Source of the DNA: an uncultured Bacteroidales bacterium
GTDB lineage: Bacteria; Bacteroidota; Bacteroidia; Bacteroidales; UBA932
Assembly: GCA_944326325.1 (NCBI GenBank)
Contig: CALVDQ010000003.1
Span: 1-64,000, forward strand
Length of the DNA stretch: 64,000 bases
Direction: 5' to 3'
The notes under the pieces: model-generated
What the model was told of the DNA's origin: nothing
The model's input: only the letters and a program-made list of their open reading frames with translations
Database searches by the model: none
In this document: piece after piece, positions 1 to 64,000 of the stretch
Layout: the number at the start of each line of letters is the position of its first letter
Position numbering within the stretch: position 1 is the stretch's first letter
Translations under genes and position numbers: made by a program

Positions 1-18
1 TTTTCGTTTTCGGGATTG

Positions 19-49
19 CAAAGGTACGCTTTTTTTCTTTCCCTCCAAA
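19..49 (-). promoter_or_regulatory. Leftward Bacteroidota-type promoter
   Basis: On the reverse strand a TTTG box (46-49) and a TACCTTTG box (19-26) lie 19 nt apart, an exact match to the TTTG-N19-TAnnTTTG consensus of Bacteroidota primary sigma factor promoters. It would transcribe out of the left edge of the window, so its gene is not visible. Bases 50-198 between it and the next promoter are T-rich and show no coding signal. Confidence 0.6.
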
Positions 50-176
50 TTTTTTCCCTACTTTTTTTGTAGTTTTTTTTTCAAAACGGCAATCCAGACA
101 CGACAAAACGCACTTTTACCGTCATATTCGTCTGGATAAACACTCCTGAAAGAATATTTTTTGCCAGGTCACCAAA

Positions 177-206
177 TCTGTTCTTGCCTATAATTTATTA
201 TCTTTG
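177..206 (+). promoter_or_regulatory. Promoter for the GT90-dpm1-pyrC operon
   Basis: TATCTTTG at 199-206 is a perfect -7 box. The upstream box is only TCTG (177-180, 18-nt spacer), so the -33 match is imperfect. The position 49 bases before the first start codon fits a short leader. Confidence 0.5.
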
Positions 207-254
207 GCAAACATTGCTTAAACACAGACGTACTGAAATACTAAACCGGACCAG

Positions 255-1265
255 ATGGACAGATTTAAACCGAAAAAGATCAGGAGCTATGTCAGCGCAT
301 ATCTCAGGGAAGCGGTTCCCTCGGGGATATGGCGGATATTCATACCTGATTTCCTTGCATCTCTTGCTGAAAGGGACGATATAGAGTATATTTTGGCAAG
401 AGTCTTCTATTACAACAGGATACGTGAAAATTTCAAGCTGGACGATGATGCGCTGAGGCTGAAGGACCTCTGGAAAGTAAAATCCAGTTCCATGTACAAG
501 CATGATGCATGGAGGACCTCACGCTGGTTCGACCAGAGACTGAAATGGAAACTTGACTGCGGTGACGTCAACTGGGTATGCAGAAGCCCGAGCATCACCA
601 AAAGCAGGCCCATACGGGACGATAACCGTAACAATATCATACTGAAACTGGATAGATGCCGGCATTTCAATTTCATAAGCGATCCATACCGGTATCAGGA
701 CAAGGCTGACAGAAGCGTATTCATGGCTGACATAGGCGATGCCGGCAAGATGAACCGGGTCGAATTCATGAAAATGTATTTCGGCAGCGACATTTGCGAC
801 TGCGGCAGCATACGGAACCTGCCCGGAGGCGTGCTCCCGTCAGAATGGCTCAGACCCAAAATGAAAATCAGGGAGATGCTGCAATACAAGTTCATCATTG
901 CCCTGGAAGGCAACGATGTCGCTACCAGCCTGAAATGGATAATGAGCAGCCGGTCCCTGGCCGTAATGCCACGGCCCACCTGCGAAACCTGGTTCATGGA
1001 AAAGACCCTGATTCCCGACTACCATTACGTGGAAATAAAACCGGACTATTCGGATCTCAGGGACAAGATCAGATATTTCTCGTCCCATACGGATGAAGCA
1101 TTGGCAATAATAGAGAACGCGCACGGATACATAAGACAGTTCCAGGACAAGGAAAGGGAAGATATCATTGAATATCTTGTACTTCTGAAGTATTTCCGGG
1201 ATTCCGGCCAGCTGCCTGCAGATTCGTTCCCGTTCGGCGAAGAATACGACAAGTTTGACTATTAA
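255..1265 (+). CDS. Glycosyltransferase family 90 (CAP10/LpsA-like)
   Basis: 336 aa, similar in its C-terminal half to the GT90 family (bacterial LPS-modifying glycosyl- or xylosyltransferases and eukaryotic CAP10/POGLUT). The recognisable core is EGND near residues 218-221 followed by the block RPTCETWFMEKTLIPDYHY near 240-258, which forms the nucleotide-sugar pocket in the family. There is no signal peptide or membrane span, so it probably acts on the cytoplasmic side of the inner membrane on LPS core or another surface glycan; the acceptor cannot be predicted. It is first in an operon with a polyprenol-phosphate sugar synthase. The ATG at 255 follows a -7 box by 49 bases. Confidence 0.8.
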   Translation: MDRFKPKKIRSYVSAYLREAVPSGIWRIFIPDFLASLAERDDIEYILARVFYYNRIRENFKLDDDALRLKDLWKVKSSSMYKHDAWRTSRWFDQRLKWKLDCGDVNWVCRSPSITKSRPIRDDNRNNIILKLDRCRHFNFISDPYRYQDKADRSVFMADIGDAGKMNRVEFMKMYFGSDICDCGSIRNLPGGVLPSEWLRPKMKIREMLQYKFIIALEGNDVATSLKWIMSSRSLAVMPRPTCETWFMEKTLIPDYHYVEIKPDYSDLRDKIRYFSSHTDEALAIIENAHGYIRQFQDKEREDIIEYLVLLKYFRDSGQLPADSFPFGEEYDKFDY

Positions 1266-1283
1266 CAGATTGTGCATAGATTC

Positions 1284-2006
1284 ATGGACAGAAAGGTGAT
1301 AATAATCCCGACCTATAACGAGAAAGAGAACATCGAGAAGATAATACGGGCCGTCTTCGCCCTTGAAGGGGAATACCATATAATAGTAATCGAAGACGGT
1401 TCCCCGGACGGCACGGGACAGATAGTGAAAAGTCTGATGACGGAATTTCCGGACCGGCTGTTCATGATAGAAAGAGCCGGGAAGCAGGGTCTGGGTACGG
1501 CATACATTACCGGCTTCAAATGGGCGATAGAAAGGAAATACGACTATATCTTCGAAATGGATGCGGACTTTTCCCACAATCCCGAAGACGTGCCGCGGCT
1601 TTACATGGCCTGTGCCGGTGACGGGGCGGATCTTGCCATCGGCTCCCGGTACTGTAACGGCATCAGCGTGATAAACTGGCCTATCGGCAGGGTAATAATG
1701 TCGTACTTTGCATCCGTATTTGTACGTAAGGTACTGGGGATGAAAGTTTTCGACACGACTGCAGGATTCAAGTGCTATCGCCGTAAAGTACTCGAGACCA
1801 TAGACCTTGACAACATCAGGATGAAAGGATATGGCTTTCAGATTGAGATGAAGTACACGGCATACAAGCTTGGGTTCAAGATAGTGGAAGTCCCTATCAT
1901 TTTCGTGGACAGGAAGGAAGGGTCCTCGAAAATGAGCAGCGGCATTTTCGGTGAAGCTTTCTGGGGCGTGATCAGGATGAGGTTCAGAAAAATCAAGGGA
2001 AGATGA
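1284..2006 (+). CDS. Polyprenol monophosphomannose synthase (GT2, Dpm1-like)
   Basis: 240 aa GT-A fold enzyme that would transfer mannose or a related sugar from a nucleotide donor to polyprenyl phosphate, giving a lipid-linked donor for periplasmic glycosylation. It opens with PTYNEKEN (residues 7-14), has EDGSPDG near 38-44, and the metal-binding DxD is D93/D95 in MDADFSH. No C-terminal membrane domain is present, so it is the short soluble Dpm1 type. A GTG twelve bases upstream (1272) is also in frame, but the ATG at 1284 gives the usual N-terminus. Its stop overlaps the pyrC start as ATGA, indicating translational coupling. Confidence 0.85.
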   Translation: MDRKVIIIPTYNEKENIEKIIRAVFALEGEYHIIVIEDGSPDGTGQIVKSLMTEFPDRLFMIERAGKQGLGTAYITGFKWAIERKYDYIFEMDADFSHNPEDVPRLYMACAGDGADLAIGSRYCNGISVINWPIGRVIMSYFASVFVRKVLGMKVFDTTAGFKCYRRKVLETIDLDNIRMKGYGFQIEMKYTAYKLGFKIVEVPIIFVDRKEGSSKMSSGIFGEAFWGVIRMRFRKIKGR

Positions 2007-3382
2007 GATATTTGCTATATAACGGAAAGACCGTCACCGGAAAAGGTGTGAAGGAAGAAGCCGTCATCATAGACAGCGGCAGGATAAGCGGGCTGGTTCC
2101 GGGAGAAGAGGTCACCTCGGAGTTCCTGGAAAGATACAGGGAATACGAAACCATGGATCTTGGAGGCAGGCTTGTGTTTGCCGGAGGGATTGACGCACAC
2201 GTGCATTTCAGGGAACCTGGAATGACCGCCAAAGCTGATATAGCCAGCGAATCCAGGGCTGCCGTTGCAGGAGGAGTGACTTCATTTATCGATATGCCCA
2301 ACACGAAACCGGCAACTGTTTCGGCTAAGGCCCTTGCCGAAAAACTTGAAACGGCAGCCGGACGTTCATATGCCAACTACGGTTTCCATCTGGGTGCGAC
2401 CGACAGCAATTTCCCTGAAATAAAGGAAATAATCGAGAACGGCAAGGACGGCATCTCGAAGAACGACTTCGGGGGAATCAAGGTGTTCATGGGATCTTCG
2501 ACAGGCAATATGCTTGTGGATGACGACTCGGTGCTGGACGCCATATTCGGGATAACAGACAAGGAAATCCTGGTCCACTGCGAAGACGAGGGGACGATAA
2601 AGAGAAACACGGCCGATGCGGAAAGGAAATACGGGAATGCGATACCGTTTTCCATGCATAGCGAGATCAGAAGCAGGAAAGCCTGCATCCTGTCTTCTGC
2701 CAAGGCACTGGAACTGGCCATGAAGCACCTGTCAAGGCTGCACCTTCTGCATATATCGACAAAAGAGGAGGTTGAGATGGTCCGCGCGGCAAGGCTGGCT
2801 GACAGCAAGATTACAGCAGAGACTTCAGCCAACTACCTGTGGTTCTGCGATGAAGGATATCAGAGGCTCGGAAGCCGCATGAAATGCAATCCGTCCATAA
2901 AGTCAGCAGAAGACAGGAAAGCCTTGAGAAAGGCTCTGAAAGAAGGACTTATCGACACGGTAGGCTCAGACCATGCACCGCACCTGCCTGAAGAAAAAGA
3001 CAGAGAATATCTTACGGCACCTTCAGGGATGCCGTCTGTCCAGCAGACCCTGCAGGTTCTTCTGACAATAGCTGCGGAAGACGATATTCCGCTGGAAAGG
3101 ATCGCGTCAGTTTTTTCCGAGAAAGCCGCGGATATGTTCGGTATAAGGGACAGGGGATACATCAGGCCGGGATATGCCGCAGACCTGGTGATTGTGGACA
3201 GCCTTGCCGATGTGAAGATCAGTAAAAATGACATAGCCTATAAATGCGGATGGAGTCCGTACGAAGGTGAAACGATGAAAGGACGTATAACTGACGTGTT
3301 CGTAAACGGGGAAAGGGTCGTAAAGGACTCCGTGTTTGCCGGAGGGAAGCCTGCCGGAAAGAGACTTGTCTTTGAAAAATAG
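2003..3382 (+). CDS. pyrC: Dihydroorotase (class I)
   Basis: 459 aa amidohydrolase that interconverts carbamoyl aspartate and dihydroorotate in pyrimidine synthesis. The metal-binding signature DAHVHFREPG starts at D64. A lysine in IKVFMGSSTG is the expected carboxylated metal bridge, and GSDHAPH near residues 321-327 supplies the late catalytic aspartate. Length and motifs fit the Bacteroidota dihydroorotase branch (TIGR00857) rather than allantoinase, and no ureide genes are nearby. It overlaps the preceding gene by four bases. The downstream transporter starts about nine bases after the stop. Confidence 0.9.
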   Translation: MRYLLYNGKTVTGKGVKEEAVIIDSGRISGLVPGEEVTSEFLERYREYETMDLGGRLVFAGGIDAHVHFREPGMTAKADIASESRAAVAGGVTSFIDMPNTKPATVSAKALAEKLETAAGRSYANYGFHLGATDSNFPEIKEIIENGKDGISKNDFGGIKVFMGSSTGNMLVDDDSVLDAIFGITDKEILVHCEDEGTIKRNTADAERKYGNAIPFSMHSEIRSRKACILSSAKALELAMKHLSRLHLLHISTKEEVEMVRAARLADSKITAETSANYLWFCDEGYQRLGSRMKCNPSIKSAEDRKALRKALKEGLIDTVGSDHAPHLPEEKDREYLTAPSGMPSVQQTLQVLLTIAAEDDIPLERIASVFSEKAADMFGIRDRGYIRPGYAADLVIVDSLADVKISKNDIAYKCGWSPYEGETMKGRITDVFVNGERVVKDSVFAGGKPAGKRLVFEK

Positions 3383-3391
3383 AAATTGCCT

Positions 3392-4306
3392 ATGGTACAT
3401 CTGAATAAGGAACTGAAAAAATCCAGACTGCTTGTATATCTTGTATCCGTATTTGCCATAATACTCTGGGGGATCTCCTACATCTGGACCGACATGCTTA
3501 TAAACCTGGACATCCCGGTATTCTATTTCGTGTTCGTCCGTATATTCCTGGCAGGAATAATACTCTTCCTGCTCAACGCCACCAGAGGCAGGATTACGAA
3601 AATCCATAGAAAAGACCTGCCAAAATTCCTGCTCCTGGCGTTTTTCGAACCTTTCATATACTTCCTGTGCGAGTCCTACGGACTCAAGGAAACCGGCTCG
3701 CCGACCCTCAGCGCGATGATAATCGCCACAATACCGATCTTCTCCATAGGGGCCGGACTCATTTTCTTCAAGGAAAAAATCAATATTGTAAATGTCATAG
3801 GTATACTTCTATGTATCGGGGGTATCTGCCTTGTGGTGATGAGCCGCGACACCATCGGCGAGAACTTCATAGTCGGCATCATACTCCTGCTTATCGCCGT
3901 TATAAGCGAGGTCGGCCATGCCTCCATAACAAAAAGCCTGTCCTTCAACTATTCCAGCCAGATCATCGTGATGTACCAGTTCCTGATCGGTTCCGTGTAC
4001 CTCTTTCCCCTGTTCGTGTTCAAGGGCCTTGACAATTTCAGTATGGACTATCTGTCCGGAGATGTGCTCTACCCTATATTCTGCCTTGCATTTCTTTGCT
4101 CCAGCATGGCTTTCTCCCTATGGGTCAGCACAATAAAAAGCCTCGGCGTGGCAAAGTCCAGCATATTCTCCGCCCTCATTCCCGTGGTGGCGGCCATAGT
4201 GGCCTGGATACTCGGACAGGAAAGCCTGAATCTCAGGCAGGTAGCCGGAATTCTGCTCTCGACTGCAGGAGTCATTTTCTCCCAGTACTGTAAAAAGACG
4301 GAATAA
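3392..4306 (+). CDS. DMT superfamily transporter (EamA family)
   Basis: 304 aa with about ten hydrophobic helices in two repeats of five, the pattern of EamA (RhaT/YdcZ-like) drug/metabolite exporters in the inner membrane. A conserved feature is the TGSPTLSAMI segment at the start of a helix in the first half. A TTG six bases upstream (3386) is in frame, but ATG at 3392 is the natural start. It closes the operon; co-transcription with pyrC suggests export of a metabolite, but the substrate is unknown. It converges on the tex gene, which ends 12 bases away. Confidence 0.8.
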   Translation: MVHLNKELKKSRLLVYLVSVFAIILWGISYIWTDMLINLDIPVFYFVFVRIFLAGIILFLLNATRGRITKIHRKDLPKFLLLAFFEPFIYFLCESYGLKETGSPTLSAMIIATIPIFSIGAGLIFFKEKINIVNVIGILLCIGGICLVVMSRDTIGENFIVGIILLLIAVISEVGHASITKSLSFNYSSQIIVMYQFLIGSVYLFPLFVFKGLDNFSMDYLSGDVLYPIFCLAFLCSSMAFSLWVSTIKSLGVAKSSIFSALIPVVAAIVAWILGQESLNLRQVAGILLSTAGVIFSQYCKKTE

Positions 4307-4317
4307 AAGGCCGCCTG

Positions 4318-6465
4318 TCAGGAAAGCCCGGACAGGCGCAGCCCGATACGGTTCCTGTCAATATCCACAGACAAGACCTCTACAATGACGTGCTGATGCA
4401 GCCTGAGTATTTCTGAAGGATCATGGACCCTTCTTTTGCCTCCGCCCATTTGGGAAACATGGATCAGGCCGTTCTGCTTTATGCCGATATCCACAAATGC
4501 CCCGAAAGCGGTGATATTGGTGACGATACCGGGAAGTTCCATACCTGGCGCAAGGTCCTCGATAGTATGTATGTCTTCAGAGAAAGAGAACTCGGAGGCA
4601 CTTTCCCGCGGATCCCGTCCAGGCTTCAGAAGTTCCTTGAGGATATCATTGACGGTCGGCAGCCCGAATTCGTCTTCTATGAAATCCTCCGGTCTTATCC
4701 TGGAACACAGGTCGGCGTTGGCTATGAGATCTTCAGTCCTTACATTCAGGCTTCCGGCCATCTTCTCTACGATATGGTAGGACTCCGGATGTACAGCGGA
4801 GTTGTCGAGAGGATTGGCCGCGCCCGGTATCCTGAGAAAACCGGCACATTGTTCAAAGGCCTTGTCACCGAGCCTTTTAACCTTCAGCAGATCCTTTCTG
4901 GAGCGGAAAGGTCCGTTATCCTTTCTGTACTGCACGATGTTTTCCGCAAGGGCAGGACCTATACCCGATACATAGCTCAGAAGATGACGGCTCGCAGTAT
5001 TCAGGTTCACACCTACGCTGTTCACACAGCTTTCCACAGTATTGTCAAGCTTTTCCTTGAGGAGTGTCTGGTCGACATCGTGCTGGTATTGCCCCACCCC
5101 GAGGGACTTTGGATCAATCTTCACAAGTTCGGCAAGCGGATCCATAAGTCGGCGGCCGATGGAGACCGCCCCCCTTACAGTAACATCACAGTCAGGGAAT
5201 TCCTCTCGTGCAACCTCCGAAGCGGAATATATGGAAGCACCGTCTTCACTCACGGAAAAAACCTTCACACCGTCAGGCTTCGGCACCCTCTTTATAAAAT
5301 CCTCTGTCTCCCTCCCTGCAGTCCCGTTTCCGATTGCAATCACCTCTATTCCGTATTTCCCGATCATATCGGAGACCGCCCTTATTGACTTGACTTTCTC
5401 GCTGACAGGAGGATGCGGGAATATAGCTTCATAATGCAGCAGGTTGCCCTGCTCATCCAGGCAGACAACCTTGCAGCCGGTCCTGAAGCCTGGATCAATG
5501 GCCATTACCCTCTTCTGCCCGACAGGAGGGGCGAGAAGAAGCTGCCTGAGATTTTCTCCGAAAACCTTTATGGACTCGATATCGGCCTTTTCCTTCGCCT
5601 CATGTATGACTTCATTTGAGAGGGACGGTTCAAGAAGGCGCTTGTACGCATCGTCGATAGCAGTCCGGATCTGTTCAGACAGTTCTTTTCCGGGATATTT
5701 CTTCTCCTGGCAGAAGTCATAGTACAGCTTGTTTCCGCATTTTTCCGGATCGGCGTCGATCTTCAGGTTCAGATACCCTTCCTCCTCGGCACGGAGCACT
5801 GCAAGAAGACGGTGCGATGCGATACGGGACAACGGTTCTGAAAAATCGAAATATCCCTGGTACTTGCGGGCCTCCGGAGCATCGGCCTTCCTGGTCGGTC
5901 TGGCCACTATCCTCTTGGTACGCAGCATTTTCCTCACCGTCTCCCTTACGGATGCAGTCTCGTTCAGCTTCTCGGCTATGATGTCCCTGGCACCGGCGAG
6001 GGCATCTTCGGCCGTAGCTACCTTGTCATTGACAAATTTCCCGGCTTCTCTTACAGGATCCTTTACGGAGAGGTTGTAAATCCCTTCTGCGAGAGGTTCC
6101 AGTCCGGCCTCCCTGGCCGCTGTTGCCCTGGTTCTCCGTTTCGGACGGAACGGAAGATACAGATCCTCGAGCTCCGTCGAATCCACGCATCCGGATATGG
6201 CCGTTTCCAGTTCCGGAGTCAGCTTCCCGGCTTCGGAAATTGTGGTCAGGATGGTCTCTTTGCGCCGGTCCATCTCCGTATAGACATCGAGCCAGTGCCT
6301 GATCTCTGCGATGAGCACCTCATCCAGACCTCCTGTTCGTTCTTTCCTGTATCGGCTTATAAAAGGTATCGTGGCACCGTCCGCAAACAAAACGGCACAG
6401 TTTTCCACCTGCCACTCCTTGACTGATAGCTTATCAGCAATGGTCTTTATGTATAAATCCTTCAT
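4318..6465 (-). CDS. tex: Tex-family RNA-binding transcription accessory protein
   Basis: 715 aa, the full length for Tex (bacterial Spt6 relative). Domains in order are the helical Tex N-terminus (1-190), a YqgF-like RNase H fold around 320-450 beginning MAIDPGFRTG, helix-hairpin-helix repeats around 490-560 (VSGIGPALAENIV), and a C-terminal S1 domain from about 638 with GAFVDIG. It binds nucleic acids and contacts RNA polymerase in studied bacteria. The start MKDLYIKTIADKL is the first in-frame methionine and matches family N-termini. It lies 81 bases downstream of the ClC gene on the same strand; I see no strong promoter in that gap. Confidence 0.93.
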   Translation of the reverse strand: MKDLYIKTIADKLSVKEWQVENCAVLFADGATIPFISRYRKERTGGLDEVLIAEIRHWLDVYTEMDRRKETILTTISEAGKLTPELETAISGCVDSTELEDLYLPFRPKRRTRATAAREAGLEPLAEGIYNLSVKDPVREAGKFVNDKVATAEDALAGARDIIAEKLNETASVRETVRKMLRTKRIVARPTRKADAPEARKYQGYFDFSEPLSRIASHRLLAVLRAEEEGYLNLKIDADPEKCGNKLYYDFCQEKKYPGKELSEQIRTAIDDAYKRLLEPSLSNEVIHEAKEKADIESIKVFGENLRQLLLAPPVGQKRVMAIDPGFRTGCKVVCLDEQGNLLHYEAIFPHPPVSEKVKSIRAVSDMIGKYGIEVIAIGNGTAGRETEDFIKRVPKPDGVKVFSVSEDGASIYSASEVAREEFPDCDVTVRGAVSIGRRLMDPLAELVKIDPKSLGVGQYQHDVDQTLLKEKLDNTVESCVNSVGVNLNTASRHLLSYVSGIGPALAENIVQYRKDNGPFRSRKDLLKVKRLGDKAFEQCAGFLRIPGAANPLDNSAVHPESYHIVEKMAGSLNVRTEDLIANADLCSRIRPEDFIEDEFGLPTVNDILKELLKPGRDPRESASEFSFSEDIHTIEDLAPGMELPGIVTNITAFGAFVDIGIKQNGLIHVSQMGGGKRRVHDPSEILRLHQHVIVEVLSVDIDRNRIGLRLSGLS

Positions 6466-6546
6466 GATTACAGTGTTATCAATTACATGTCCGCATATCT
6501 GTCCTGTTTCCGATCCCTGAGGATCACCCGGAAAGCGCCCGCAGGT

Positions 6547-8352
6547 TCAGGATATGTCCCCGTGCGAGACTTCCTTCAACTGGTTCCTGTAGGCCGAGAA
6601 TATCTTCGACTTCGACACGAACCCTATGTATGTCCGGAAATGATCCACGACGGGAAGGTTCCAGGCGTCGGTCTTTTCGAATTTCCGCATCACGCTATCC
6701 ATCTTCTCATCGGTATAGACATATTCCGGGGAGGATTTCATATAATTATAGACATACATCTTTCCGTAAAGCTCTTTCTTGAACATATCCTTCCGGATAT
6801 CCTCCAGGGAAACGTAGCCCTGGAAATGCCTTTTCGCATCCAGGACAGGGAATATGTTCCTTGATGAAACCGATACGGCGTCGACAAGCTCCCCGAGGGT
6901 AGCGTCTATCCTGACCGGAGTGAAATCGGACTCTATAAGGTCGGAAGTCTTCAGCAAGGTCAGCACCGCCTGGTCGCTGTCATGGGTGAGCAATTCTCCT
7001 TTTTTCGCTATACGTTTCGTATATATTGAATATTGTTCGACAATACGGGTGGCTCCGAATGAAATGGTAGAGGTCAGGATCAGCGGTATCAGCAGTTCAT
7101 ATCCTCCGGATATTTCCGCTATAAGGAAAATTGCCGTCATCGGGGCCTGCATCACTCCAGCCATCAGTCCGGCCATACCGACAAGGACAGAATTCTGCTC
7201 CGGGACGGAAATGTCCGTTCCGGCAAACACAAGATTGATTGTCCTGGACAGCACGAACCCGGCTACGGCCCCGACGAAAAGGGTCGGTCCGAATGTTCCT
7301 CCCACTCCGCCTCCGGCATTCGTAAAAGACATGGAGAAGACTTTAAGAAGCAGGATAAGGAGAAAGAACAGCGGGACAGTCCATGCCGAATTCAGCATGA
7401 ATCCGAGCATTGTCCTGCTTTCAAAGGAAATCTCGCGTCCGTTCAGCAGGACGGAAAGGGAATCATAGCCTTCTCCGTACAAAGGCGGGAAAAGAAAGAT
7501 GAGAAGGCCAAGGCAGACCGCGGAAATGAACCATCTGCGGAACGGGCCTTCTATCATCCTTATCTTGTCCTCAAGCCAGAGCGTGGTTCTTGTAAAATAT
7601 ATGGAACAACCGGCACAGAACAGCCCCAGCAGGATATAGAAGGGGATGTTGTGCATGGAAAAAGGTGTCAGGGTACACTCGAAAGGAAGGGAATCCCCGA
7701 GAAAAAGATACGACACCACCGTTGCCGAGACCGTAGACAACAGGAGCGGCAGGATTGATGACATCGAAATGTTGAACAGGAGGATTTCAAGGGTAAAAAG
7801 CACACCGGCCAACGGAGCCTTGAAAATACCTGCAACGGCTCCGGCGGCACCGCATCCGAGCAGAATCGTGATGCTCTTGTAGGAAAGCCCCATCTTACGC
7901 CCGATGTTCGAGCCGATCGCCGCGCCGGTATATACGATCGGGGCCTCGGCACCCACGGAACCTCCGAACCCTATCGTCACGGAACTTGCCGCAATGGATG
8001 ACCAGATATTGTGCGGCCTTATCTTCGATTCGTTCTTGGAGACGGCAAGCAGCACCTTCGTCACCCCGTGTCCGATATTGTCCCTTATGACATACCTGAC
8101 AAAAAGCATGGAAAGCAGCATGCCTATGCCAGGGTACACAAGATAAAGGAAATTATAATCGAAACCTCCGTCAAACCATGATGTCAGGGACGAGTGTATG
8201 AATTCTATCAGGACTTTAAGGATCACGGAAGCCAGGCCGCAGAATATCCCTACAGCAAGCGAAAGGACCAGCACCTGGTCCTTTTCTGACATTCTCTGCA
8301 GCAGGCGCCTCAGGAATGCGAAAAAACGGCCGGTCCTCCTGTCTGTCTTCAA
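6547..8352 (-). CDS. ClC-family chloride channel/transporter with C-terminal CBS pair
   Basis: 601 aa. Residues from about 25 to 440 form the ClC membrane domain. GSVGAEAP near 130-137 is the selectivity-filter segment with the gating glutamate kept, and GGTFGPTLF is the GxFxP-type filter loop. Residues from about 474 to 595 form two CBS motifs likely to sense adenine nucleotides. The retained gating glutamate and lack of other clues leave channel versus proton-coupled exchanger open. The gene is 51 bases downstream of the acidic protein at 8404-8769. Confidence 0.88.
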   Translation of the reverse strand: MKTDRRTGRFFAFLRRLLQRMSEKDQVLVLSLAVGIFCGLASVILKVLIEFIHSSLTSWFDGGFDYNFLYLVYPGIGMLLSMLFVRYVIRDNIGHGVTKVLLAVSKNESKIRPHNIWSSIAASSVTIGFGGSVGAEAPIVYTGAAIGSNIGRKMGLSYKSITILLGCGAAGAVAGIFKAPLAGVLFTLEILLFNISMSSILPLLLSTVSATVVSYLFLGDSLPFECTLTPFSMHNIPFYILLGLFCAGCSIYFTRTTLWLEDKIRMIEGPFRRWFISAVCLGLLIFLFPPLYGEGYDSLSVLLNGREISFESRTMLGFMLNSAWTVPLFFLLILLLKVFSMSFTNAGGGVGGTFGPTLFVGAVAGFVLSRTINLVFAGTDISVPEQNSVLVGMAGLMAGVMQAPMTAIFLIAEISGGYELLIPLILTSTISFGATRIVEQYSIYTKRIAKKGELLTHDSDQAVLTLLKTSDLIESDFTPVRIDATLGELVDAVSVSSRNIFPVLDAKRHFQGYVSLEDIRKDMFKKELYGKMYVYNYMKSSPEYVYTDEKMDSVMRKFEKTDAWNLPVVDHFRTYIGFVSKSKIFSAYRNQLKEVSHGDIS

Positions 8353-8403
8353 CTTATGCTATTATATATCCTTGTCTTGAAAAAATACACTTCCCGGCCG
8401 GGA

Positions 8404-8769
8404 TCAGTCCAGATCGGAATCGGACACATCGTCATCCGATGAAGCATACTGGGCGATATTGTCATCAGGCAGGTCTCCCCCGTCGGATCCGCTCTCGGAT
8501 ACGGAATCCTCGTCATCGTCCCCGTCAAGCCATCTTTCTATATCCTCCGCATCGTCTGTCTTTACCTTTATCTTCACAAGATATATGGCGGAAGGTATCT
8601 CGACTGTCACGGCATAGAAGGATGTGCCGTCCGGCTTGTCATATTTCAAAAGATCGGGAAGATAATCTGTGAATCCTTTAGGATACTTCTCTGCAAATGC
8701 TGCAGCCAACTCCTCTGACATGTTCTCATAGCTTACAACTGCTCTCTTCTTCTGACTGCTCTGTTCCAT
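8404..8769 (-). CDS. Small acidic protein of unknown function
   Basis: 121 aa. Residues 1-80 look like a compact folded unit (KYPKGFTDYLPDLLKY and a following beta-rich stretch). The last 40 residues are almost entirely D, E, S and G, an intrinsically disordered acidic tail. I do not recognise a named domain; similar short proteins recur in Bacteroidales. A degenerate promoter (TATTATTG) lies in the AT-rich gap upstream. The strongly acidic tail would suit a protein that shields a basic partner or nucleic-acid-binding protein, but that is speculation. Confidence 0.65.
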   Translation of the reverse strand: MEQSSQKKRAVVSYENMSEELAAAFAEKYPKGFTDYLPDLLKYDKPDGTSFYAVTVEIPSAIYLVKIKVKTDDAEDIERWLDGDDDEDSVSESGSDGGDLPDDNIAQYASSDDDVSDSDLD

Positions 8770-8843
8770 ATTTTCTTTCCTTGGTTGACTAAACTTTTAT
8801 GATGCAATAATAGAACATTATTTCGGATTCCTAAATATTTTTT

Positions 8844-10565
8844 TCACTTTTTTATGAAGAAAAAAGACTTTTGGCGTCTTTTCATTTCTATATCCCGTTC
8901 GACAAAGACCTTCTGCATGGTCCTGGGGTCGATACCGGTGTAGAACATGACTGAAGAAGTGGTCATGGGAGTAGGGGTAAAGTCCTGTACCTGTTCGGTA
9001 TGCAAGCCTTTAAGGGCAGGATTTCCGGACAGCCGCTTCATTTCAGCCATACCGCAGCCGGGATGTCCGGATATGAAATACGGAATCAGAAGACAGTGCT
9101 TCCCGGACTTGCGTACTATGGCGTCGAACTCCCGGCGGAGTCTCTCGAAAAGGCGGAATGAAGGTTTGGACATGAGCTTGAGCACATTGTCCTCGGTATG
9201 TTCCGGGGCTACCTTCAGTATCCCGGAAGTATGTTCCATGACAAGTTCTTCGAGATACGGTCTGGAAGTCTCGTCCACATATCCCGAGTCATCGAGGAAA
9301 AGATCGTACCTGATACCGCTGCCAATGTAGAAATGCCTTATGCCCTTCACTGCCGATATGGAGGAATACAGCTTCAGCAGCCGTGCGTGGGACCGGTCCA
9401 GATTCCTGCAAGGAGACGGGAACAGGCAGGACTTGCGGACGCACCTGGCACACAGTTCCCCATTCCGGCCCTTCATGCCGTACATATTGGCTGTCGGTCC
9501 CCCTACATCGGAGATATTACCGGCAAAACCCGGGATATTCTTCAGGGAAGCCACTTCCTTCAGGATGGATTTCTCGGAACGTGACTGGATGAATTTACCC
9601 TGATGGGCGGCTATTGTACAGAAATTACAGCCTCCGAAACAGCCTCTGTGCGTATTGACGGAAAACTTTATCATCTCGTAGGCAGGTATATGCTTACCCT
9701 TGTAGCGTGGATGGGGCTGTTTCGTGAAGGGAAGATCCCACCAGGAATCGATCTCCTGCTCCGATGCCGGAGGCCACGGGGGATTCACCCTTACGTATCC
9801 GTCACCGCAAGGCTCGACCAGGACTTCGGAAAACATCATGTTGGCTGCAGTCTCGATATAATGGAAATTCTCGGCGAAGGCAGCCTTGTCTTTCAGACAC
9901 CTCTCGTAAGAATGAAGGTAGACGGCATCCTTCAACGGGCATTTCCCTTTCATGAAGTATGCAATCTGGGGTATCTTCCGGATATCGGACAGATTTCTTC
10001 CGGACTCTATGGCCTTGGTCAGTTCGAGCATGGTACGTTCTCCCATCCCGTAGGAAAGGTAATCGGCTCCGCTTGTGACAAGGACGGACGGCATGAGGCA
10101 GTCTTTCCAGTAATCGTAATGGGAAAGCCGTCTCAAAGAGGCCTCTATCCCGCCTATGACCACCGGGATGTCCGGATACAGCTTCTTCAGGATTCCGGTG
10201 TATACCGAAACGGCATAATCCGGTCTCTGTCCGGCACGTCCCATCGGGGTATAGGCGTCGTTGCTTCTTAGCCTGCGGGATGCGGTGTAATGGTTCACCA
10301 TGGAATCCATGGCTCCGGAATTGACCCCGAAATACAGTCTTGGCCGCCCCAGCTTGCGGAAATCCCGCAAATCATCCCTCCAGTTCGGCTGTGGTACCAC
10401 GGCAACCCTGTAGCCATGCTTCTGGAGAAACCTTGCAATGACGGCAGTACCGAAAGAAGGGTGGTCTATAAATGCGTCACCCGAAAATATAATGACGTCG
10501 ATATAGTCCCACCCAAGTGTCTCGACTTCCTTGGCAGAAGTCGGTATCATATATGTGTCAGTCAT
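8844..10565 (-). CDS. YgiQ-family radical SAM protein
   Basis: 573 aa. The N-terminal half is the UPF0313 domain. The radical SAM cysteines are in HRGCFGGCNFC around residues 310-320 and would hold the 4Fe-4S cluster. Further cysteines follow (CARCVRKSC), typical of this family. The reaction is unknown in all members. The start codon at 10565 is two bases after the argS stop, so the two are co-transcribed and probably translationally linked. The C-terminus is short and basic (MKRRQKSFFFIKK). Confidence 0.9.
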   Translation of the reverse strand: MTDTYMIPTSAKEVETLGWDYIDVIIFSGDAFIDHPSFGTAVIARFLQKHGYRVAVVPQPNWRDDLRDFRKLGRPRLYFGVNSGAMDSMVNHYTASRRLRSNDAYTPMGRAGQRPDYAVSVYTGILKKLYPDIPVVIGGIEASLRRLSHYDYWKDCLMPSVLVTSGADYLSYGMGERTMLELTKAIESGRNLSDIRKIPQIAYFMKGKCPLKDAVYLHSYERCLKDKAAFAENFHYIETAANMMFSEVLVEPCGDGYVRVNPPWPPASEQEIDSWWDLPFTKQPHPRYKGKHIPAYEMIKFSVNTHRGCFGGCNFCTIAAHQGKFIQSRSEKSILKEVASLKNIPGFAGNISDVGGPTANMYGMKGRNGELCARCVRKSCLFPSPCRNLDRSHARLLKLYSSISAVKGIRHFYIGSGIRYDLFLDDSGYVDETSRPYLEELVMEHTSGILKVAPEHTEDNVLKLMSKPSFRLFERLRREFDAIVRKSGKHCLLIPYFISGHPGCGMAEMKRLSGNPALKGLHTEQVQDFTPTPMTTSSVMFYTGIDPRTMQKVFVERDIEMKRRQKSFFFIKK

Positions 10566-10567
10566 GA

Positions 10568-12352
10568 CTACATTCTCTCCGGGAGCCGTATTCCCAGGAT
10601 ATCCATGGCCTTTACAAGCACTTCCGCGATAACGGACAGAAGACGCAGCCTGTATTTCAGCAGGGATTCGTCCTCTTCCCTGAGCACAGGAGTGTCATGG
10701 TAATACTGGTTGAACTCCTTGGCAAGGTCATAGGCATAGTTGGCGATGACTGCCGGAGAATACGCTGCACCTGCCTCGGCCACCTTGCCCGGATATATGT
10801 CCAGGAGTTTTATCAGCCTTATCTCCTTGGAAGACAACGGCACATCGGCAACAGCCGACATATAGGAGATGTTCCTCTCGTCAGCCTTTCTGAGAATGGA
10901 CTTTATTCGGGCATGGGTATACTGGATGAAAGGACCGGTATTGCCGTTGAAGTCAATGGACTCCTTAGGGTCGAAAAGCATTGTCTTCTTTGGATCGACC
11001 TTTATTATGAAATACTTGAGAGCCCCGAGGCTTATGGTACGGAACAGGTCCTTCTGCCCCTCTTCGTCCATATTGTCTATCTTGCCAAGCTCGAGCGATG
11101 TCTCGCGCGCAGTGTTGTACATCTTCTCCAGAAGATCGTCGGCATCGACTACAGTACCTTCCCTCGACTTCATCTTGCCTTCAGGCAGTTCCACCATACC
11201 GTACGAAAGGTGATAGATGTTGTCCGCCCATGCAAAGCCGAGTTTCTTCAGTATGAGTTTCAGAACCTGGAAATGATAGTTCTGCTCATTGCCTACAACA
11301 TAAATGTGCTCATCAAGATTATATTCGGAAAAACGCTGCTCTGCGGTACCGAGATCCTGGGTGATATATACCGAGGTGCCGTCGCCGCGCAGAAGCAGTT
11401 TCCTGTCAAGCCCGTCAGCGGTCAGGTCGCACCACACGGAGCCGTCCGCCTCCCTTTCGAAGATACCCATATCCAGACCTTTCTGTACCAATGCCTTACC
11501 TAGCAAGTACGTCTGTGACTCATAATAGGTCCTGTCGAAAGATATCCCGAGATCAGCATAAGTCTTGTCAAAACCGGCATAGACCCATGAATTCATCTTC
11601 TTCCAGAGAGCTACCACTTCCTCGTCGCCGTTCTCCCATCTGAAAAGCATATCCTGGGCCTCCTTCAGGCTTGGGGCGTTCTTCTCGGCCTCTTCCCTGG
11701 ACATGCCTCCGGCAACGAGTCCGTCGACCTCCTTCCGGTACATATTGTTGAAGGCGACATAATAGTCACCGACGAGATGGTCACCTTTCTTGCCGGAAGT
11801 CTCCGGTGTCTCCCCGTGCCCCAGCTTCAACCATGCCAGCATGGATTTGCAGATATGGATACCCCTGTCGTTCACGAGGTTCACCTTCATGACCTTGTGC
11901 CCGTTCGCTTCAAGCAGTCTGGACACGGACCATCCGAGAAGGTTGTTCCTTATATGGCCGAGATGAAGAGGCTTGTTGGTATTCGGCGAAGAAAACTCCA
12001 CCATTATCGTCTTCCCTGTAGGAGGCAGCTGTCCGAAACCACTGTCGGAAGCTATGGACGAGAAAAGGCTGTTCCAGTAAGCATTGGAAAAAGAGAGGTT
12101 CAGGAAGCCTTTTACGGTATTGTATCCCGCAATTTCCTCCGTATTCTCTTTCAACCATTCCCCTATCGCGTTTCCTGTAGCCTCGGGAGAGAGGCGGGAA
12201 ACCTTGAGAAGGGGAAACACGACAAGCGTGTAATCCCCTTCGAATTCCTTACGTGTGACCTGCACCTGGAAAGATGCTTCAGGAAGTCCGGCCCCGAACA
12301 ATGCGGCGACCGCTTCCTTCGTCTTTTCAATGATGTATTTGTCAGGACTCAT
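10568..12352 (-). CDS. argS: Arginyl-tRNA synthetase
   Basis: 594 aa class I synthetase charging tRNA-Arg. It has the ArgRS N-terminal Add-1 domain, the HIGH-type motif as HLGHIRNN near residue 128, and a KMSK-like KMKSREGT near 395, followed by a DALR anticodon-binding domain ending in LGIRLPERM. The open frame continues upstream to 12505, but that part overlaps the rpoD coding region on the same strand; MSPDKYIIEK at 12352 is the normal N-terminus, 14 bases after the rpoD stop. It sits in the degQ-rpoD-argS-ygiQ run. Confidence 0.95.
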   Translation of the reverse strand: MSPDKYIIEKTKEAVAALFGAGLPEASFQVQVTRKEFEGDYTLVVFPLLKVSRLSPEATGNAIGEWLKENTEEIAGYNTVKGFLNLSFSNAYWNSLFSSIASDSGFGQLPPTGKTIMVEFSSPNTNKPLHLGHIRNNLLGWSVSRLLEANGHKVMKVNLVNDRGIHICKSMLAWLKLGHGETPETSGKKGDHLVGDYYVAFNNMYRKEVDGLVAGGMSREEAEKNAPSLKEAQDMLFRWENGDEEVVALWKKMNSWVYAGFDKTYADLGISFDRTYYESQTYLLGKALVQKGLDMGIFEREADGSVWCDLTADGLDRKLLLRGDGTSVYITQDLGTAEQRFSEYNLDEHIYVVGNEQNYHFQVLKLILKKLGFAWADNIYHLSYGMVELPEGKMKSREGTVVDADDLLEKMYNTARETSLELGKIDNMDEEGQKDLFRTISLGALKYFIIKVDPKKTMLFDPKESIDFNGNTGPFIQYTHARIKSILRKADERNISYMSAVADVPLSSKEIRLIKLLDIYPGKVAEAGAAYSPAVIANYAYDLAKEFNQYYHDTPVLREEDESLLKYRLRLLSVIAEVLVKAMDILGIRLPERM

Positions 12353-12366
12353 GTTTAAGACAGTTT

Positions 12367-13227
12367 CTATCCGAGATAACTTTTCAACAACTTGCTGCGG
12401 GAATTGCTCCGGAGACGGCGGATGGCTTTTTCCTTTATCTGGCGGACACGCTCGCGGGTCAGTCCGAACCTTTCTCCGATCTCTTCGAGAGTCATTTCCT
12501 GGCAACCGATCCCGAAGAACGACTTTACGATTTCGCGCTCTCTCGGGGCCAGTGTGGAAAGGGCCCTCTCTATCTCCTTGTTCAGGGATTCGTTCACAAG
12601 TCCCTTGTCTGCGCTCGGAGAATCATTGTTCACGAGTATATCCAGCAGGCTGTTGTCCTCGCCTTCCACAAACGGGGCGTCCACTGAGACATGCCTTCCG
12701 GACACCCTGAGGGTATCGGCAATCTTGTCTTTCGGGACATCTATCATCTCGGAGAGTTCCTCGTTCGAAGGCATCCTCTCGTTCTCCTGTTCGAATTTCG
12801 AGAGGGCCTTGTTTATCTTGTTGAGCGAGCCGACCTGATTCAGAGGAAGCCTTACAATCCTCGACTGTTCCGCGAGCGCCTGGAGGATAGACTGTCTTAT
12901 CCACCATACCGCATACGAGATGAACTTGAAACCCCTCGTCTCGTCGAATTTCTCGGCGGCCTTTATCAGGCCGAGGTTACCTTCATTTATAAGGTCCGGC
13001 AGACTGAGGCCCTGGTTCTGATACTGTTTGGCCACGGACACCACGAATCTCAGGTTCGCGCGGGTCAGCTTCTCCAGAGCAGCCTGGTCGCCTTTCCTTA
13101 TCCTTTGGGCAAGTTCAACTTCATCCTCGACGGTGATGAGCTCTTCCCTTCCGATCTCCTGCAGATATTTGTCAAGAGAGGCACTCTCCCGGTTTGTAAT
13201 CGATTTTGTAATCTTTAACTGTCTCAT
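12367..13227 (-). CDS. rpoD: Primary RNA polymerase sigma factor (RpoD/SigA)
   Basis: 286 aa, the short Bacteroidota housekeeping sigma (sigma-ABfr type). It lacks region 1.1 and starts with region 1.2 ([10 protein letters not shown]). Region 2 includes [12 protein letters not shown] and the core-binding and -10-recognition helices ([13 protein letters not shown]). Region 3 follows, and region 4 ends with [19 protein letters not shown], the -33-recognition helix-turn-helix. The promoters found across this window are of the type this sigma recognises. It starts 12 bases after the degQ stop, so part of its transcription probably comes from degQ. Confidence 0.97.
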
Positions 13228-13239
13228 AGTACAATTACC

Positions 13240-14670
13240 CTACTCAATTCCGAAGCCGAAATAGGACGGTTTGCCGTAGGAAGTGACGCCTTCAATAAAT
13301 ACAGCCCTCTTCGACTTTTTCACAATATTCATTACGTCCTGAGGCTTGCTTACAGGCTGGTCATTCACATAAAGTATTATGAAACCTTCTGAAACTCCGG
13401 CATCCATTATCTTGCCAGGGCCGACAGAAACGATCTCGACACCTCTTTCAAGGTCGAGACGTGCGAGCACGTCCTTGTCCGCTTCCTTGATCTTGGCTCC
13501 ATAGAATGCAACCGCTCCATCTTCGTCTACCGAGCCATTGTCCACCATGGTGCTCTTGAACTCGACGTCCACGACTTTCTCCTTTCCATCCCTTATGATG
13601 GTAAGTTCAGCCTTGTCACCCGGACGGTAGCTGTTGACGGCTTCCTGCACTGCCGCGGCATTCCTGACCTTAACTGAATCCACGGCGACAAGCACATCCC
13701 CGCTCTTGATTCCGGCCTGGTCAGCCGCACTTCCTTTCAAAACCTCTTTAATATATACGCCGTCAAATGAAGAAAGTTTCAATTCCTTGACAATTTTATC
13801 GTCTATGGACTGCATCGTAATGCCGAGCACCGCCCTCTTGACACTTCCGAAATCGATAAGATCCTCGGCCACTTTCCTGACCATGTTGGACGGAATGGCG
13901 AACGAATATCCGGTATAGGAACCGGTCTGGGAGATTATCGCGGTGTTGACACCCACGAGATTACCCTTCTTGTCCACAAGTGCACCGCCGCTGTTGCCCG
14001 GGTTCACCGCTGCATCGGTCTGTATGAAGGACTCTATCTTGAATTCACCGTCGTAGTTCGGCATGCTCCTGCCCTTGGCGCTCACGATGCCGGCGGTAAT
14101 GGTGGAGCGCAGGTCATACGGACTGCCTATGGCGAGCACCCACTCTCCGAGTCTCAGCTTGTCCGAATCCCCGAACGGGATCACGGGAAGGCCTTCAGCA
14201 TCTATCTTTATGATAGCCACATCGGTAGCCGGATCCGTCCCTATGAGCTGGGCATCGAAGGTCTTGTTGTTGTTCAGGGTCACCTGTATCTCGGTAGCCC
14301 CTTCAACGACATGGTTGTTGGTGACTATGTATCCGTCAGGACGGATGATGACTCCGGAGCCGCTTCCTACTTTCTCACGCTCCTGGGGAGTGCCGCCGTA
14401 ACCGAAGAAAAAGTCGAATATTGAACTCGGGGCCCGTGTAATGACGTCTTTGGCGACGACCTTGACATATACCACGGCATCCACGGCCGATTCAGCTGCG
14501 TATGTAAAGTCCGGATAATCGGATAGTGACAAATTGACAGTCCTGTACTGTTCTCCGTCCGGAGTGACAACGGTCATCTTCTCGGAAGTATCCGTACCTT
14601 TCACGACCGCATACGCTGTCAGTCCGCCTATTATGGCCGACAGCAGAACGATTAAAATACCTTTTTTCAT
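13240..14670 (-). CDS. degQ: Do-family serine protease (DegP/DegQ/HtrA)
   Basis: 476 aa periplasmic chaperone-protease. An N-terminal hydrophobic segment (GILIVLLSAIIGGLTAYAVV) is a signal peptide or anchor. The trypsin-like domain has the triad at about H120 (NNHVVE), D150 (ATDVAII) and S227 (GNSGGAL). Two PDZ domains follow, around 265-365 and 375-470. The open frame reaches 14775, but the methionine at 14670 places the signal at the very N-terminus and follows an AT-rich leader typical of the group. Coupling to rpoD downstream links envelope quality control and the housekeeping sigma in one transcript. Confidence 0.93.
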   Translation of the reverse strand: MKKGILIVLLSAIIGGLTAYAVVKGTDTSEKMTVVTPDGEQYRTVNLSLSDYPDFTYAAESAVDAVVYVKVVAKDVITRAPSSIFDFFFGYGGTPQEREKVGSGSGVIIRPDGYIVTNNHVVEGATEIQVTLNNNKTFDAQLIGTDPATDVAIIKIDAEGLPVIPFGDSDKLRLGEWVLAIGSPYDLRSTITAGIVSAKGRSMPNYDGEFKIESFIQTDAAVNPGNSGGALVDKKGNLVGVNTAIISQTGSYTGYSFAIPSNMVRKVAEDLIDFGSVKRAVLGITMQSIDDKIVKELKLSSFDGVYIKEVLKGSAADQAGIKSGDVLVAVDSVKVRNAAAVQEAVNSYRPGDKAELTIIRDGKEKVVDVEFKSTMVDNGSVDEDGAVAFYGAKIKEADKDVLARLDLERGVEIVSVGPGKIMDAGVSEGFIILYVNDQPVSKPQDVMNIVKKSKRAVFIEGVTSYGKPSYFGFGIE

Positions 14671-14700
14671 ATCAGTAGAAATTAAATTATCCAACATTTC

Positions 14701-14770
14701 CCGCATGGGAGGGAAAAAGCCGTGAGGCCCGGCCCCGTCATCCTCATGCGGCTGCGGGAGAGTCTCCCGC
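14701..14770. repeat. Two adjacent GC-rich inverted repeats between degQ and dnaN
   Basis: CCGCATG (14701-14707) pairs with CATGCGG (14745-14751), with GAGG/CCTC extending the stem. Immediately next, GCGGGAGA (14754-14761) pairs perfectly with TCTCCCGC (14763-14770). They lie in the 206-base divergent gap, most likely inside the degQ leader RNA. There is no T-run, so they do not look like plain terminators. Confidence 0.5.
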
Positions 14771-14827
14771 TTCAAACCAAGCGTCGGAAAAAATCAAATA
14801 ATATGCCATAATCAAGCAATTTTTTTG

Positions 14828-14835
14828 TACATTTG
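14828..14835 (+). promoter_or_regulatory. Probable -7 box for dnaN
   Basis: TACATTTG matches the TAnnTTTG box and sits 41 bases before the dnaN ATG. No TTTG is found at the expected distance upstream, so the promoter is only partly supported. Confidence 0.4.
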
Positions 14836-14876
14836 CTCGATGTACGGTGTACCATATTATTTAATTTATAGAATTT

Positions 14877-15995
14877 ATGAAACTGGTTATTTCAAGTTCA
14901 GAACTGTTGAAGGGGATAATGACTGTCGCCAAGGCGATTCCCGCAAAATCGGCTCTTCCAATTCTTGAGAACTTTCTTTTCAACCTGAAGGGCAGTCTGC
15001 TGGAAATCACGGCTTCCGATTCGGAACTCACCATGAGGACAAGCATCGAGGTGGAGAATGCGGAGGAAGAAGGACAGATAGCCATACCGGCAAAGCATCT
15101 CATGGATTTGCTGAAAGAACTTCCTGACCAGCCGCTTTCCATAAAGACGGTAAGCGACACATCCTTTGAATTCAGCTGGGCGAGCGGAGCATCGACCCTT
15201 CCATATTTCCCTGCGGAAGACTATCCTCCTTTCACGACAGCGGACGATACCGCCGTAGTCCTGGAATTTCCGGCACAAAGTCTTGTTGAGGGTATATCAT
15301 CTACCATATATGCTACGGCCGATGATGAGATAAGGCCGACGATGAACGGTATTTTCTTTGACATAGACACGGAGAGCACGACTCTTGTCGCTTCCGACGC
15401 CCACAAACTGGTATGCTATACCACAAAAGATGTAAAGGCTTCGGAAAAGGCTTCGTTCATACTGCACAAGAAGCCGGCTGCGATACTGCGCAGCATCATA
15501 GGCAAGAATACCGAAAATGTGGAAATCGCCTTCGATGCCAAAAACGCTGTCTTCAGATTCGACAACACGGTAGTTATATGCCGGCTGGTCGTAGGGAAAT
15601 ATCCGAGATACAGGGACGTCATACCGCAGAGCAACACCAATGTCATGAAGATAGACAGGATGCAGCTACTGAACTCCGTAAAGAGGGTGTCCGTATGTGC
15701 GAACAAGGGTTCGAATCACATAAAGTTCAACCTGACAGCCAATTCTCTGGAAATAACGGCGCAGGACCTCGGTTTCTCCCTTGCCGCCTACGAAAAGCTG
15801 CCATGCGAGTACGAGGGTGACGACCTTAGCATCGGCTTCAAGTCTACTTTCCTGATAGAGATCCTCAGCAACATCGACTGCAACGAGATAGTGCTCAAAT
15901 TCGCTGACGGGACACGTCCGGCGGTTATCGTACCTTCCGAGGAAGAAGAGCAGAGCGAGAAGATATGTGGAATCCTAATGCCGAGCATCGCCTGA
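14877..15995 (+). CDS. dnaN: DNA polymerase III beta subunit (sliding clamp)
   Basis: 372 aa, the normal clamp length. It consists of three successive clamp folds of about 120 residues; recognisable stretches are AIPAKSALPILENFL near the N-terminus and IDTESTTLVASDAHKL in the middle domain. The usual C-terminal MPM.. motif is present as ILMPSIA. It forms a ring around DNA and tethers polymerase III. Here it is not beside dnaA or recF (recF lies about 19 kb away in this window) but heads a short operon with an epsilon-like exonuclease that starts six bases after its stop. Confidence 0.96.
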   Translation: MKLVISSSELLKGIMTVAKAIPAKSALPILENFLFNLKGSLLEITASDSELTMRTSIEVENAEEEGQIAIPAKHLMDLLKELPDQPLSIKTVSDTSFEFSWASGASTLPYFPAEDYPPFTTADDTAVVLEFPAQSLVEGISSTIYATADDEIRPTMNGIFFDIDTESTTLVASDAHKLVCYTTKDVKASEKASFILHKKPAAILRSIIGKNTENVEIAFDAKNAVFRFDNTVVICRLVVGKYPRYRDVIPQSNTNVMKIDRMQLLNSVKRVSVCANKGSNHIKFNLTANSLEITAQDLGFSLAAYEKLPCEYEGDDLSIGFKSTFLIEILSNIDCNEIVLKFADGTRPAVIVPSEEEEQSEKICGILMPSIA

Positions 15996-16001
15996 CAAAT
16001 T

Positions 16002-16913
16002 ATGGAACTGAATCTGGAAAGGCCGATACTTTTTTTCGACATTGAAAGTACCGGACTCAATATCGCGACAGACGCGATCATCGAACTCAGCTTCGTGAAA
16101 ATCCTTCCGGGAAACGAAACGAAGATCAAGACCTGGAGGGTAAAGCCTTGGGACTATGCGGGAAACTGCCAGAAAAAGATAAATCCGAGCGCCCAGGATG
16201 TGCACGGCATCAGCGATGAAGACCTCAAGGACGAGAAACGGTTCTCGGAGATATCGGACGAAGTGCAGGACTGGCTTGAGGGCTCCGATCTTGCCGGCTT
16301 CAACTCCAACAAGTTCGACCTGCCGATGCTGGCCGAGGAGCTGGAGAGGGTAAGGAAGTACATGCACAAGAACATACGTATAAATCTCCATGAAATGAAG
16401 ATGGTGGATGTGCAGAACATATACCACCAGCTCGAGCCGAGGAACCTCAAGGCCGCATACAAGTTCTACTGCGGGAAGGAGCTTGAAAACGCCCACGCGG
16501 CGGAAGCGGATACCATGGCCACGTACGAAGTCCTGAAAGCCCAGCTTGACAGATATCCGGAGCAGCTGAAGAACAATGTCACCTTCCTTGCCAATTTTTC
16601 AGAAAGGCAGAAGATCGTGGACTATGCCGGAAGGCTGGTGTACAATGACAGAAAGGAAGTCGTGATCAATTTCGGGAAGCACCGCGGCAAGACAGCCAGG
16701 GAGGTATACGAGACAGAGCCGTCATATTTCAGCTGGGTGGAGAACGGGGAATTCACCCTGGACACCAAACAGCAGTTCATCCAGTTGAGACGCGCTTTCG
16801 AGACCGAAAAGGCTGAAGCCAGGAAAGCGGCCATGAAAAAGCTGACGGACAAGGAAATTGAGCAATCCATAGGTTCCCTTGCGGAAAAATGGGGCTCCGG
16901 AAGACTTTTCTGA
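16002..16913 (+). CDS. 3'-5' exonuclease, DnaQ/epsilon-like (DEDDh)
   Basis: 303 aa. The exonuclease domain (1-170) has FDIEST (Exo I), the Exo II aspartate in LAGFNSNKFDLPML, and HAAEADTMAT (Exo III, DEDDh type). A C-terminal part (about 200-300), with NFGKHRGKTAREVY, is the small domain that accompanies these exonucleases in Bacteroidota. Gene order beside dnaN suggests proofreading or repair with the clamp, though I see no obvious clamp-binding motif. Its TGA shares its last base with the ATG of the next gene. Confidence 0.85.
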   Translation: MELNLERPILFFDIESTGLNIATDAIIELSFVKILPGNETKIKTWRVKPWDYAGNCQKKINPSAQDVHGISDEDLKDEKRFSEISDEVQDWLEGSDLAGFNSNKFDLPMLAEELERVRKYMHKNIRINLHEMKMVDVQNIYHQLEPRNLKAAYKFYCGKELENAHAAEADTMATYEVLKAQLDRYPEQLKNNVTFLANFSERQKIVDYAGRLVYNDRKEVVINFGKHRGKTAREVYETEPSYFSWVENGEFTLDTKQQFIQLRRAFETEKAEARKAAMKKLTDKEIEQSIGSLAEKWGSGRLF

Positions 16914-17491
16914 TGAACATCACAGTAAAACTATACGGGCAGGACAGCTATGTCTGCCGGCCGGACACTACCTGGGAGAGAGAATGCAGAGACTTTTTCT
17001 CTCCCGGTTTCGTAAAGAAGATTATGTACTCCCCGGTAGTATTTGTCCGAATATCCAAAGCCGGAAAATTCATTTCCGGGAAATTCGTATCCAGGTACTA
17101 TGACGGACTCGGTTTCGGGGTTCTGCTCTATCCCGGGGAAATTCTGGAAAGCGGAGGGCCCGGGAGTGTCGCTTTCGCATCAATGCTTGACCACACGTCC
17201 CTGCTTCCCTACCCGCTGTACCTGCCGGAAGTCTTCTCCACTGAAGGGAATGTCTTCACGTTCAGCAAGGAGGAGGAAATCCTGTTCACGGCTGCGACCG
17301 GACATGAAATCCAGGAAAAGACAGAACAAAGCATAACGGATGCCTCCAGATATGTCAGTATGCGTATAGGCGACATTGTGGCTGTTGAACTTGCAGAGCC
17401 TCAGATACTGGTGGATGAAGACGAAATGAAAGCCGGAATCAGCGCGCATTTCTGTGAAAACGAACTGTTCCGGCTTTCGATAATCAAGTGA
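16913..17491 (+). CDS. Degenerate fumarylacetoacetate-hydrolase-fold protein, probably non-catalytic
   Basis: 192 aa. The order of segments follows short FAH-family proteins of Bacteroidota: VVFVRISKAGKFI, then KFVSRYYDGLGFGVLL, then ASRYVSMRIGDIVAVELAEP near the end. In working family members the first segment starts with ExE metal ligands and the second is followed by an aspartate; here those positions are SPVVF and a glycine/leucine stretch, so the metal site seems lost. The ATG at 16913 overlaps the exonuclease stop by one base (TGATG), which implies coupled translation. An upstream in-frame start (16889) lies inside the exonuclease gene and is unlikely. Function unknown. Confidence 0.6.
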   Translation: MNITVKLYGQDSYVCRPDTTWERECRDFFSPGFVKKIMYSPVVFVRISKAGKFISGKFVSRYYDGLGFGVLLYPGEILESGGPGSVAFASMLDHTSLLPYPLYLPEVFSTEGNVFTFSKEEEILFTAATGHEIQEKTEQSITDASRYVSMRIGDIVAVELAEPQILVDEDEMKAGISAHFCENELFRLSIIK

Positions 17492-17563
17492 GCCACTCAT
17501 GGGATTCGAACCCACGACCTACGCGTTACGAATGCGTTGCTCTACCGACTGAGCTAAAGTGGC
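17491..17563 (-). tRNA. tRNA-Thr(CGU)
   Basis: A 73-nt cloverleaf on the reverse strand: acceptor GCCACTT/GAGTGGC with discriminator U, D arm GCTC..GAGC, anticodon loop TTCGTAA with anticodon CGT, and T arm GTGGG TTCGAAT CCCAT. CCA is not encoded. The closing pair of the anticodon stem (31-39) is A-C rather than a Watson-Crick pair. The 3' end shares one base with the stop codon of the converging FAH-like gene. Confidence 0.95.
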
Positions 17564-17596
17564 TTTGTACCGCTTTCCATATCTTGGAAAGGATTG

Positions 17597-17627
17597 CAAA
17601 AATAGATATTTTTTTTGATTCTGCAAA
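17597..17627 (-). promoter_or_regulatory. Promoter of tRNA-Thr
   Basis: Reverse-strand TTTG (17624-17627), a 19-nt spacer and TATTTTTG (17597-17604): a full consensus match, placing the start of transcription about 25 bases before the tRNA. Confidence 0.75.
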
Positions 17628-18932
17628 ATGAAAGAAACTGATATTGTCATAATCGGCGGAGGAGCGGCAGGCATGATGGCAGCTGCAGGGGCGGCGGAAG
17701 GCTCAAGGTCAAGGATAATCCTCATCGAAAAGATGCCGAGAACCGGAAGGAAAATCATAATCAGCGGCAAAGGCAGATGCAACCTGACCAACCTGAAAGA
17801 CTGGAACAGCTTCTCGCCGCACATCCATCCGAAAGCAGGTTTCCTGAAATCCGCCTTCTACGGTTTCCCGCCGGAAAAGACAATTGAATTCTTCATGGAC
17901 AACGGGCTCAGGACCGTAGTAGAAAGAGGCGACAGGGTATTTCCAGCGTCATACAGTTCTGCGGACGTGGTGGACACACTTGTGAAGGCCGTAAGAAAAT
18001 CCGGGACAGAGATACTCACCGGCCAGGAAGCCGTCTCGATAGAGAAAAAGGGAGAGTATTTCGAGACCGTCCTTTCATCAGGGAGTGCGGTAAGGTCCGG
18101 CAAGGTCATCATTGCGACAGGCGGTCTGTCCTACCCGGCGACCGGCTCTACCGGAGACGGGTATGTATGGGCGGAAAAATTCGGGCACAGTATCAGGAGA
18201 TGCTTCCCTTCCCTTACGGCACTGGTCCCGGCCGGATACAAGGTCCTGCCTGACAAGACTCCGGGAAAGGGGCATATAGACAGGAAATACTCACTCTCCG
18301 AACTCGGGAAATCACTCGAAGGCAACCAGCTGAAAAACATCCTGCTGACCGTGACGATAGACGGGGATACCGCAGCGGAGGAATTCGGGGATATTGATTT
18401 CACCGACGGAGGTATCGAAGGTCCTGTAGGATTCAAGGTCAGCAGGAAATGCGTAAATGCGATTGTAAACGGATCGAAGGTGAAGTTCCTCATAGACCTC
18501 AAGCCTGCCGTAGAAACAGGAGCACTGAAAAAAAGGATCGAGACCCTGTGGAACGAGATTTCGCAGGACGGCAGAAGCAGAAGGAAAAGCTTCGGGGAGA
18601 AATTCAGGATACTGCTCGGCAAACTGATGCCGATGTCGCTGGCCGACGGGTTCATGAGGACTGGCGGAAGCATGGACGTACAACGTCTTGCAGCCAGGCT
18701 GAAGTCCTGGGAGTTCGACATAGCGGGCTATGTCGGGTATGAAAGGTGCGTTGTCACGGCCGGAGGGGTCCCGACTGATGAAGTATCCCCGAAGACTATG
18801 GAATCAAAACTGGTGAAAGGTCTCTATTTTGCGGGTGAAATCCTCGATATTGACGGAGATACCGGCGGTTACAACCTGCAGTCCGCCTTCTCTACCGGGA
18901 TGCTTGCCGGGCGTTCCGCCGCCATGAAATAA
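17628..18932 (+). CDS. HI0933/YhiN-family FAD-dependent oxidoreductase
   Basis: 434 aa flavoprotein. It opens with a dinucleotide-binding motif (IVIIGGGAAGMMAA, residues 5-18), then the family signature GRKIIISGKGRCNLTN near 43-58, a middle domain, and the closing FAD motif GEILDIDGDTGGYNLQSAF near the C-terminus. The family is annotated as aminoacetone oxidase or simply as a flavoprotein; the substrate is not established. The ATG lies inside the divergent tRNA promoter region, leaving a very short leader. No partner genes are next to it; it converges with mnmA. Confidence 0.88.
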   Translation: MKETDIVIIGGGAAGMMAAAGAAEGSRSRIILIEKMPRTGRKIIISGKGRCNLTNLKDWNSFSPHIHPKAGFLKSAFYGFPPEKTIEFFMDNGLRTVVERGDRVFPASYSSADVVDTLVKAVRKSGTEILTGQEAVSIEKKGEYFETVLSSGSAVRSGKVIIATGGLSYPATGSTGDGYVWAEKFGHSIRRCFPSLTALVPAGYKVLPDKTPGKGHIDRKYSLSELGKSLEGNQLKNILLTVTIDGDTAAEEFGDIDFTDGGIEGPVGFKVSRKCVNAIVNGSKVKFLIDLKPAVETGALKKRIETLWNEISQDGRSRRKSFGEKFRILLGKLMPMSLADGFMRTGGSMDVQRLAARLKSWEFDIAGYVGYERCVVTAGGVPTDEVSPKTMESKLVKGLYFAGEILDIDGDTGGYNLQSAFSTGMLAGRSAAMK

Positions 18933-18937
18933 TGCAT

Positions 18938-18953
18938 GACCGGCCGGCCGGTC
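18938..18953. repeat. 16-bp perfect GC palindrome between convergent genes
   Basis: GACCGGCCGGCCGGTC is its own reverse complement. It lies six bases past the flavoprotein stop and 33 bases before the mnmA stop. It has no T-run on either side. It may help end transcription from both sides or be chance in GC-rich sequence. Confidence 0.4.
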
Positions 18954-18985
18954 CACCGGGCTACGCGGAAACCAGACTCCCGGTA

Positions 18986-20425
18986 TCAGGCACCGATCAC
19001 ACCGGAGCCTATCATCTCATCATGGGAATACCATACCCCGAACTGGCCGGGAGTAATCCCCCGTTGGGCCTCGTCGAACAGGATATAAAGCCCGGAATCC
19101 CTCATCACAAGCGTAGCGTCCTGCAACGGCTGGCGGTACCTTATCCTTACCCTGTATCTACGTATCTCCCCCGGAGCCATGACAAGATCCTCCCTGATCC
19201 AGTGTATATCCTCCCTGTGTATTTTCAGGCAGCTTCTTGAAAGCCCCTTGTGGGTATGTCCCTCACCGACATATATCCTGTTGGCCGCAATGTCTGTGGC
19301 TATGACGAAGAGACTGTCCTTATGTCCGCCTACATTCAGACCTTTCCGCTGGCCTATCGTATAGAACTGGGCTCCGTCATGCGTCCCGATGATCTTTCCG
19401 TAAGGATTCTCCCTGTATCTTGTCTTCCTGATATGTTTTCTGCCGGAGCGGTAGGTCTCAGTCTCGAAGACAAGGCGGTATTCTACAGGCTCGGAAAGAC
19501 GGTCCAGCTCGCCGTCAGACAGGGATGCGATCCTGGAGGCATCGAAGATACCGTCCGTTGAACAGCCTCCTTCACGGTTACGGTCCGGCATCGGGCCATG
19601 TTCGAGGACATCGTTGTATTTCATGGATCTGGTCTCGGAAATATATGAAGTGATCATTTCCACAGGAGAAGATATGTCATCCCTTTTCAGTTTTTCCAGA
19701 GTATCCCTGATGAAAAGGTAATGGCTGTTGTTCCTGAAGTATTCATCATAGACTTCCACGATCTCCCCCTGTACCGGTCTGAGTTTCTGCTGGAGAAAAA
19801 CGGGAAGGTCCACCTTGCCTACAAAGCAGATACCCTGGGAATCCTTCTTGTCAGCGGAAGGAAGGTCAGCCTCCGAGGCTATTCTGCGGACTTCGGGCTT
19901 CGTCAGGTCCCCTATCGGGAAAAGCGCACGTGAAAGCTGCTCCTGGGTCAGCTGGCAAAGGAAATAGCTCTGGTCCTTGTTCGGGTCGGTGCCTGCAAGT
20001 ATCCTGTATACCGGCTTCCCGTCCGGGCCAGCAATTTCCTCCTTGCGGCAATAGTGGCCGGTAGCCACCATATCGGCCCCGAGCTTCCGCGCACATTTCA
20101 TGAAGGCATCGAACTTTATCTCACGATTGCACAGCACGTCAGGATTCGGGGTACGGCCGCGGGAATATTCTTCGAACATATAGTCCACGACACGTTTCCT
20201 GTATTCGTCGCTGAGATCCACGAAATAAAAAGGAATGCCTATCTTGCGGGCTACCATTTCGGCGACAAAGCGATCCTCCTCCCATTCGCAATCCCCGTGC
20301 AGCGTTCCTTCGGTATCATGCCAGTTCTGCATGAAAAGGGCGAAGACATCATGGCCGGCTTTTTTCAGGAGAAGGGCAGCTACGCTGGAGTCAACCCCGC
20401 CGGAAAGACCTATACAAACTTTCAT
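18986..20425 (-). CDS. mnmA: tRNA-specific 2-thiouridylase MnmA with large insertion
   Basis: 479 aa; typical MnmA is about 350-390. It thiolates U34 in tRNA-Lys, -Glu and -Gln. The PP-loop SGGVDSSVAA is at residues 8-17, the first catalytic cysteine is in DVLCNREIKF, and the second is in SQGICFVGK. After GEIVEV (about 221) an extra segment of roughly 118 residues precedes the family block DGAQFYTIGQRKGLN (from about 345). The segment is rich in charged residues and has no motif I recognise. The long frame starts at 20488, but MKVCIGLSGG at 20425 is the normal N-terminus. Confidence 0.9.
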   Translation of the reverse strand: MKVCIGLSGGVDSSVAALLLKKAGHDVFALFMQNWHDTEGTLHGDCEWEEDRFVAEMVARKIGIPFYFVDLSDEYRKRVVDYMFEEYSRGRTPNPDVLCNREIKFDAFMKCARKLGADMVATGHYCRKEEIAGPDGKPVYRILAGTDPNKDQSYFLCQLTQEQLSRALFPIGDLTKPEVRRIASEADLPSADKKDSQGICFVGKVDLPVFLQQKLRPVQGEIVEVYDEYFRNNSHYLFIRDTLEKLKRDDISSPVEMITSYISETRSMKYNDVLEHGPMPDRNREGGCSTDGIFDASRIASLSDGELDRLSEPVEYRLVFETETYRSGRKHIRKTRYRENPYGKIIGTHDGAQFYTIGQRKGLNVGGHKDSLFVIATDIAANRIYVGEGHTHKGLSRSCLKIHREDIHWIREDLVMAPGEIRRYRVRIRYRQPLQDATLVMRDSGLYILFDEAQRGITPGQFGVWYSHDEMIGSGVIGA

Positions 20426-20504
20426 GATATTCCAAAATCCATGTCCGCAACGACGGTTCGCAAGAAAATCAGGCAAATTCTGCGGCAATCGCGGACAAAT
20501 TCAT

Positions 20505-20512
20505 TATATTTG
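20505..20512 (+). promoter_or_regulatory. Probable -7 box for cdd
   Basis: TATATTTG matches the consensus -7 box 19 bases before the cdd ATG. No good TTTG box is found at 19-21 nt upstream, so support is partial. Confidence 0.4.
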
Positions 20513-20530
20513 CCTTAAAGGCCGTAAATT

Positions 20531-21007
20531 ATGACACAGAAAGAAATCAGTATCACATACAGGGAGTACGGCAATATCTCTGAACTGGGCCCGGAGGACA
20601 GGCTTCTGGCTGAAGCCGCCATAGAGGCGACGGACAGGTCATATTCTCCGTATTCGAAATTCAGGGTCGGGGCTGCCGTAAGGCTTTCCGGTGGAAAGAT
20701 AGTCTGCGGAAGCAACCAGGAGAACATCGCCTACCCGTCAGGACTCTGCGCCGAAAGAACGGCAATGTTCTATGCCGGCGCGGCTTTTCCGGACACCTGT
20801 ATGGAGGCCATCGCGATTGCAGCCGTCCAGAATGGAGAACTCTGCAGTACTCCCGCTTCCCCTTGCGGAGCCTGCCGCCAGGTGATGGCCGAATACCAGA
20901 CCAAAACGAAAAAGGCAATGAGGATCATCCTCGTCGGGGCCGCAAAGATCCTTGTATTCGACAAGGTAGACGACCTCCTGCCCTTCATCTTCGACAGCCT
21001 GAAATAA
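20531..21007 (+). CDS. cdd: Cytidine deaminase
   Basis: 158 aa zinc enzyme converting cytidine or deoxycytidine to the uridine form in pyrimidine salvage. The zinc site is CAERTA (cysteine plus catalytic glutamate) and PCGACRQ. An SKFRVGAAV block near residue 40 is the nucleoside-binding region. It is a little longer than the 130-residue tetrameric enzymes because of an N-terminal extension. The gene stands alone between mnmA (divergent) and the SRP RNA. Confidence 0.92.
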   Translation: MTQKEISITYREYGNISELGPEDRLLAEAAIEATDRSYSPYSKFRVGAAVRLSGGKIVCGSNQENIAYPSGLCAERTAMFYAGAAFPDTCMEAIAIAAVQNGELCSTPASPCGACRQVMAEYQTKTKKAMRIILVGAAKILVFDKVDDLLPFIFDSLK

Positions 21008-21008
21008 T

Positions 21009-21039
21009 TTTGCAGAGTAGAAAAAAAACACTACATTTG
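21009..21039 (+). promoter_or_regulatory. Promoter of SRP RNA
   Basis: TTTG (21009-21012), 19 nt, TACATTTG (21032-21039): a full match. The first base pair of the RNA stem starts six bases later. The upstream box begins two bases after the cdd stop. Confidence 0.8.
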
Positions 21040-21044
21040 CAGTC

Positions 21045-21146
21045 GGGTAAGTCATACACGACCAGCTCCTGCTGAATCCCCCAGGACCGGAAGGTAGCAA
21101 GGGTAAGCGGTTGTAGCGGTGCGATGTATTCAGCTTACCCTTTTTT
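21045..21146 (+). ncRNA. ffs: Signal recognition particle RNA (small bacterial type)
   Basis: About 100 nt. The conserved apical loop region reads CCAGGACCGGAAGGTAGCAA, the SRP54/Ffh-binding symmetric loop and GGAA tetraloop. The ends pair as GGGTAAG (21045-21051) with CTTACCC (21134-21140), and six T's follow, so the closing stem doubles as the terminator. It works with Ffh to target membrane proteins. Its neighbour secA handles post-translational export. Confidence 0.93.
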
Positions 21147-21161
21147 CGTATATCACTTCCC

Positions 21162-21611
21162 CTACTCTTTCTTCTGGTTCTGAGGTGCTGCTGCACGCGG
21201 CTTTTCCATTACTGATGACATTTCTGCCGCAGCCTTGTCGTATTCCTGTTCCGAAATCATCTTGCAGGTACCGTTGAATGAAGCTCCCAGCTCCACGATG
21301 AGCCTTCGTACCCTGAGTTCGCCTTCAACGGTGCAGTCGCTCTTGATTGCCATAATGTCCTTGACAGTAAAGCTGCCCTTTGTCTTGCCCCACACATCCG
21401 CATTCACACAGACAATCCTGGCATTGACCTCGGCACTCTCCCCTATGACAACCTTGCCTTCGGAGATTATGCTTCCGTCGAATTTGCCGTCTATCCTGAG
21501 ATCATTCGGAGAAACTATCTCTCCTTTGAAATAAGTCCCCGCAGATATGCGGCTGACAAGGTTCACGTTCGCAGCCTGTTCGATTTTAGCCATATTCCTG
21601 TTTTTATTCAT
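21162..21611 (-). CDS. Bactofilin family polymer-forming cytoskeletal protein
   Basis: 149 aa. The centre (about 20-120) is the DUF583/bactofilin beta-helix with short repeats of the kind NDLRIDGKFDGSI and GKVVIGESAEVNA. Tails on both sides are polar, and the C-terminus is basic and proline-rich. Such proteins self-assemble into filaments at the inner membrane and help cell shape or polar organisation. A second possible start, MAKIEQ at 21593, would shorten it by six residues. It begins 29 bases after secA and is probably in the same transcript. Confidence 0.85.
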   Translation of the reverse strand: MNKNRNMAKIEQAANVNLVSRISAGTYFKGEIVSPNDLRIDGKFDGSIISEGKVVIGESAEVNARIVCVNADVWGKTKGSFTVKDIMAIKSDCTVEGELRVRRLIVELGASFNGTCKMISEQEYDKAAAEMSSVMEKPRAAAPQNQKKE

Positions 21612-21640
21612 TTGTTGTCATTGTTACGGCCACGGACCGG

Positions 21641-24600
21641 TTAAAGGTTCCGGCCGTGGCAGTTCTTGTATTTCTTTCCTGACCCGCATGGGCAAGGGTC
21701 GTTTCTTCCCACAGTCTTCTCTACATGCACCGGCATCTTGCTTTTCTGGTCAGGACCGTTGGTCACCATGTCCGTGCGGCTCGTGCGCATCTGGCTCATG
21801 TCCGGCTTGCGGACCGGCGGCTGGGCCGGAGCCTTGGCCTGGGAAGAATCCCTGAGAGGGATATGTGCCCTGAAGAGGAAGGAAAGGATATCCTTGTTAA
21901 GGGACTCGAGCATGGACTTGAACAGGTTGAAACTCTCGAACTTGTATATAAGGAGAGGATCCTTCTGCTCGTAAGTGGCGTTCTGGACGGACTGTTTCAG
22001 GTCGTCCATGTCACGCAGATGCTCCTTCCAGTGCTCGTCGATCTGGTAAAGGGTGATGGTTTTTGTAAGAGCCCTCGCTATCTCCCTTCCTTCGGTTTCG
22101 TATGCCTTCTTGAGGTTTACAGAGAGGGTAAGCATCTTGCGTCCGTCGGAAATAGGAATGGCTATGTTCTGGTAAATGGCACCCTGTGTCTCATACACTT
22201 CCTTGATTATCGGAGCGGACTTCTGGGCCATGGCATCCATTCTTCGGTTATAGACTTCGAGCATATTCCTGAAAAGCCTGTCAGCGAGTTCCTTCAGCGT
22301 TGCCTTGTTGTAGAAGGCCTCATCGAATCCGGCATCGATGGACATGAGCCTCATGACTGCTTCGTTGAACGACGCGAAATCATAGCCTTCACAGTTCTCC
22401 ACCAGAATGTCGGCGGTATCCTGCATCATGTTCATCACGTCGATCTCAACCCTGTCCCCGACAAGGGCGTTGCGTCTTTTCGTATAGATCACCTCCCTCT
22501 GGGAGTTCATCACGTCATCGTATTCGAGAAGTCTCTTACGGATACCGAAGTTGTTCTCCTCGACCTTCTTTTGAGCCCTCTCTATTGAGCTGGAAAGCAT
22601 AGAGGACTCGAGGGCCTCGTTGTCCTGCATACCGAGCTTGTCCACTACCGAGGCTATCCTCTCGGAGCCGAAAAGCCTCATCAGCTTATCCTCGAGGGAA
22701 ACATAGAAGGTAGATGTACCCGGGTCACCCTGACGTCCGGCACGACCCCTGAGCTGTCTGTCCACACGGCGGCTGTCGTGTCTCTCGGTACCGATGATGG
22801 CAAGACCGCCTGCCTTGCGTACCTCGTCCGAAAGCTTGATATCCGTACCTCGTCCGGCCATGTTCGTCGCGATGGTGACAGTGCTCTTCTGTCCGGCATG
22901 GGCCACGATCTCAGCCTCCCGGGCATGCTGCTTGGCGTTCAGCACCTGATGAGGGATACCCCTGAGTTTCAGCATCCTGCTCAGAAGTTCAGACGTCTCG
23001 ACATCCGTGGTTCCGACCAGGACCGGGCGTCCGGCGGATGTAAGTTCCACGATCTTGTTTATGACGGCTTCATACTTGGCCTTCTTCGTCTTGTAGATCA
23101 GGTCGTCATTATCGATCCTGGCGATAGGCTTGTTGGTCGGGATGACCACGACATCCAGCTTGTATATAGACCAGAATTCCCCGGCTTCGGTCTCCGCAGT
23201 TCCGGTCATACCTGCCAGCTTGTGATACATCCTGAAATAGTTCTGCAGGGTGATGGTGGCGAAAGTCTGCGTAGCGGCCTCGACCTTTACGCTTTCCTTG
23301 GCTTCCACTGCCTGGTGGAGACCGTCGCTCCAGCGCCTTCCTTCCATGATACGTCCGGTCTGCTCGTCGACAATCTTCACCTTGTTGTCCATTATCACAT
23401 AGTCGACGTCCTTCTCGAACATCGCATAAGCCTTCAGGAGCTGGTTCACAGTATGGACACGCTCTGACTTGAGTGCGAAGTCCGCCATTATCTCATCCTT
23501 GCGGGCATTTTTCTCCTCAGGCGTAAGCCCGCTCTTCTCCACTTCGGCGATGGCGCTGCCAACGTCCGGAAGGATGAAGAACTTGGGATCTGACAAGGTA
23601 CCGCTCAGAAGATCGTGCCCGTTGTCGGTCATGTCTACGGTATGCTGCTTCTCGTTTATAACGAAGAAGAGTGGATCGGTGACTACCGGCATCTCGCGCT
23701 CATTGTCCTGTATGTAATAGTTCTCCGTCTTCTGCAGGAGCTGCTTTATGCCGGGCTCGCTCAGGTACTTGATGAGCGGCTTGTATTTCGGCAGACCCTT
23801 GTATGCACGCAGGAGCAGCTTTCCTCCTTCCCGTTCGTCACCTTCGGCAATAAGCCTCTTTGCCTCGTTCAGTGTAGTGGTGACAAGAGCCTTCTGGTTG
23901 TTGTAGAGCTTTTCGACGTATGGCTTGAATTCGAGATACTGCTGGTCGTCGCCCTTAGGTACCGGTCCCGATATGATAAGAGGGGTCCTGGCGTCGTCGA
24001 TAAGCACGGAGTCCACCTCGTCGACAATGGCATAATGGTGTTTTCTCTGGACGAGGTCGTTGACAGAGACCGCCATATTGTCCCTCAGGTAGTCGAAACC
24101 GAACTCATTGTTCGTACCGAAAGTTATGTCACAGGCGTATGCCTTTTTCCTGGCCTCGCTGTTCGGCTGATGCTTGTCGATACAGTCTACCGAAAGTCCG
24201 TGGAACATATAGAGCGGCCCCATCCATTCTGAGTCACGCTTCGAGAGGTAGTCGTTGACCGTGACCACATGGACACCCTTGCCGGCAAGTGCATTCAGGA
24301 ATACAGGAAGGGTTGCCACGAGGGTCTTTCCCTCTCCGGTCGCCATCTCGGCTATCTTGCCCTGATGCAGGACGATACCGCCGATAAGCTGCACATCGTA
24401 GTGCACCATGTCCCAGGTAATCTCATTTCCTCCGGCCATCCAGTGGTTCTGCCAAACGGCCTCGTCACCCTCTATCCTCACGAAATCCTTGGTCGTGCTG
24501 AGCTGGCGGTCGAAATCCGTGGCCCTGACCCTGATTTCCCGGTTCTCCTTGAACCTGCGGGCAGTGGACTTCATCACGGCAAAGGCTTCCGGAAGTATTT

Positions 24601-24916
24601 CATTGAGGACTGTCTCTATCTCTTCGTCCACCTTCTTGACCAGTTTGTCCGATTCCGTAGCGAGAGCCTCCTTCCTGTCAAGAGGGATGTCTTTCTCCAG
24701 TTCCTCCTTTATCTGTGCGATCCTGTTCTCATCCGTAGCTATTCTGTCCCGGATTATATTCTTAAGTTCCAGTGATTTGGCCCTTAGCTCATCCACTGAC
24801 AACCTGTCGATTTCCGTATACGCGTCCAAAATTCTGGCAAGGATAGGCTGGAGCTGCTTCAGATCCCTTTCAGCCTTCGTACCGAACATTTTTTTAAACA
24901 AGCTTGCGACTGACAT
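21641..24916 (-). CDS. secA: Preprotein translocase ATPase SecA
   Basis: 1091 aa, longer than the E. coli protein (901) as usual in Bacteroidota because of insertions in the nucleotide-binding and scaffold regions. Walker A is MATGEGKTL near 190, the helicase motifs include [25 protein letters not shown] and [12 protein letters not shown], and the C-terminus is the zinc-binding SEC-C motif [16 protein letters not shown]. It drives protein export through SecYEG. It has its own strong promoter and probably carries the bactofilin gene behind it. Confidence 0.97.
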
Positions 24917-24998
24917 ATAAAAAACTGTAATTACTTTTAAACTTCATGTACATGACGGATCCCGGAGCAGTCAGATTCCTGCCGTTCCGGGAATCCTG

Positions 24999-25030
24999 CA
25001 AATATATGAATATTTGCCAATAATAACAAA
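24999..25030 (-). promoter_or_regulatory. Promoter of secA
   Basis: Reverse-strand TTTG (25027-25030), 20-nt spacer, TATATTTG (24999-25006). The start of transcription would be about 75 bases before the secA ATG. Confidence 0.7.
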
Positions 25031-25038
25031 CCGGAGTC

Positions 25039-26244
25039 TTACTTCAGACACTTTTTCCCGGGATATTCTTCAAGGGCTTTGCCCAGCAGGAAGACAGCCC
25101 TTTTCAGGTCTTCGGAATTGAGCACGTATGCTATCCTGACCTGGTCGTTCCCGAGTCCCGGAGTAATGTAGAAACCGTTGGCCGGAGCCATCATCACGCT
25201 TTCCCCTTCATAGCGGAAATCAGACAGACACCAGGCACAGAACTTCTCGGCATCATCCACAGGAAGGGCCGCCATGGCATAGAAAGCCCCGTGAGGCGTG
25301 GATGTCCTTACGCCCGGTATTCCGGCAAGGGCTTTCAGAAGTACTTTACGCCGTTCGTCATACTCCGCGATGACATTACTGAGATAGGACGGGTCCTCCC
25401 CGCAGGAAGCTTCGGCGACAATCTGTCCGAGCAGAGGCGGGCTGAGTCTGGCCTGGCAGAGTTTCAGCACACCTTCAGTTACAGCCTTGTTCTTGGTGAT
25501 GAGGGCTCCGACACGTATTCCGCACTCGGAATAACGTTTTGAAAAGGAGTCGATAAGAACCACGTTGTCCACGAGTTCGCTGAAATGTCCCGCCGAGAAA
25601 TATTCCATGCCATCGTAGACAAATTCCCTGTAGACCTCGTCCGAAAAAAGATACAGGTCATGTTTCCTGACAATATCCGCCAGCATCTGCATCTCCTGCC
25701 GGCCATAGAGCGTACCGGAGGGATTGTTCGGATTGCAGATAAGTATCGCCCTGGTCTTGTCCGTTATGAGCTCCTCGAAATGTTCCACGCCCGGAAGGGC
25801 GAAACCGTCCTCGATGCGGGTCTTCAAGGTCTTGACCTTCACCCCTGCAACATCCGCGAATGCGAGGTAGTTTGCATATGTCGGTTCTGTCGTGATAAGC
25901 TCGTCTCCCGGGTCCATACAGGTCAGGAAGGAGAAAAGCACAGCCTCCGAGGCTCCTGTGGTCACCGTGATTTCGTCCGGCGTGAAGTCCATGCCGCATT
26001 CCGCATAATATGCCGAAATCTTTTCCCGCAGGGAAAGGAATCCCTGTGACGGGCTGTACTCGAGGACCGACCTGTGTATGTCTTTCAGACTTTCGAGGCC
26101 CTTTGCAGGAGTCTTTATGTCCGGCTGGCCTATATTGAGATGGTATATCCTGACACCTTCGGCCTTGGCCTTGTCTGCAAGCGGCGTAAGCTTCCTGATC
26201 GGAGAACTCGCCATGCCTGTGATTCTTTCCGATATTTTCATCAT
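25039..26244 (-). CDS. Pyridoxal-phosphate aminotransferase, class I fold type I
   Basis: 401 aa (AspC/AlaT-like subgroup). It has the substrate-loop LNIGQPD near the N-terminus, CNPNNPSGTLY around the middle, the FSDEVYREF block with the PLP-contacting aspartate and tyrosine, and the Schiff-base lysine in DSFSKRYSECGIRVG. The arginine that binds the substrate carboxylate is near the C-terminus (QVRIAYV). The amino donor cannot be fixed from sequence. Two adjacent ATGs (26244, 26241) are both possible starts; the upstream frame to 26280 runs into the promoter region. A -7 box lies at 26278-26285. Confidence 0.85.
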   Translation of the reverse strand: MMKISERITGMASSPIRKLTPLADKAKAEGVRIYHLNIGQPDIKTPAKGLESLKDIHRSVLEYSPSQGFLSLREKISAYYAECGMDFTPDEITVTTGASEAVLFSFLTCMDPGDELITTEPTYANYLAFADVAGVKVKTLKTRIEDGFALPGVEHFEELITDKTRAILICNPNNPSGTLYGRQEMQMLADIVRKHDLYLFSDEVYREFVYDGMEYFSAGHFSELVDNVVLIDSFSKRYSECGIRVGALITKNKAVTEGVLKLCQARLSPPLLGQIVAEASCGEDPSYLSNVIAEYDERRKVLLKALAGIPGVRTSTPHGAFYAMAALPVDDAEKFCAWCLSDFRYEGESVMMAPANGFYITPGLGNDQVRIAYVLNSEDLKRAVFLLGKALEEYPGKKCLK

Positions 26245-26277
26245 TTGCAATTTATTTCCGGGAACCGTCCCGGGCTG

Positions 26278-26285
26278 CAAATATA
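26278..26285 (-). promoter_or_regulatory. Probable -7 box for the aminotransferase gene
   Basis: Reverse-strand TATATTTG, 33 bases before the ATG. The best upstream box is ATTG about 22 nt away, a weak match. Confidence 0.45.
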
Positions 26286-26383
26286 GGCTTTTTTGTCAGA
26301 ATTGCGGCAATGAAGGAAGCCGGCCCGGGGATTTTCCTCAAAACTGCAGTGAAGTTTATACCCCGAAATTCCGGAACAGTTTC

Positions 26384-26391
26384 TAAATTTG
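26384..26391 (+). promoter_or_regulatory. Probable -7 box for tadA
   Basis: TAAATTTG lies eight bases before the tadA ATG, which would give an almost leaderless message. No TTTG box is found at the right spacing. Confidence 0.35.
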
Positions 26392-26399
26392 CATCCGTT

Positions 26400-26840
26400 A
26401 TGGAAAATGCAGACGAAAAATTCATGCGCGAAGCGCTCAGGGAGGCTGCACTGGCCCTGGAAGAAGACGAGGTGCCTGTAGGGGCAGTCATAGTATGCAA
26501 CGGAAGGATAATAGGACGCGGGCACAATATGACAGAAAAGCTTAAAGACCCGACGGCCCATGCCGAGATGATTGCAATCACCTCGGCCACAGAGTATCTC
26601 GGAGGGAAATACCTGACAGGATGCACGATGTACGTTACTGTCGAACCTTGCGGGATGTGCGCTTCGGCAGCCTGCTGGGCAAAAATCAGCGAGGTGGTCT
26701 ACGGGGCGGATGACCCGAAACGCGGATGCACCCTTTTCTCTCCGTCCCTGTTCCACCCGAAGACTGCGGTAAGGAAAGGTGTCCTGGCCGGAGAATGCGG
26801 AAGACTCGTTGCCGGGTTCTTCGAAGAGAAACGGAAATAA
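26400..26840 (+). CDS. tadA: tRNA adenosine(34) deaminase-like nucleoside deaminase
   Basis: 146 aa zinc deaminase that probably makes inosine at the wobble position of tRNA-Arg(ACG). The zinc site is HAEM (histidine plus catalytic glutamate) and PCGMC. DDPKRGC after the zinc site is typical of TadA rather than of guanine deaminases. The frame extends upstream to 26310, but that part overlaps promoter sequence; MENADEKFMREAL at 26400 is the natural start. The YqaA-like gene follows after eight bases. Confidence 0.85.
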   Translation: MENADEKFMREALREAALALEEDEVPVGAVIVCNGRIIGRGHNMTEKLKDPTAHAEMIAITSATEYLGGKYLTGCTMYVTVEPCGMCASAACWAKISEVVYGADDPKRGCTLFSPSLFHPKTAVRKGVLAGECGRLVAGFFEEKRK

Positions 26841-26848
26841 GCCTTGCC

Positions 26849-27286
26849 ATGTGGGGACTTGAAAATCTCGGACTGGCAGGGCTCTTCATAGGGACTTTCC
26901 TGGCGGCGACCATTTTGCCGTTCAGTTCGGACGCGATATACATCGCGGTCCTGGCAGCAACCGGGAATCCGGCCGGATGCCTTGCCGTTGGCACCCTCGG
27001 GAACTGGCTCGGCAGCGTGTTCACATATTGTATCGGCTGGATCGGGAAATGGGAATGGATAGAGAAATGGTTCAAGGTAAAGCCGGAAACCCTCAGGAAG
27101 CAGAAAGAGAAGATCGACAGGTACGGAGTATGGCTTGCCCTGATATGCTGGATACCGCTGATCGGGGATGTCGTGGCGATTGCCCTGGGTTTCTACAAGA
27201 CCAGCCCGTTCTGGAGCATTGTGCTGATGCTTGTCGGGAAATTCGGGAGATTCCTGGCATGGAATCTCATATACGGACTTTTCTGA
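26849..27286 (+). CDS. YqaA-family small membrane protein (DedA/SNARE-associated related)
   Basis: 145 aa with about four hydrophobic segments. The N-terminal GLAGLFIGTFLAATILPFSS, the GTLGNWLGS loop and the basic segment PETLRKQKEKIDRYG followed by WIPLIGDVVAIALG are the landmarks of the YqaA branch of the DedA-like superfamily. Members sit in the inner membrane and some flip lipids, but the role of YqaA is not established. The longer frame from 26726 overlaps tadA and was not used. It is second in a two-gene run with tadA. Confidence 0.75.
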   Translation: MWGLENLGLAGLFIGTFLAATILPFSSDAIYIAVLAATGNPAGCLAVGTLGNWLGSVFTYCIGWIGKWEWIEKWFKVKPETLRKQKEKIDRYGVWLALICWIPLIGDVVAIALGFYKTSPFWSIVLMLVGKFGRFLAWNLIYGLF

Positions 27287-27343
27287 TTTCCGGCAACCGG
27301 ACAAGACATCATATTATGAGGCAATAATACAGATATTATTTTG

Positions 27344-27414
27344 TTGAGATACCAAGATTCGAACTTGGACAGACAGAACCAAAATCTGTAGTGCTACCAT
27401 TACACCATATCTCA
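27344..27414 (-). tRNA. tRNA-Gln(UUG)
   Basis: A 71-nt cloverleaf on the reverse strand: acceptor TGAGATA/TATCTCA, D arm GTGT..GCAC, anticodon stem ACAGA/TCTGT around loop TTTTGGT with anticodon TTG, and T arm CCAAG TTCGAAT CTTGG. CCA is not encoded. Confidence 0.96.
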
Positions 27415-27424
27415 ATTCCGCCTG

Positions 27425-27456
27425 CAAATATAGAAAGTGTTTTGATATTTTTCAAA
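27425..27456 (-). promoter_or_regulatory. Promoter of tRNA-Gln
   Basis: Reverse-strand TTTG (27453-27456), 20-nt spacer and TATATTTG (27425-27432), just upstream of the tRNA 5' end. Confidence 0.75.
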
Positions 27457-27496
27457 AATTCTTTCATGGCAGGCAAAGGCCCCGGGAGGCATCCCG

Positions 27497-29569
27497 TCAT
27501 GCTCCGCTGCCCATAGGGTCGGAGAATGAGACCATATCCTCCAGGTCCACCTGCTCCGGATAAAGGATGATGAAGTTTCCTATGGAAGTATTCTTCGCAA
27601 GGCACTGCGGAATCCGGTCGAGCGCAGGGTCATAGGAAACGGAACCGCCCCTCGCGCTGACTATCACGAGGACATCCTCCGGGCTGATTTTTCCGGACAT
27701 CTCCTCCTGCAGGGAGAGCCTCTCCCTCTCCTCGAATTTCGGGGAAAGGCCAATGCCGGACTGCCGGCAGCCTGCCCGGAGCTGTTCCACCGTATCTTTT
27801 TCGGATATGAAAGTCACCTTGCTGTCCAGCTGTTCCGACATTCGGCATACATGGATCAGCCACTTTTTGAATCCGGCCTCGTACTCAGCCCTTGGAGGGA
27901 CGACTACCACCATGTTCTTCACAGTGTTCACAGGCATGACGAAACGTGCGACAAGAACTTCGAGATAGGTCCGTCTGAGCAGGTTGTTCGTAAGGTTCCC
28001 GAAAAAGGAATCCAGAAAACCTGACTTCTGGTGCAGACCGATCACCACTTCCGAAACAGAGTACTCCTTGATGGTATGGACGATACCGGACGCTATGTTC
28101 ATATCGTAACGGCTCACCATGCTTACATTCACATCAGCGGCAGTGGCTATCCTGGCAGCCTTTTCCAGTCCGCTCTTCCCGTCCGCGGCGTGCATGGAAG
28201 AAGATACGGCATCGCTTATCACGTTCAGGGCCACGAAATCACCGCCAGTCCCGGGATCCTTTATCACCAGGGCAAGGTTGACGAGGTTCTCCACGGTGTC
28301 AGGATTCGCAACGGGGATAAGTATCCTCTCCCCCGGAACGCCTCCCGCCGGCTGGTCATCCGCCGGTTTCTCCACCGCCAGCTTCCTCCCGAAATAGTCT
28401 GTCGCCAGAGAGCTGATCACACAGGTGAACAGGATCATCACCACCGTACCGTTCAGCACGTCATCGTTCAAAAGACGTTCCCCGTTCTCCATGATAATCT
28501 CATGACCGACAAGCACTGCCGCAAGGGTAGCCGCCGCCTGGGCGTTGCTCAGGCCGAACATCATCCCCCTCTCGTTGCGTGACATCCTGAAAAGCTTCTG
28601 TGTAAAGAAGGCTGCAAGCCATTTGCTCAGCGTTGCCACGACCGTCATCACCACAGCCACCTTCAGGGCCGTACCTCCGGCGAAAAGGCTGCGGACATCG
28701 ATGATCATCCCGACCCCTATAAGAAAATATGGGATGAACAACGCATTGCCCACAAATTCCAGCCTGTTCATCAGAGGGGACACCCTCGGGATAAGCGGAT
28801 TAAGCACAATCCCCACAAGAAAGGCGCCAAGAATACCCTCCATCCCTGCCAGAGACATCAGTCCACCGCCGAGAAAGACCATGGCAAGCACGAACACGAA
28901 CTGCATCACAGGGTCATCATACTTCCGGAAGAACCATCTTCCGAGCATCGGGAAACAGAATATTATAATGAGACCGAGCATTACCACGTTGAAAAACAGC
29001 AGAAGCCAGTACAGGCCATCAGATGTGCCCTTGTACATCCCGCTGATGACTGCCAGTATGATGAGGGCGAGAGTGACCGTGATGACAGTCCCTCCTATCG
29101 TTATGTTCACGCTGCGCTGCCTGGCAATACCGTAGCGGCTCACTATCGGATAGGCAACCAGCGTATGGGAGGCATACATACTTGCGAGAAGAATCGCGGT
29201 AGTCATGGAATAATCAAGGATGGATACACTGCTCCAGACACCGAGTACCATCGGGATGGCGAAGGTCAGGAGGCCGAACACAAGCCCCTTTATCTTGTTT
29301 TTCCTGAAATCCTCCAGATCCATCTCGAGCCCGGCGAGAAACATAATGTAGAAGAGGCCGACCTTTCCGAAAAGCTCGAAACTGCTGTCCCTCTCAAGGA
29401 TATTGAAACCGTACTCCCCTATTGCCACACCCGCAAGGATCATCCCTATTATATGCGGAATCCGCAGCTTTCCGAGCAGGATGGGCGCAAAAAGGATTAT
29501 TACCAGCACTATAAGGAAGATCCACGTAGGTTCCGTGACAGGAAGGGAAAATGTATTCAAAAGCATCAT
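27497..29569 (-). CDS. CPA2 cation:proton antiporter with C-terminal USP-like region
   Basis: 690 aa. Residues 1-400 are about twelve hydrophobic helices of the Na+/H+ exchanger (PF00999) fold, including GLFYIMFLAGLEMDL in helix 3. Residues from about 410 onward are soluble, resembling paired universal-stress-protein domains (ILIPVANPDTVENLVNLAL). There is no TrkA-N/KefB-type Rossmann domain. The transported ion (Na+ or K+) is not evident. It has a perfect promoter and is divergent from the MFS-HD gene; pH or ion homeostasis is the likely job. Confidence 0.85.
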   Translation of the reverse strand: MMLLNTFSLPVTEPTWIFLIVLVIILFAPILLGKLRIPHIIGMILAGVAIGEYGFNILERDSSFELFGKVGLFYIMFLAGLEMDLEDFRKNKIKGLVFGLLTFAIPMVLGVWSSVSILDYSMTTAILLASMYASHTLVAYPIVSRYGIARQRSVNITIGGTVITVTLALIILAVISGMYKGTSDGLYWLLLFFNVVMLGLIIIFCFPMLGRWFFRKYDDPVMQFVFVLAMVFLGGGLMSLAGMEGILGAFLVGIVLNPLIPRVSPLMNRLEFVGNALFIPYFLIGVGMIIDVRSLFAGGTALKVAVVMTVVATLSKWLAAFFTQKLFRMSRNERGMMFGLSNAQAAATLAAVLVGHEIIMENGERLLNDDVLNGTVVMILFTCVISSLATDYFGRKLAVEKPADDQPAGGVPGERILIPVANPDTVENLVNLALVIKDPGTGGDFVALNVISDAVSSSMHAADGKSGLEKAARIATAADVNVSMVSRYDMNIASGIVHTIKEYSVSEVVIGLHQKSGFLDSFFGNLTNNLLRRTYLEVLVARFVMPVNTVKNMVVVVPPRAEYEAGFKKWLIHVCRMSEQLDSKVTFISEKDTVEQLRAGCRQSGIGLSPKFEERERLSLQEEMSGKISPEDVLVIVSARGGSVSYDPALDRIPQCLAKNTSIGNFIILYPEQVDLEDMVSFSDPMGSGA

Positions 29570-29628
29570 AACAAGTCATGTTTTTCCATGGGGCGGACAA
29601 GCCTGTCTTTTTCGGACCCCATATAGTA

Positions 29629-29659
29629 CAAATTTAACGAAAAAACATTTTCCGGCAAA
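29629..29659 (-). promoter_or_regulatory. Promoter of the CPA2 antiporter
   Basis: Reverse-strand TTTG (29656-29659), 19 nt, TAAATTTG (29629-29636): a full consensus match 60 bases before the start codon. Confidence 0.75.
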
Positions 29660-29703
29660 ATCGGATACCGGTCATGGCCGATTATACGGTTTTCATGATA
29701 CGG

Positions 29704-29734
29704 TTTGTTTTTTTCAGAACAGTTCATATCTTTG
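29704..29734 (+). promoter_or_regulatory. Promoter of the MFS-HD fusion gene
   Basis: TTTG (29704-29707), 19 nt, TATCTTTG (29727-29734): a full match 29 bases before the ATG at 29764. It lies back to back with the antiporter promoter, 44 bases away. Confidence 0.75.
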
Positions 29735-29763
29735 CGCGCATTTTTCAAAAACACGGACCATAT

Positions 29764-31617
29764 ATGAAGAACCGGACTGAAGGCGACATTAAAAAGACAG
29801 GACTGAAGGCATGGCTTCCGGTCCTGTCCCTGACATTCTCGACATTCATATTCAACACTTCGGAATTCATCCCTATCGGACTGCTTTCCGACATTGCATC
29901 CGATTTCGGCATCAGCGAATCCAACGCCGGGATGCTGATCACGGTCTACGCATGGGTCGTGGCTCTTGCCTCCCTGCCGCTGATGCTGGTATTCGCCAAG
30001 ACGGAAAACAGGAAACTGATGCTTTCGGTAACGGCCTTGTTTACAGTAAGCCATATATTTTCAGTGCTCTCCAAAGATTTCTACATGCTCATGATCTCAA
30101 GAATAGGAGTTGCCTGCGCCCATGCGATCTTCTGGTCAATCGTGACGCCCCTTGCGGTAAGGCTCGCACCGGACGGGAAAAAACAGGAAGCTTTGAGTCT
30201 CATAGTTTGCGGATCATCGGTAGCCATGATCGTAGGGCTTCCACTGGGAAGGACCATCGGTCTTTATCTCGGGTGGAGGGCGACATTCCTTGTGACAGCG
30301 GCGCTTGCGGCCGCAATACTTGCTGTCCTGGCGGCTGTCCTGCCGAAAACGCCGAGCGACAATTCCATTTCCCTGAGGAAACTTCCGGCACTTATAAAGT
30401 CTCCGGTCCTGCTCAACATCTATCTCGTCACACTCATCGCCATCACCGGGCATTTCACATGCTACAGCTATATTGAACCGTTCCTCGGGCAGACAGCAGG
30501 ATTCGGAAGCAGGTTGATCACGCTGACACTCACGCTGTTCGGCATCGTCGGTCTGATAGGCAGCTATATCTTTGCCAGATACTACGACAGATACCGGATA
30601 CAGTTCATCTCCGCTGCCGTCACCGGAATCTGCCTGTTCCTGATGCTGATGCAGGCCGCCGCATTCAGCCATGCCGGGATGCTCGTACTGTGCATACTAT
30701 GGGGATTCGCCATCAATTTCTACAACCTGTCCTTCCAGTCCGAGATAATCCGCAACGCACCCAACGGGACTTCTGTCGCGATGTCCATATACTCCGGGAT
30801 ATACAATATCGGCATCGGAGGCGGAGCCTTGGCCGGAGGATACGTATGCTCCGGGATATCGATATCCCATATCGGATATGCCGGGGGTGCCGTGGCGCTG
30901 GTCGCAGCCATAATATGCTTCAGGAAACTCATTCCGGCCATGAAAAAGGATACGGTGAAAAGCGTAAGGAAGGAGATCGGAGATTATATTTACGGAAGCA
31001 TCGTCCCTGAATACGCCGCATTCGATCCGGCGCACAGGGAAGACCATGCCCGGACAGTGATAGACAACTCGATGGAATTGTACAGAAATGCCCCTGAGGA
31101 CATCCGCCGCAGCATAGATCCCGAAATGCTTGCCGTAGCGGCTGCCTGCCACGATCTGGGCAGGATCAACGGCAAGGAAAGGCATCATCTGGACTCCGGA
31201 ATCATCATCAGGGCTGACAGGAACCTGAGGAAATGGTTCAGAGAGGAACAGATAGAGACCATAGCCCAGGCCGCTGAAGACCACAGGGCATCGGCCAGGA
31301 ATGAACCGAGAAGCATATACGGCAAGATAGTGGCAGAAGCCGACAGGCTGATCGACCAGGATACGATAATCCGGCGCACTCTCCTGTATGGCAAGGCAAG
31401 CTATCCGGATATGTCCTCGGAAGAACAGATCGGCAGGGCCCTGGAGCACCTTTATGAAAAGTACGGGAACGACGGTTATCTCAGGCTGTGGATACCATGG
31501 AGCGACAATGCCCGCAGGCTGGCACGTTTCCGCTCTCTTCTGGCCGACAGGAAAGCGGCCAGAAGAGAAGTGGAAAGGATATGGAAAGAACTGCAGGAAC
31601 TTCCGCTGCCGTCATGA
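29764..31617 (+). CDS. MFS sugar-efflux-type transporter fused to an HD phosphohydrolase domain
   Basis: 617 aa in one uninterrupted frame. Residues about 15-395 are a twelve-helix major facilitator of the DHA1/SotB type (NTSEFIPIGLLSDIASDF, then GMLITVYAWVVALASLPL). From about 400 a soluble HD-superfamily domain follows, with DHARTV, the metal-binding pair CHDLG (H and D near 462-463), HHLDSG, EDHRAS and EADRLID, and ends RIWKELQELPLPS. Elsewhere in Bacteroidota I know the HD domain as a separate protein. The start at 29764 was chosen over 29674 because the latter would include the promoter. A transporter coupled to cytosolic phosphate-ester hydrolysis is an inference. Confidence 0.85.
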   Translation: MKNRTEGDIKKTGLKAWLPVLSLTFSTFIFNTSEFIPIGLLSDIASDFGISESNAGMLITVYAWVVALASLPLMLVFAKTENRKLMLSVTALFTVSHIFSVLSKDFYMLMISRIGVACAHAIFWSIVTPLAVRLAPDGKKQEALSLIVCGSSVAMIVGLPLGRTIGLYLGWRATFLVTAALAAAILAVLAAVLPKTPSDNSISLRKLPALIKSPVLLNIYLVTLIAITGHFTCYSYIEPFLGQTAGFGSRLITLTLTLFGIVGLIGSYIFARYYDRYRIQFISAAVTGICLFLMLMQAAAFSHAGMLVLCILWGFAINFYNLSFQSEIIRNAPNGTSVAMSIYSGIYNIGIGGGALAGGYVCSGISISHIGYAGGAVALVAAIICFRKLIPAMKKDTVKSVRKEIGDYIYGSIVPEYAAFDPAHREDHARTVIDNSMELYRNAPEDIRRSIDPEMLAVAAACHDLGRINGKERHHLDSGIIIRADRNLRKWFREEQIETIAQAAEDHRASARNEPRSIYGKIVAEADRLIDQDTIIRRTLLYGKASYPDMSSEEQIGRALEHLYEKYGNDGYLRLWIPWSDNARRLARFRSLLADRKAARREVERIWKELQELPLPS

Positions 31618-31664
31618 ACGGAGGAGATCCGGATCCGGGCAGCAACGCCGCAGACCACCCGTTA

Positions 31665-33248
31665 TCACAAGCCGGAAGCCTGATGCGCCGGTCTCAAAAG
31701 ATCCAACACCACCTTCACCGGATTAAAAGTCTCCAACGGAACCTCCACGAACAAAGTATTCCAGTCACTCATGGAACCGTTCCAGAGCCCAGGCAGTTCG
31801 AGAGCCTTAAGTTCACGTCCCTGGTAGCTTTTGGAACTGATGAAGCCGGCATCGTTGTCGACATGGTCGAGAAGATTGAAACTGTTGCCTTTGTAGTCAT
31901 GGAGACAGCAGACGATATCCACAGGATTGAAATGGGTTGCAGCTGCAAGTGCCGCAGAAGCCTGAGGATCGGATTTGTTTATCTGGGCGCCTTCAAGAAT
32001 CTGCAGGGAGGTGGAACCGTCCTTCTCCTCAATGATGAACGGACCGCCGCCGGGCTCGCCCTGGTTCTTGACCATACCGCAGACACGGATAGGACGGTCC
32101 AGCTTCTCGCGGAGCTTCCTGACACGGGTCTTGCAGTCCTCGGCATACGGCATCCGGATGCAAAGCTCCTTGATCAGGAACTCCTCGATATCGTTGCAGA
32201 GGTTCTGCACCTCCGGAGTCATGTAACGGTCGTCATACCTCTGGGTGAGGCTCGGGATATAAGGAGGAAGAGCCTGAGACATGCCTTCCCCTGTAACGGC
32301 ATCGAGTTCGCGGAGATAGCCGAAAATCTTGTCCCGCAACTCCACTGCCTTGCCCAGAAGCACTTTCTTGTATTTCGCCGTTACGGGCAGGAACCTCTCG
32401 TTGGCGACATTGTCGATATTCTTTATGGAAACAACCTCCTCGGAGATTTTGTCAAGATTGTATATGAGGGCGCCGTGGCCGGCAGGACGGAAGAGCAGCC
32501 TTCCGTCATCGGTACGGAAAGGCTTGTTGTCAGCATCGACGGCGATGGTGTCCGTAGCCTTGTCCTGATAGGTGAACGTTATGTTGAAGCGTACCCCGTA
32601 TCTCTTCTCATACTCATCCTTCACGGCCTTGTAGGCATCTTCGAACAGCTGCCTGTGCTCAGGCGATATGGTCACGACGATATTGGCCGATCCGTCCGGG
32701 TTCCTCATGTAGTCCTGGGCCTCTACCAGATGCTCTGCAAATGCGGTACGCACCTCTCCGTCCGGATATTTATGGAATTTCAGCACGCCTTTAGGCTTGG
32801 AGCCGTAGGCCAGCCCCTCCTCCGTGAGTGTCCTCGACAATATCTTCATGCGGCTCTCCGCCGTGTCGGAAGGAGTCCCGAACAATTCCGGATCGTAGAA
32901 GGCGAAACGGGCGATGTTGGCCACGAATCTGGCGGCCGGTGAATCGGAAGCCACATCCTGCCCCTTCTTCAAGGTGTCCAGACCGCTGAAAAGGTCCTTG
33001 AACATCCGCGACGCGGCTCCTGAAGCCGGCACGAACTTGCATTTCCCGGCAATATCAGCATTTTCGTAATACTCTGCAGCCCTGGAGGCTTCCTCATCGT
33101 CCAGGACACAGATACCGTTGCCCGGAGTGGCCGGAGCCACTATCTTCATCCATGGAAAGCCTTTCCTGAAAAGTTCCACCTGCGCCTCGGCAGATGCCAC
33201 AGACGAGCCCCTCGACTCTATCTGCTTGATGTCTTCTTTGTTGAACAT
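31665..33248 (-). CDS. DUF4301 family protein
   Basis: 527 aa. The N-terminus (MFNKEDIKQIESRGSSVASA) and the block KFVPASGAASRMFKDL near residue 80 are hallmarks of DUF4301, found in Bacteroidota. The S-G-A-A-S-R stretch resembles a phosphate-binding loop and a nucleotidyltransferase-like fold has been my guess, but no activity is established. The open frame runs to 33362 and would overlap the pdxB 3' end; the methionine at 33248 gives the family N-terminus. It is last in a recF-DUF721-pdxB-DUF4301 run, 94 bases after pdxB. Confidence 0.75.
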   Translation of the reverse strand: MFNKEDIKQIESRGSSVASAEAQVELFRKGFPWMKIVAPATPGNGICVLDDEEASRAAEYYENADIAGKCKFVPASGAASRMFKDLFSGLDTLKKGQDVASDSPAARFVANIARFAFYDPELFGTPSDTAESRMKILSRTLTEEGLAYGSKPKGVLKFHKYPDGEVRTAFAEHLVEAQDYMRNPDGSANIVVTISPEHRQLFEDAYKAVKDEYEKRYGVRFNITFTYQDKATDTIAVDADNKPFRTDDGRLLFRPAGHGALIYNLDKISEEVVSIKNIDNVANERFLPVTAKYKKVLLGKAVELRDKIFGYLRELDAVTGEGMSQALPPYIPSLTQRYDDRYMTPEVQNLCNDIEEFLIKELCIRMPYAEDCKTRVRKLREKLDRPIRVCGMVKNQGEPGGGPFIIEEKDGSTSLQILEGAQINKSDPQASAALAAATHFNPVDIVCCLHDYKGNSFNLLDHVDNDAGFISSKSYQGRELKALELPGLWNGSMSDWNTLFVEVPLETFNPVKVVLDLLRPAHQASGL

Positions 33249-33342
33249 ACCAGTTTTCGTTATCGAAGCCCATCTCGAGGCTTCATTGTTATTAATCAGT
33301 GTATCGTCCCGTGCGGTTCCGCCGTCCCCGGAGGATTCCGGT

Positions 33343-34395
33343 TCAGTCCACACATATCTCACGGCGGTACTTGTACTCCGACCTCATCTTCTCGAAGTTT
33401 TCAGGTGCCATCCGGAACATGAAATCATCCGTAAATATAGGATAATTATATTGAAAAACCGAAGTTATTTCCCCCTGATTCTTTCCCTTAAGGTCAAGAT
33501 GTACCGGCGCGTACTCCTCCCTGTCGTAATCGGGATAGAAATCATACAGCCCGGTTATACCGAAGTGTCTTGCCACGGCCTGAACGGAAGAGGCGGTACC
33601 GTTCAGCTTACCCTGGAAGGAATATCCGGCGATATGCGGCGTGGCAATGTCGACCATGTCCATCAGGGCCAGATTTATGTCCGGTTCATGGTTCCAGGTA
33701 TCGATGATGACTGGCCCGAGCTTGGGAATGGCCTCCATCAGCGCAGCCTCGTCCACGATCTCCCCTCTCGCAGCATTTATGAAAAAGGCACCGGGACGCA
33801 TCATTCCGAAGAAGTCCGCGTCTGCCATATTCCTCGTAGTCCCGTCGAGCGGGGTATGTATCGTAACTATGTTCGAGGAAGAAAGAAGATATTCCAGAGA
33901 ACAGAATCCGTCCGGTCCTTCCGCCTCGGCACGCGGCGGATCGTACCTGAGAACCTCAAATCCGAGGTAGCCGGCCATCCGCTCCACTTTCCTGCCGACG
34001 TTCCCGACTCCGATTATGCCCATGACAGGATGGTCGAGCCGGATGGATTTCCGCGAAGCCGTACCGTAGAGGGCGGAAAACACGTACTGCATCACACCCC
34101 CGGCATTGCAGCCCTGGGCATTGTGTACCTCAATCCCCTTCCTGCTGCAGTATTCCAGGTCAATATGGTCTGTACCTATGGTCGCCGTAGCTATCATCGA
34201 TATGCCGGTCCCCTCAAGCAGGGCGGCATCGCATCTGGTCCTCGTCCTGATGACAAGGGCGTCAGCGTCAAGGATATCATCCCGGCATATTTCCCGTCCA
34301 TCCTTGTAGACCACTGCGGCATACGGTTCGAATACCCCTTTCATGAAAGGGACATTGCTGTCGGCCACTATCTTGATTCTTTTCTCCATCATCAT
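33343..34395 (-). CDS. pdxB: 4-phosphoerythronate dehydrogenase
   Basis: 350 aa D-2-hydroxyacid dehydrogenase of the vitamin B6 pathway, oxidising 4-phosphoerythronate. It opens IKIVADSNVPFMKG, has the NAD-binding MGIIGVGNVGRKVE in the middle, catalytic-region blocks RGEIVDEAAL and the histidine in ATPHIAGYSFQGK, and a C-terminal extension of about 70 residues matching the PdxB dimerisation domain. Three consecutive ATGs (34395, 34392, 34389) are possible starts. The first overlaps the DUF721 stop as ATGA. Confidence 0.88.
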   Translation of the reverse strand: MMMEKRIKIVADSNVPFMKGVFEPYAAVVYKDGREICRDDILDADALVIRTRTRCDAALLEGTGISMIATATIGTDHIDLEYCSRKGIEVHNAQGCNAGGVMQYVFSALYGTASRKSIRLDHPVMGIIGVGNVGRKVERMAGYLGFEVLRYDPPRAEAEGPDGFCSLEYLLSSSNIVTIHTPLDGTTRNMADADFFGMMRPGAFFINAARGEIVDEAALMEAIPKLGPVIIDTWNHEPDINLALMDMVDIATPHIAGYSFQGKLNGTASSVQAVARHFGITGLYDFYPDYDREEYAPVHLDLKGKNQGEITSVFQYNYPIFTDDFMFRMAPENFEKMRSEYKYRREICVD

Positions 34396-34721
34396 CGAAG
34401 TATAAGCTGTTTCACAAGACCCGTCCGAGGGTCATCCTTCACGAAAAGCCCGTCCTCAAGAAGCCTTTCATTTATCCTGCGCACAAGCTCCTCCCTCTTT
34501 GGATAAAGCCTGCTGCGGAGCACCGATGAACTAAGGGAACAATACAGGACCCCGTTTTTCAGATATCTCGAGACCGTATACGGAGCAGCCCCCGACACGG
34601 CATCCCAGGCAGCGAAGATCAGCTGCTCGTTGAGACCGGACGCTATCTTCATCTCCCTTATATACTCTTTTACAATCTCGTCCATCGGCTGGGCGTTTTT
34701 CCGTGACAGTCTGTTTGCCAT
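34392..34721 (-). CDS. DUF721 protein (DciA-like)
   Basis: 109 aa. It begins MANRLSRKNAQPMDEIVKEY and contains the DUF721 core LIFAAWDAVSGAAPYTVSRY followed by a beta-rich stretch (GVLYCSLSSSVLRSRL). DUF721 proteins include DciA, the replicative helicase loader or operator of many bacteria, and are commonly found beside recF as here. An upstream GTG (34736) overlaps recF; the ATG at 34721 leaves a four-base gap after the recF stop. The basic N-terminal region could contact DNA. Confidence 0.7.
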   Translation of the reverse strand: MANRLSRKNAQPMDEIVKEYIREMKIASGLNEQLIFAAWDAVSGAAPYTVSRYLKNGVLYCSLSSSVLRSRLYPKREELVRRINERLLEDGLFVKDDPRTGLVKQLILR

Positions 34722-34725
34722 AGCG

Positions 34726-35829
34726 CTACCTTTCACAAAGCCTGAATGTCCCCCCGGAAGTCTCGAAATACGCGCTGTCGCTGGTTATCGCATCGACGAT
34801 GCCGGACATTCTCACCTTGTTGCTGTCAGTGATGAATATCTGACCGAACTCGTTGCCTGCGACCATGGACAGGAGGTTCGATATTCTGTTCATGTCCAGC
34901 TTGTCGAACACGTCGTCAAGAAGAAGCATCGGAGCAAAGCCGTAGCTGTCCTTCATAATCTCGTACTGGGCGAACTTCAGGGATACGAGAAAAGACTTCT
35001 GCTGTCCCTGCGAACCGCATCTGCGTATGGGATGCCCGTCCATCGTGAAGACGAAATCATCCCTGTGGATGCCGGAGGAAGTATATCTCAAGGCCCTGTC
35101 ACGGTCAAGATGCCGCTTCAGGACGGATGTCATGCTCTCCCCGTGCAGGTCGGACCGGTACTCTATCCCGACCGTTTCCCGTCCGGAAGACAGAATATTA
35201 TAATATTGAGTCACCACCGGAAGTATATCGGCGGTAAATTTCATCCTCGCATTGAAAATCGGGGCTGCCAACGCCTCCATCCGTCCGTCCATAACCTCAA
35301 GCAGCCCCATGTCCGGAGAAGGGGACTTCAGTATGGCGTTCCTCTGGGACAGCAGCCTGTTGTACTGCTGGAGTGAATACATATACTCCCTGTCCATCTG
35401 GGATAGCACCGAATTCACGAAACGGCGGCGTTCCTCCCCGGACTCGCTCACCAGGGTGATGTCGGACGGCGAGACCAATACCACCGGCAGTACGCCGATA
35501 TGTCCGGAAATTTTGGGATACGGCTTGTCGTCCCTGCGGAAACGCTTTTCCCCTGAAGCCTTGACATTGGCAGAGAACCGGCTCTCCAGCCCATTCTGCA
35601 TGAGGTATGTGCCACCGATGCTGAATTCTTCCGTTCCATATCTGAAATTGTATCTGTCGGAGGCGGCAAAGGCGCTTTTTGTCATCGAGAGATAATATAC
35701 GGCATCGAGGAGGTTGGTCTTGCCCTCGCCGTTGTTTCCGGATATGCAGTTTACGTTAGGGGAAAAGGCCAACTCCTGGAATCCGATGTTTCTGAAATCG
35801 GATATGACTATTTTTTCAAGTACAGGCAT
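34726..35829 (-). CDS. recF: DNA replication and repair protein RecF
   Basis: 367 aa SMC-like ATPase that helps load RecA at gaps. Walker A is GNNGEGKTN (residues 31-39), the signature stretch GSQGQQKSFLVSLKFAQYEI lies around 265-290, and Walker B is MLLLDDVFDKLD. The frame extends to 35976, across the divergent promoter region, but MPVLEKIVISDFRNIG at 35829 is the family start. It leads the recF-DUF721-pdxB-DUF4301 run. Confidence 0.94.
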   Translation of the reverse strand: MPVLEKIVISDFRNIGFQELAFSPNVNCISGNNGEGKTNLLDAVYYLSMTKSAFAASDRYNFRYGTEEFSIGGTYLMQNGLESRFSANVKASGEKRFRRDDKPYPKISGHIGVLPVVLVSPSDITLVSESGEERRRFVNSVLSQMDREYMYSLQQYNRLLSQRNAILKSPSPDMGLLEVMDGRMEALAAPIFNARMKFTADILPVVTQYYNILSSGRETVGIEYRSDLHGESMTSVLKRHLDRDRALRYTSSGIHRDDFVFTMDGHPIRRCGSQGQQKSFLVSLKFAQYEIMKDSYGFAPMLLLDDVFDKLDMNRISNLLSMVAGNEFGQIFITDSNKVRMSGIVDAITSDSAYFETSGGTFRLCER

Positions 35830-35865
35830 CTCTGACAGGCAGGAAGGGTCATTTTCATATCCTTG

Positions 35866-35873
35866 CAAAGATA
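35866..35873 (-). promoter_or_regulatory. Probable -7 box for recF
   Basis: Reverse-strand TATCTTTG, 37 bases before the recF ATG. The -33 box is not clear. Confidence 0.4.
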
Positions 35874-35891
35874 TTAAATTAAAGGCAAATA

Positions 35892-35923
35892 ATTGCGAAG
35901 TTCTACATTTTTTTATAAATTTG
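35892..35923 (+). promoter_or_regulatory. Promoter of the TPR protein gene
   Basis: ATTG (35892-35895), 20 nt, TAAATTTG (35916-35923), 56 bases before the ATG at 35980. Confidence 0.6.
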
Positions 35924-35979
35924 CGGCCTGCTTGACAGCGGCTATTACATAATTCAGTAAATTTTAAAATGTTCAAAAT

Positions 35980-36657
35980 ATGTCTAAAGAAACCAACACC
36001 GAGAAAAATACTTCTGTCGCCGAGGCAGTCTCGAAGACGGAGATTTTCTTCTCATCCAACAAGAAGGCAATCCTGATCGCCATCGCCGTCATCGTCGTAG
36101 CATGTGCCGGCATCTTCCTCTATCACAAATTCGGCTATATGCCTGCCAGGGAAGAAGCCCTCGGGCAGCTCTACCCGGCCGAGTCGAACTTCCGCAACGG
36201 TGAGTACGAACTCGCACTCAACGGAGACGGGAATGTGCTGGGATTCTCGCAGATCATCGAGAAATACGGACACAAGGCAGGCAAGGCCGCCTTCCTGTAT
36301 GCCGGCATCTGCGAACTCAACCTCGGCAACTGGAACGAGGCCATCAGCTATCTCAACAAGTACAACGGGACTGACAAGATCATGAAGGCCAGGGCTCTCG
36401 CATGTATAGGGGATGCCTACACAGGGCTGAACGACTACGCCAAGGCCGTGAAATACTTTGAAAAGGCAGCCTCTGTCATAGACAATGCCTTCGCTGCCAC
36501 CTACCTCCTCAAGGCCGGGATCACATACGAGGCCCTCGGAGACTACAGCAGTGCCGTCAAGGCATACGAAACCATCAGGGAGCAGTACCCGATGTCAATG
36601 GAAGCCATGGATATAGACAAGTATATCACAAGGGCTGGAATCAACGCCGGAAAATAA
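35980..36657 (+). CDS. Membrane-anchored tetratricopeptide repeat protein
   Basis: 225 aa. A single hydrophobic helix (AILIAIAVIVVACAGIFLYH, residues about 30-49) follows a short charged N-terminus, so it is likely anchored in the inner membrane with the rest in the periplasm. About three TPR units follow (AFLYAGICELNLGNWNEAI, then ALACIGDAYTGLNDYAKAV, then TYLLKAGITYEALGDYSSAV). It resembles YfgM-type proteins that assist periplasmic chaperones. It is 16 bases upstream of the YebC gene. Confidence 0.8.
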   Translation: MSKETNTEKNTSVAEAVSKTEIFFSSNKKAILIAIAVIVVACAGIFLYHKFGYMPAREEALGQLYPAESNFRNGEYELALNGDGNVLGFSQIIEKYGHKAGKAAFLYAGICELNLGNWNEAISYLNKYNGTDKIMKARALACIGDAYTGLNDYAKAVKYFEKAASVIDNAFAATYLLKAGITYEALGDYSSAVKAYETIREQYPMSMEAMDIDKYITRAGINAGK

Positions 36658-36673
36658 GGGAAATCAGAAATAT

Positions 36674-37417
36674 ATGGGAAGAGCATTTGAATTCAGAAAG
36701 GAAAGAAAATTCAAACGTTGGGGACACATGGCCCGTGTCTTCACCAAGATAGGCAAGGAAATCACCATAGCGGTAAAGCAGGGAGGGCCGGACGTGACCG
36801 GCAACCCGAGGCTCAGGGCCCTGCTCCAGACCGCACGCAGCGAGAACATGCCTAAAGACAATATAGAAAGGGCTATCAAGAGGGCAAGCGACAAGGACCA
36901 GAGCGACTACAAGGAGGTGAACTTCGAAGGCTACGGCCCGCACGGGGTGGCATTCCTGATAGAGGCCGCAACGGACAACAACAACCGTACGGTTGCCAAT
37001 ATCCGCTCATACTTCACAAAGAGCGGCGGTTCCCTCGGGACATCCGGAAGCACGGAATACATGTTCGATCACAAGTGCATGTTCAGGATGAAGAGCAGCA
37101 AGCCGGTCGACATCGAGGAGCTTGAACTCGAGCTTATCGACTACGGTGCGGAGGAAGTCTTCGAAGAGACGGACGAGGACGACAACACTACCATCGTCAT
37201 CTACGGCGAATACACCGCCTTCAACAATATCCAGAAATACATCGAGGACAACGGCTACGAACTCGTCTCCGGAGAATTCATAAGGATACCGAACGTAGAT
37301 CTCAAGGAACTCCCGGCAGACCAGAGGGCCGAGCTCGACAAACTCATCGAAAGGCTTGAGGAAGATGATGACGTCCAGAACGTATACCATACGATGAAGA
37401 TTGAAGACGAAGAATAA
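36674..37417 (+). CDS. YebC/PmpR family protein
   Basis: 247 aa, full length for the family. It starts MGRAFEFRKERK (other members MAGHSKWANIK), then has GNPRLRALLQTARSENMPKD and the block GYGPHGVAFLIEA. The acidic C-terminal domain (about 90-247) is intact. Members are annotated as transcription regulators, but recent work on the family points to a role in translation of difficult peptides. The gene lies between a TPR gene and the carboxylase genes. Confidence 0.9.
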   Translation: MGRAFEFRKERKFKRWGHMARVFTKIGKEITIAVKQGGPDVTGNPRLRALLQTARSENMPKDNIERAIKRASDKDQSDYKEVNFEGYGPHGVAFLIEAATDNNNRTVANIRSYFTKSGGSLGTSGSTEYMFDHKCMFRMKSSKPVDIEELELELIDYGAEEVFEETDEDDNTTIVIYGEYTAFNNIQKYIEDNGYELVSGEFIRIPNVDLKELPADQRAELDKLIERLEEDDDVQNVYHTMKIEDEE

Positions 37418-37435
37418 CAAATACCGTATATAGAA

Positions 37436-38998
37436 ATGAGTATCCAGCAGGAAAAAATAGCCGAGCTCGTCGAACGCAGGGCAAAGGCTCGCATGGGCGG
37501 AGGACAGAAAAGGATCGATGCCCAGCACTCCAAAGGCAAATTCACTGCCAGGGAAAGGATAGCCATGCTCCTGGACGAAGGCAGTTTCGAAGAATATGAC
37601 ATGTTCGTACAGCACCGCTGCACGAACTTCGGTATGGAGAAGACGAAATATGACGGTGACGGAGTGGTTACCGGACAGGGAACCGTAGACGGACGCCTCG
37701 TATACGTATTCGCACAGGACTTCACGGTATCGGGAGGCTCTCTTTCAGAGACCATGGCGCAGAAAATATGCAAGGTAATGGATATGGCCATGAAGAACGG
37801 GGCCCCTTGCATCGGCCTCAACGATTCCGGCGGAGCCAGGATACAGGAAGGGATCTGTGCCCTTGCCGGATTCGGCGAGATATTCCAGAGGAACATCATG
37901 TCTTCCGGAGTCGTGCCGCAGATTTCCGGCATCTTCGGGCCGTGCGCAGGAGGTGCGGTGTACTCCCCTGCCCTGACCGACTTCAACATCATGGTCAAGA
38001 ACACATCCTATATGTTCCTTACCGGACCGGCGGTCGTAAAGAGCGTGACAGGAGAGGTGGTGACACAGGAAGAACTCGGAGGAGCCAGCGTGCACGCCTC
38101 CAAGAGCGGAGTTGCGCATTTTGCCGCGGAAAACGAAGAGGAAGGCATCAGGATCATCAAGGAACTCCTGAGCTATATCCCTCAGAACAATATGGAAGAA
38201 CCGCCATATGTACCTACCGATGACCCTGCAGGAAGGGTGGACGACCTGCTGAACGACATCATACCGGACAACCCGAACAAGGCCTACGATATGTACCAGG
38301 TGATAAACAGCATCGTGGATGACGGCAAGTTCTTCGAGATACACAAGGCCTGGGCCAAGAACATAATAATAGGATTCGCAAGGATGAACGGACGCTCCGT
38401 GGGCATCGTGGCCAACCAGCCCAAGATACTTGCCGGAGTGCTCGACATCAATGCCTCGAGAAAGGCCGCCCGCTTCGTAAGGTTCTGCGATGCATTCAAC
38501 ATCCCTCTCGTGACCCTCGTGGACGTGCCGGGCTTTCTTTGCGGAACCCAGCAGGAGTACGGCGGTATCATAGTGAACGGGGCGAAACTCCTCTACGCAT
38601 ACGGAGAAGCCACAGTGCCTAAGGTAACGGTTACCCTACGGAAATCCTACGGCGGATCTCACATTGTGATGAGCTGCAAGCAGCTGCGCGGAGACATCAA
38701 CTACGCATGGCCGTCCGCCAACATCGCCGTGATGGGTGCAGACGGAGCGGTTGAAATACTCTACTCCAAGGAAATCAAGGCCATCGAGGATCCTGCCGAA
38801 AAAGCAAGGGTGGCCGAGGAAAAGAAGAAGGAATACAACGACTTGTTCTGCAACCCTTACAATGCGGCAAGCTACGGCTACATTGACGACGTGATCGAGC
38901 CGAGGAACACGAGGTTCCGCGTCATCAGGGCCCTCGAGCAGCTCGCGAACAAGAAGGTGACCAACCCTGCCAAGAAACACGATAATCTTCCTCTTTAG
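37436..38998 (+). CDS. Acyl-CoA carboxylase/decarboxylase carboxyltransferase subunit (MmdA/PccB)
   Basis: 520 aa with two crotonase-like halves. The first contains [14 protein letters not shown] and the oxyanion-hole region [10 protein letters not shown]; the second has the biotin-pocket segment [18 protein letters not shown] and later [10 protein letters not shown]. It transfers CO2 between biotin and a short acyl-CoA such as propionyl/methylmalonyl-CoA. It is followed by a small subunit (two-base gap) and a biotin carrier, the order of Bacteroidales methylmalonyl-CoA decarboxylase loci, but no membrane beta subunit or biotin carboxylase follows. Substrate assignment rests on this context only. 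Confidence 0.85.
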
Positions 38999-39000
38999 CT

Positions 39001-39225
39001 ATGGACAGGTACATGACACCGGAAAAGGCCGGAATCCTTGCAAAGGCCATAGAAGAAACTCTTGCGGGGGAAACCTACGCAGCCATCGCCATGGCTCTCC
39101 AGATGCACGCATGCGGAATAGTACATGACCAGGAAAGTTTCGTGCTGACCATCAGACCGACGTTCAGCGCATGGGCCGACAGGCACTCCACTCTGAGGCA
39201 GCTTCCGTCCCGCAAGTGCAGGTGA
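39001..39225 (+). CDS. Small subunit of the decarboxylase module
   Basis: 74 aa. An N-terminal helical part (AGILAKAIEETLAG, AAIAMALQMHA) is followed by the motif VHDQESFVLTIRP ... LRQLPSR, which recurs in small proteins found between mmdA and the biotin carrier gene in Bacteroidales. Unlike OadG/gamma subunits it has no membrane helix. It starts two bases after the mmdA stop. It probably bridges subunits of the complex; this is inferred from position. Confidence 0.65.
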   Translation: MDRYMTPEKAGILAKAIEETLAGETYAAIAMALQMHACGIVHDQESFVLTIRPTFSAWADRHSTLRQLPSRKCR

Positions 39226-39291
39226 AAAAGGCCGGACGCACACGGCGAAGGAAGAATCGGATAATTGACAAAGATTATAAACAAAGGAAAA

Positions 39292-39783
39292 ATGAGCCAG
39301 TATAAATTCAAAATAAACGGCAACGAATACAATGTCGAGATCAATTCCATCAACGGTGACAGCGCAGTCGTGACAGTCAACGGAATACAGTATTCAGTGG
39401 AATCCGGCGTGGCCGCCTGCACCGCTGCTGCAAGCACCATAGCCCAGGCTCCTGCAGCTCCGGCTGCCGCTCCCGTTCCGGTAGCAGCACCGGCACCGGC
39501 AACACCAAAGGCCGAGACGGCTGCACCGGTTTCAGCGCCTGCACCGGCACCGGCAGCAGCATCAGGAAAAGGCAAACCGGTACCTGCACCTCTCCCTGGA
39601 GTGATCATCGAAATCTCGGTAAAGCCGGGAGACACCGTAAAACAGGGCCAGCAGGTTGCAGTACTCGAGGCCATGAAGATGGAGAATGTCATAGAGGCCA
39701 CCCACGACGGGACCGTGACTGCCATCAACGTCAGCAAAGGTGATTCCGTGCTCGAAGGAGCTCCTATCGTGACCATCGCATAA
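39292..39783 (+). CDS. Biotin carrier protein of acyl-CoA (de)carboxylase
   Basis: 163 aa. A short N-terminal domain (1-45) is joined by an alanine-proline linker (about residues 50-95) to a C-terminal biotinyl domain of about 70 residues. The biotinylated lysine is in EAMKMEN, and the domain ends GAPIVTIA. The frame opens 27 bases earlier (39265), but the ATG at 39292 gives MSQYKFKINGNEY, the usual N-terminus. A long hairpin terminator follows, closing the operon. Confidence 0.9.
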   Translation: MSQYKFKINGNEYNVEINSINGDSAVVTVNGIQYSVESGVAACTAAASTIAQAPAAPAAAPVPVAAPAPATPKAETAAPVSAPAPAPAAASGKGKPVPAPLPGVIIEISVKPGDTVKQGQQVAVLEAMKMENVIEATHDGTVTAINVSKGDSVLEGAPIVTIA

Positions 39784-39810
39784 CGGATAACGCGATAGGA
39801 CCAGTTGATA

Positions 39811-39857
39811 AAGCCGGAAGGCCTGCCGGACAACGATGCAGGTTTTCCGGCTTTTCC
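39811..39857 (+). terminator. Rho-independent terminator after the biotin carrier gene
   Basis: AAGCCGGAA-GG-CCTGC (39811-39826) pairs with GCAGG-TT-TTCCGGCTT (39838-39853), a 16-bp stem if G-T pairs are counted, followed by a T/C-rich tract. It separates the carboxylase genes from metH. Confidence 0.75.
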
Positions 39858-39890
39858 TTTCCCCTAACCATAATAGCAGGAACAACAGCC

Positions 39891-42800
39891 ATGTCCTCAG
39901 GAATCGAAACCAGCAACCACAGGATACTCATACTCGACGGTGCCATGGGCACCATGATACAGAAATACTCCCCCGTTCCGGACGGGAACAATGACCGGCT
40001 GAACCTCGAAGCTCCCGAGGTGATAGCCAGGATACATACCGGGTATATCGAGGCCGGAGCCGACATCATAGAGACAAACACCTTCAGTTCCAACCGTATA
40101 TCCCAGAGCGAATACGGGCTCGGTGACAAGGCTGCCGAAATGGCGTACCGAGGGGCCGTGATAGCCAGACAGGCTGCTGACGGATACGCCAGCAGCCATC
40201 CGGGACGGAAAATATATGTCGCCGGAAGCGTAGGTCCTACCTCCAAATCCCTCTCCCTTTCCCCGGACGTAGACGACCCGGCATACAGGCCCTGCTCCTT
40301 CGACGAGATGGCGGAAGCCTACCGGGAGCAGATAGAAGCCCTTGCAAAAGGAGGGGTGGACGCCATCCTCATCGAGACCTGTTTCGACGCCCTGAACGTA
40401 AAGGCGGCACTATATGCCATGTCACAGCTTTTCCCGGAAAAGGATTTCCCTGCAATGGTATCCGTATCTGTCGGGGACAGGAGCGGAAGGACACTGACGG
40501 GACAGACCCTGGAAGCATTCTACACCTCGGTACGGCACTATCCCCTGCTGTCTTTCGGGCTGAACTGCTCCCTTGGGGCATCCGGGCTGGCCCCGCTGCT
40601 GAGAGAAGTGGCATCGTTCGCGGAGTGCCGGGTGAGCTGCCACCCGAACGCCGGTCTGCCGAACGAACTCGGAAAATACGACGAAAGCCCCGAAAAGATG
40701 GCTGCCGACATGAAAGCCATGGCCTCCGAAGGTCTTCTTGACATCGCCGGAGGCTGCTGCGGTACCACGCCCGAGCATATCAGGGCGATAGCGGACGCCC
40801 TCAGGGATATCGCACCGAGAAAAATCCCGGACATCAGGAAAGGCCGGCTCAAAGTCAGCGGACTGGAGACAGTCACGATAGATGCAGGAAACACATTCAC
40901 CAACATCGGGGAAAGGACAAACGTGGCCGGCTCGAGAAAATTCGCCAGGCTGATAGCCGGGAAGGAATACGAGGAAGCCCTCGGAATCGCGGCAGGGCAG
41001 ATAGAGAACGGAGCCCCGGTCATCGATGTCAACCTCGACGATGCGATGCTCGACAGCACTCACGAAATGACCGTCTTCACAAGATGGATATCCAACGATC
41101 CTGCCGTGGCCAAGTCTGCCCTGATGATAGACTCGTCCCGCGAGGAGACATTGCTTGCCGGGCTGAAGAACGCCCAGGGCAAATCCATCGTGAATTCCAT
41201 CAGCCTGAAAGACGGGGAGACAGAGTTTCTCAGGAAAGCCAGGGAAATACACTCGCTGGGGGCAGCCATGGTGGTGATGGCCTTCGACGAGAAAGGACAG
41301 GCGACGGACTTTTCCAGAAAGACGGAAATATGCTGCAGGGCCTACCGCCTTCTGACCGGAGAGGCCGGAATCCCTCCGGAAGACATCATCTTCGACGTCA
41401 ATGTACTCTCCATCGCTACAGGAATCGAGGAACACGCCAGGTACGGCATAGACTTCATAGATGCGGTACGATGGATCAAGGAAAACCTGCCGGGAGCCCT
41501 GACCTCGGGCGGGATATCGAATCTCTCGTTCGCCTTCAGAGGGAACAACAAGGTAAGGGAGGCGATGCACTCCGCATTCCTCTACCATGCAGTCAAGGCA
41601 GGCCTGGACATGGCCATAGTGAACCCTGCCATGCTTGTTGTCTATGACGACATAGATCCTGAACTCCTGGCCCGAATCGAAGATGTGATTTTCGACAGGA
41701 GACCGGACGCCACCGACAGGCTCATCAGCCTCGCCGGGAAAATAGCAGGAGAATCTGATGGGGCAAAAGCCGTCAGAAGCCAGGACTCCGGAGAGGCCCA
41801 TGGTGCGGACTCGGCTGAAGACAGGCTCCGGAAAGCCCTCATAAAAGGAAGCGCAGACAGGCTGGAAGCGGACCTCATGACCGTACTCGCTGAAAAAGGC
41901 AGCGCGGTAAAGGTCATAGAAGAAACGCTCATGGCCGGGATGGAGACAGTCGGAGAATATTTCGGCGAAGGAAAGATGTTCCTTCCCCAGGTCGTGAAGT
42001 CGGCCAGGATAATGAAAGAGGCCGTGGACATCCTGCAGCCATACATCGGGAAAGGGACGGAAGACAAGGAAAGGTCCGTAAGGCCAAAGGCAGTCATAGC
42101 CACAGTGAAGGGAGATGTACACGACATTGGCAAGAACATAGCAGCCATAGTTCTGAACTGCAACGGGTTCGATGTCACGGACCTCGGGGTGATGGTAGAA
42201 AAGGAAAAGATTCTTGATACGGCCGTAGAGACCGGTGCGGACATTATCGGGGTAAGCGGGCTCATCACTCCGTCGCTGTACCAGATGGAGGAAATATGCC
42301 GGGAGATGACCAGGCGCGGCATGGAACTGCCGCTGTTCATCGGAGGAGCCACGACTTCCGCCCTTCACACCGCCGTGAAGCTGGCTCCGCTGTACAACCG
42401 TGTATTCTACGGACCCGATGCCTCGGCCACCGCAGTCATGGCGAAGAAATACATGGCCGACAGGGAGAAGTTCATCGCCGAAGAGCACGGCAGGCAGCAG
42501 GAACTGAGGGAACTGTACGGCAGGAAGAAGAAGGGAAACCCTGCTCCCCCTCCGTCCTTTCCTCCGGAAAGCTACCTCCGGAAAGAAGATCTCGTCCTGG
42601 ACTCCTCCCCTGCCATCTCTGTCCCTGTAAAGGAAGTGATGGAATATTTCGACTGGAAGCTGTTTTTCCTTATATGCAGGATCAGGGACACCGCCTCGGA
42701 AGCCGCTGCAGCCCTCAAGGGCGAAACTCTGGAAAGGCTGGTGGCAATGGAAAAGGACGAAGGGTTGGAAATCCGGGCTGCATACGGGTTTTACGAAGCC

Positions 42801-43376
42801 TGGGCCGAAGGGGACACTGTCCACCTTGAAAAAGGGGACGAGAAGTTCAGCATACCCATGCTCCGTCAGGAAGAGGCCACGGAACTGAGGGACGGCAAGA
42901 AAGCCTGCCTGTCCCTGGCCGACTTCGTGCCACAGGAATCCTCCGGAAGAAGGTCCGTCTGCGGGATATTCGGAATCAGTACCGACACGGACACCGTCCA
43001 GGACCTTGTCGGACAAGCCATACTCGACACCCTTGCGGAAGCGGCCTCCTCCATGCTGGACGAAAAGATAAAGGGAGCCCTGAAGGTAGGAGGAATGACC
43101 GTAATCAAACCTGCGGCAGGCTATCCGGCGCTGCCTGACCATTCCGTGAAGGCAGACATACTTGAACACTTGAAAAATCCGGAAAAACTCGGTATATTGC
43201 TGAGCGAAAGCTACGGGATGACACCCGATGCGTCCATCTGCGGGATGATATTCATCCATCCGGAAGCGTGCTACCTTGAAATCCGGCAGATCGGAGAAGA
43301 CCAGTTCAGGAGATATTGCCAGGCGCGCGGACTGTCACCTGAAGAAGGCAGGATATTATTGGGACATCTTATCTGA
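39891..43376 (+). CDS. metH: Cobalamin-dependent methionine synthase
   Basis: 1161 aa, close to the E. coli length of 1227, with all four modules. The homocysteine domain (1-320) has zinc cysteines in LNCSLG and GGCCGTTPEH. The pterin domain (330-610) includes NIGERTNVAGSRKF. The B12 domain (about 640-890) has the cobalt-ligand motif DVHDIGKN. The reactivation domain (from about 900) ends with SICGMIFIHPEACYLEI. It methylates homocysteine using methyl-tetrahydrofolate. metF, which supplies that methyl donor, starts five bases downstream. No cobalamin or SAM riboswitch is apparent in the short gap upstream. Confidence 0.96.
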   Translation: MSSGIETSNHRILILDGAMGTMIQKYSPVPDGNNDRLNLEAPEVIARIHTGYIEAGADIIETNTFSSNRISQSEYGLGDKAAEMAYRGAVIARQAADGYASSHPGRKIYVAGSVGPTSKSLSLSPDVDDPAYRPCSFDEMAEAYREQIEALAKGGVDAILIETCFDALNVKAALYAMSQLFPEKDFPAMVSVSVGDRSGRTLTGQTLEAFYTSVRHYPLLSFGLNCSLGASGLAPLLREVASFAECRVSCHPNAGLPNELGKYDESPEKMAADMKAMASEGLLDIAGGCCGTTPEHIRAIADALRDIAPRKIPDIRKGRLKVSGLETVTIDAGNTFTNIGERTNVAGSRKFARLIAGKEYEEALGIAAGQIENGAPVIDVNLDDAMLDSTHEMTVFTRWISNDPAVAKSALMIDSSREETLLAGLKNAQGKSIVNSISLKDGETEFLRKAREIHSLGAAMVVMAFDEKGQATDFSRKTEICCRAYRLLTGEAGIPPEDIIFDVNVLSIATGIEEHARYGIDFIDAVRWIKENLPGALTSGGISNLSFAFRGNNKVREAMHSAFLYHAVKAGLDMAIVNPAMLVVYDDIDPELLARIEDVIFDRRPDATDRLISLAGKIAGESDGAKAVRSQDSGEAHGADSAEDRLRKALIKGSADRLEADLMTVLAEKGSAVKVIEETLMAGMETVGEYFGEGKMFLPQVVKSARIMKEAVDILQPYIGKGTEDKERSVRPKAVIATVKGDVHDIGKNIAAIVLNCNGFDVTDLGVMVEKEKILDTAVETGADIIGVSGLITPSLYQMEEICREMTRRGMELPLFIGGATTSALHTAVKLAPLYNRVFYGPDASATAVMAKKYMADREKFIAEEHGRQQELRELYGRKKKGNPAPPPSFPPESYLRKEDLVLDSSPAISVPVKEVMEYFDWKLFFLICRIRDTASEAAAALKGETLERLVAMEKDEGLEIRAAYGFYEAWAEGDTVHLEKGDEKFSIPMLRQEEATELRDGKKACLSLADFVPQESSGRRSVCGIFGISTDTDTVQDLVGQAILDTLAEAASSMLDEKIKGALKVGGMTVIKPAAGYPALPDHSVKADILEHLKNPEKLGILLSESYGMTPDASICGMIFIHPEACYLEIRQIGEDQFRRYCQARGLSPEEGRILLGHLI

Positions 43377-43381
43377 CAGTA

Positions 43382-44305
43382 ATGAAAATAAGAGACATAC
43401 TCAGGGAAAGCCGGAAGCCTTTCCCTTCACTGGAGATAGTGCCGCCTCTCAAAGGCATCACGCACAAAGAGCTGATCGAATCCATACGGCCTTTCATGGA
43501 ATTCAGCCCGAAATACATCAACGTAACCTGTCACAGGGACGAGTACGAATACCGCAGAGAGCCTGACGGCAGTTTTTCAAGGCATCTCGTAAGGAACAGG
43601 GTCAGCGAAGTTGCGGTATGCGGTGCGATAATGTCGGCCTGGAATATTGACGTCGTACCACACATCATCTGCGGAGGCAGCACGGCGGAAGAAATCGAAA
43701 ACCGGCTCTGCGACCTGAGGTTCATGGGGATAGACAATGTAATGGCCCTCAGGGGTGACTCTGTCGCAGGCGAAAAACGCTTTGTCCCGTCGGAAGGAGG
43801 CTACAGGTACGCAAGCGAACTTGTCGGAGCAATAAGGAACTTCGAGAATGGCGAAGACCTTTTCAGCATCGGTGTCGGAGGCTATCCTGAAAAACATTTC
43901 GAGGCCCCTAACATGGAGACTGACATCGAGAACCTGAAGAAGAAGGCGGATGCCGGGGCGGACTACATCATCACCCAGATGTTCTTCGACAACAGGGTCT
44001 ACTACGACTATGTGGACAGATGCCGTGCGGCAGGGATCAGCATCCCGATAATCCCCGGACTCAAGCCTCTCACTACGGCTCGTCAGGTATCGCTCCTTCC
44101 GGAATCCTTCTCCATAGACATCCCCGTCGGGCTTACCTCCGAAATACGGGCCGCCGGGGACGACAGGCAGAAGATATACAGGATTGGCACGGACTGGTGT
44201 ACGGCCCAGTGCAAGGACCTGATTGCCCACGGGGTGCCGGCCGTCCATTTCTACACCATGGGCAAATCCGAAAACATTGTCCGTATCCTCAAGGAATGTT
44301 TCTGA
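43382..44305 (+). CDS. metF: 5,10-methylenetetrahydrofolate reductase
   Basis: 307 aa, single-domain flavoprotein of the MetF family. Blocks include FSLEIVPP-like PSLEIVPPLKG near residue 15, NVMALRGD in the middle and DYIITQMFFDN, and the FAD/folate region near the C-terminus (GVPAVHFYTMGKSENI). It reduces methylene-THF to methyl-THF for MetH, with which it forms a two-gene unit. The V-ATPase promoter starts six bases after the stop. Confidence 0.93.
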   Translation: MKIRDILRESRKPFPSLEIVPPLKGITHKELIESIRPFMEFSPKYINVTCHRDEYEYRREPDGSFSRHLVRNRVSEVAVCGAIMSAWNIDVVPHIICGGSTAEEIENRLCDLRFMGIDNVMALRGDSVAGEKRFVPSEGGYRYASELVGAIRNFENGEDLFSIGVGGYPEKHFEAPNMETDIENLKKKADAGADYIITQMFFDNRVYYDYVDRCRAAGISIPIIPGLKPLTTARQVSLLPESFSIDIPVGLTSEIRAAGDDRQKIYRIGTDWCTAQCKDLIAHGVPAVHFYTMGKSENIVRILKECF

Positions 44306-44311
44306 TAAAAT

Positions 44312-44342
44312 TTTGGCCGTATCCGACTTTTTCTTAAATTTG
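44312..44342 (+). promoter_or_regulatory. Promoter of the V-type ATPase operon
   Basis: TTTG (44312-44315), 19 nt, TAAATTTG (44335-44342): a full match. The leader of about 90 bases before the first ATG contains a small CCGGC/GCCGG hairpin. Confidence 0.8.
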
Positions 44343-44435
44343 TTGTGATAGCCTCATGACGGCGGAAGGATTTTCCGGCTGTGCCGGAGAAGGGGCCGGA
44401 AAGGTTGAAAAAGTAGCTTAAAATCATAAAAGGAT

Positions 44436-45050
44436 ATGCAGAACAAATTGCAGGAACTGACCGACAAGTTGTACAACGAGGGTCTTTCAAAAGGAAAGCA
44501 GGAAGGAGAAGCCATCGTAAAGGAGGCCGCTTCAAAGGCGGACAGGATTCTGGATGACGCCAGGGCCGAAGCCGCCAGGATTATTGCCGAAGCGAAGAAA
44601 CAGGCTGAAGAACTGCAGGCCAAGGTCCGCGGAGACATCAGGCTGGCCGCAGGACAGAGCATCCAGTCCACAAGACAGGAGATCGAGAACCTGCTCGTGA
44701 GCAAGGTCGCCGACGCTGAAATCACCGGGGCCCTCACATCCGCAGACTTTGTGAAACAGGTGATAATGACAGTCGCCAAAGCATTCAGCCCGGACAACGC
44801 GGAACCTGCCGACCTGTCGGTCATACTCCCCGAAGCGATGAAAAAGGAGATGGAGCCGTTCCTCCGCAAAGAACTTGCGGGAATACTGAAAGGCAAGGTC
44901 GAAGCCTCCTTCTCGAAAAAGGTGACAGGAGGATTCACCATAGGCCCCAAGGACGGAGGCTGGTTCGTAAGTTTCACGGACAGTACTTTCAAGGAACTCA
45001 TTTCCAGTTACCTGCGGCCTGCCACAAAGAAAATCCTTTTCGGGGAATAA
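44436..45050 (+). CDS. V-type ATPase subunit E
   Basis: 204 aa. Residues 1-85 are a long charged helix rich in A, E, K and R (EAIVKEAASKADRILDDARA), the coiled-coil part of the peripheral stalk. The C-terminal 100 residues form the globular end (GGFTIGPKDGGWFVSF) that contacts A and B. The partner stalk subunit G/H is not seen in the operon. It is the first gene of the seven-gene cluster. Confidence 0.8.
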   Translation: MQNKLQELTDKLYNEGLSKGKQEGEAIVKEAASKADRILDDARAEAARIIAEAKKQAEELQAKVRGDIRLAAGQSIQSTRQEIENLLVSKVADAEITGALTSADFVKQVIMTVAKAFSPDNAEPADLSVILPEAMKKEMEPFLRKELAGILKGKVEASFSKKVTGGFTIGPKDGGWFVSFTDSTFKELISSYLRPATKKILFGE

Positions 45051-45074
45051 GGGCCGTTCCAAATATTGTCTCAG

Positions 45075-45719
45075 ATGAACAATTACCAGTATATCATCGC
45101 AAGCCTTCCGGAACTGGCCATGGACGGGATGACGGGAGAGAAGGATGCGGATACCCTTATCGGGGAAATAAAAGGGCTGGGCTCGTCACGCGACGTTCCG
45201 GTCATAGAATTTCTTGAGGAGGGATACTCCGCCGGGAAGCTGACGGCCGACTTCTACGCCAGAGCTCTGTCCAGCAGACACCCTTTCATAAGGGAATGGT
45301 TCGGTTTCGACCTGAATGTCAGAAACGCCAAAGTAAGATATCTCAACAATGCCCTTGGACGGGAAAAGGACAGGGACGTCATCATCGCATGGGACCCGGA
45401 CAAAGACGGGGAGAAGGAATTCGCGGAAGCGCAGGAGCTGGATGCGATACTCTCCACGGACAACATTCTGGACCGGGAGCGCGGCATCGACGGCCTCTAC
45501 TGGAGAAAGGCGGAAGAACTTACTCTGTTCCACTATTTCGACCTTACGGTCATACTGGGATTCATCGCCAGGCTGAAGATCATAGACAGATGGATGAAGC
45601 TGGACGAGGCCAGGGGACGGGAGATGTTCAGGGTGCTCGTGGACGAGGTCCGAGGGACCTTCAAGGGAGTGGAATTCACATCCGGGGTCCTGGAAGACGG
45701 CCGGAAGTCAAGGCCGTGA
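45075..45719 (+). CDS. DUF2764 protein of the V-type ATPase operon
   Basis: 214 aa, mostly helical, with motifs NYQYIIASLPEL at the start and REWFGFDLNVRNAKVRYLNNAL in the first half. DUF2764 occurs in the V-ATPase operon of Bacteroidota at the place where subunit C would be expected, and the helical composition fits a C-like central-stalk socket; this equivalence is inferred, not shown. A TTG at 45066 is in frame, but ATG at 45075 is preferred. Confidence 0.75.
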   Translation: MNNYQYIIASLPELAMDGMTGEKDADTLIGEIKGLGSSRDVPVIEFLEEGYSAGKLTADFYARALSSRHPFIREWFGFDLNVRNAKVRYLNNALGREKDRDVIIAWDPDKDGEKEFAEAQELDAILSTDNILDRERGIDGLYWRKAEELTLFHYFDLTVILGFIARLKIIDRWMKLDEARGREMFRVLVDEVRGTFKGVEFTSGVLEDGRKSRP

Positions 45720-45758
45720 TATCAGGGACGGAAATATGCAATCAATAATCGATAATAT

Positions 45759-47540
45759 ATGAAAAGTACAGGAAAGGTTACGGGTATCGTCTCCAACCTT
45801 GTCACGGTAGAGACGGAAGGGCCTGTTTCCCAAAACGAACTCTGCTATGTGACTTCAGGAGGTACGAAACTCATGGCTGAAGTCATAAAGGTAAACGGCA
45901 GATATGCGGCAATCCAGGTTTTCGAGAGCACCAGAGGGCTGAAGAACGGCAACGATGTGGAATTCGAAGGCCGGATGCTCGAGGCCACTCTCGGACCGGG
46001 TCTTCTGTCCAGCAGCTATGACGGGCTTCAGAACGACCTCACCACAATGACAGGGGTCTTCCTGAAAAAGGGAGAATACACAAAGGCCCTGGACGAAGAC
46101 AGGAAATGGGACTTCACCCCAATCGCAGCACCGGGAGACAAGGTCATGGCAGCGGACTGGCTCGGGGAAGTCAAGGAAGGATGGCTCCCGCACAAAATCA
46201 TGGTACCGTTCTCCTTCGAGGGGGAATATACGGTCAAGTCAGTGGCCCCTGCCGGGCAGTATACCGTAGGACAGACCATAGCTGTCCTCTCGGACAGCGA
46301 AGGAGAGGACATTGATGTCACGATGACCCAGAAATGGCCGATAAAAGTGCCGATAAAGGCATACCGGGAGAAACCGAGGCCGGAACGCATAATGGAGACA
46401 GGCGTACGTGTGATTGATACGCTGAACCCGATAGCGGAAGGAGGGACAGGTTTCATTCCCGGTCCGTTCGGATGCGGGAAGACGGTACTCCAGCACGCTA
46501 TAGCCAAGCAGGGTGACGCCGACGTGATCGTGATGGCAGCCTGCGGGGAACGTGCCAACGAAGTCGTTGAGATATTCTCCGAATTCCCGGAACTCGTGGA
46601 CCCGCATACGGGACGCAAGCTGATGGAAAGGACCACGATCATCTGCAACACCTCCAATATGCCGGTGGCAGCCCGCGAAGCCTCCGTCTACACTGCAATG
46701 ACCATCTGCGAATACTACAGGGCCATGGGACTGAAAGTGCTCCTTCTGGCCGACTCCACTTCAAGATGGGCTCAAGCCCTCAGGGAAATGAGCAACAGGC
46801 TCGAGGAACTCCCTGGTGCAGACGCCTTCCCTGTGGATTTGTCCGCTATCATCTCCAGCTTCTACGCCAGGGCGGGCATGGTCGTTCTCAACAACGGGAA
46901 GACCGGTTCGGTCACATTCATAGGTACGGTCTCCCCTGCCGGAGGTAACCTGAAGGAACCTGTGACGGAGTCCACCAAGAAAGCCGCGCGGTGCTTCTAC
47001 GCCCTCGAGCAGAAAAGGGCCGACCAGAAGAGATACCCTGCGGTGAACCCTATCGATTCCTACTCCAAATACCTGGAATACCCTGAAATACGCGATTACC
47101 TGTCCGCCAAGGTCGGACAGGGCTGGGTGGAAAAGGTCGAAAAGACCAAGAACATCATCCGCAGAGGGAAGGAGGCCAACGACCAGATAAACATACTCGG
47201 CGACGACGGAGTGCCGATGAGCTACCATGAACTTTTCTGGAAATCGGAACTCGTGGACTTCATCATCCTGCAGCAGGATGCCTTCGACCCGGTGGACAGC
47301 CTCACCCCTATGGACAGGCAGGAATATATGCTGAACCTTGTACTGGACATCTGCGACAGGGAATTCAGCTTCGAAGACTACGAAGAATGCCGCAATTTCT
47401 TCAAGGAAGTCATCAACCTCCTGAAACAGATGAACTACTCGGAGTTCAGGAGCGGCAGCTTCAACAAATATCAGGAACAACTCAATAATTTGATCGGCAA
47501 TGGCAAACAAGGCATTTCAAAAGATATACACACAGCTTGA
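45759..47540 (+). CDS. V-type ATPase catalytic subunit A
   Basis: 593 aa. The N-terminal beta-barrel is followed by the V-type non-homologous insert and the nucleotide-binding domain with the P-loop GPFGCGKT near 235-242 and the catalytic glutamate region AACGERANE. The C-terminal helical domain is complete. It pairs with subunit B to form the A3B3 head. The last 41 bases overlap the start of subunit B in another frame. Confidence 0.96.
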   Translation: MKSTGKVTGIVSNLVTVETEGPVSQNELCYVTSGGTKLMAEVIKVNGRYAAIQVFESTRGLKNGNDVEFEGRMLEATLGPGLLSSSYDGLQNDLTTMTGVFLKKGEYTKALDEDRKWDFTPIAAPGDKVMAADWLGEVKEGWLPHKIMVPFSFEGEYTVKSVAPAGQYTVGQTIAVLSDSEGEDIDVTMTQKWPIKVPIKAYREKPRPERIMETGVRVIDTLNPIAEGGTGFIPGPFGCGKTVLQHAIAKQGDADVIVMAACGERANEVVEIFSEFPELVDPHTGRKLMERTTIICNTSNMPVAAREASVYTAMTICEYYRAMGLKVLLLADSTSRWAQALREMSNRLEELPGADAFPVDLSAIISSFYARAGMVVLNNGKTGSVTFIGTVSPAGGNLKEPVTESTKKAARCFYALEQKRADQKRYPAVNPIDSYSKYLEYPEIRDYLSAKVGQGWVEKVEKTKNIIRRGKEANDQINILGDDGVPMSYHELFWKSELVDFIILQQDAFDPVDSLTPMDRQEYMLNLVLDICDREFSFEDYEECRNFFKEVINLLKQMNYSEFRSGSFNKYQEQLNNLIGNGKQGISKDIHTA

Positions 47541-48819
47541 GGCTATCACCAAGGCCACGGTCTCGCTGAAGGCCAAAGGTGTTTCCAATGACGAGCTCGC
47601 CACAGTCGACGGCCGTCTTGCGCAGGTTGTGAAGACACGCGGAGATCTCGTGACACTGCAGGTCTTTTCCGGGACGGAAGGCATTCCGACCGATGCCGAA
47701 GTTGCATTTCTCGGGGAATCCCCTACACTGAAGGTAGGCGAAGGCCTGGCCGGACGGTTCTTCAACGCATACGGACAGCCCATTGACGGGGGTCCTGAAA
47801 TCGACGGGGAAAAGAGGGAGACAGGCGGTCCTTCCGTAAACCCTTACAAAAGGAAGCAGCCGTCCCAGCTCATTCCTACCGGTATCGCAGGCATCGACCT
47901 GAACAATACCCTTGTCTCCGGACAGAAGATTCCGTTTTTCGCCGACCCTGACCAGCCGTACAACAATGTCATGGCGCAGGTCGCCCTACGTGCCGACGTC
48001 GACAAGATAATCCTCGGAGGCATGGGCCTGACGAACGACGACTACCTCTACTTCAGGCACGAGTTCGAGAGGGCAGGAGCCCTGGACAAGATCATCAGTT
48101 TCGTGAACACGACCGAACAGCCGCCTGTAGAAAGGCTTCTTATACCGGATATGGCCCTTACCGCGGCGGAATATTTTGCGGTGGACAAGAACGAGAAGGT
48201 TCTCGTCCTGCTTACGGATATGACACTCTACGCCGATGCCCTGAGCATAGTCAGCAACCGCATGGACCAGATTCCGTCCAAGGACTCCATGCCAGGATCC
48301 CTGTATTCGGACCTCGCGAAGATATACGAGAAGGCCGTTCAGCTGCCTGACGGAGGCTCGATCACCATCATAGCAGTGACTACCCTCAACGACGGCGACA
48401 TCACGCACGCGATACCTGACAACACGGGGTATATTACAGAGGGCCAGCTCTACCTGAGGGCAGACCCTGATTCGGGAAAGATCATCATCGACCCGTTCCG
48501 GTCCCTGTCCCGTCTGAAACAGCTTGTCATCGGAAAGCAGACCAGGGAAGACCACAATCAGGTGATGAACGCCGGAGTCCGCCTGTATGCAGACGCACAG
48601 AACGCCAAGACCAAACTCGAGAACGGTTTCGATCTGAGCGACTACGACCTGCGCTGCCTCGACTATGCCAAGGAATATGCCACACGGCTCCTCGCCATTG
48701 ACGTTAACATCAAGATCGACGAGATGCTCGACACCGCATGGGAGCTGTTCGGCAAATACTTCACCAAAGCCGAGACGGGAATCCGCCAGGATCTGATCGA
48801 CAAATACTGGAAAAATTAA
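47500..48819 (+). CDS. V-type ATPase subunit B
   Basis: 439 aa non-catalytic partner of subunit A. It has the V-type B start KAFQKIYTQLEAITKATVSL, lacks a P-loop (SGQKIPFFADPDQPYNN at that place) and contains the arginine-bearing DRMDQ-like stretch SNRMDQIPSKDSMPGSLYSDL. It starts inside the end of the A gene, 41 bases before its stop. The overlap is real because homologues begin at the same residues. Confidence 0.95.
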   Translation: MANKAFQKIYTQLEAITKATVSLKAKGVSNDELATVDGRLAQVVKTRGDLVTLQVFSGTEGIPTDAEVAFLGESPTLKVGEGLAGRFFNAYGQPIDGGPEIDGEKRETGGPSVNPYKRKQPSQLIPTGIAGIDLNNTLVSGQKIPFFADPDQPYNNVMAQVALRADVDKIILGGMGLTNDDYLYFRHEFERAGALDKIISFVNTTEQPPVERLLIPDMALTAAEYFAVDKNEKVLVLLTDMTLYADALSIVSNRMDQIPSKDSMPGSLYSDLAKIYEKAVQLPDGGSITIIAVTTLNDGDITHAIPDNTGYITEGQLYLRADPDSGKIIIDPFRSLSRLKQLVIGKQTREDHNQVMNAGVRLYADAQNAKTKLENGFDLSDYDLRCLDYAKEYATRLLAIDVNIKIDEMLDTAWELFGKYFTKAETGIRQDLIDKYWKN

Positions 48820-48822
48820 CCG

Positions 48823-49428
48823 ATGGCTATAAAGTTTCAATACAACAAGACGTCCCTGAACGACATGAGCAAGCAGCTCAAGGTCCGGCAGAGCGCGCTC
48901 CCGACCCTGAAAAACAAGGAGTCCGCCCTGAGGCTCGAGGTGCGCAAGGCCAAAGCGAAGTCCGAGAAGCTTCTGGATGACCTGGATGCGGCCATGAAGG
49001 AATACGACTACCTCGCAGCCCTGTGGAACGAGTTCGAGCTTAACCTCATATCGATCACGGATGTTGACCTGGACACGGTAAAGGTAGCCGGGGTCAGGAC
49101 TCCGGAGCTGAAGGACATACGATATGAGATAAGGGACTTCAACGCCTTCGCCAAGCCAGCCTGGTATGCCGACGGGGTATCCATACTCAAGGAGATGTCA
49201 AGGCTGGGCATAGAGTCGGAGGTATACAAGGAAAAGAGCCGCATCCTCGACTTCCAGAGGAAGAAGACGACCCAGAAGGTCAACCTGTACGAAAAAGTAC
49301 AGATACCCGGATATCAGGAGGCGATACGGAAGATAAAAAGATTCATGGAAGACGAGGAGAATCTCACCAAGGCGTCTTCCAAGATAGTGAAAACCAGACA
49401 TGAAATGGAAGAGGAGGGACAGATATGA
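48823..49428 (+). CDS. V-type ATPase subunit D (central rotor)
   Basis: 201 aa, mainly two long helices predicted to form the rotor coiled coil; the start KFQYNKTSLNDMSKQLKVRQ and the C-terminal KVNLYEKVQIPGYQEAIRKI match the D subunit family. It begins three bases after subunit B and overlaps subunit I by four bases (ATGA). It turns in the A3B3 head and connects to the K ring. Confidence 0.88.
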   Translation: MAIKFQYNKTSLNDMSKQLKVRQSALPTLKNKESALRLEVRKAKAKSEKLLDDLDAAMKEYDYLAALWNEFELNLISITDVDLDTVKVAGVRTPELKDIRYEIRDFNAFAKPAWYADGVSILKEMSRLGIESEVYKEKSRILDFQRKKTTQKVNLYEKVQIPGYQEAIRKIKRFMEDEENLTKASSKIVKTRHEMEEEGQI

Positions 49429-51260
49429 TCACAAGAATGACCAGATACTCCTTTATCCTGCTCAGCGGAGAGACGAAACCTTTCCTGAAAAGGCTTCAGG
49501 AACTTGGCGTGGTCGATATCACAAGGTCGGCCAAACCGGTGGATTCCGGTTCTTCAGCGATGTTCGGACAGTGCAGGGAAATCACCTCGGCCATATCTTT
49601 CCTGAAAAAGACGGACTTCAGCAAAAGTCCGGATGCCGGAGCAATAGAGGCGGCTGCCCGGGAGGCCGATGTGGAAGGAGACGCTGTACGCATCCTTTCG
49701 CAGACAAGGGAAAGCCTTGAAAAGCTCAGAGCTGCATACGCCGCCTCGGAAAAAGAGAGGGAAAGGAGATATCCGTGGGGGGAATTCGACAGGGAAACCG
49801 TCGGGAAACTTGCCGAAGACGGACTCAAAGTCAGGTTCTACTCCGTAAGCAAGAAGAAATACGACAGGTCCTGGGAAGACATGTATCCTCTGTATGTCAT
49901 AGATGACAGCGGCTCCAGCGTCCTGTTCGTGACGGTCGCCCCGGAAGAGGGCTATTCCTTTCCGGCCGAAGAGATACCGCCTCTCGAAGGGGACTGGAAA
50001 GAGTCTCGTGCGGAAAGTGACAGGATCAGTGCCGGAATCATAAAGCTGGAAGGGAAACTCCTGAAGCTGAAAGACAGGATTCCGGACCTGCAGAAGGAAC
50101 TGGACGAAACGGCGGCAAGACTGGATCTGTACCTGGCCGAAGCATCCGGAGAAAGCGTTGCGGACGACCTCGTGACAGTGCTGGAAGGATTTGCCCCGAC
50201 GGAGATGGAATCCTCCCTGAGCAAGGAATTCGACGAAATGGACATGGTCTACGTCAAGGAAGCGGCGAAGGAGGAGGACAACCCCCCTATCAAGCTGAAG
50301 AACAACAAGTTCGTGAAACAATTCGAAGTCCTGACCGGGATGTACGGAATGCCCGTCTACAGCGAGTTCGACCCGACACCGGTGCTCGGACCGTTCTTCC
50401 TGCTGTTCTTCGCCATGTGCATGGGAGACGCAGGATACGGGATCCTTCTCATAATCCTTGGACAGCTTCTGAAAAGGATGTCCGGCAGTCTCTCCAGGCT
50501 CGGACCTCTCGTCACGACCCTCGGTATCGGGACCTTCTTCGTGGGCATAGTGCTCGGGACCTTCTTCGGGATAAGCCTCGCGGACGCCGCATGGGTACCG
50601 GAGTGGCTCAAGAAGATAATGATCACCGGAGAAGTGGCCGGATACTCTGCGCAGATGGTGCTGGCTCTCGGCGTCGGTGTGTTCCATATATGCCTTGCTA
50701 TGACCATCAAGGCCATAGGATACACCAAAAGATTCGGTTTCATGCAGAACATCAGCACATGGGCATGGCTGATACTCATCCTGGGGATCATCTGCATAGC
50801 TGCCCTGGCCCTGCTCGGAATCATGGACAAGGAGGCGACCAGATGGGCGGTAATCGTACTGGGGATCATCTCCGGACTGGGAATATACATATTCAACAAT
50901 CCCAGGAGGAACCCACTCATCAATATCGGGTCCGGACTTTGGGACACCTACAATATGGCAACAGGTATCATGGGTGACGTGCTGAGCTACATCCGTCTCT
51001 ATGCCCTCGGGCTGGCAGGAGGTATGCTCGGGGCAGCCTTCAACAACCTTGCGGTGATGCTCAGGGACGGAATACCCGTACCGGGACTCGACTGGCTCGG
51101 CTTCCTGCTGATAGTCGTTCTCGGCCATGCGCTGAACCTCGCCATGTCCTGCCTGGGAGCATTCGTGCACCCTCTGCGACTCACCTTCGTGGAATATTTC
51201 AAGAACTCTGGCTATGAAGGCCGGGGCAAGGCATACAGGCCATTGGGTTTAGAAAAATAA
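49425..51260 (+). CDS. V-type ATPase subunit I (a subunit)
   Basis: 611 aa. Residues 1-310 are the soluble stator arm with coiled-coil stretches. From about 315 come roughly seven hydrophobic helices, containing GYGILLIILGQLL and, late in the sequence, SYIRLYALGLAGGMLGAAFN, which holds the arginine essential for ion flow. It forms the half-channels beside the K ring. Its start overlaps the subunit D stop as ATGA. Confidence 0.93.
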   Translation: MITRMTRYSFILLSGETKPFLKRLQELGVVDITRSAKPVDSGSSAMFGQCREITSAISFLKKTDFSKSPDAGAIEAAAREADVEGDAVRILSQTRESLEKLRAAYAASEKERERRYPWGEFDRETVGKLAEDGLKVRFYSVSKKKYDRSWEDMYPLYVIDDSGSSVLFVTVAPEEGYSFPAEEIPPLEGDWKESRAESDRISAGIIKLEGKLLKLKDRIPDLQKELDETAARLDLYLAEASGESVADDLVTVLEGFAPTEMESSLSKEFDEMDMVYVKEAAKEEDNPPIKLKNNKFVKQFEVLTGMYGMPVYSEFDPTPVLGPFFLLFFAMCMGDAGYGILLIILGQLLKRMSGSLSRLGPLVTTLGIGTFFVGIVLGTFFGISLADAAWVPEWLKKIMITGEVAGYSAQMVLALGVGVFHICLAMTIKAIGYTKRFGFMQNISTWAWLILILGIICIAALALLGIMDKEATRWAVIVLGIISGLGIYIFNNPRRNPLINIGSGLWDTYNMATGIMGDVLSYIRLYALGLAGGMLGAAFNNLAVMLRDGIPVPGLDWLGFLLIVVLGHALNLAMSCLGAFVHPLRLTFVEYFKNSGYEGRGKAYRPLGLEK

Positions 51261-51277
51261 TCAACAATCAAAAATAA

Positions 51278-51706
<429 letters not shown>

Positions 51707-51727
51707 GACAGGGACACGTCCGAAGTA

Positions 51728-51788
51728 AAGGAGGGGGTGCATACTGAATCAAGCCTGGTCTTGATTCGGAATGCACCCCTCTCCTTTT
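51728..51788. terminator. Long hairpin terminator after the V-ATPase operon
   Basis: AAGGAG-G-GGGTGCAT (51728-51743) and TGAATCAAG pair with CTTGATTC and ATGCACCC-CT-CTCCTT, giving a stem of about 23 bp with a 6-base loop and a few mismatches. It ends in TTTT on the forward strand. The remainder of the 253-base gap holds the heparinase promoter region. Confidence 0.7.
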
Positions 51789-51820
51789 GGGATTTTCCGA
51801 TGTCTTCTTCTGACTTCCCG

Positions 51821-51855
51821 TCATGGCGGCGATTTTTGCCGTACACACGCCATGA
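51821..51855. repeat. Inverted repeat upstream of the heparinase repeats
   Basis: TCATGGCG (51821-51828) pairs with CGCCATGA (51848-51855) across 19 bases. It abuts the first ATTGGACA repeat. It may be an operator half or the end of an RNA; nothing more can be said. Confidence 0.35.
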
Positions 51856-51905
51856 TTGGACAATTTTAAAATAAAATTGGACAAAAACAAGATTGGATTG
51901 GACAC
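51855..51905 (+). promoter_or_regulatory. Triple ATTGGACA repeat at 21-bp spacing (activator site)
   Basis: Identical ATTGGACA copies start at 51855, 51876 and 51897, exactly two DNA turns apart, and the last ends 30 bases before the -7 box of the heparinase gene. Two-turn direct repeats are how AraC-type regulators bind, and the hybrid two-component regulators of Bacteroidota glycan loci carry AraC domains. No regulator gene is in the window. Confidence 0.65.
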
Positions 51906-51934
51906 AATGGAAAGGGAAGAAAGAAGGCTTTGCC

Positions 51935-51942
51935 TATTTTTG
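51935..51942 (+). promoter_or_regulatory. -7 box of the heparinase gene
   Basis: TATTTTTG matches the -7 consensus, 18 bases before the ATG. No TTTG is present at the -33 position (51911-51916 is AAAGGG-like), consistent with an activator-dependent promoter fed by the repeats upstream. Confidence 0.6.
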
Positions 51943-51959
51943 TAGAAAAACTGCACGAA

Positions 51960-54272
51960 ATGAAAACCACATTTATCATGATCGCCGCCTTTGCGGCAAT
52001 TTCACTTACTCAGACTCTGCAGGCACAGGAAAGACCGGAAGTCACCTGGGAAAAGACGGGAGAGGTGACCGTACCGGTTCCTCCGGATGTACATCCGAGG
52101 CTGTACCTGCTCGAGAAAGACATTCCCGAGCTCCGCGAACGTCTCGAAAACCCTGAGATAAAGAAGACCGTCGAGACCATGGAAAAGCTCTCCAGAGACA
52201 GGACACCGGAAGAGGAGGCAACCGTTACGGACCGCGGCTTCAGATACTATTTCCAGATGCGCGGAGTCACCACGAGGGTACAGCTCCAGGCACTCGACTA
52301 CCTCGTGAACGGAAACAGGAAAGCGGCGAGATCAGCAATCACCTCCATACTCGACACCCTGAAAAAGACGAACTTCGGACACGGAAGCGACCTGTCCAGG
52401 GCGAGCGGGGTGATGATGATGTGCGGGGCAATCGTCTACGACTGGTGTTACGACCAGCTGAAGGACAGCGAGAAACAGATGTTCATCGACGAGTTTGTCA
52501 GAATAGCCGGGACGATGGAATGCGGCTATCCTCCGAAGGACACCGAACCGATAGCCGGACATACCTCGGAATGGATGGTGCTCAGGGATATGCTCTCATG
52601 CGGCATCGCCATCTACGACGAATATCCAGATATGTACAACCACGTGATAAAGATGATATACGAAGACTACATCCCTGTCAGGAACTTCATCTATTCGGGA
52701 CACAACTACCATCAGGGGACCGGCTACGTAAACGTACGCTTCTCGAACGACCTCTTCTCCCTCTGGATACTTGACAGGATGGGGGCCGGGCCTGTCTACG
52801 ACGGGGCGCAGCAATACGTACTTTACGACTTCATCTACAGGAGAAGGCCGGACGGTCAGGTACTGTATGCCGGAGACGTCAATCCGGAGCGCGGGGCATC
52901 CCCTTCCTACTCTCTTCCGGCGATGCTCGCCTACAGCTATTATAAGGACCCGTACCTTGCAGGTGAATACAAAAGAAAACCGAGGGTGGAGAACCACTGC
53001 ATGATCTTCGACATTCTGTGGAGAGACCTCGAAACAGAACCCGCCCCTGTCGAAACCCTGCCCCTGACCAGGTACAGCGGCACTCCGTTCGGATGGATGA
53101 TAGCAAGGACCGGATGGGACGAGAACAGCGTGATTGCCGAGATGAAGGTCAACGAGAATTTCGTCGGGAACCACCAGCACCTTGACGCCGGTGCATTCCA
53201 GATCTACCACAAAGGTCCGCTCGCCATCGATTCCGGAACCTACCAGGGAAGTTCCGGCGGCTATAACAGTCCCCATAACAAGAACTACGCAAAGCGCACA
53301 ATCGCACACAATTCTCTCCTGATATTCGATCCGGAAGAGAAGTTCGCCTGCTGGAACTACGGCGGAGCAGACAAATCAGAGTTTGCGGACAACGACGGCG
53401 GCCAGCGGATGCCAGGCGACAGATGGGACACCTGCCGCTCTTTCGAGAGCCTGCTCAGCGAAGACTACACTGTCGGAAAGGCCCTTGCGCACGGATTCGG
53501 CCCGGACATGGCTGCTCCGGAATATTCATACCTCAAAGGGGACATCACCAAAGCATATTCCAGCAAGGCAAGCGATGTGGAAAGGTCCTTCGTCTTCCTG
53601 AACCTATTCTCGGAGACAGTGCCTGCCGCCATGGTGATCTTCGACCGTGTGGTATCAAGCTCTCCGGACTTCAAGAAGACCTGGCTGCTCCACAGCATTG
53701 AGGAGCCGGCCATAGAAGGGAACACCTATACCGTTTCCCGGACCCTGAACGGCGATACCGGGATGCTCACCGGTACGGTCCTCCTTCCGGAAGTCGGGAA
53801 CATGTCTCTCGGAAAGACGGGAGGTCCAGGCAAAGAATTCTGGGTGAACGGGGTGAACTATCCGAACTCTCCGCGCAGGCCCGACCCGGCCAACGAAAGG
53901 GGCGCCTGGAGAATCGAACTCTCCCCTGCCGCACCGTCAGAAGAAGACTGCTTCCTGAATGTCCTGCAGATCTCGGACACAGGTTGCAGAAGCCTGGTAA
54001 ATGTGGAAAGGATAGACGGAGAAAAGGTGACAGGAGCAAAGGTAGCCGACAGGATCGTGACCTTCAGCAAGGATGGAGAGGCCCTGCACAACAGCTTCAG
54101 TTTCGATGTCACAGGAGAAGGCACCTTCCGGTTCGTGGTAACGGACCTGCTTCCGGGAACATGGCAGGTAATGAAAGACGGTAAAGTGCTTATCCCTGCC
54201 ATCGAGGCGAGATCTGATGACAGGCTGCTGCATTTCACAGGCGAGGCCGGAACCTACGAATTCAGAAGATAA
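51960..54272 (+). CDS. Heparinase II-type lyase (PL21), heparin/heparan sulfate lyase
   Basis: 770 aa with a signal peptide (residues 1-22, cleaved after LQAQ or nearby). It has the (alpha/alpha) toroid, then the beta-sandwich part. Residues match Pedobacter heparinus heparinase II (772 aa, from memory) with a constant shift of one: catalytic H201, Y256 and H405 for H202, Y257 and H406, and zinc ligands H407, D424 and H450 for H408, D425 and H451. It should cleave glycosaminoglycans outside the cytoplasm by beta-elimination. The upstream frame start (51930) would read through the promoter and was rejected. No SusC/D pair or sulfatase is adjacent. Confidence 0.85.
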   Translation: MKTTFIMIAAFAAISLTQTLQAQERPEVTWEKTGEVTVPVPPDVHPRLYLLEKDIPELRERLENPEIKKTVETMEKLSRDRTPEEEATVTDRGFRYYFQMRGVTTRVQLQALDYLVNGNRKAARSAITSILDTLKKTNFGHGSDLSRASGVMMMCGAIVYDWCYDQLKDSEKQMFIDEFVRIAGTMECGYPPKDTEPIAGHTSEWMVLRDMLSCGIAIYDEYPDMYNHVIKMIYEDYIPVRNFIYSGHNYHQGTGYVNVRFSNDLFSLWILDRMGAGPVYDGAQQYVLYDFIYRRRPDGQVLYAGDVNPERGASPSYSLPAMLAYSYYKDPYLAGEYKRKPRVENHCMIFDILWRDLETEPAPVETLPLTRYSGTPFGWMIARTGWDENSVIAEMKVNENFVGNHQHLDAGAFQIYHKGPLAIDSGTYQGSSGGYNSPHNKNYAKRTIAHNSLLIFDPEEKFACWNYGGADKSEFADNDGGQRMPGDRWDTCRSFESLLSEDYTVGKALAHGFGPDMAAPEYSYLKGDITKAYSSKASDVERSFVFLNLFSETVPAAMVIFDRVVSSSPDFKKTWLLHSIEEPAIEGNTYTVSRTLNGDTGMLTGTVLLPEVGNMSLGKTGGPGKEFWVNGVNYPNSPRRPDPANERGAWRIELSPAAPSEEDCFLNVLQISDTGCRSLVNVERIDGEKVTGAKVADRIVTFSKDGEALHNSFSFDVTGEGTFRFVVTDLLPGTWQVMKDGKVLIPAIEARSDDRLLHFTGEAGTYEFRR

Positions 54273-54273
54273 A

Positions 54274-54328
54274 AAAGAACGGGGAGGGTGACACTAAATT
54301 CCCTTTGGGTCGTCCCTCCCCGTTCTTT
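54274..54328. terminator. Hairpin between heparinase and the DUF5722 relic
   Basis: AAAGAACGGGGAGGG (54274-54288) pairs with CCCTCCCCGTTCTTT (54314-54328) around a 25-base loop. A-rich and T-rich ends on the two sides let it stop transcription in both directions. Confidence 0.7.
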
Positions 54329-54348
54329 CCATCATGGAAGTCCGCAGT

Positions 54349-54890
54349 CTAAAGGACTTCCTTTATCCCCCATTCTTCGCCAACGGTATCCTTGTATCTT
54401 TCGCTTTCGAGATACCCGACTTCTTCTGAAGTACCGGCTTTCAGGTAGGTAGTCCATACAGGTTTCGGTTCCGAAGCATGGGTATCGCTGTATTTTCTCA
54501 GTCCGAGAAGGGCACCCTCGCTGGCATTGTCGATCCAGTTGTGCCACTGCAGGGCCTCTATACCGTCAAGCCCGTTTATCTTTATCCAGCAATAGGCGAA
54601 ACCGGCCGCCTGCAGGGCAAGCTTTTCTTCCGGATACACCCCGTCTTTCACATCGTCGGACACCCCGGATCCGACACCGGCCTCCGACAGCCACACCTTA
54701 CGCATGACACTGCCCTTGTACAGGTTTTCCGGAGTCTTCACCCACTTGTCAAGGACCTCGAGGTTCTTCATGGTGACATACGGGGTATCCATGCTGAACA
54801 ACGCGTTGTCATCCTCCCACACCACCGGGCTTGCAAGGGCGGAACCGTAACTGTGGTAGGCCGGAGCCCAGTAGAAGATTAGTGCAGGTA
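54349..54890 (-). pseudogene. 5'-truncated DUF5722 relic
   Basis: About 170 residues related to the C-terminal part of DUF5722 proteins, which are usually around three times longer and occur in Bacteroidota glycan loci. Recognisable stretches are WAPAYHSYGSALASPVVWED, VWLSEAGVGSGVSDD and GFAYCWIKINGLDGIEALQW. The frame continues upstream to 54951, but from about 54890 it is only the antisense-free overlap with the 3' end of gpsA and no family similarity remains. No start codon, signal peptide or promoter is left, so it is probably a remnant of a lost gene. Confidence 0.65.
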
Positions 54891-54904
54891 TTCCACAAAC
54901 GATG

Positions 54905-55942
54905 TCACGGATGAAGCAGACTCCGGCTGCAGTCCGTATCCAGCATGGCACTGAGCTCGGCCATCGCTTTCCGCGGGGATTTGTTGCGATAGAGGACTTC
55001 GTACACCATGTCGGCTATAGGCATGCTGACCTTGTGCTTTAGATTGATATGCCTGATGCACTCGGCTGCATAGTACCCTTCCGCAATCATCGTCATCTCG
55101 TTCAGGGCGCTTTTTACAGTACATCCGTGGCCTATCAGAAGGCCGAGCCGCCGGTTCCGGCTATAGGATGAATAGCAGGTCACCAGCAGGTCTCCGAGAT
55201 ATGCGGAAGTGAATGTATTGCGGTTGTCAGGATAACTTTCCTCAATAAAGCGCGTCATCTCGTTCGCGCAGTTCGACACCAGAACGGCGATGAAGTTGTC
55301 ACCGTAGCCAAGCCCCTTTGCAAGGCCTGCAGACAACGCATAGATGTTCTTCAGGATGGATGCGTATTCCACACCGTACAGGTCGCTCGAGTAGCATACA
55401 TGGATATGTTTTCCAGCCATCTTCTCGCCTACTGTCCTCGCATTCTTCTCGTCTGCGCTCGCAAGCGTCAGGAACGAAAGTTTCCCCCTGGACACCTCTT
55501 CAGCGTGGGTAGGGCCGGCTATGATCCCCATCTGTCTGAAACTCAAGTTGTACTGGTCATGAAGATACTCCGCCACAGTCTGCCAGCTGCCGGGGATAAT
55601 TCCCTTTATCGCTGAAATAATGAACTTGTTTCCGAGAGATACCGTAAGCGGAGCGAGAAAATCCTTCAGGAAAGCTGAAGGGACGGATATTATCACCACA
55701 TCCGCAGAGGACACGACCTTGTTGATGTCATCCGAAGGATGTATGTAGTCTTTGTCAAATTCCAGTTCATACAGGTACTTAGGATTCCTGCCTTCATTCA
55801 GGAGCCCGTCGAGGACTTCCCCGTTCCGCACGTACCACTCCACTGCCGTCCTGTTCCTGGTCAGCATCCCGACAATAGCCGTAGCCCAGCTGCCGTACCC
55901 GATTACAGCATACCGGGCATCATTTCCTATCTGTACTTCCAT
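54905..55942 (-). CDS. gpsA: Glycerol-3-phosphate dehydrogenase [NAD(P)+]
   Basis: 345 aa. The dinucleotide-binding motif is GYGSWATAIVGML near residue 12 (usually GxGxWGTA), the Bacteroidota-type segment VRNGEVLDGLLNEGRNPKYL follows, and the catalytic-region block KGIIPGSWQTVAEYL and ASILKNIYALSAGLAKGLGYG are present. It makes glycerol-3-phosphate for phospholipids. The frame runs upstream to 56038, into the hairpin; the ATG at 55942 is the family start. The last dozen residues (after AMLDTD) may derive from the junction with the deleted DUF5722 gene. Confidence 0.88.
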   Translation of the reverse strand: MEVQIGNDARYAVIGYGSWATAIVGMLTRNRTAVEWYVRNGEVLDGLLNEGRNPKYLYELEFDKDYIHPSDDINKVVSSADVVIISVPSAFLKDFLAPLTVSLGNKFIISAIKGIIPGSWQTVAEYLHDQYNLSFRQMGIIAGPTHAEEVSRGKLSFLTLASADEKNARTVGEKMAGKHIHVCYSSDLYGVEYASILKNIYALSAGLAKGLGYGDNFIAVLVSNCANEMTRFIEESYPDNRNTFTSAYLGDLLVTCYSSYSRNRRLGLLIGHGCTVKSALNEMTMIAEGYYAAECIRHINLKHKVSMPIADMVYEVLYRNKSPRKAMAELSAMLDTDCSRSLLHP

Positions 55943-56038
55943 AAATAACAGGTTAAGTCCCTGACGGGACGATAATATTCTGTAAAGATAGGCAATATTT
56001 TCCGGAATTATACCATTATCGGGACAGGAGAAGACCAA

Positions 56039-56091
56039 GAGGGTGAATTCTAAGTTAAAACCAAATTTATTCTAACTTAGAATTCACCCTC
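56039..56091. terminator. Perfect 19-bp hairpin between gpsA and the phosphatase operon
   Basis: GAGGGTGAATTCTAAGTTA (56039-56057) and TAACTTAGAATTCACCCTC (56073-56091) are exact complements with a 15-base loop. It lies downstream of the phosphatase stop (56101) and upstream of gpsA. There is no strong T-run, so termination is likely but not certain. Confidence 0.55.
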
Positions 56092-56100
56092 TCCCAGGAT

Positions 56101-57036
56101 CTATTTTACACGGCTGACCTTGTGCAGGATCTTGCCCTTAGGGTTTACCATATACAGGTCAAGCTCTTCCTTCGAAACGGTAATGAGGGAATAGCCTTCT
56201 TCCGGGCTGCAGAACACCGTGCCGTCAACAGGCTCGACATCCCTGCCGAGGGAGCCGGATCCATTCACCACATAGTCGATATCGCATCCGTCCTTGCGGA
56301 TATGCTGGAAAGTGTGGATGTGGCCGCAGAGATACATATCCACGTTGTCATGCCGGAGGAGTATGCTGTTCACCCGTTCCTGCATATCCAGACGTTCTGT
56401 CTCGGACTTGTCGGTAAAGGCATATATCGGATGATGCCCTACGACTATGATCCAGTCCTCCTTCGCCTCCGACAGCACCCTGTCAAGCCACTCCAGCTGG
56501 TCATCGGCATCGGAGCGGGAAGCGTCCGGGTATTTCTCCGTATCCTCGCGGTACTTGTCGATGAGAGGAGTGGTGTCGAGCATCACGATACGGACTGCAG
56601 CATCGTCCTCCTCCGCAGTGAAAGTATAATATCTGGAAGGCATCTCCCATCTTGCGCTTATGCCGGAATATGCCACCACGGCATCGGTGTTCCCACGGTA
56701 TTCATGATTCCCGCAGACCGGATACCAGGGAATCATCAGGTCCGGATGGGAGTAGATAAGCTCATAGTTGGTCATCCACAACGGATCAGAGACACTGCGC
56801 ACCCCCTCGAAATGGTGTACGTCACCGGCAGCTACGACAAATTCGATGTCGATGGTCTCCGCCATCTTCCCCATCGTCTGCGCAACGGTCTTCTGCTCAT
56901 AGTAGCCGTTACGGCCGGAATCGTTTATCAGATAGAAATTCAGTGGTTTCTCCACTGATTTCCAGACCCTGGGCTGGGCCTGGAGCGATACTCCGGCCAG
57001 CACCAGGAAAAAAATTGACAATGCAGTCTTCTTCAT
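56101..57036 (-). CDS. Secreted metallophosphoesterase (acid phosphatase 5-like)
   Basis: 311 aa with a signal peptide (MKKTALSIFFLVLAGVSLQA). Metal-site blocks in order are NDSGRNGYYEQ near 38, AAGDVHHFEG, GNHEYRG, GHHPIYAF and GHIHTFQH, the order of purple/tartrate-resistant acid phosphatases. It should release phosphate from organic esters in the periplasm or outside. It ends a three-gene operon with a beta-helix lipoprotein and a TonB receptor (gaps 12 and 24 bases), which points to use of a bulky phosphorylated substrate. Confidence 0.85.
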   Translation of the reverse strand: MKKTALSIFFLVLAGVSLQAQPRVWKSVEKPLNFYLINDSGRNGYYEQKTVAQTMGKMAETIDIEFVVAAGDVHHFEGVRSVSDPLWMTNYELIYSHPDLMIPWYPVCGNHEYRGNTDAVVAYSGISARWEMPSRYYTFTAEEDDAAVRIVMLDTTPLIDKYREDTEKYPDASRSDADDQLEWLDRVLSEAKEDWIIVVGHHPIYAFTDKSETERLDMQERVNSILLRHDNVDMYLCGHIHTFQHIRKDGCDIDYVVNGSGSLGRDVEPVDGTVFCSPEEGYSLITVSKEELDLYMVNPKGKILHKVSRVK

Positions 57037-57048
57037 GTTCCGAAAATC

Positions 57049-58449
57049 TTAAATTGTACCGAAAGCGCCGAAACGGGCCTCAACAGCAGGAGAATTGTAT
57101 ACCCGGCCGTTGACCGTAAGCCCGGACTCAGCGAAGAAAGGTCTCCTTGAATCATCCGACGGGGTATATGCTCCTGAAAGCACAGGCGAACCGGCATTCA
57201 CATGGAAATCCCAGGCATCATCCCAGCCGTAGAGGGACGGATCCGCATTGATGTCGTAGTTGACGAAATCAGGATCGAGTTCCTCGGCCGATGTCGCATC
57301 CACTGCCTTGATACTGTTCACATCCACCTTTTCCGTATCATATTCGGGGTGGGCGTAGGCATAGCCTTCATACGGGAATTTCACGCCGGAGTATGCCTCC
57401 CCGTCCTCGTCCACTCCGGAGAAGATGTACTCGTCCCTCACCTGGACAGTGCCGGAAGCATAGAAATTCCAGTCTATCATAGAGTTCTCCCTGTCGTAGC
57501 AGTCCTCCTCGGTCGGAGTGCCGTATGCCGGGGTTATAGCCCTGAACTTGCAGTTCACGAGCAGATTGTTGAACACGCTTACATTGGCGTTCTCCTCGAC
57601 ATAGATGCAGCCGCCCTTCTCCCCGTCACGCCTCCAGCCGGCGTTGATGACAGTGTTGTTGTAGGCCTGGATACGCGCCTGCTGCTTTACCTCGCTCTGG
57701 TCCGAGCTCGAAAGCTTGAGACCGTTGGTATTCGGGCTGAACATGATGTTCCCGGCGACATCCACTACGCAGCCGGACTTCACGTTGACAGCTTCGGCTC
57801 CGTCATATCCGTTGGCACTGAAGATGTTGCCTGCAATAATGGCATTTCCGCCCATCATGTAGATGCCGTCAGACCATCCGTTGCGGATGATGCTGTTTGT
57901 AATGATGTACTTGCCGTCCACATTGTTGGTTGTGATCTGCGGATATGCGTCATCACCTGCAGTATAGTAGCCGTTCTCAGCAGCCGGAGAGCCTTCGACT
58001 ACCTGCCCCCCGGTGTATTCGATGATAGTGTGGTCTATTATCATCTCGCCGCAGGTCGCTCCTGCCACGATACCGCCCCAGAGTCCGGCAAAAGTATTGG
58101 CTTCCGTCCTCTCGTCCTCGGCTACGGTAAGGCGCACGGGCTGGTCCTCGGTACCAAGACAGTAGAGGTTGCCGTCCACGGTGAATTCAATGGCCACATG
58201 GTTCACACCGACTCCGGCGCTGCTGAAAATCACGGTGACTCCGGGCTCTATGGTCAGGCTCTCGCCCTCTGGGACAAGCAGATGGCTGTCCACCTCGACG
58301 GTGGTGCCGGTTTCCCATGTCCCGGAAACGGTCCGTACGCTCTCTTCCGTCAATGTGTTGTCATCGTTGCCGGTTCCATTGTCTTTCTCGCAAGCTGCAA
58401 GGATAAATGCCAATGCAGCGGAAAGCATGATAAAATTAAGGTTTTTCAT
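57049..58449 (-). CDS. Beta-helix surface lipoprotein
   Basis: 466 aa. A lipoprotein signal peptide ends at C20 (FILAAC), followed by EKDNGTGNDD. The body is a right-handed parallel beta-helix with recurring short strands such as NAIIAGNIFSANG, VDVAGNIMFSPN and ENANVSVFNNLLVN, plus a C-terminal segment with the GSPVLSGAYTP ending. It has no catalytic motif that I can name. Position between a TonB receptor and a phosphatase suggests ligand capture or hydrolysis at the outer membrane. Confidence 0.7.
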   Translation of the reverse strand: MKNLNFIMLSAALAFILAACEKDNGTGNDDNTLTEESVRTVSGTWETGTTVEVDSHLLVPEGESLTIEPGVTVIFSSAGVGVNHVAIEFTVDGNLYCLGTEDQPVRLTVAEDERTEANTFAGLWGGIVAGATCGEMIIDHTIIEYTGGQVVEGSPAAENGYYTAGDDAYPQITTNNVDGKYIITNSIIRNGWSDGIYMMGGNAIIAGNIFSANGYDGAEAVNVKSGCVVDVAGNIMFSPNTNGLKLSSSDQSEVKQQARIQAYNNTVINAGWRRDGEKGGCIYVEENANVSVFNNLLVNCKFRAITPAYGTPTEEDCYDRENSMIDWNFYASGTVQVRDEYIFSGVDEDGEAYSGVKFPYEGYAYAHPEYDTEKVDVNSIKAVDATSAEELDPDFVNYDINADPSLYGWDDAWDFHVNAGSPVLSGAYTPSDDSRRPFFAESGLTVNGRVYNSPAVEARFGAFGTI

Positions 58450-58473
58450 AAAATATGGTTTTGATATAAGTGT

Positions 58474-61170
58474 TTACTGTTTTTCCGTGAAACGGTATCT
58501 TACCCCGACGGTTATCGCCTGACCGTGCCACTCACGCCTTTCGATGACTCCGCCCCTGTGCCTCTCGTAGTCTGAAAGGGAGTCGGTCATGACGTTCGGA
58601 GCGACGAATCTCAGGACCGGGGTATCGAGAAGATTGGAGGCTTTCGCGAATATCGAGAATCCTGACTTGAAGCTCTTCTCGACGGAGGCGTCCAGCTGCA
58701 CATAGCCCGCCTCCCAGATATCGTTGTCCAGCCAGTTGGAAATCTCGCTGAGCCGTCTTCCGGTATATGAACCCGACACCTGCGCCTCTATCCCGCACTT
58801 CGGGAAATTGAACAGGAGTGACAGGTTGGCAACGTGAGCCGCCTGCCCGTAAAGCGGACGTGTCTGGCTGACGGTCCTGACCTCCGTGCCTTCGCGAACC
58901 CTCTTGGTAGTAGTTATGCTCGAGTTCGTGTAGGTATAGTTGGCCTTGATTCCGAACCAGTTGAAATATTTCATGATATCCACCTCGACACCTGCGTTCA
59001 CGGCGTTGCCGAAGTTCATCGGAGTGATGAAGGTGGACTGGCCCTCGTTGATCAGTCCGTATTCGATCGGATTGCGGAGCTTTTTCCAGAACAGCCCGAC
59101 CATGAACTGTTCGGATGACCTCGGGAAGAATTCGTACCGGAGGTCGAGATTGTCTGCCACGGTGTGTTTCAGGTCCGGATTTCCCTTTTCGTCATAGTCC
59201 TCGTTCAGGATTGTGTAAGGGACGATTTCGAAGAACCCTGGCCTGTTGATGGAGCGGCCGTACGAGAAGCGGAGGTTGGCATTCCTGTGGACATTGTATT
59301 TGAGATGCAGGCTCGGAAGTATGTCAGCATAGTCCTGGTCGCCTTCCGATTCTTCCTTTCTCGGATAGTCGAGGATGTAGCCCTGGTCGGTGTGCTCCGC
59401 CCTTACTCCGGCTATGATCTCGAGTCTGCTCCAGTTGTACTTGGCCATGAGGTATCCGGCGGCGATATTCTCCCATGCGTCGTAATTGAGGGGATCGCCT
59501 ACATTCCCGTATTCCCTCGGGGTAAGGAGGAGTTCGTTGAAGTTGGTCCAGTCTTCGCCGTAGTACTGGAGATCTTCACGTCCTGTGGAGGAGTCGAAGG
59601 TATATTCGTTGAAGAAACTGTCCCTGGCCTTGTTCCTGTACATTCCTCCGGCCTTGAGCAGCAGGTCCGATCCGGAGCCGGTATCAAGCAGATACGACAG
59701 GTTGACATACCCGGCGAAGTCCCTGTCAGAGTTATGTTCCCATCTTTTTTCGGCGGAATCGGTATTGTAGAGATGGGTCTGCTGCATATTGATGTATATC
59801 CTGGCGTTGTCCGGAGAGGTACTGTATGCCTTCGAGAAGACCCCTGTCCAGTCGAGCTTCAGCCTGCCGTCACCGAGGAAAGAATGCTCGCCCTTAAGGG
59901 TCGTGTTTATTATGTACTGTCTCTCCCACTGCATCTTGACTGTCCAGTCCTTGTCGTTCCGTCCGTCCCGGACCTCGCTCATGCGGAGGTCCATATAACC
60001 GCCGTAGAACATCAGCTTGTGTCTGCCGCCGAACCTGTAGTCGAGTTTCAGATGGGCGCCGAGCCTGTTCTGCTCTTCGGAGTATGTCCTGTACTCGGTG
60101 CCGTTCCCTGTCGAACCCTGGACATAGTATATGTCGGTATCCTTTCCTCTGAAAAGGTTCTGGTAGCTGACACCGGCAAGGAGACCGAGCCTGTCCTTGA
60201 AATACCTGTTGCCGAATGAGAATCCTCCGACCATGTCAGGTCTCGGTCGGGCATACCTGACCTTGAGGTTGTCCATGGTGAAGTCCTCTCCGGTCACGGA
60301 ATAGTCCTTGCCGACATCGGCGCCTATCAGTTCGAAAGGTGACATCTTCCGGCCGGCCCTGTGGTTGAAGGATTCGAAATCCCGGTCAAAATACAGGGCG
60401 CTGTATCCCGTGGCAAGATTGGCGTTGACCTCGAGCTTCTCCGGCGCGTCCTTCATCACCAGGTTGACAGCCCCGCCGATTCCGTCGCCTTCCATATCCG
60501 CCGTAAGGGATTTCGTGACTTCCAGCCGGTCGAGCATTTCCGAAGGGAAGATATCCAGGGGAACAAAACGGTTCTTGTTGTCGGGGCTGGGAATCTTCAC
60601 GCCGTTTACAAGGGTATAGTTGTACCTCTTGTCCATCCCCCTGAGTATCGCATACTGCCCTTCCCCGCTGCTGTTCCTCTCGACCGTGACTCCGGACATC
60701 CTCCTGATCGCATTGGCGACGGTAAGGTCCGGTGACAGTTCCATAGCCTTGGCGCTCATCACGTTGACTACGTTCATCGAGGATCTCTCGATACCTCTTG
60801 CAGCCGATTCGGTCCTGCCCTTGTTGTCGGCCGTCACGATGACAGCGTCGAGGGCGATATTGTCCGGTTCAAGGCTGACAAGGAGCTCCCCGCTTCCGTT
60901 GTAGCTGAACAGGATTTCGGCATCCTTGTAGCCTATCGATGTACACAGGAGAGTACAGGTGTTAAGGTCGGTGTTGAGAGTGAAACTGCCGTCGAGTCCC
61001 GAAACCGTTCCCTTTCCCGCAAGTTCTTTCAGGATCACGGCGGCACCTATGATTTCCTCGCCGGTCCTGGCGTCTATGATCTTGCCTCTGATGATTGTTT
61101 CCGCCATTGACGGTACACACACATATAATAATATTGCCGCTATCGGGAGAAGTTTTTCTATAAGTTTCAT
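58474..61170 (-). CDS. TonB-dependent outer membrane receptor
   Basis: 898 aa. A signal peptide (1-23) is followed by a CarboxypepD_reg-like domain (about 26-105, GKIIDARTGEEIIGAAV), a plug domain (about 120-230, with RGMDKRYNYTLVNGVKIPSP) and a 22-strand-type barrel ending in VGVRYRFTEKQ, with the terminal aromatic residue usual for barrel insertion. The plug resembles the TIGR01782-type receptors, some of which occur beside phytase-like genes (recalled, not checked). No SusD partner follows. Substrate import is powered by TonB-ExbBD. Confidence 0.85.
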   Translation of the reverse strand: MKLIEKLLPIAAILLYVCVPSMAETIIRGKIIDARTGEEIIGAAVILKELAGKGTVSGLDGSFTLNTDLNTCTLLCTSIGYKDAEILFSYNGSGELLVSLEPDNIALDAVIVTADNKGRTESAARGIERSSMNVVNVMSAKAMELSPDLTVANAIRRMSGVTVERNSSGEGQYAILRGMDKRYNYTLVNGVKIPSPDNKNRFVPLDIFPSEMLDRLEVTKSLTADMEGDGIGGAVNLVMKDAPEKLEVNANLATGYSALYFDRDFESFNHRAGRKMSPFELIGADVGKDYSVTGEDFTMDNLKVRYARPRPDMVGGFSFGNRYFKDRLGLLAGVSYQNLFRGKDTDIYYVQGSTGNGTEYRTYSEEQNRLGAHLKLDYRFGGRHKLMFYGGYMDLRMSEVRDGRNDKDWTVKMQWERQYIINTTLKGEHSFLGDGRLKLDWTGVFSKAYSTSPDNARIYINMQQTHLYNTDSAEKRWEHNSDRDFAGYVNLSYLLDTGSGSDLLLKAGGMYRNKARDSFFNEYTFDSSTGREDLQYYGEDWTNFNELLLTPREYGNVGDPLNYDAWENIAAGYLMAKYNWSRLEIIAGVRAEHTDQGYILDYPRKEESEGDQDYADILPSLHLKYNVHRNANLRFSYGRSINRPGFFEIVPYTILNEDYDEKGNPDLKHTVADNLDLRYEFFPRSSEQFMVGLFWKKLRNPIEYGLINEGQSTFITPMNFGNAVNAGVEVDIMKYFNWFGIKANYTYTNSSITTTKRVREGTEVRTVSQTRPLYGQAAHVANLSLLFNFPKCGIEAQVSGSYTGRRLSEISNWLDNDIWEAGYVQLDASVEKSFKSGFSIFAKASNLLDTPVLRFVAPNVMTDSLSDYERHRGGVIERREWHGQAITVGVRYRFTEKQ

Positions 61171-61187
61171 TTCCTTTGATTTGGCGG

Positions 61188-61195
61188 CAAAAGTA
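61188..61195 (-). promoter_or_regulatory. Probable -7 box for the TonB receptor operon
   Basis: Reverse-strand TACTTTTG, 17 bases before the ATG. No TTTG box is found at the proper distance. Confidence 0.4.
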
Positions 61196-61349
61196 GTGCT
61201 GGAATATTACGTGATTCTGTAGATTTTGTTACAAATTTATTACCCTGGCTTTCAGGCTTCCGGGTCCGGCAATTTTTGTCGGACGGTCTGTCTGGATATC
61301 CGGCTGTCATGTCCCGGAGTTCTTCATATAACGTTGAATATTTTCGTTT

Positions 61350-61379
61350 TTAACAATTTGTTAACGAAAAAATCGTTAA
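61350..61379. promoter_or_regulatory. Overlapping inverted repeats upstream of ppk
   Basis: TTAACAA-T-TTGTTAA (61350-61364) and TTAACGA-AAAAA-TCGTTAA (61361-61379) are two perfect inverted repeats sharing their middle. On each strand this gives TTAAC(A/G) hexamers; on the forward strand they start 11 bases apart (61350 and 61361). The site lies 30 to 59 bases before the ppk ATG. A possible -7 box is TAATTTAC (61377-61384), a poor match. Confidence 0.5.
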
Positions 61380-61408
61380 TTTACGGAATTGTTTTACTGA
61401 AACCGGAT

Positions 61409-63469
61409 ATGACTACGAAAAAGAAGAAAATCCCTTACGTGGAAAGGGATATCAGCTGGCTGTATTTCAACAGAAGAGTGCTTCAGGAAGCGTGCAGGGA
61501 TGATGTTCCGCTGCTCGAAAGGCTGTCGTTCCTGGGAATCTATTCCAACAATCTTGATGAATTCTTCAGGGTCAGGGTAGCGTCCCAGAACAGGATTGCC
61601 GAGTGGGACGGGAAGCAGGGTGCAAAAGAAGCGGCCCTGGCGAAATCTGTCGTGAGACAGATATCAAAGCTGAATGCAAGATACCAGAAGGAATACGAGG
61701 AGGGGGTACACAAGGTCTACGAAGACCTCGCAAAGGAAAACATAATGATAATTTCCGACAAGGAGGTCACTGAAGACCAGCTGGAATTCATACATTCCTA
61801 CTATTCGGAAAAGATTGACGGCCTGATCGTCCCTGTAAGGTTCGCTTCCGTGAAACACCTCGACTACGAGTCCGACCAGAGCATCTACCATGCCGTAAGG
61901 GCGCGGAGGGTCACCGCAAGCGGAAACACTGTCTACGACTATTCCTTCTTCGAGCTTCCGGTGCAGAGCTGCGGACGGTTCATCAGGCTTCCGGACAAGG
62001 ACGGAAAGAGCTACATAATGTATCTGGACGATGTGGTGAGATGCTCTCTGCCGAAGATTTTCGCAGGATCCGGATGTTCCGGCTTCGAATCCTTCGCCTT
62101 CAAGTTCACGAGAGACGCCGAGATGGAAATAGATGACGACCAGAGGAGCGGCATCCTGCAGAAAATATCCAAAGGACTGAAGAACAGGAAGAAAGGAGAA
62201 GCACTCCGGGTGGTATTCGACAGCAGTATGCCGCAGGACCTGTTCAAGAGGGTGCTCGGCAAGCTGGATCTGGGGCTCAGCGACACCGTCGTGGAAGGCG
62301 GAAGATACCAGAACCACAAGGACCTGATGAAATTTCCCGACTGCGGCAGGAAAGACCTGAAATACGAACCTGCGCCTCCTGTAATTCAGGAAGCATTCCG
62401 CGGGACGGACTCCATACTGGACAAGGTGAGGGAGCAGGACAGGTTCCTTCATGTACCTTACCACAGTTTTTCATCGTTTGTCGGGCTGCTGCACGAGGCG
62501 GCCCTCAACAGCAATGTAAAGAGCATAAAGATCACCCTCTACCGTCTCGCCAGGGACTCCAAGGTCATAAGGGCTCTCATCGGTGCGGCCAGGAACGGGA
62601 AGAAGGTCACTGCCGTCATAGAGCTTCTGGCAAGGTTCGACGAGGAATCCAACATGGTCTGGGCTCAGAAGCTGCAGGATGCCGGAGTCAAGGTCATTTT
62701 CGGGGTGGAAGGACTGAAGATACACTCCAAGGTGGTGCATATCGGGATGAAGAAAGGGCCGGACATCGCCTGCGTCAGCACGGGGAACTTCCACGAAGGC
62801 AATGCGAAGACTTACACAGACTGTATCATGATGACATCCTCGCCGAGGATCACCACCGATGTGGACCTGCTGTTCTCGTTTATCGAAAAGCCGTACATTC
62901 CGGTGAGGTTCAAGGAGCTGCTCGTGTCGCCGAACGGGATGAAGAAGAAATTCATAAGCCTGATTGATGCGGAGATAAAGAACAGGAAGGCGGGAAAACC
63001 GGCCTACATCAAGATAAAGATAAACCACATCACCGACGAAGATATGGTCGCGAAACTCTACGAAGCGGCCTACGCCGGGGTGGATGTGGACCTGCTGGTA
63101 AGAGGCAACTGCTCGCTCGTGACGAAAAACCTTCCGGAAAGGTGCCATCTGAGGATATGCGGGATCATAGACAGATTCCTGGAGCATTCGAGGATATTCA
63201 TTTTCGCCGGAGGCGGGGTGGAGAAGGTCTTCCTCGGGTCGGCCGACTGGATGCCGAGAAACCTGGACAACAGGATCGAAGTGGTGGCCCCTGTATATGA
63301 CCCGACGCTGAAACTCGAAATGAAAAGGATAGTGGAGTACGGACTGAGGGATGTGCGGCAGGGACGTCTGGTGGACGGTTCGGGAGAGAACCTGCCGTGG
63401 ACCTGCGATGATCCGCTGGAAAGAGGGTCGCAGGAAGAACTCTACATGTATTATAATCAAAGAAAGTGA
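61409..63469 (+). CDS. ppk: Polyphosphate kinase 1
   Basis: 686 aa, the usual PPK1 length. It makes and breaks inorganic polyphosphate with ATP. The N-terminal domain starts YVERDISWLYFNRRVLQEA; the middle holds LYRLARDSKVIRALIGAARN; the phospho-accepting histidine is in KIHSKVVHIG, with the second catalytic histidine in the C-terminal PLD-like domain (RCHLRICG). The frame runs upstream to 61226, but that part crosses the repeats; MTTKKKKIPYVERD at 61409 is the natural start. ppx begins eight bases after the stop. Confidence 0.95.
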   Translation: MTTKKKKIPYVERDISWLYFNRRVLQEACRDDVPLLERLSFLGIYSNNLDEFFRVRVASQNRIAEWDGKQGAKEAALAKSVVRQISKLNARYQKEYEEGVHKVYEDLAKENIMIISDKEVTEDQLEFIHSYYSEKIDGLIVPVRFASVKHLDYESDQSIYHAVRARRVTASGNTVYDYSFFELPVQSCGRFIRLPDKDGKSYIMYLDDVVRCSLPKIFAGSGCSGFESFAFKFTRDAEMEIDDDQRSGILQKISKGLKNRKKGEALRVVFDSSMPQDLFKRVLGKLDLGLSDTVVEGGRYQNHKDLMKFPDCGRKDLKYEPAPPVIQEAFRGTDSILDKVREQDRFLHVPYHSFSSFVGLLHEAALNSNVKSIKITLYRLARDSKVIRALIGAARNGKKVTAVIELLARFDEESNMVWAQKLQDAGVKVIFGVEGLKIHSKVVHIGMKKGPDIACVSTGNFHEGNAKTYTDCIMMTSSPRITTDVDLLFSFIEKPYIPVRFKELLVSPNGMKKKFISLIDAEIKNRKAGKPAYIKIKINHITDEDMVAKLYEAAYAGVDVDLLVRGNCSLVTKNLPERCHLRICGIIDRFLEHSRIFIFAGGGVEKVFLGSADWMPRNLDNRIEVVAPVYDPTLKLEMKRIVEYGLRDVRQGRLVDGSGENLPWTCDDPLERGSQEELYMYYNQRK

Positions 63470-63476
63470 AAGGAAT

Positions 63477-64000
63477 ATGGAAGAAGAGACAACAGGCCAT
63501 ACCGACGGTGCGGTGACCTACGCCGCCATAGATATCGGTTCGAATGCGGTACGGCTGCTGATAAAGCAGCTTGAAAGCGACGAAAAGCCGCTTTTCAGCA
63601 AAGTGCTCCTGCTCAGGGTGCCACTGCGTCTGGGCTTCGATGTCTTCGCTTCGGGCCGGATATCCGAGAAGAAGGAAAAGAACATGATCCGGCTGATGAA
63701 AGCCTACAAGAACCTGATGAAGATCTACGATGTCACCGCATACAGGGCCTGCGCGACATCGGCCATGCGCGATGCCGCCAACGGTCCCGACATCATCAGG
63801 GCGATAGAGAAGAAGACTGGTATCAGAATCGAGATAATCGACGGTCAGGAAGAGGCGAGGATGATCTACAACAACCACATTGAGTACATGAAGGGACGCA
63901 AAGGCAACTTCATGTATGTGGATGTGGGCGGCGGAAGTACGGAGATCAACCTTCTGGCGGACGGAGAGCTGGTATGCTCGCGTTCGTACAACATAGGTAC
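63477..64000 (+). CDS. ppx: Exopolyphosphatase/GppA phosphatase, N-terminal part (runs off the window)
   Basis: The frame starts at ATG 63477 and is still open at the last base, so only about 174 residues are visible. They show the ASKHA ATPase pattern: AIDIGSNAVRLLI near residue 18, RACATSAMRDA near 90, and the phosphate-2 loop VDVGGGSTEINL near 145. In the family these enzymes remove terminal phosphate from polyphosphate or from pppGpp. Together with ppk in one transcript it makes a polyphosphate synthesis and release pair. There is no sign of frameshift or truncation before the window edge. Confidence 0.85.
   Translation, partial: MEEETTGHTDGAVTYAAIDIGSNAVRLLIKQLESDEKPLFSKVLLLRVPLRLGFDVFASGRISEKKEKNMIRLMKAYKNLMKIYDVTAYRACATSAMRDAANGPDIIRAIEKKTGIRIEIIDGQEEARMIYNNHIEYMKGRKGNFMYVDVGGGSTEINLLADGELVCSRSYNIG

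Follow-up and report, generated by a model that had tools for sequence, protein, structure and literature searches.

Sugar exporters of the SotB/YdeA type (PRK03545) belong to the DHA1 family of MFS transporters and carry no C-terminal enzyme domain. Such exporters usually have 12 helices, with both ends of the chain on the inner side of the membrane. The HD superfamily includes YpgQ, an HD nucleotide pyrophosphohydrolase of Bacillus subtilis (PDB 5DQV), in which Mn is bound by H29, H58, D59 and D124 and the nucleotide by H25, R136, F140 and H158, while an H...HD...H...H...D pattern is diagnostic of a two-metal site (PMC8177086). In the window, by which we mean the whole 64,000-nucleotide stretch of DNA that was analysed and which comes from a gut species of the Bacteroidales, a SotB-like exporter is followed in the same open reading frame by an HD phosphohydrolase, so that, unlike SotB, the transporter ends in an enzyme domain. 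Our literature search on this HD family, its fusions and MFS-HD fusions returned nothing relevant, and no tested substrate was found there for any member of the family.

The fused gene and the active site of its HD part

The gene forms one uninterrupted frame containing both exporter and HD domain, as the first-pass annotation had stated, and matches to MFS_1, PRK03545 and HD are found along its 617 residues. Its parts are listed below.

29764..31617, forward strand: fused gene, 617 aa, a SotB-like MFS exporter and then an HD phosphohydrolase (open frame, Pfam and NCBIfam)
29764..30939, forward strand: MFS part, SotB/PRK03545-like, residues 1-392 (PRK03545 score and ends of free orthologues)
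30940..30969, forward strand: fusion junction and short linker MKKDTVKSVR (alignment with locus L021 of genome G284)
30961..31614, forward strand: HD phosphohydrolase part (invariant residues, AlphaFold model, PDB profile and fold matches, and residue roles in YpgQ, PMC8177086)
29727..29734, forward strand: candidate -7 promoter element TATCTTTG (scan for the Bacteroidota pattern TAnnTTTG)

The Pfam model MFS_1 matches residues 23-335 of the fused protein at 146 bits, and Pfam HD (PF01966) matches residues 427-529 at 33.5 bits, above its gathering cut-off of 22. Against the NCBIfam model PRK03545 ('sugar transporter', SotB) residues 14-388 score 467.8 bits, which exceeds the equivalog cut-off of 401 and suggests, as far as sequence goes, that the entire MFS part is an exporter of the SotB type. 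The same part matches the purine-nucleoside exporter NepI at 131 bits, below the cut-off of that model. The hydropathy of the fused protein is compatible with 12 helices but does not resolve 12; if the exporter follows the norm of its family, the HD domain would be cytoplasmic, since 12 helices with both ends inside would leave it there. Another in-frame ATG is present at 29674, 90 bases upstream of 29764, but we favour the start at 29764 because alignments with MFS homologues from relatives set in at residues 3-16 of the fused frame. The pattern scan also found TAAATTTG, which matches the -7 element, ahead of the orthologue in G284, and a single putative promoter for the fused gene is plausible. 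In a search of the whole assembly the fused frame was the only copy of the HD family, and PADLOC found no match to a defence family. Adjoining the fused gene, at 31665-33362 on the reverse strand of the window, is a gene for a 565-aa protein that no NCBIfam model matches and that presumably resembles DUF4301; tRNA-Gln (27343-27414) and tRNA-Thr (17490-17563) are also encoded on the reverse strand of the window.

We then turn to the HD part, whose residues are numbered from 30961. An alignment of 40 family members (A1) has 48 invariant columns, and the HD motifs that had been described as intact are all invariant in it. The following positions are relevant to the active site.

H29, H64-D65 and D128: metal ligands, invariant in the 40-member alignment
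H75/H76 and H108: possible second-metal positions, invariant in the 40-member alignment
H25, R139, Y143, H163 and K167: nucleotide-pocket positions (alignment and comparison with YpgQ)

The metal ligands make up the H...HD...D signature of the HD superfamily, and the additional H75, H76 and H108 extend it to the dinuclear pattern H...HD...H...H...D (PMC8177086), which suggests a two-metal site. AlphaFold models the HD part as an all-helical domain with a pLDDT of 93.7. Its best match, by profile as well as by fold, is PDB 2PQ7, an uncharacterised HD hydrolase from a Thermotogales bacterium (E 3.6e-10, Z 14.8, rmsd 3.8 over 160 residues); the two have both the dinuclear pattern and a GKI-x-x-ADRL motif in common, although 2PQ7 is free-standing, unlike the HD part of the window. 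YedJ of E. coli (PDB 3GW7) matches with a profile E of 1.5e-8 and a Z of 11.8, but the HD part scores only 17.5-20.3 bits against the YedJ equivalog NF007515, which has a cut-off of 286 bits.

YpgQ and PenF share with the HD part the fold (Z ~11.5) and the spacing of metal and pocket residues, although sequence similarity to YpgQ is low (profile E 0.014) and YpgQ is mononuclear, whereas the HD part has two extra invariant histidine positions. In a profile alignment these YpgQ positions are occupied by the invariant H25, H29, H64, D65, D128 and R139, and by a conserved aromatic residue, Y/F143. H163 and K167 correspond to YpgQ H158 and PenF H174/K178 by spacing only, and with H163 in that role each of the YpgQ pocket residues H25, R136, F140 and H158 has a counterpart. 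Because the invariant residues coincide with those by which YpgQ binds metal and nucleotide, our best guess is that the HD part is a nucleotide phosphohydrolase, a prediction to which the fusion partners of the family, rich in repair and sanitation enzymes, likewise point. HD oxygenases also carry the two-metal pattern, and the HD part may be of the oxygenase type, with which it holds H...HD...H...H...D in common.

The junction and the neighbouring genes in relatives

The closest relative of the fused gene is found in genome G284 (locus L021), with 79% identity over residues 7-611. In G284 the same two genes adjoin each other in the same order and frame, split by a single TAA and a new ATG (...NTNAI-TAA-GAC-ATG-AAG-TCC-ATG-ACA...), and the HD gene begins MKSMTEIRK. 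When the DNA is aligned, the window is without 36 bases that are present in G284, exactly at the junction; the gap is clean and frame-preserving, there are diverged bases on both sides of it, and no single-base indel is seen. Free MFS orthologues extend no more than ~20 residues beyond the IPA motif at the junction, and free HD orthologues begin there. Upstream, G284 and the window share a KefB-like gene, a DedA-like gene and the next gene, whereas the downstream genes differ. In the HD tree the window pairs with G284 (97% support) within a clade of 30 rows, itself strongly supported, whose other members are all free-standing. The dN/dS ratios against G284 are ~0.09 for the MFS part and ~0.13 for the HD part, and both parts are therefore under purifying selection; dS is near saturation in this comparison, and the time it reflects is that of the divergence from G284 rather than of the fusion.

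We searched for the fusion in 400 genomes of the genus, which are a sample of the genus and not all of it. A match was obtained in 309 of them, chiefly to the HD part alone, and MFS and HD stand in one frame in a single genome, the window's own, G284 being interrupted by its TAA. Among the 80 top-ranking HD loci taken from GTDB there is likewise no MFS-HD fusion, and a second draw from the genus, centred on G284, added no genome to those already sampled, as judged from its hits and the non-hits that were listed. The first-pass annotation would give up its reading if the fusion occurred in a single assembly, and within our search it does: no second species has the two parts as one open reading frame.

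Proximity of the two genes is seen in other genomes. In G137, G373 and G259 the MFS gene is immediately preceded, on the same strand, by the HD gene, with 22-42 bases between the aligned stretches, an order opposite to that in G284 and the window. The HD gene lies about 360 bases upstream of the MFS gene in G370 and 2-5 kb upstream in G372, G204 and G349, and the two genes are on separate contigs in, for example, G162, G278 and G073. Adjacency in either order hints at some functional link, and could also result from inheritance plus rearrangement.

Fusion partners of the HD family

The HD family is an uncharacterised family that is common in gut Bacteroidales and within the genus and is unusually prone to fusion; a free member is found, for example, in Phocaeicola vulgatus (L105). 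Of 393 genomes sampled evenly across the order, profile searches detected the family in 30, and in a phylum-wide draw of 198 genomes there was one weak match besides the window. Among the HD matches listed, recognised fusions were counted by hand in 51 of ~258 genus genomes, a sample that is not strictly random and includes related, non-independent genomes. The statement in the first-pass annotation that the HD domain is free-standing in relatives is correct for the clade of the window, where 29 of 30 rows are free, whereas it does not apply to the family as a whole. Two control families were taken from the same genus: for pyrE, 3 of 83 frames were at least ~120 aa over the expected length, and for RidA 4 of 80 frames were overlong, one of them itself an HD fusion. 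Fisher's test on the HD fusions gave p ~0.0002 against pyrE and p ~0.0009 against RidA, values to be read with the non-independence of related genomes in mind. The pyrE frames in G103, G121 and G097 are ~200 aa longer than usual and possibly represent another gene fusion.

The HD family has at least 16 partner families as recognised by Pfam and NCBIfam. The partners are grouped as follows.

Repair and sanitation (Pfam/NCBIfam): Nudix, GAF, MsrA, AlkD-type DNA alkylation repair, Ogt, RidA, aminoacyl-tRNA editing
Other (Pfam/NCBIfam): MnmA, C_GCAxxG redox protein, HI0933-like flavoprotein, PCC/DUF296, beta carbonic anhydrase, HAD phosphatase, shikimate kinase, GNAT acetyltransferase
Without Pfam confirmation: a second GNAT-like domain

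From its cysteine pattern we read the GAF partner as a free-methionine-R-sulfoxide reductase (fRMsr). Triple fusions also occur, with the architecture Nudix-HD-AlkD at L069, L156, L177 and L197 and HD-GAF-MsrA at L184, and several architectures are known from one draft genome each. On a tree of 165 HD domains at least 28 changes are needed to account for 21 states (20 fused architectures plus the free form); the free/fused split alone requires at least 16, of which 7 are imposed by branches with strong support. In this family, therefore, domains have been joined or separated again on many occasions. Six further candidates (L012, L113, L123, L150, L188 and L209) were rejected as antisense or out-of-frame noise. 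At L181 (G001, contig 140) two fRMsr-HD fusions lie in tandem, in frames at positions 2629 and 3576; in the second the HD dyad and further metal residues are gone, and it looks like a catalytically dead duplicate.

The Nudix-HD, fRMsr-HD and HD-AlkD fusions resemble the gene of the window in that the HD family is joined to a neighbouring single-domain protein through a short linker. Their partners are soluble enzymes, in contrast to the MFS exporter of the window, which is the only transporter among the HD partners. Of the partner families, only MFS also occurs immediately next to free HD genes, at 4 of 106 loci; Nudix and AlkD genes were sought in that position and not found, and a search for a general conserved neighbour of free HD genes, as a guide to a pathway, found none. 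By eye, a free HD gene lies downstream of, and on the same strand as, genes for a glycerol facilitator and a glycerol kinase at L059, L061 and related loci (about five in all), which belong to a sister clade of the window's HD. At six loci, L125 among them, a gene that by eye encodes a Fur-family regulator follows the free HD gene after ~11 bases on the same strand.

Origin and possible role of the fusion

One in-frame deletion is the simplest history of the fused gene, because G284 has the unfused pair, the gap at the junction is of 36 bases and the natural ends of the orthologues fall there. On balance we consider it probable, with room for doubt, that the gene arose within one lineage by the joining of two neighbours that run in the same direction and that its HD part is a housekeeping nucleotide phosphohydrolase. 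The ancestor would have had a SotB-type MFS gene followed directly and in the same frame by a small HD phosphohydrolase gene, as G284 does, and the loss of ~36 bases would have removed the stop and start codons and thereby joined the genes. In the resulting protein a linker of ~10 residues would hold the HD enzyme, as a tethered domain, to the cytoplasmic face of a 12-helix exporter. The tethered enzyme would be a metal-dependent nucleotide phosphohydrolase with a YpgQ/PenF-like pocket, doing a job much like that of its free relatives, and the main effect of the fusion would probably be a fixed stoichiometry and membrane placement rather than obligatory channelling.

The fusion is present in one draft assembly of 34 contigs and the nearest relative keeps its stop codon, as would be expected if the genes were separate in the real genome and had been joined by a sequencing or assembly artefact. 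We regard this as very unlikely, since the difference is a 36-base, frame-preserving gap with diverged flanks as opposed to a single-base indel, and HD fusions are frequent, having been found in many assemblies that are independent of one another. It is also distinctly improbable that a free HD protein is made, additionally or mainly, from the internal in-frame ATG at 30940 (MKKDTVKSVRKEI...), which would leave the fusion nearly neutral. That ATG is near the natural HD start, and the HD gene of G284 starts there; no clear ribosome-binding context was seen at it, which is not decisive because the start signals of Bacteroidota are weak.

Functional coupling of the two parts would mean that a sugar phosphate or nucleotide is stripped of phosphate by the HD enzyme at the membrane and that what results leaves through the exporter, or else that the exporter is gated by the HD domain. 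The adjacency of MFS and HD genes, direct in four genomes and looser in four more, weakly favours such coupling, as do active-site residues suggestive of a nucleotide as substrate; the position of MFS genes beside free HD genes and the sub-threshold match to NepI are also in keeping with it. Nevertheless, the HD partners elsewhere are many, unrelated to one another and mostly soluble enzymes without a role in transport, and the two genes are unlinked in many genomes of the genus that have both; we find coupling doubtful.

As a lineage-specific joining of neighbours, the single MFS-HD fusion is a curiosity, and the wider pattern of HD fusions is of more use. We think it unlikely, if worth stating, that the HD nucleotide hydrolase is a mobile house-cleaning module of the Bacteroidales, joined time and again to enzymes of damage repair and sanitation, and that in the species of the window its union with an exporter lets damaged or excess nucleotides lose their phosphate at the membrane and leave the cell as nucleosides. 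Many of the HD partners repair oxidised or alkylated nucleotides, DNA or methionine, and these Rosetta-stone links provide a concrete and cheap hypothesis for the HD family, namely that it may act as a house-cleaning phosphatase of the nucleotide pool or of damage.
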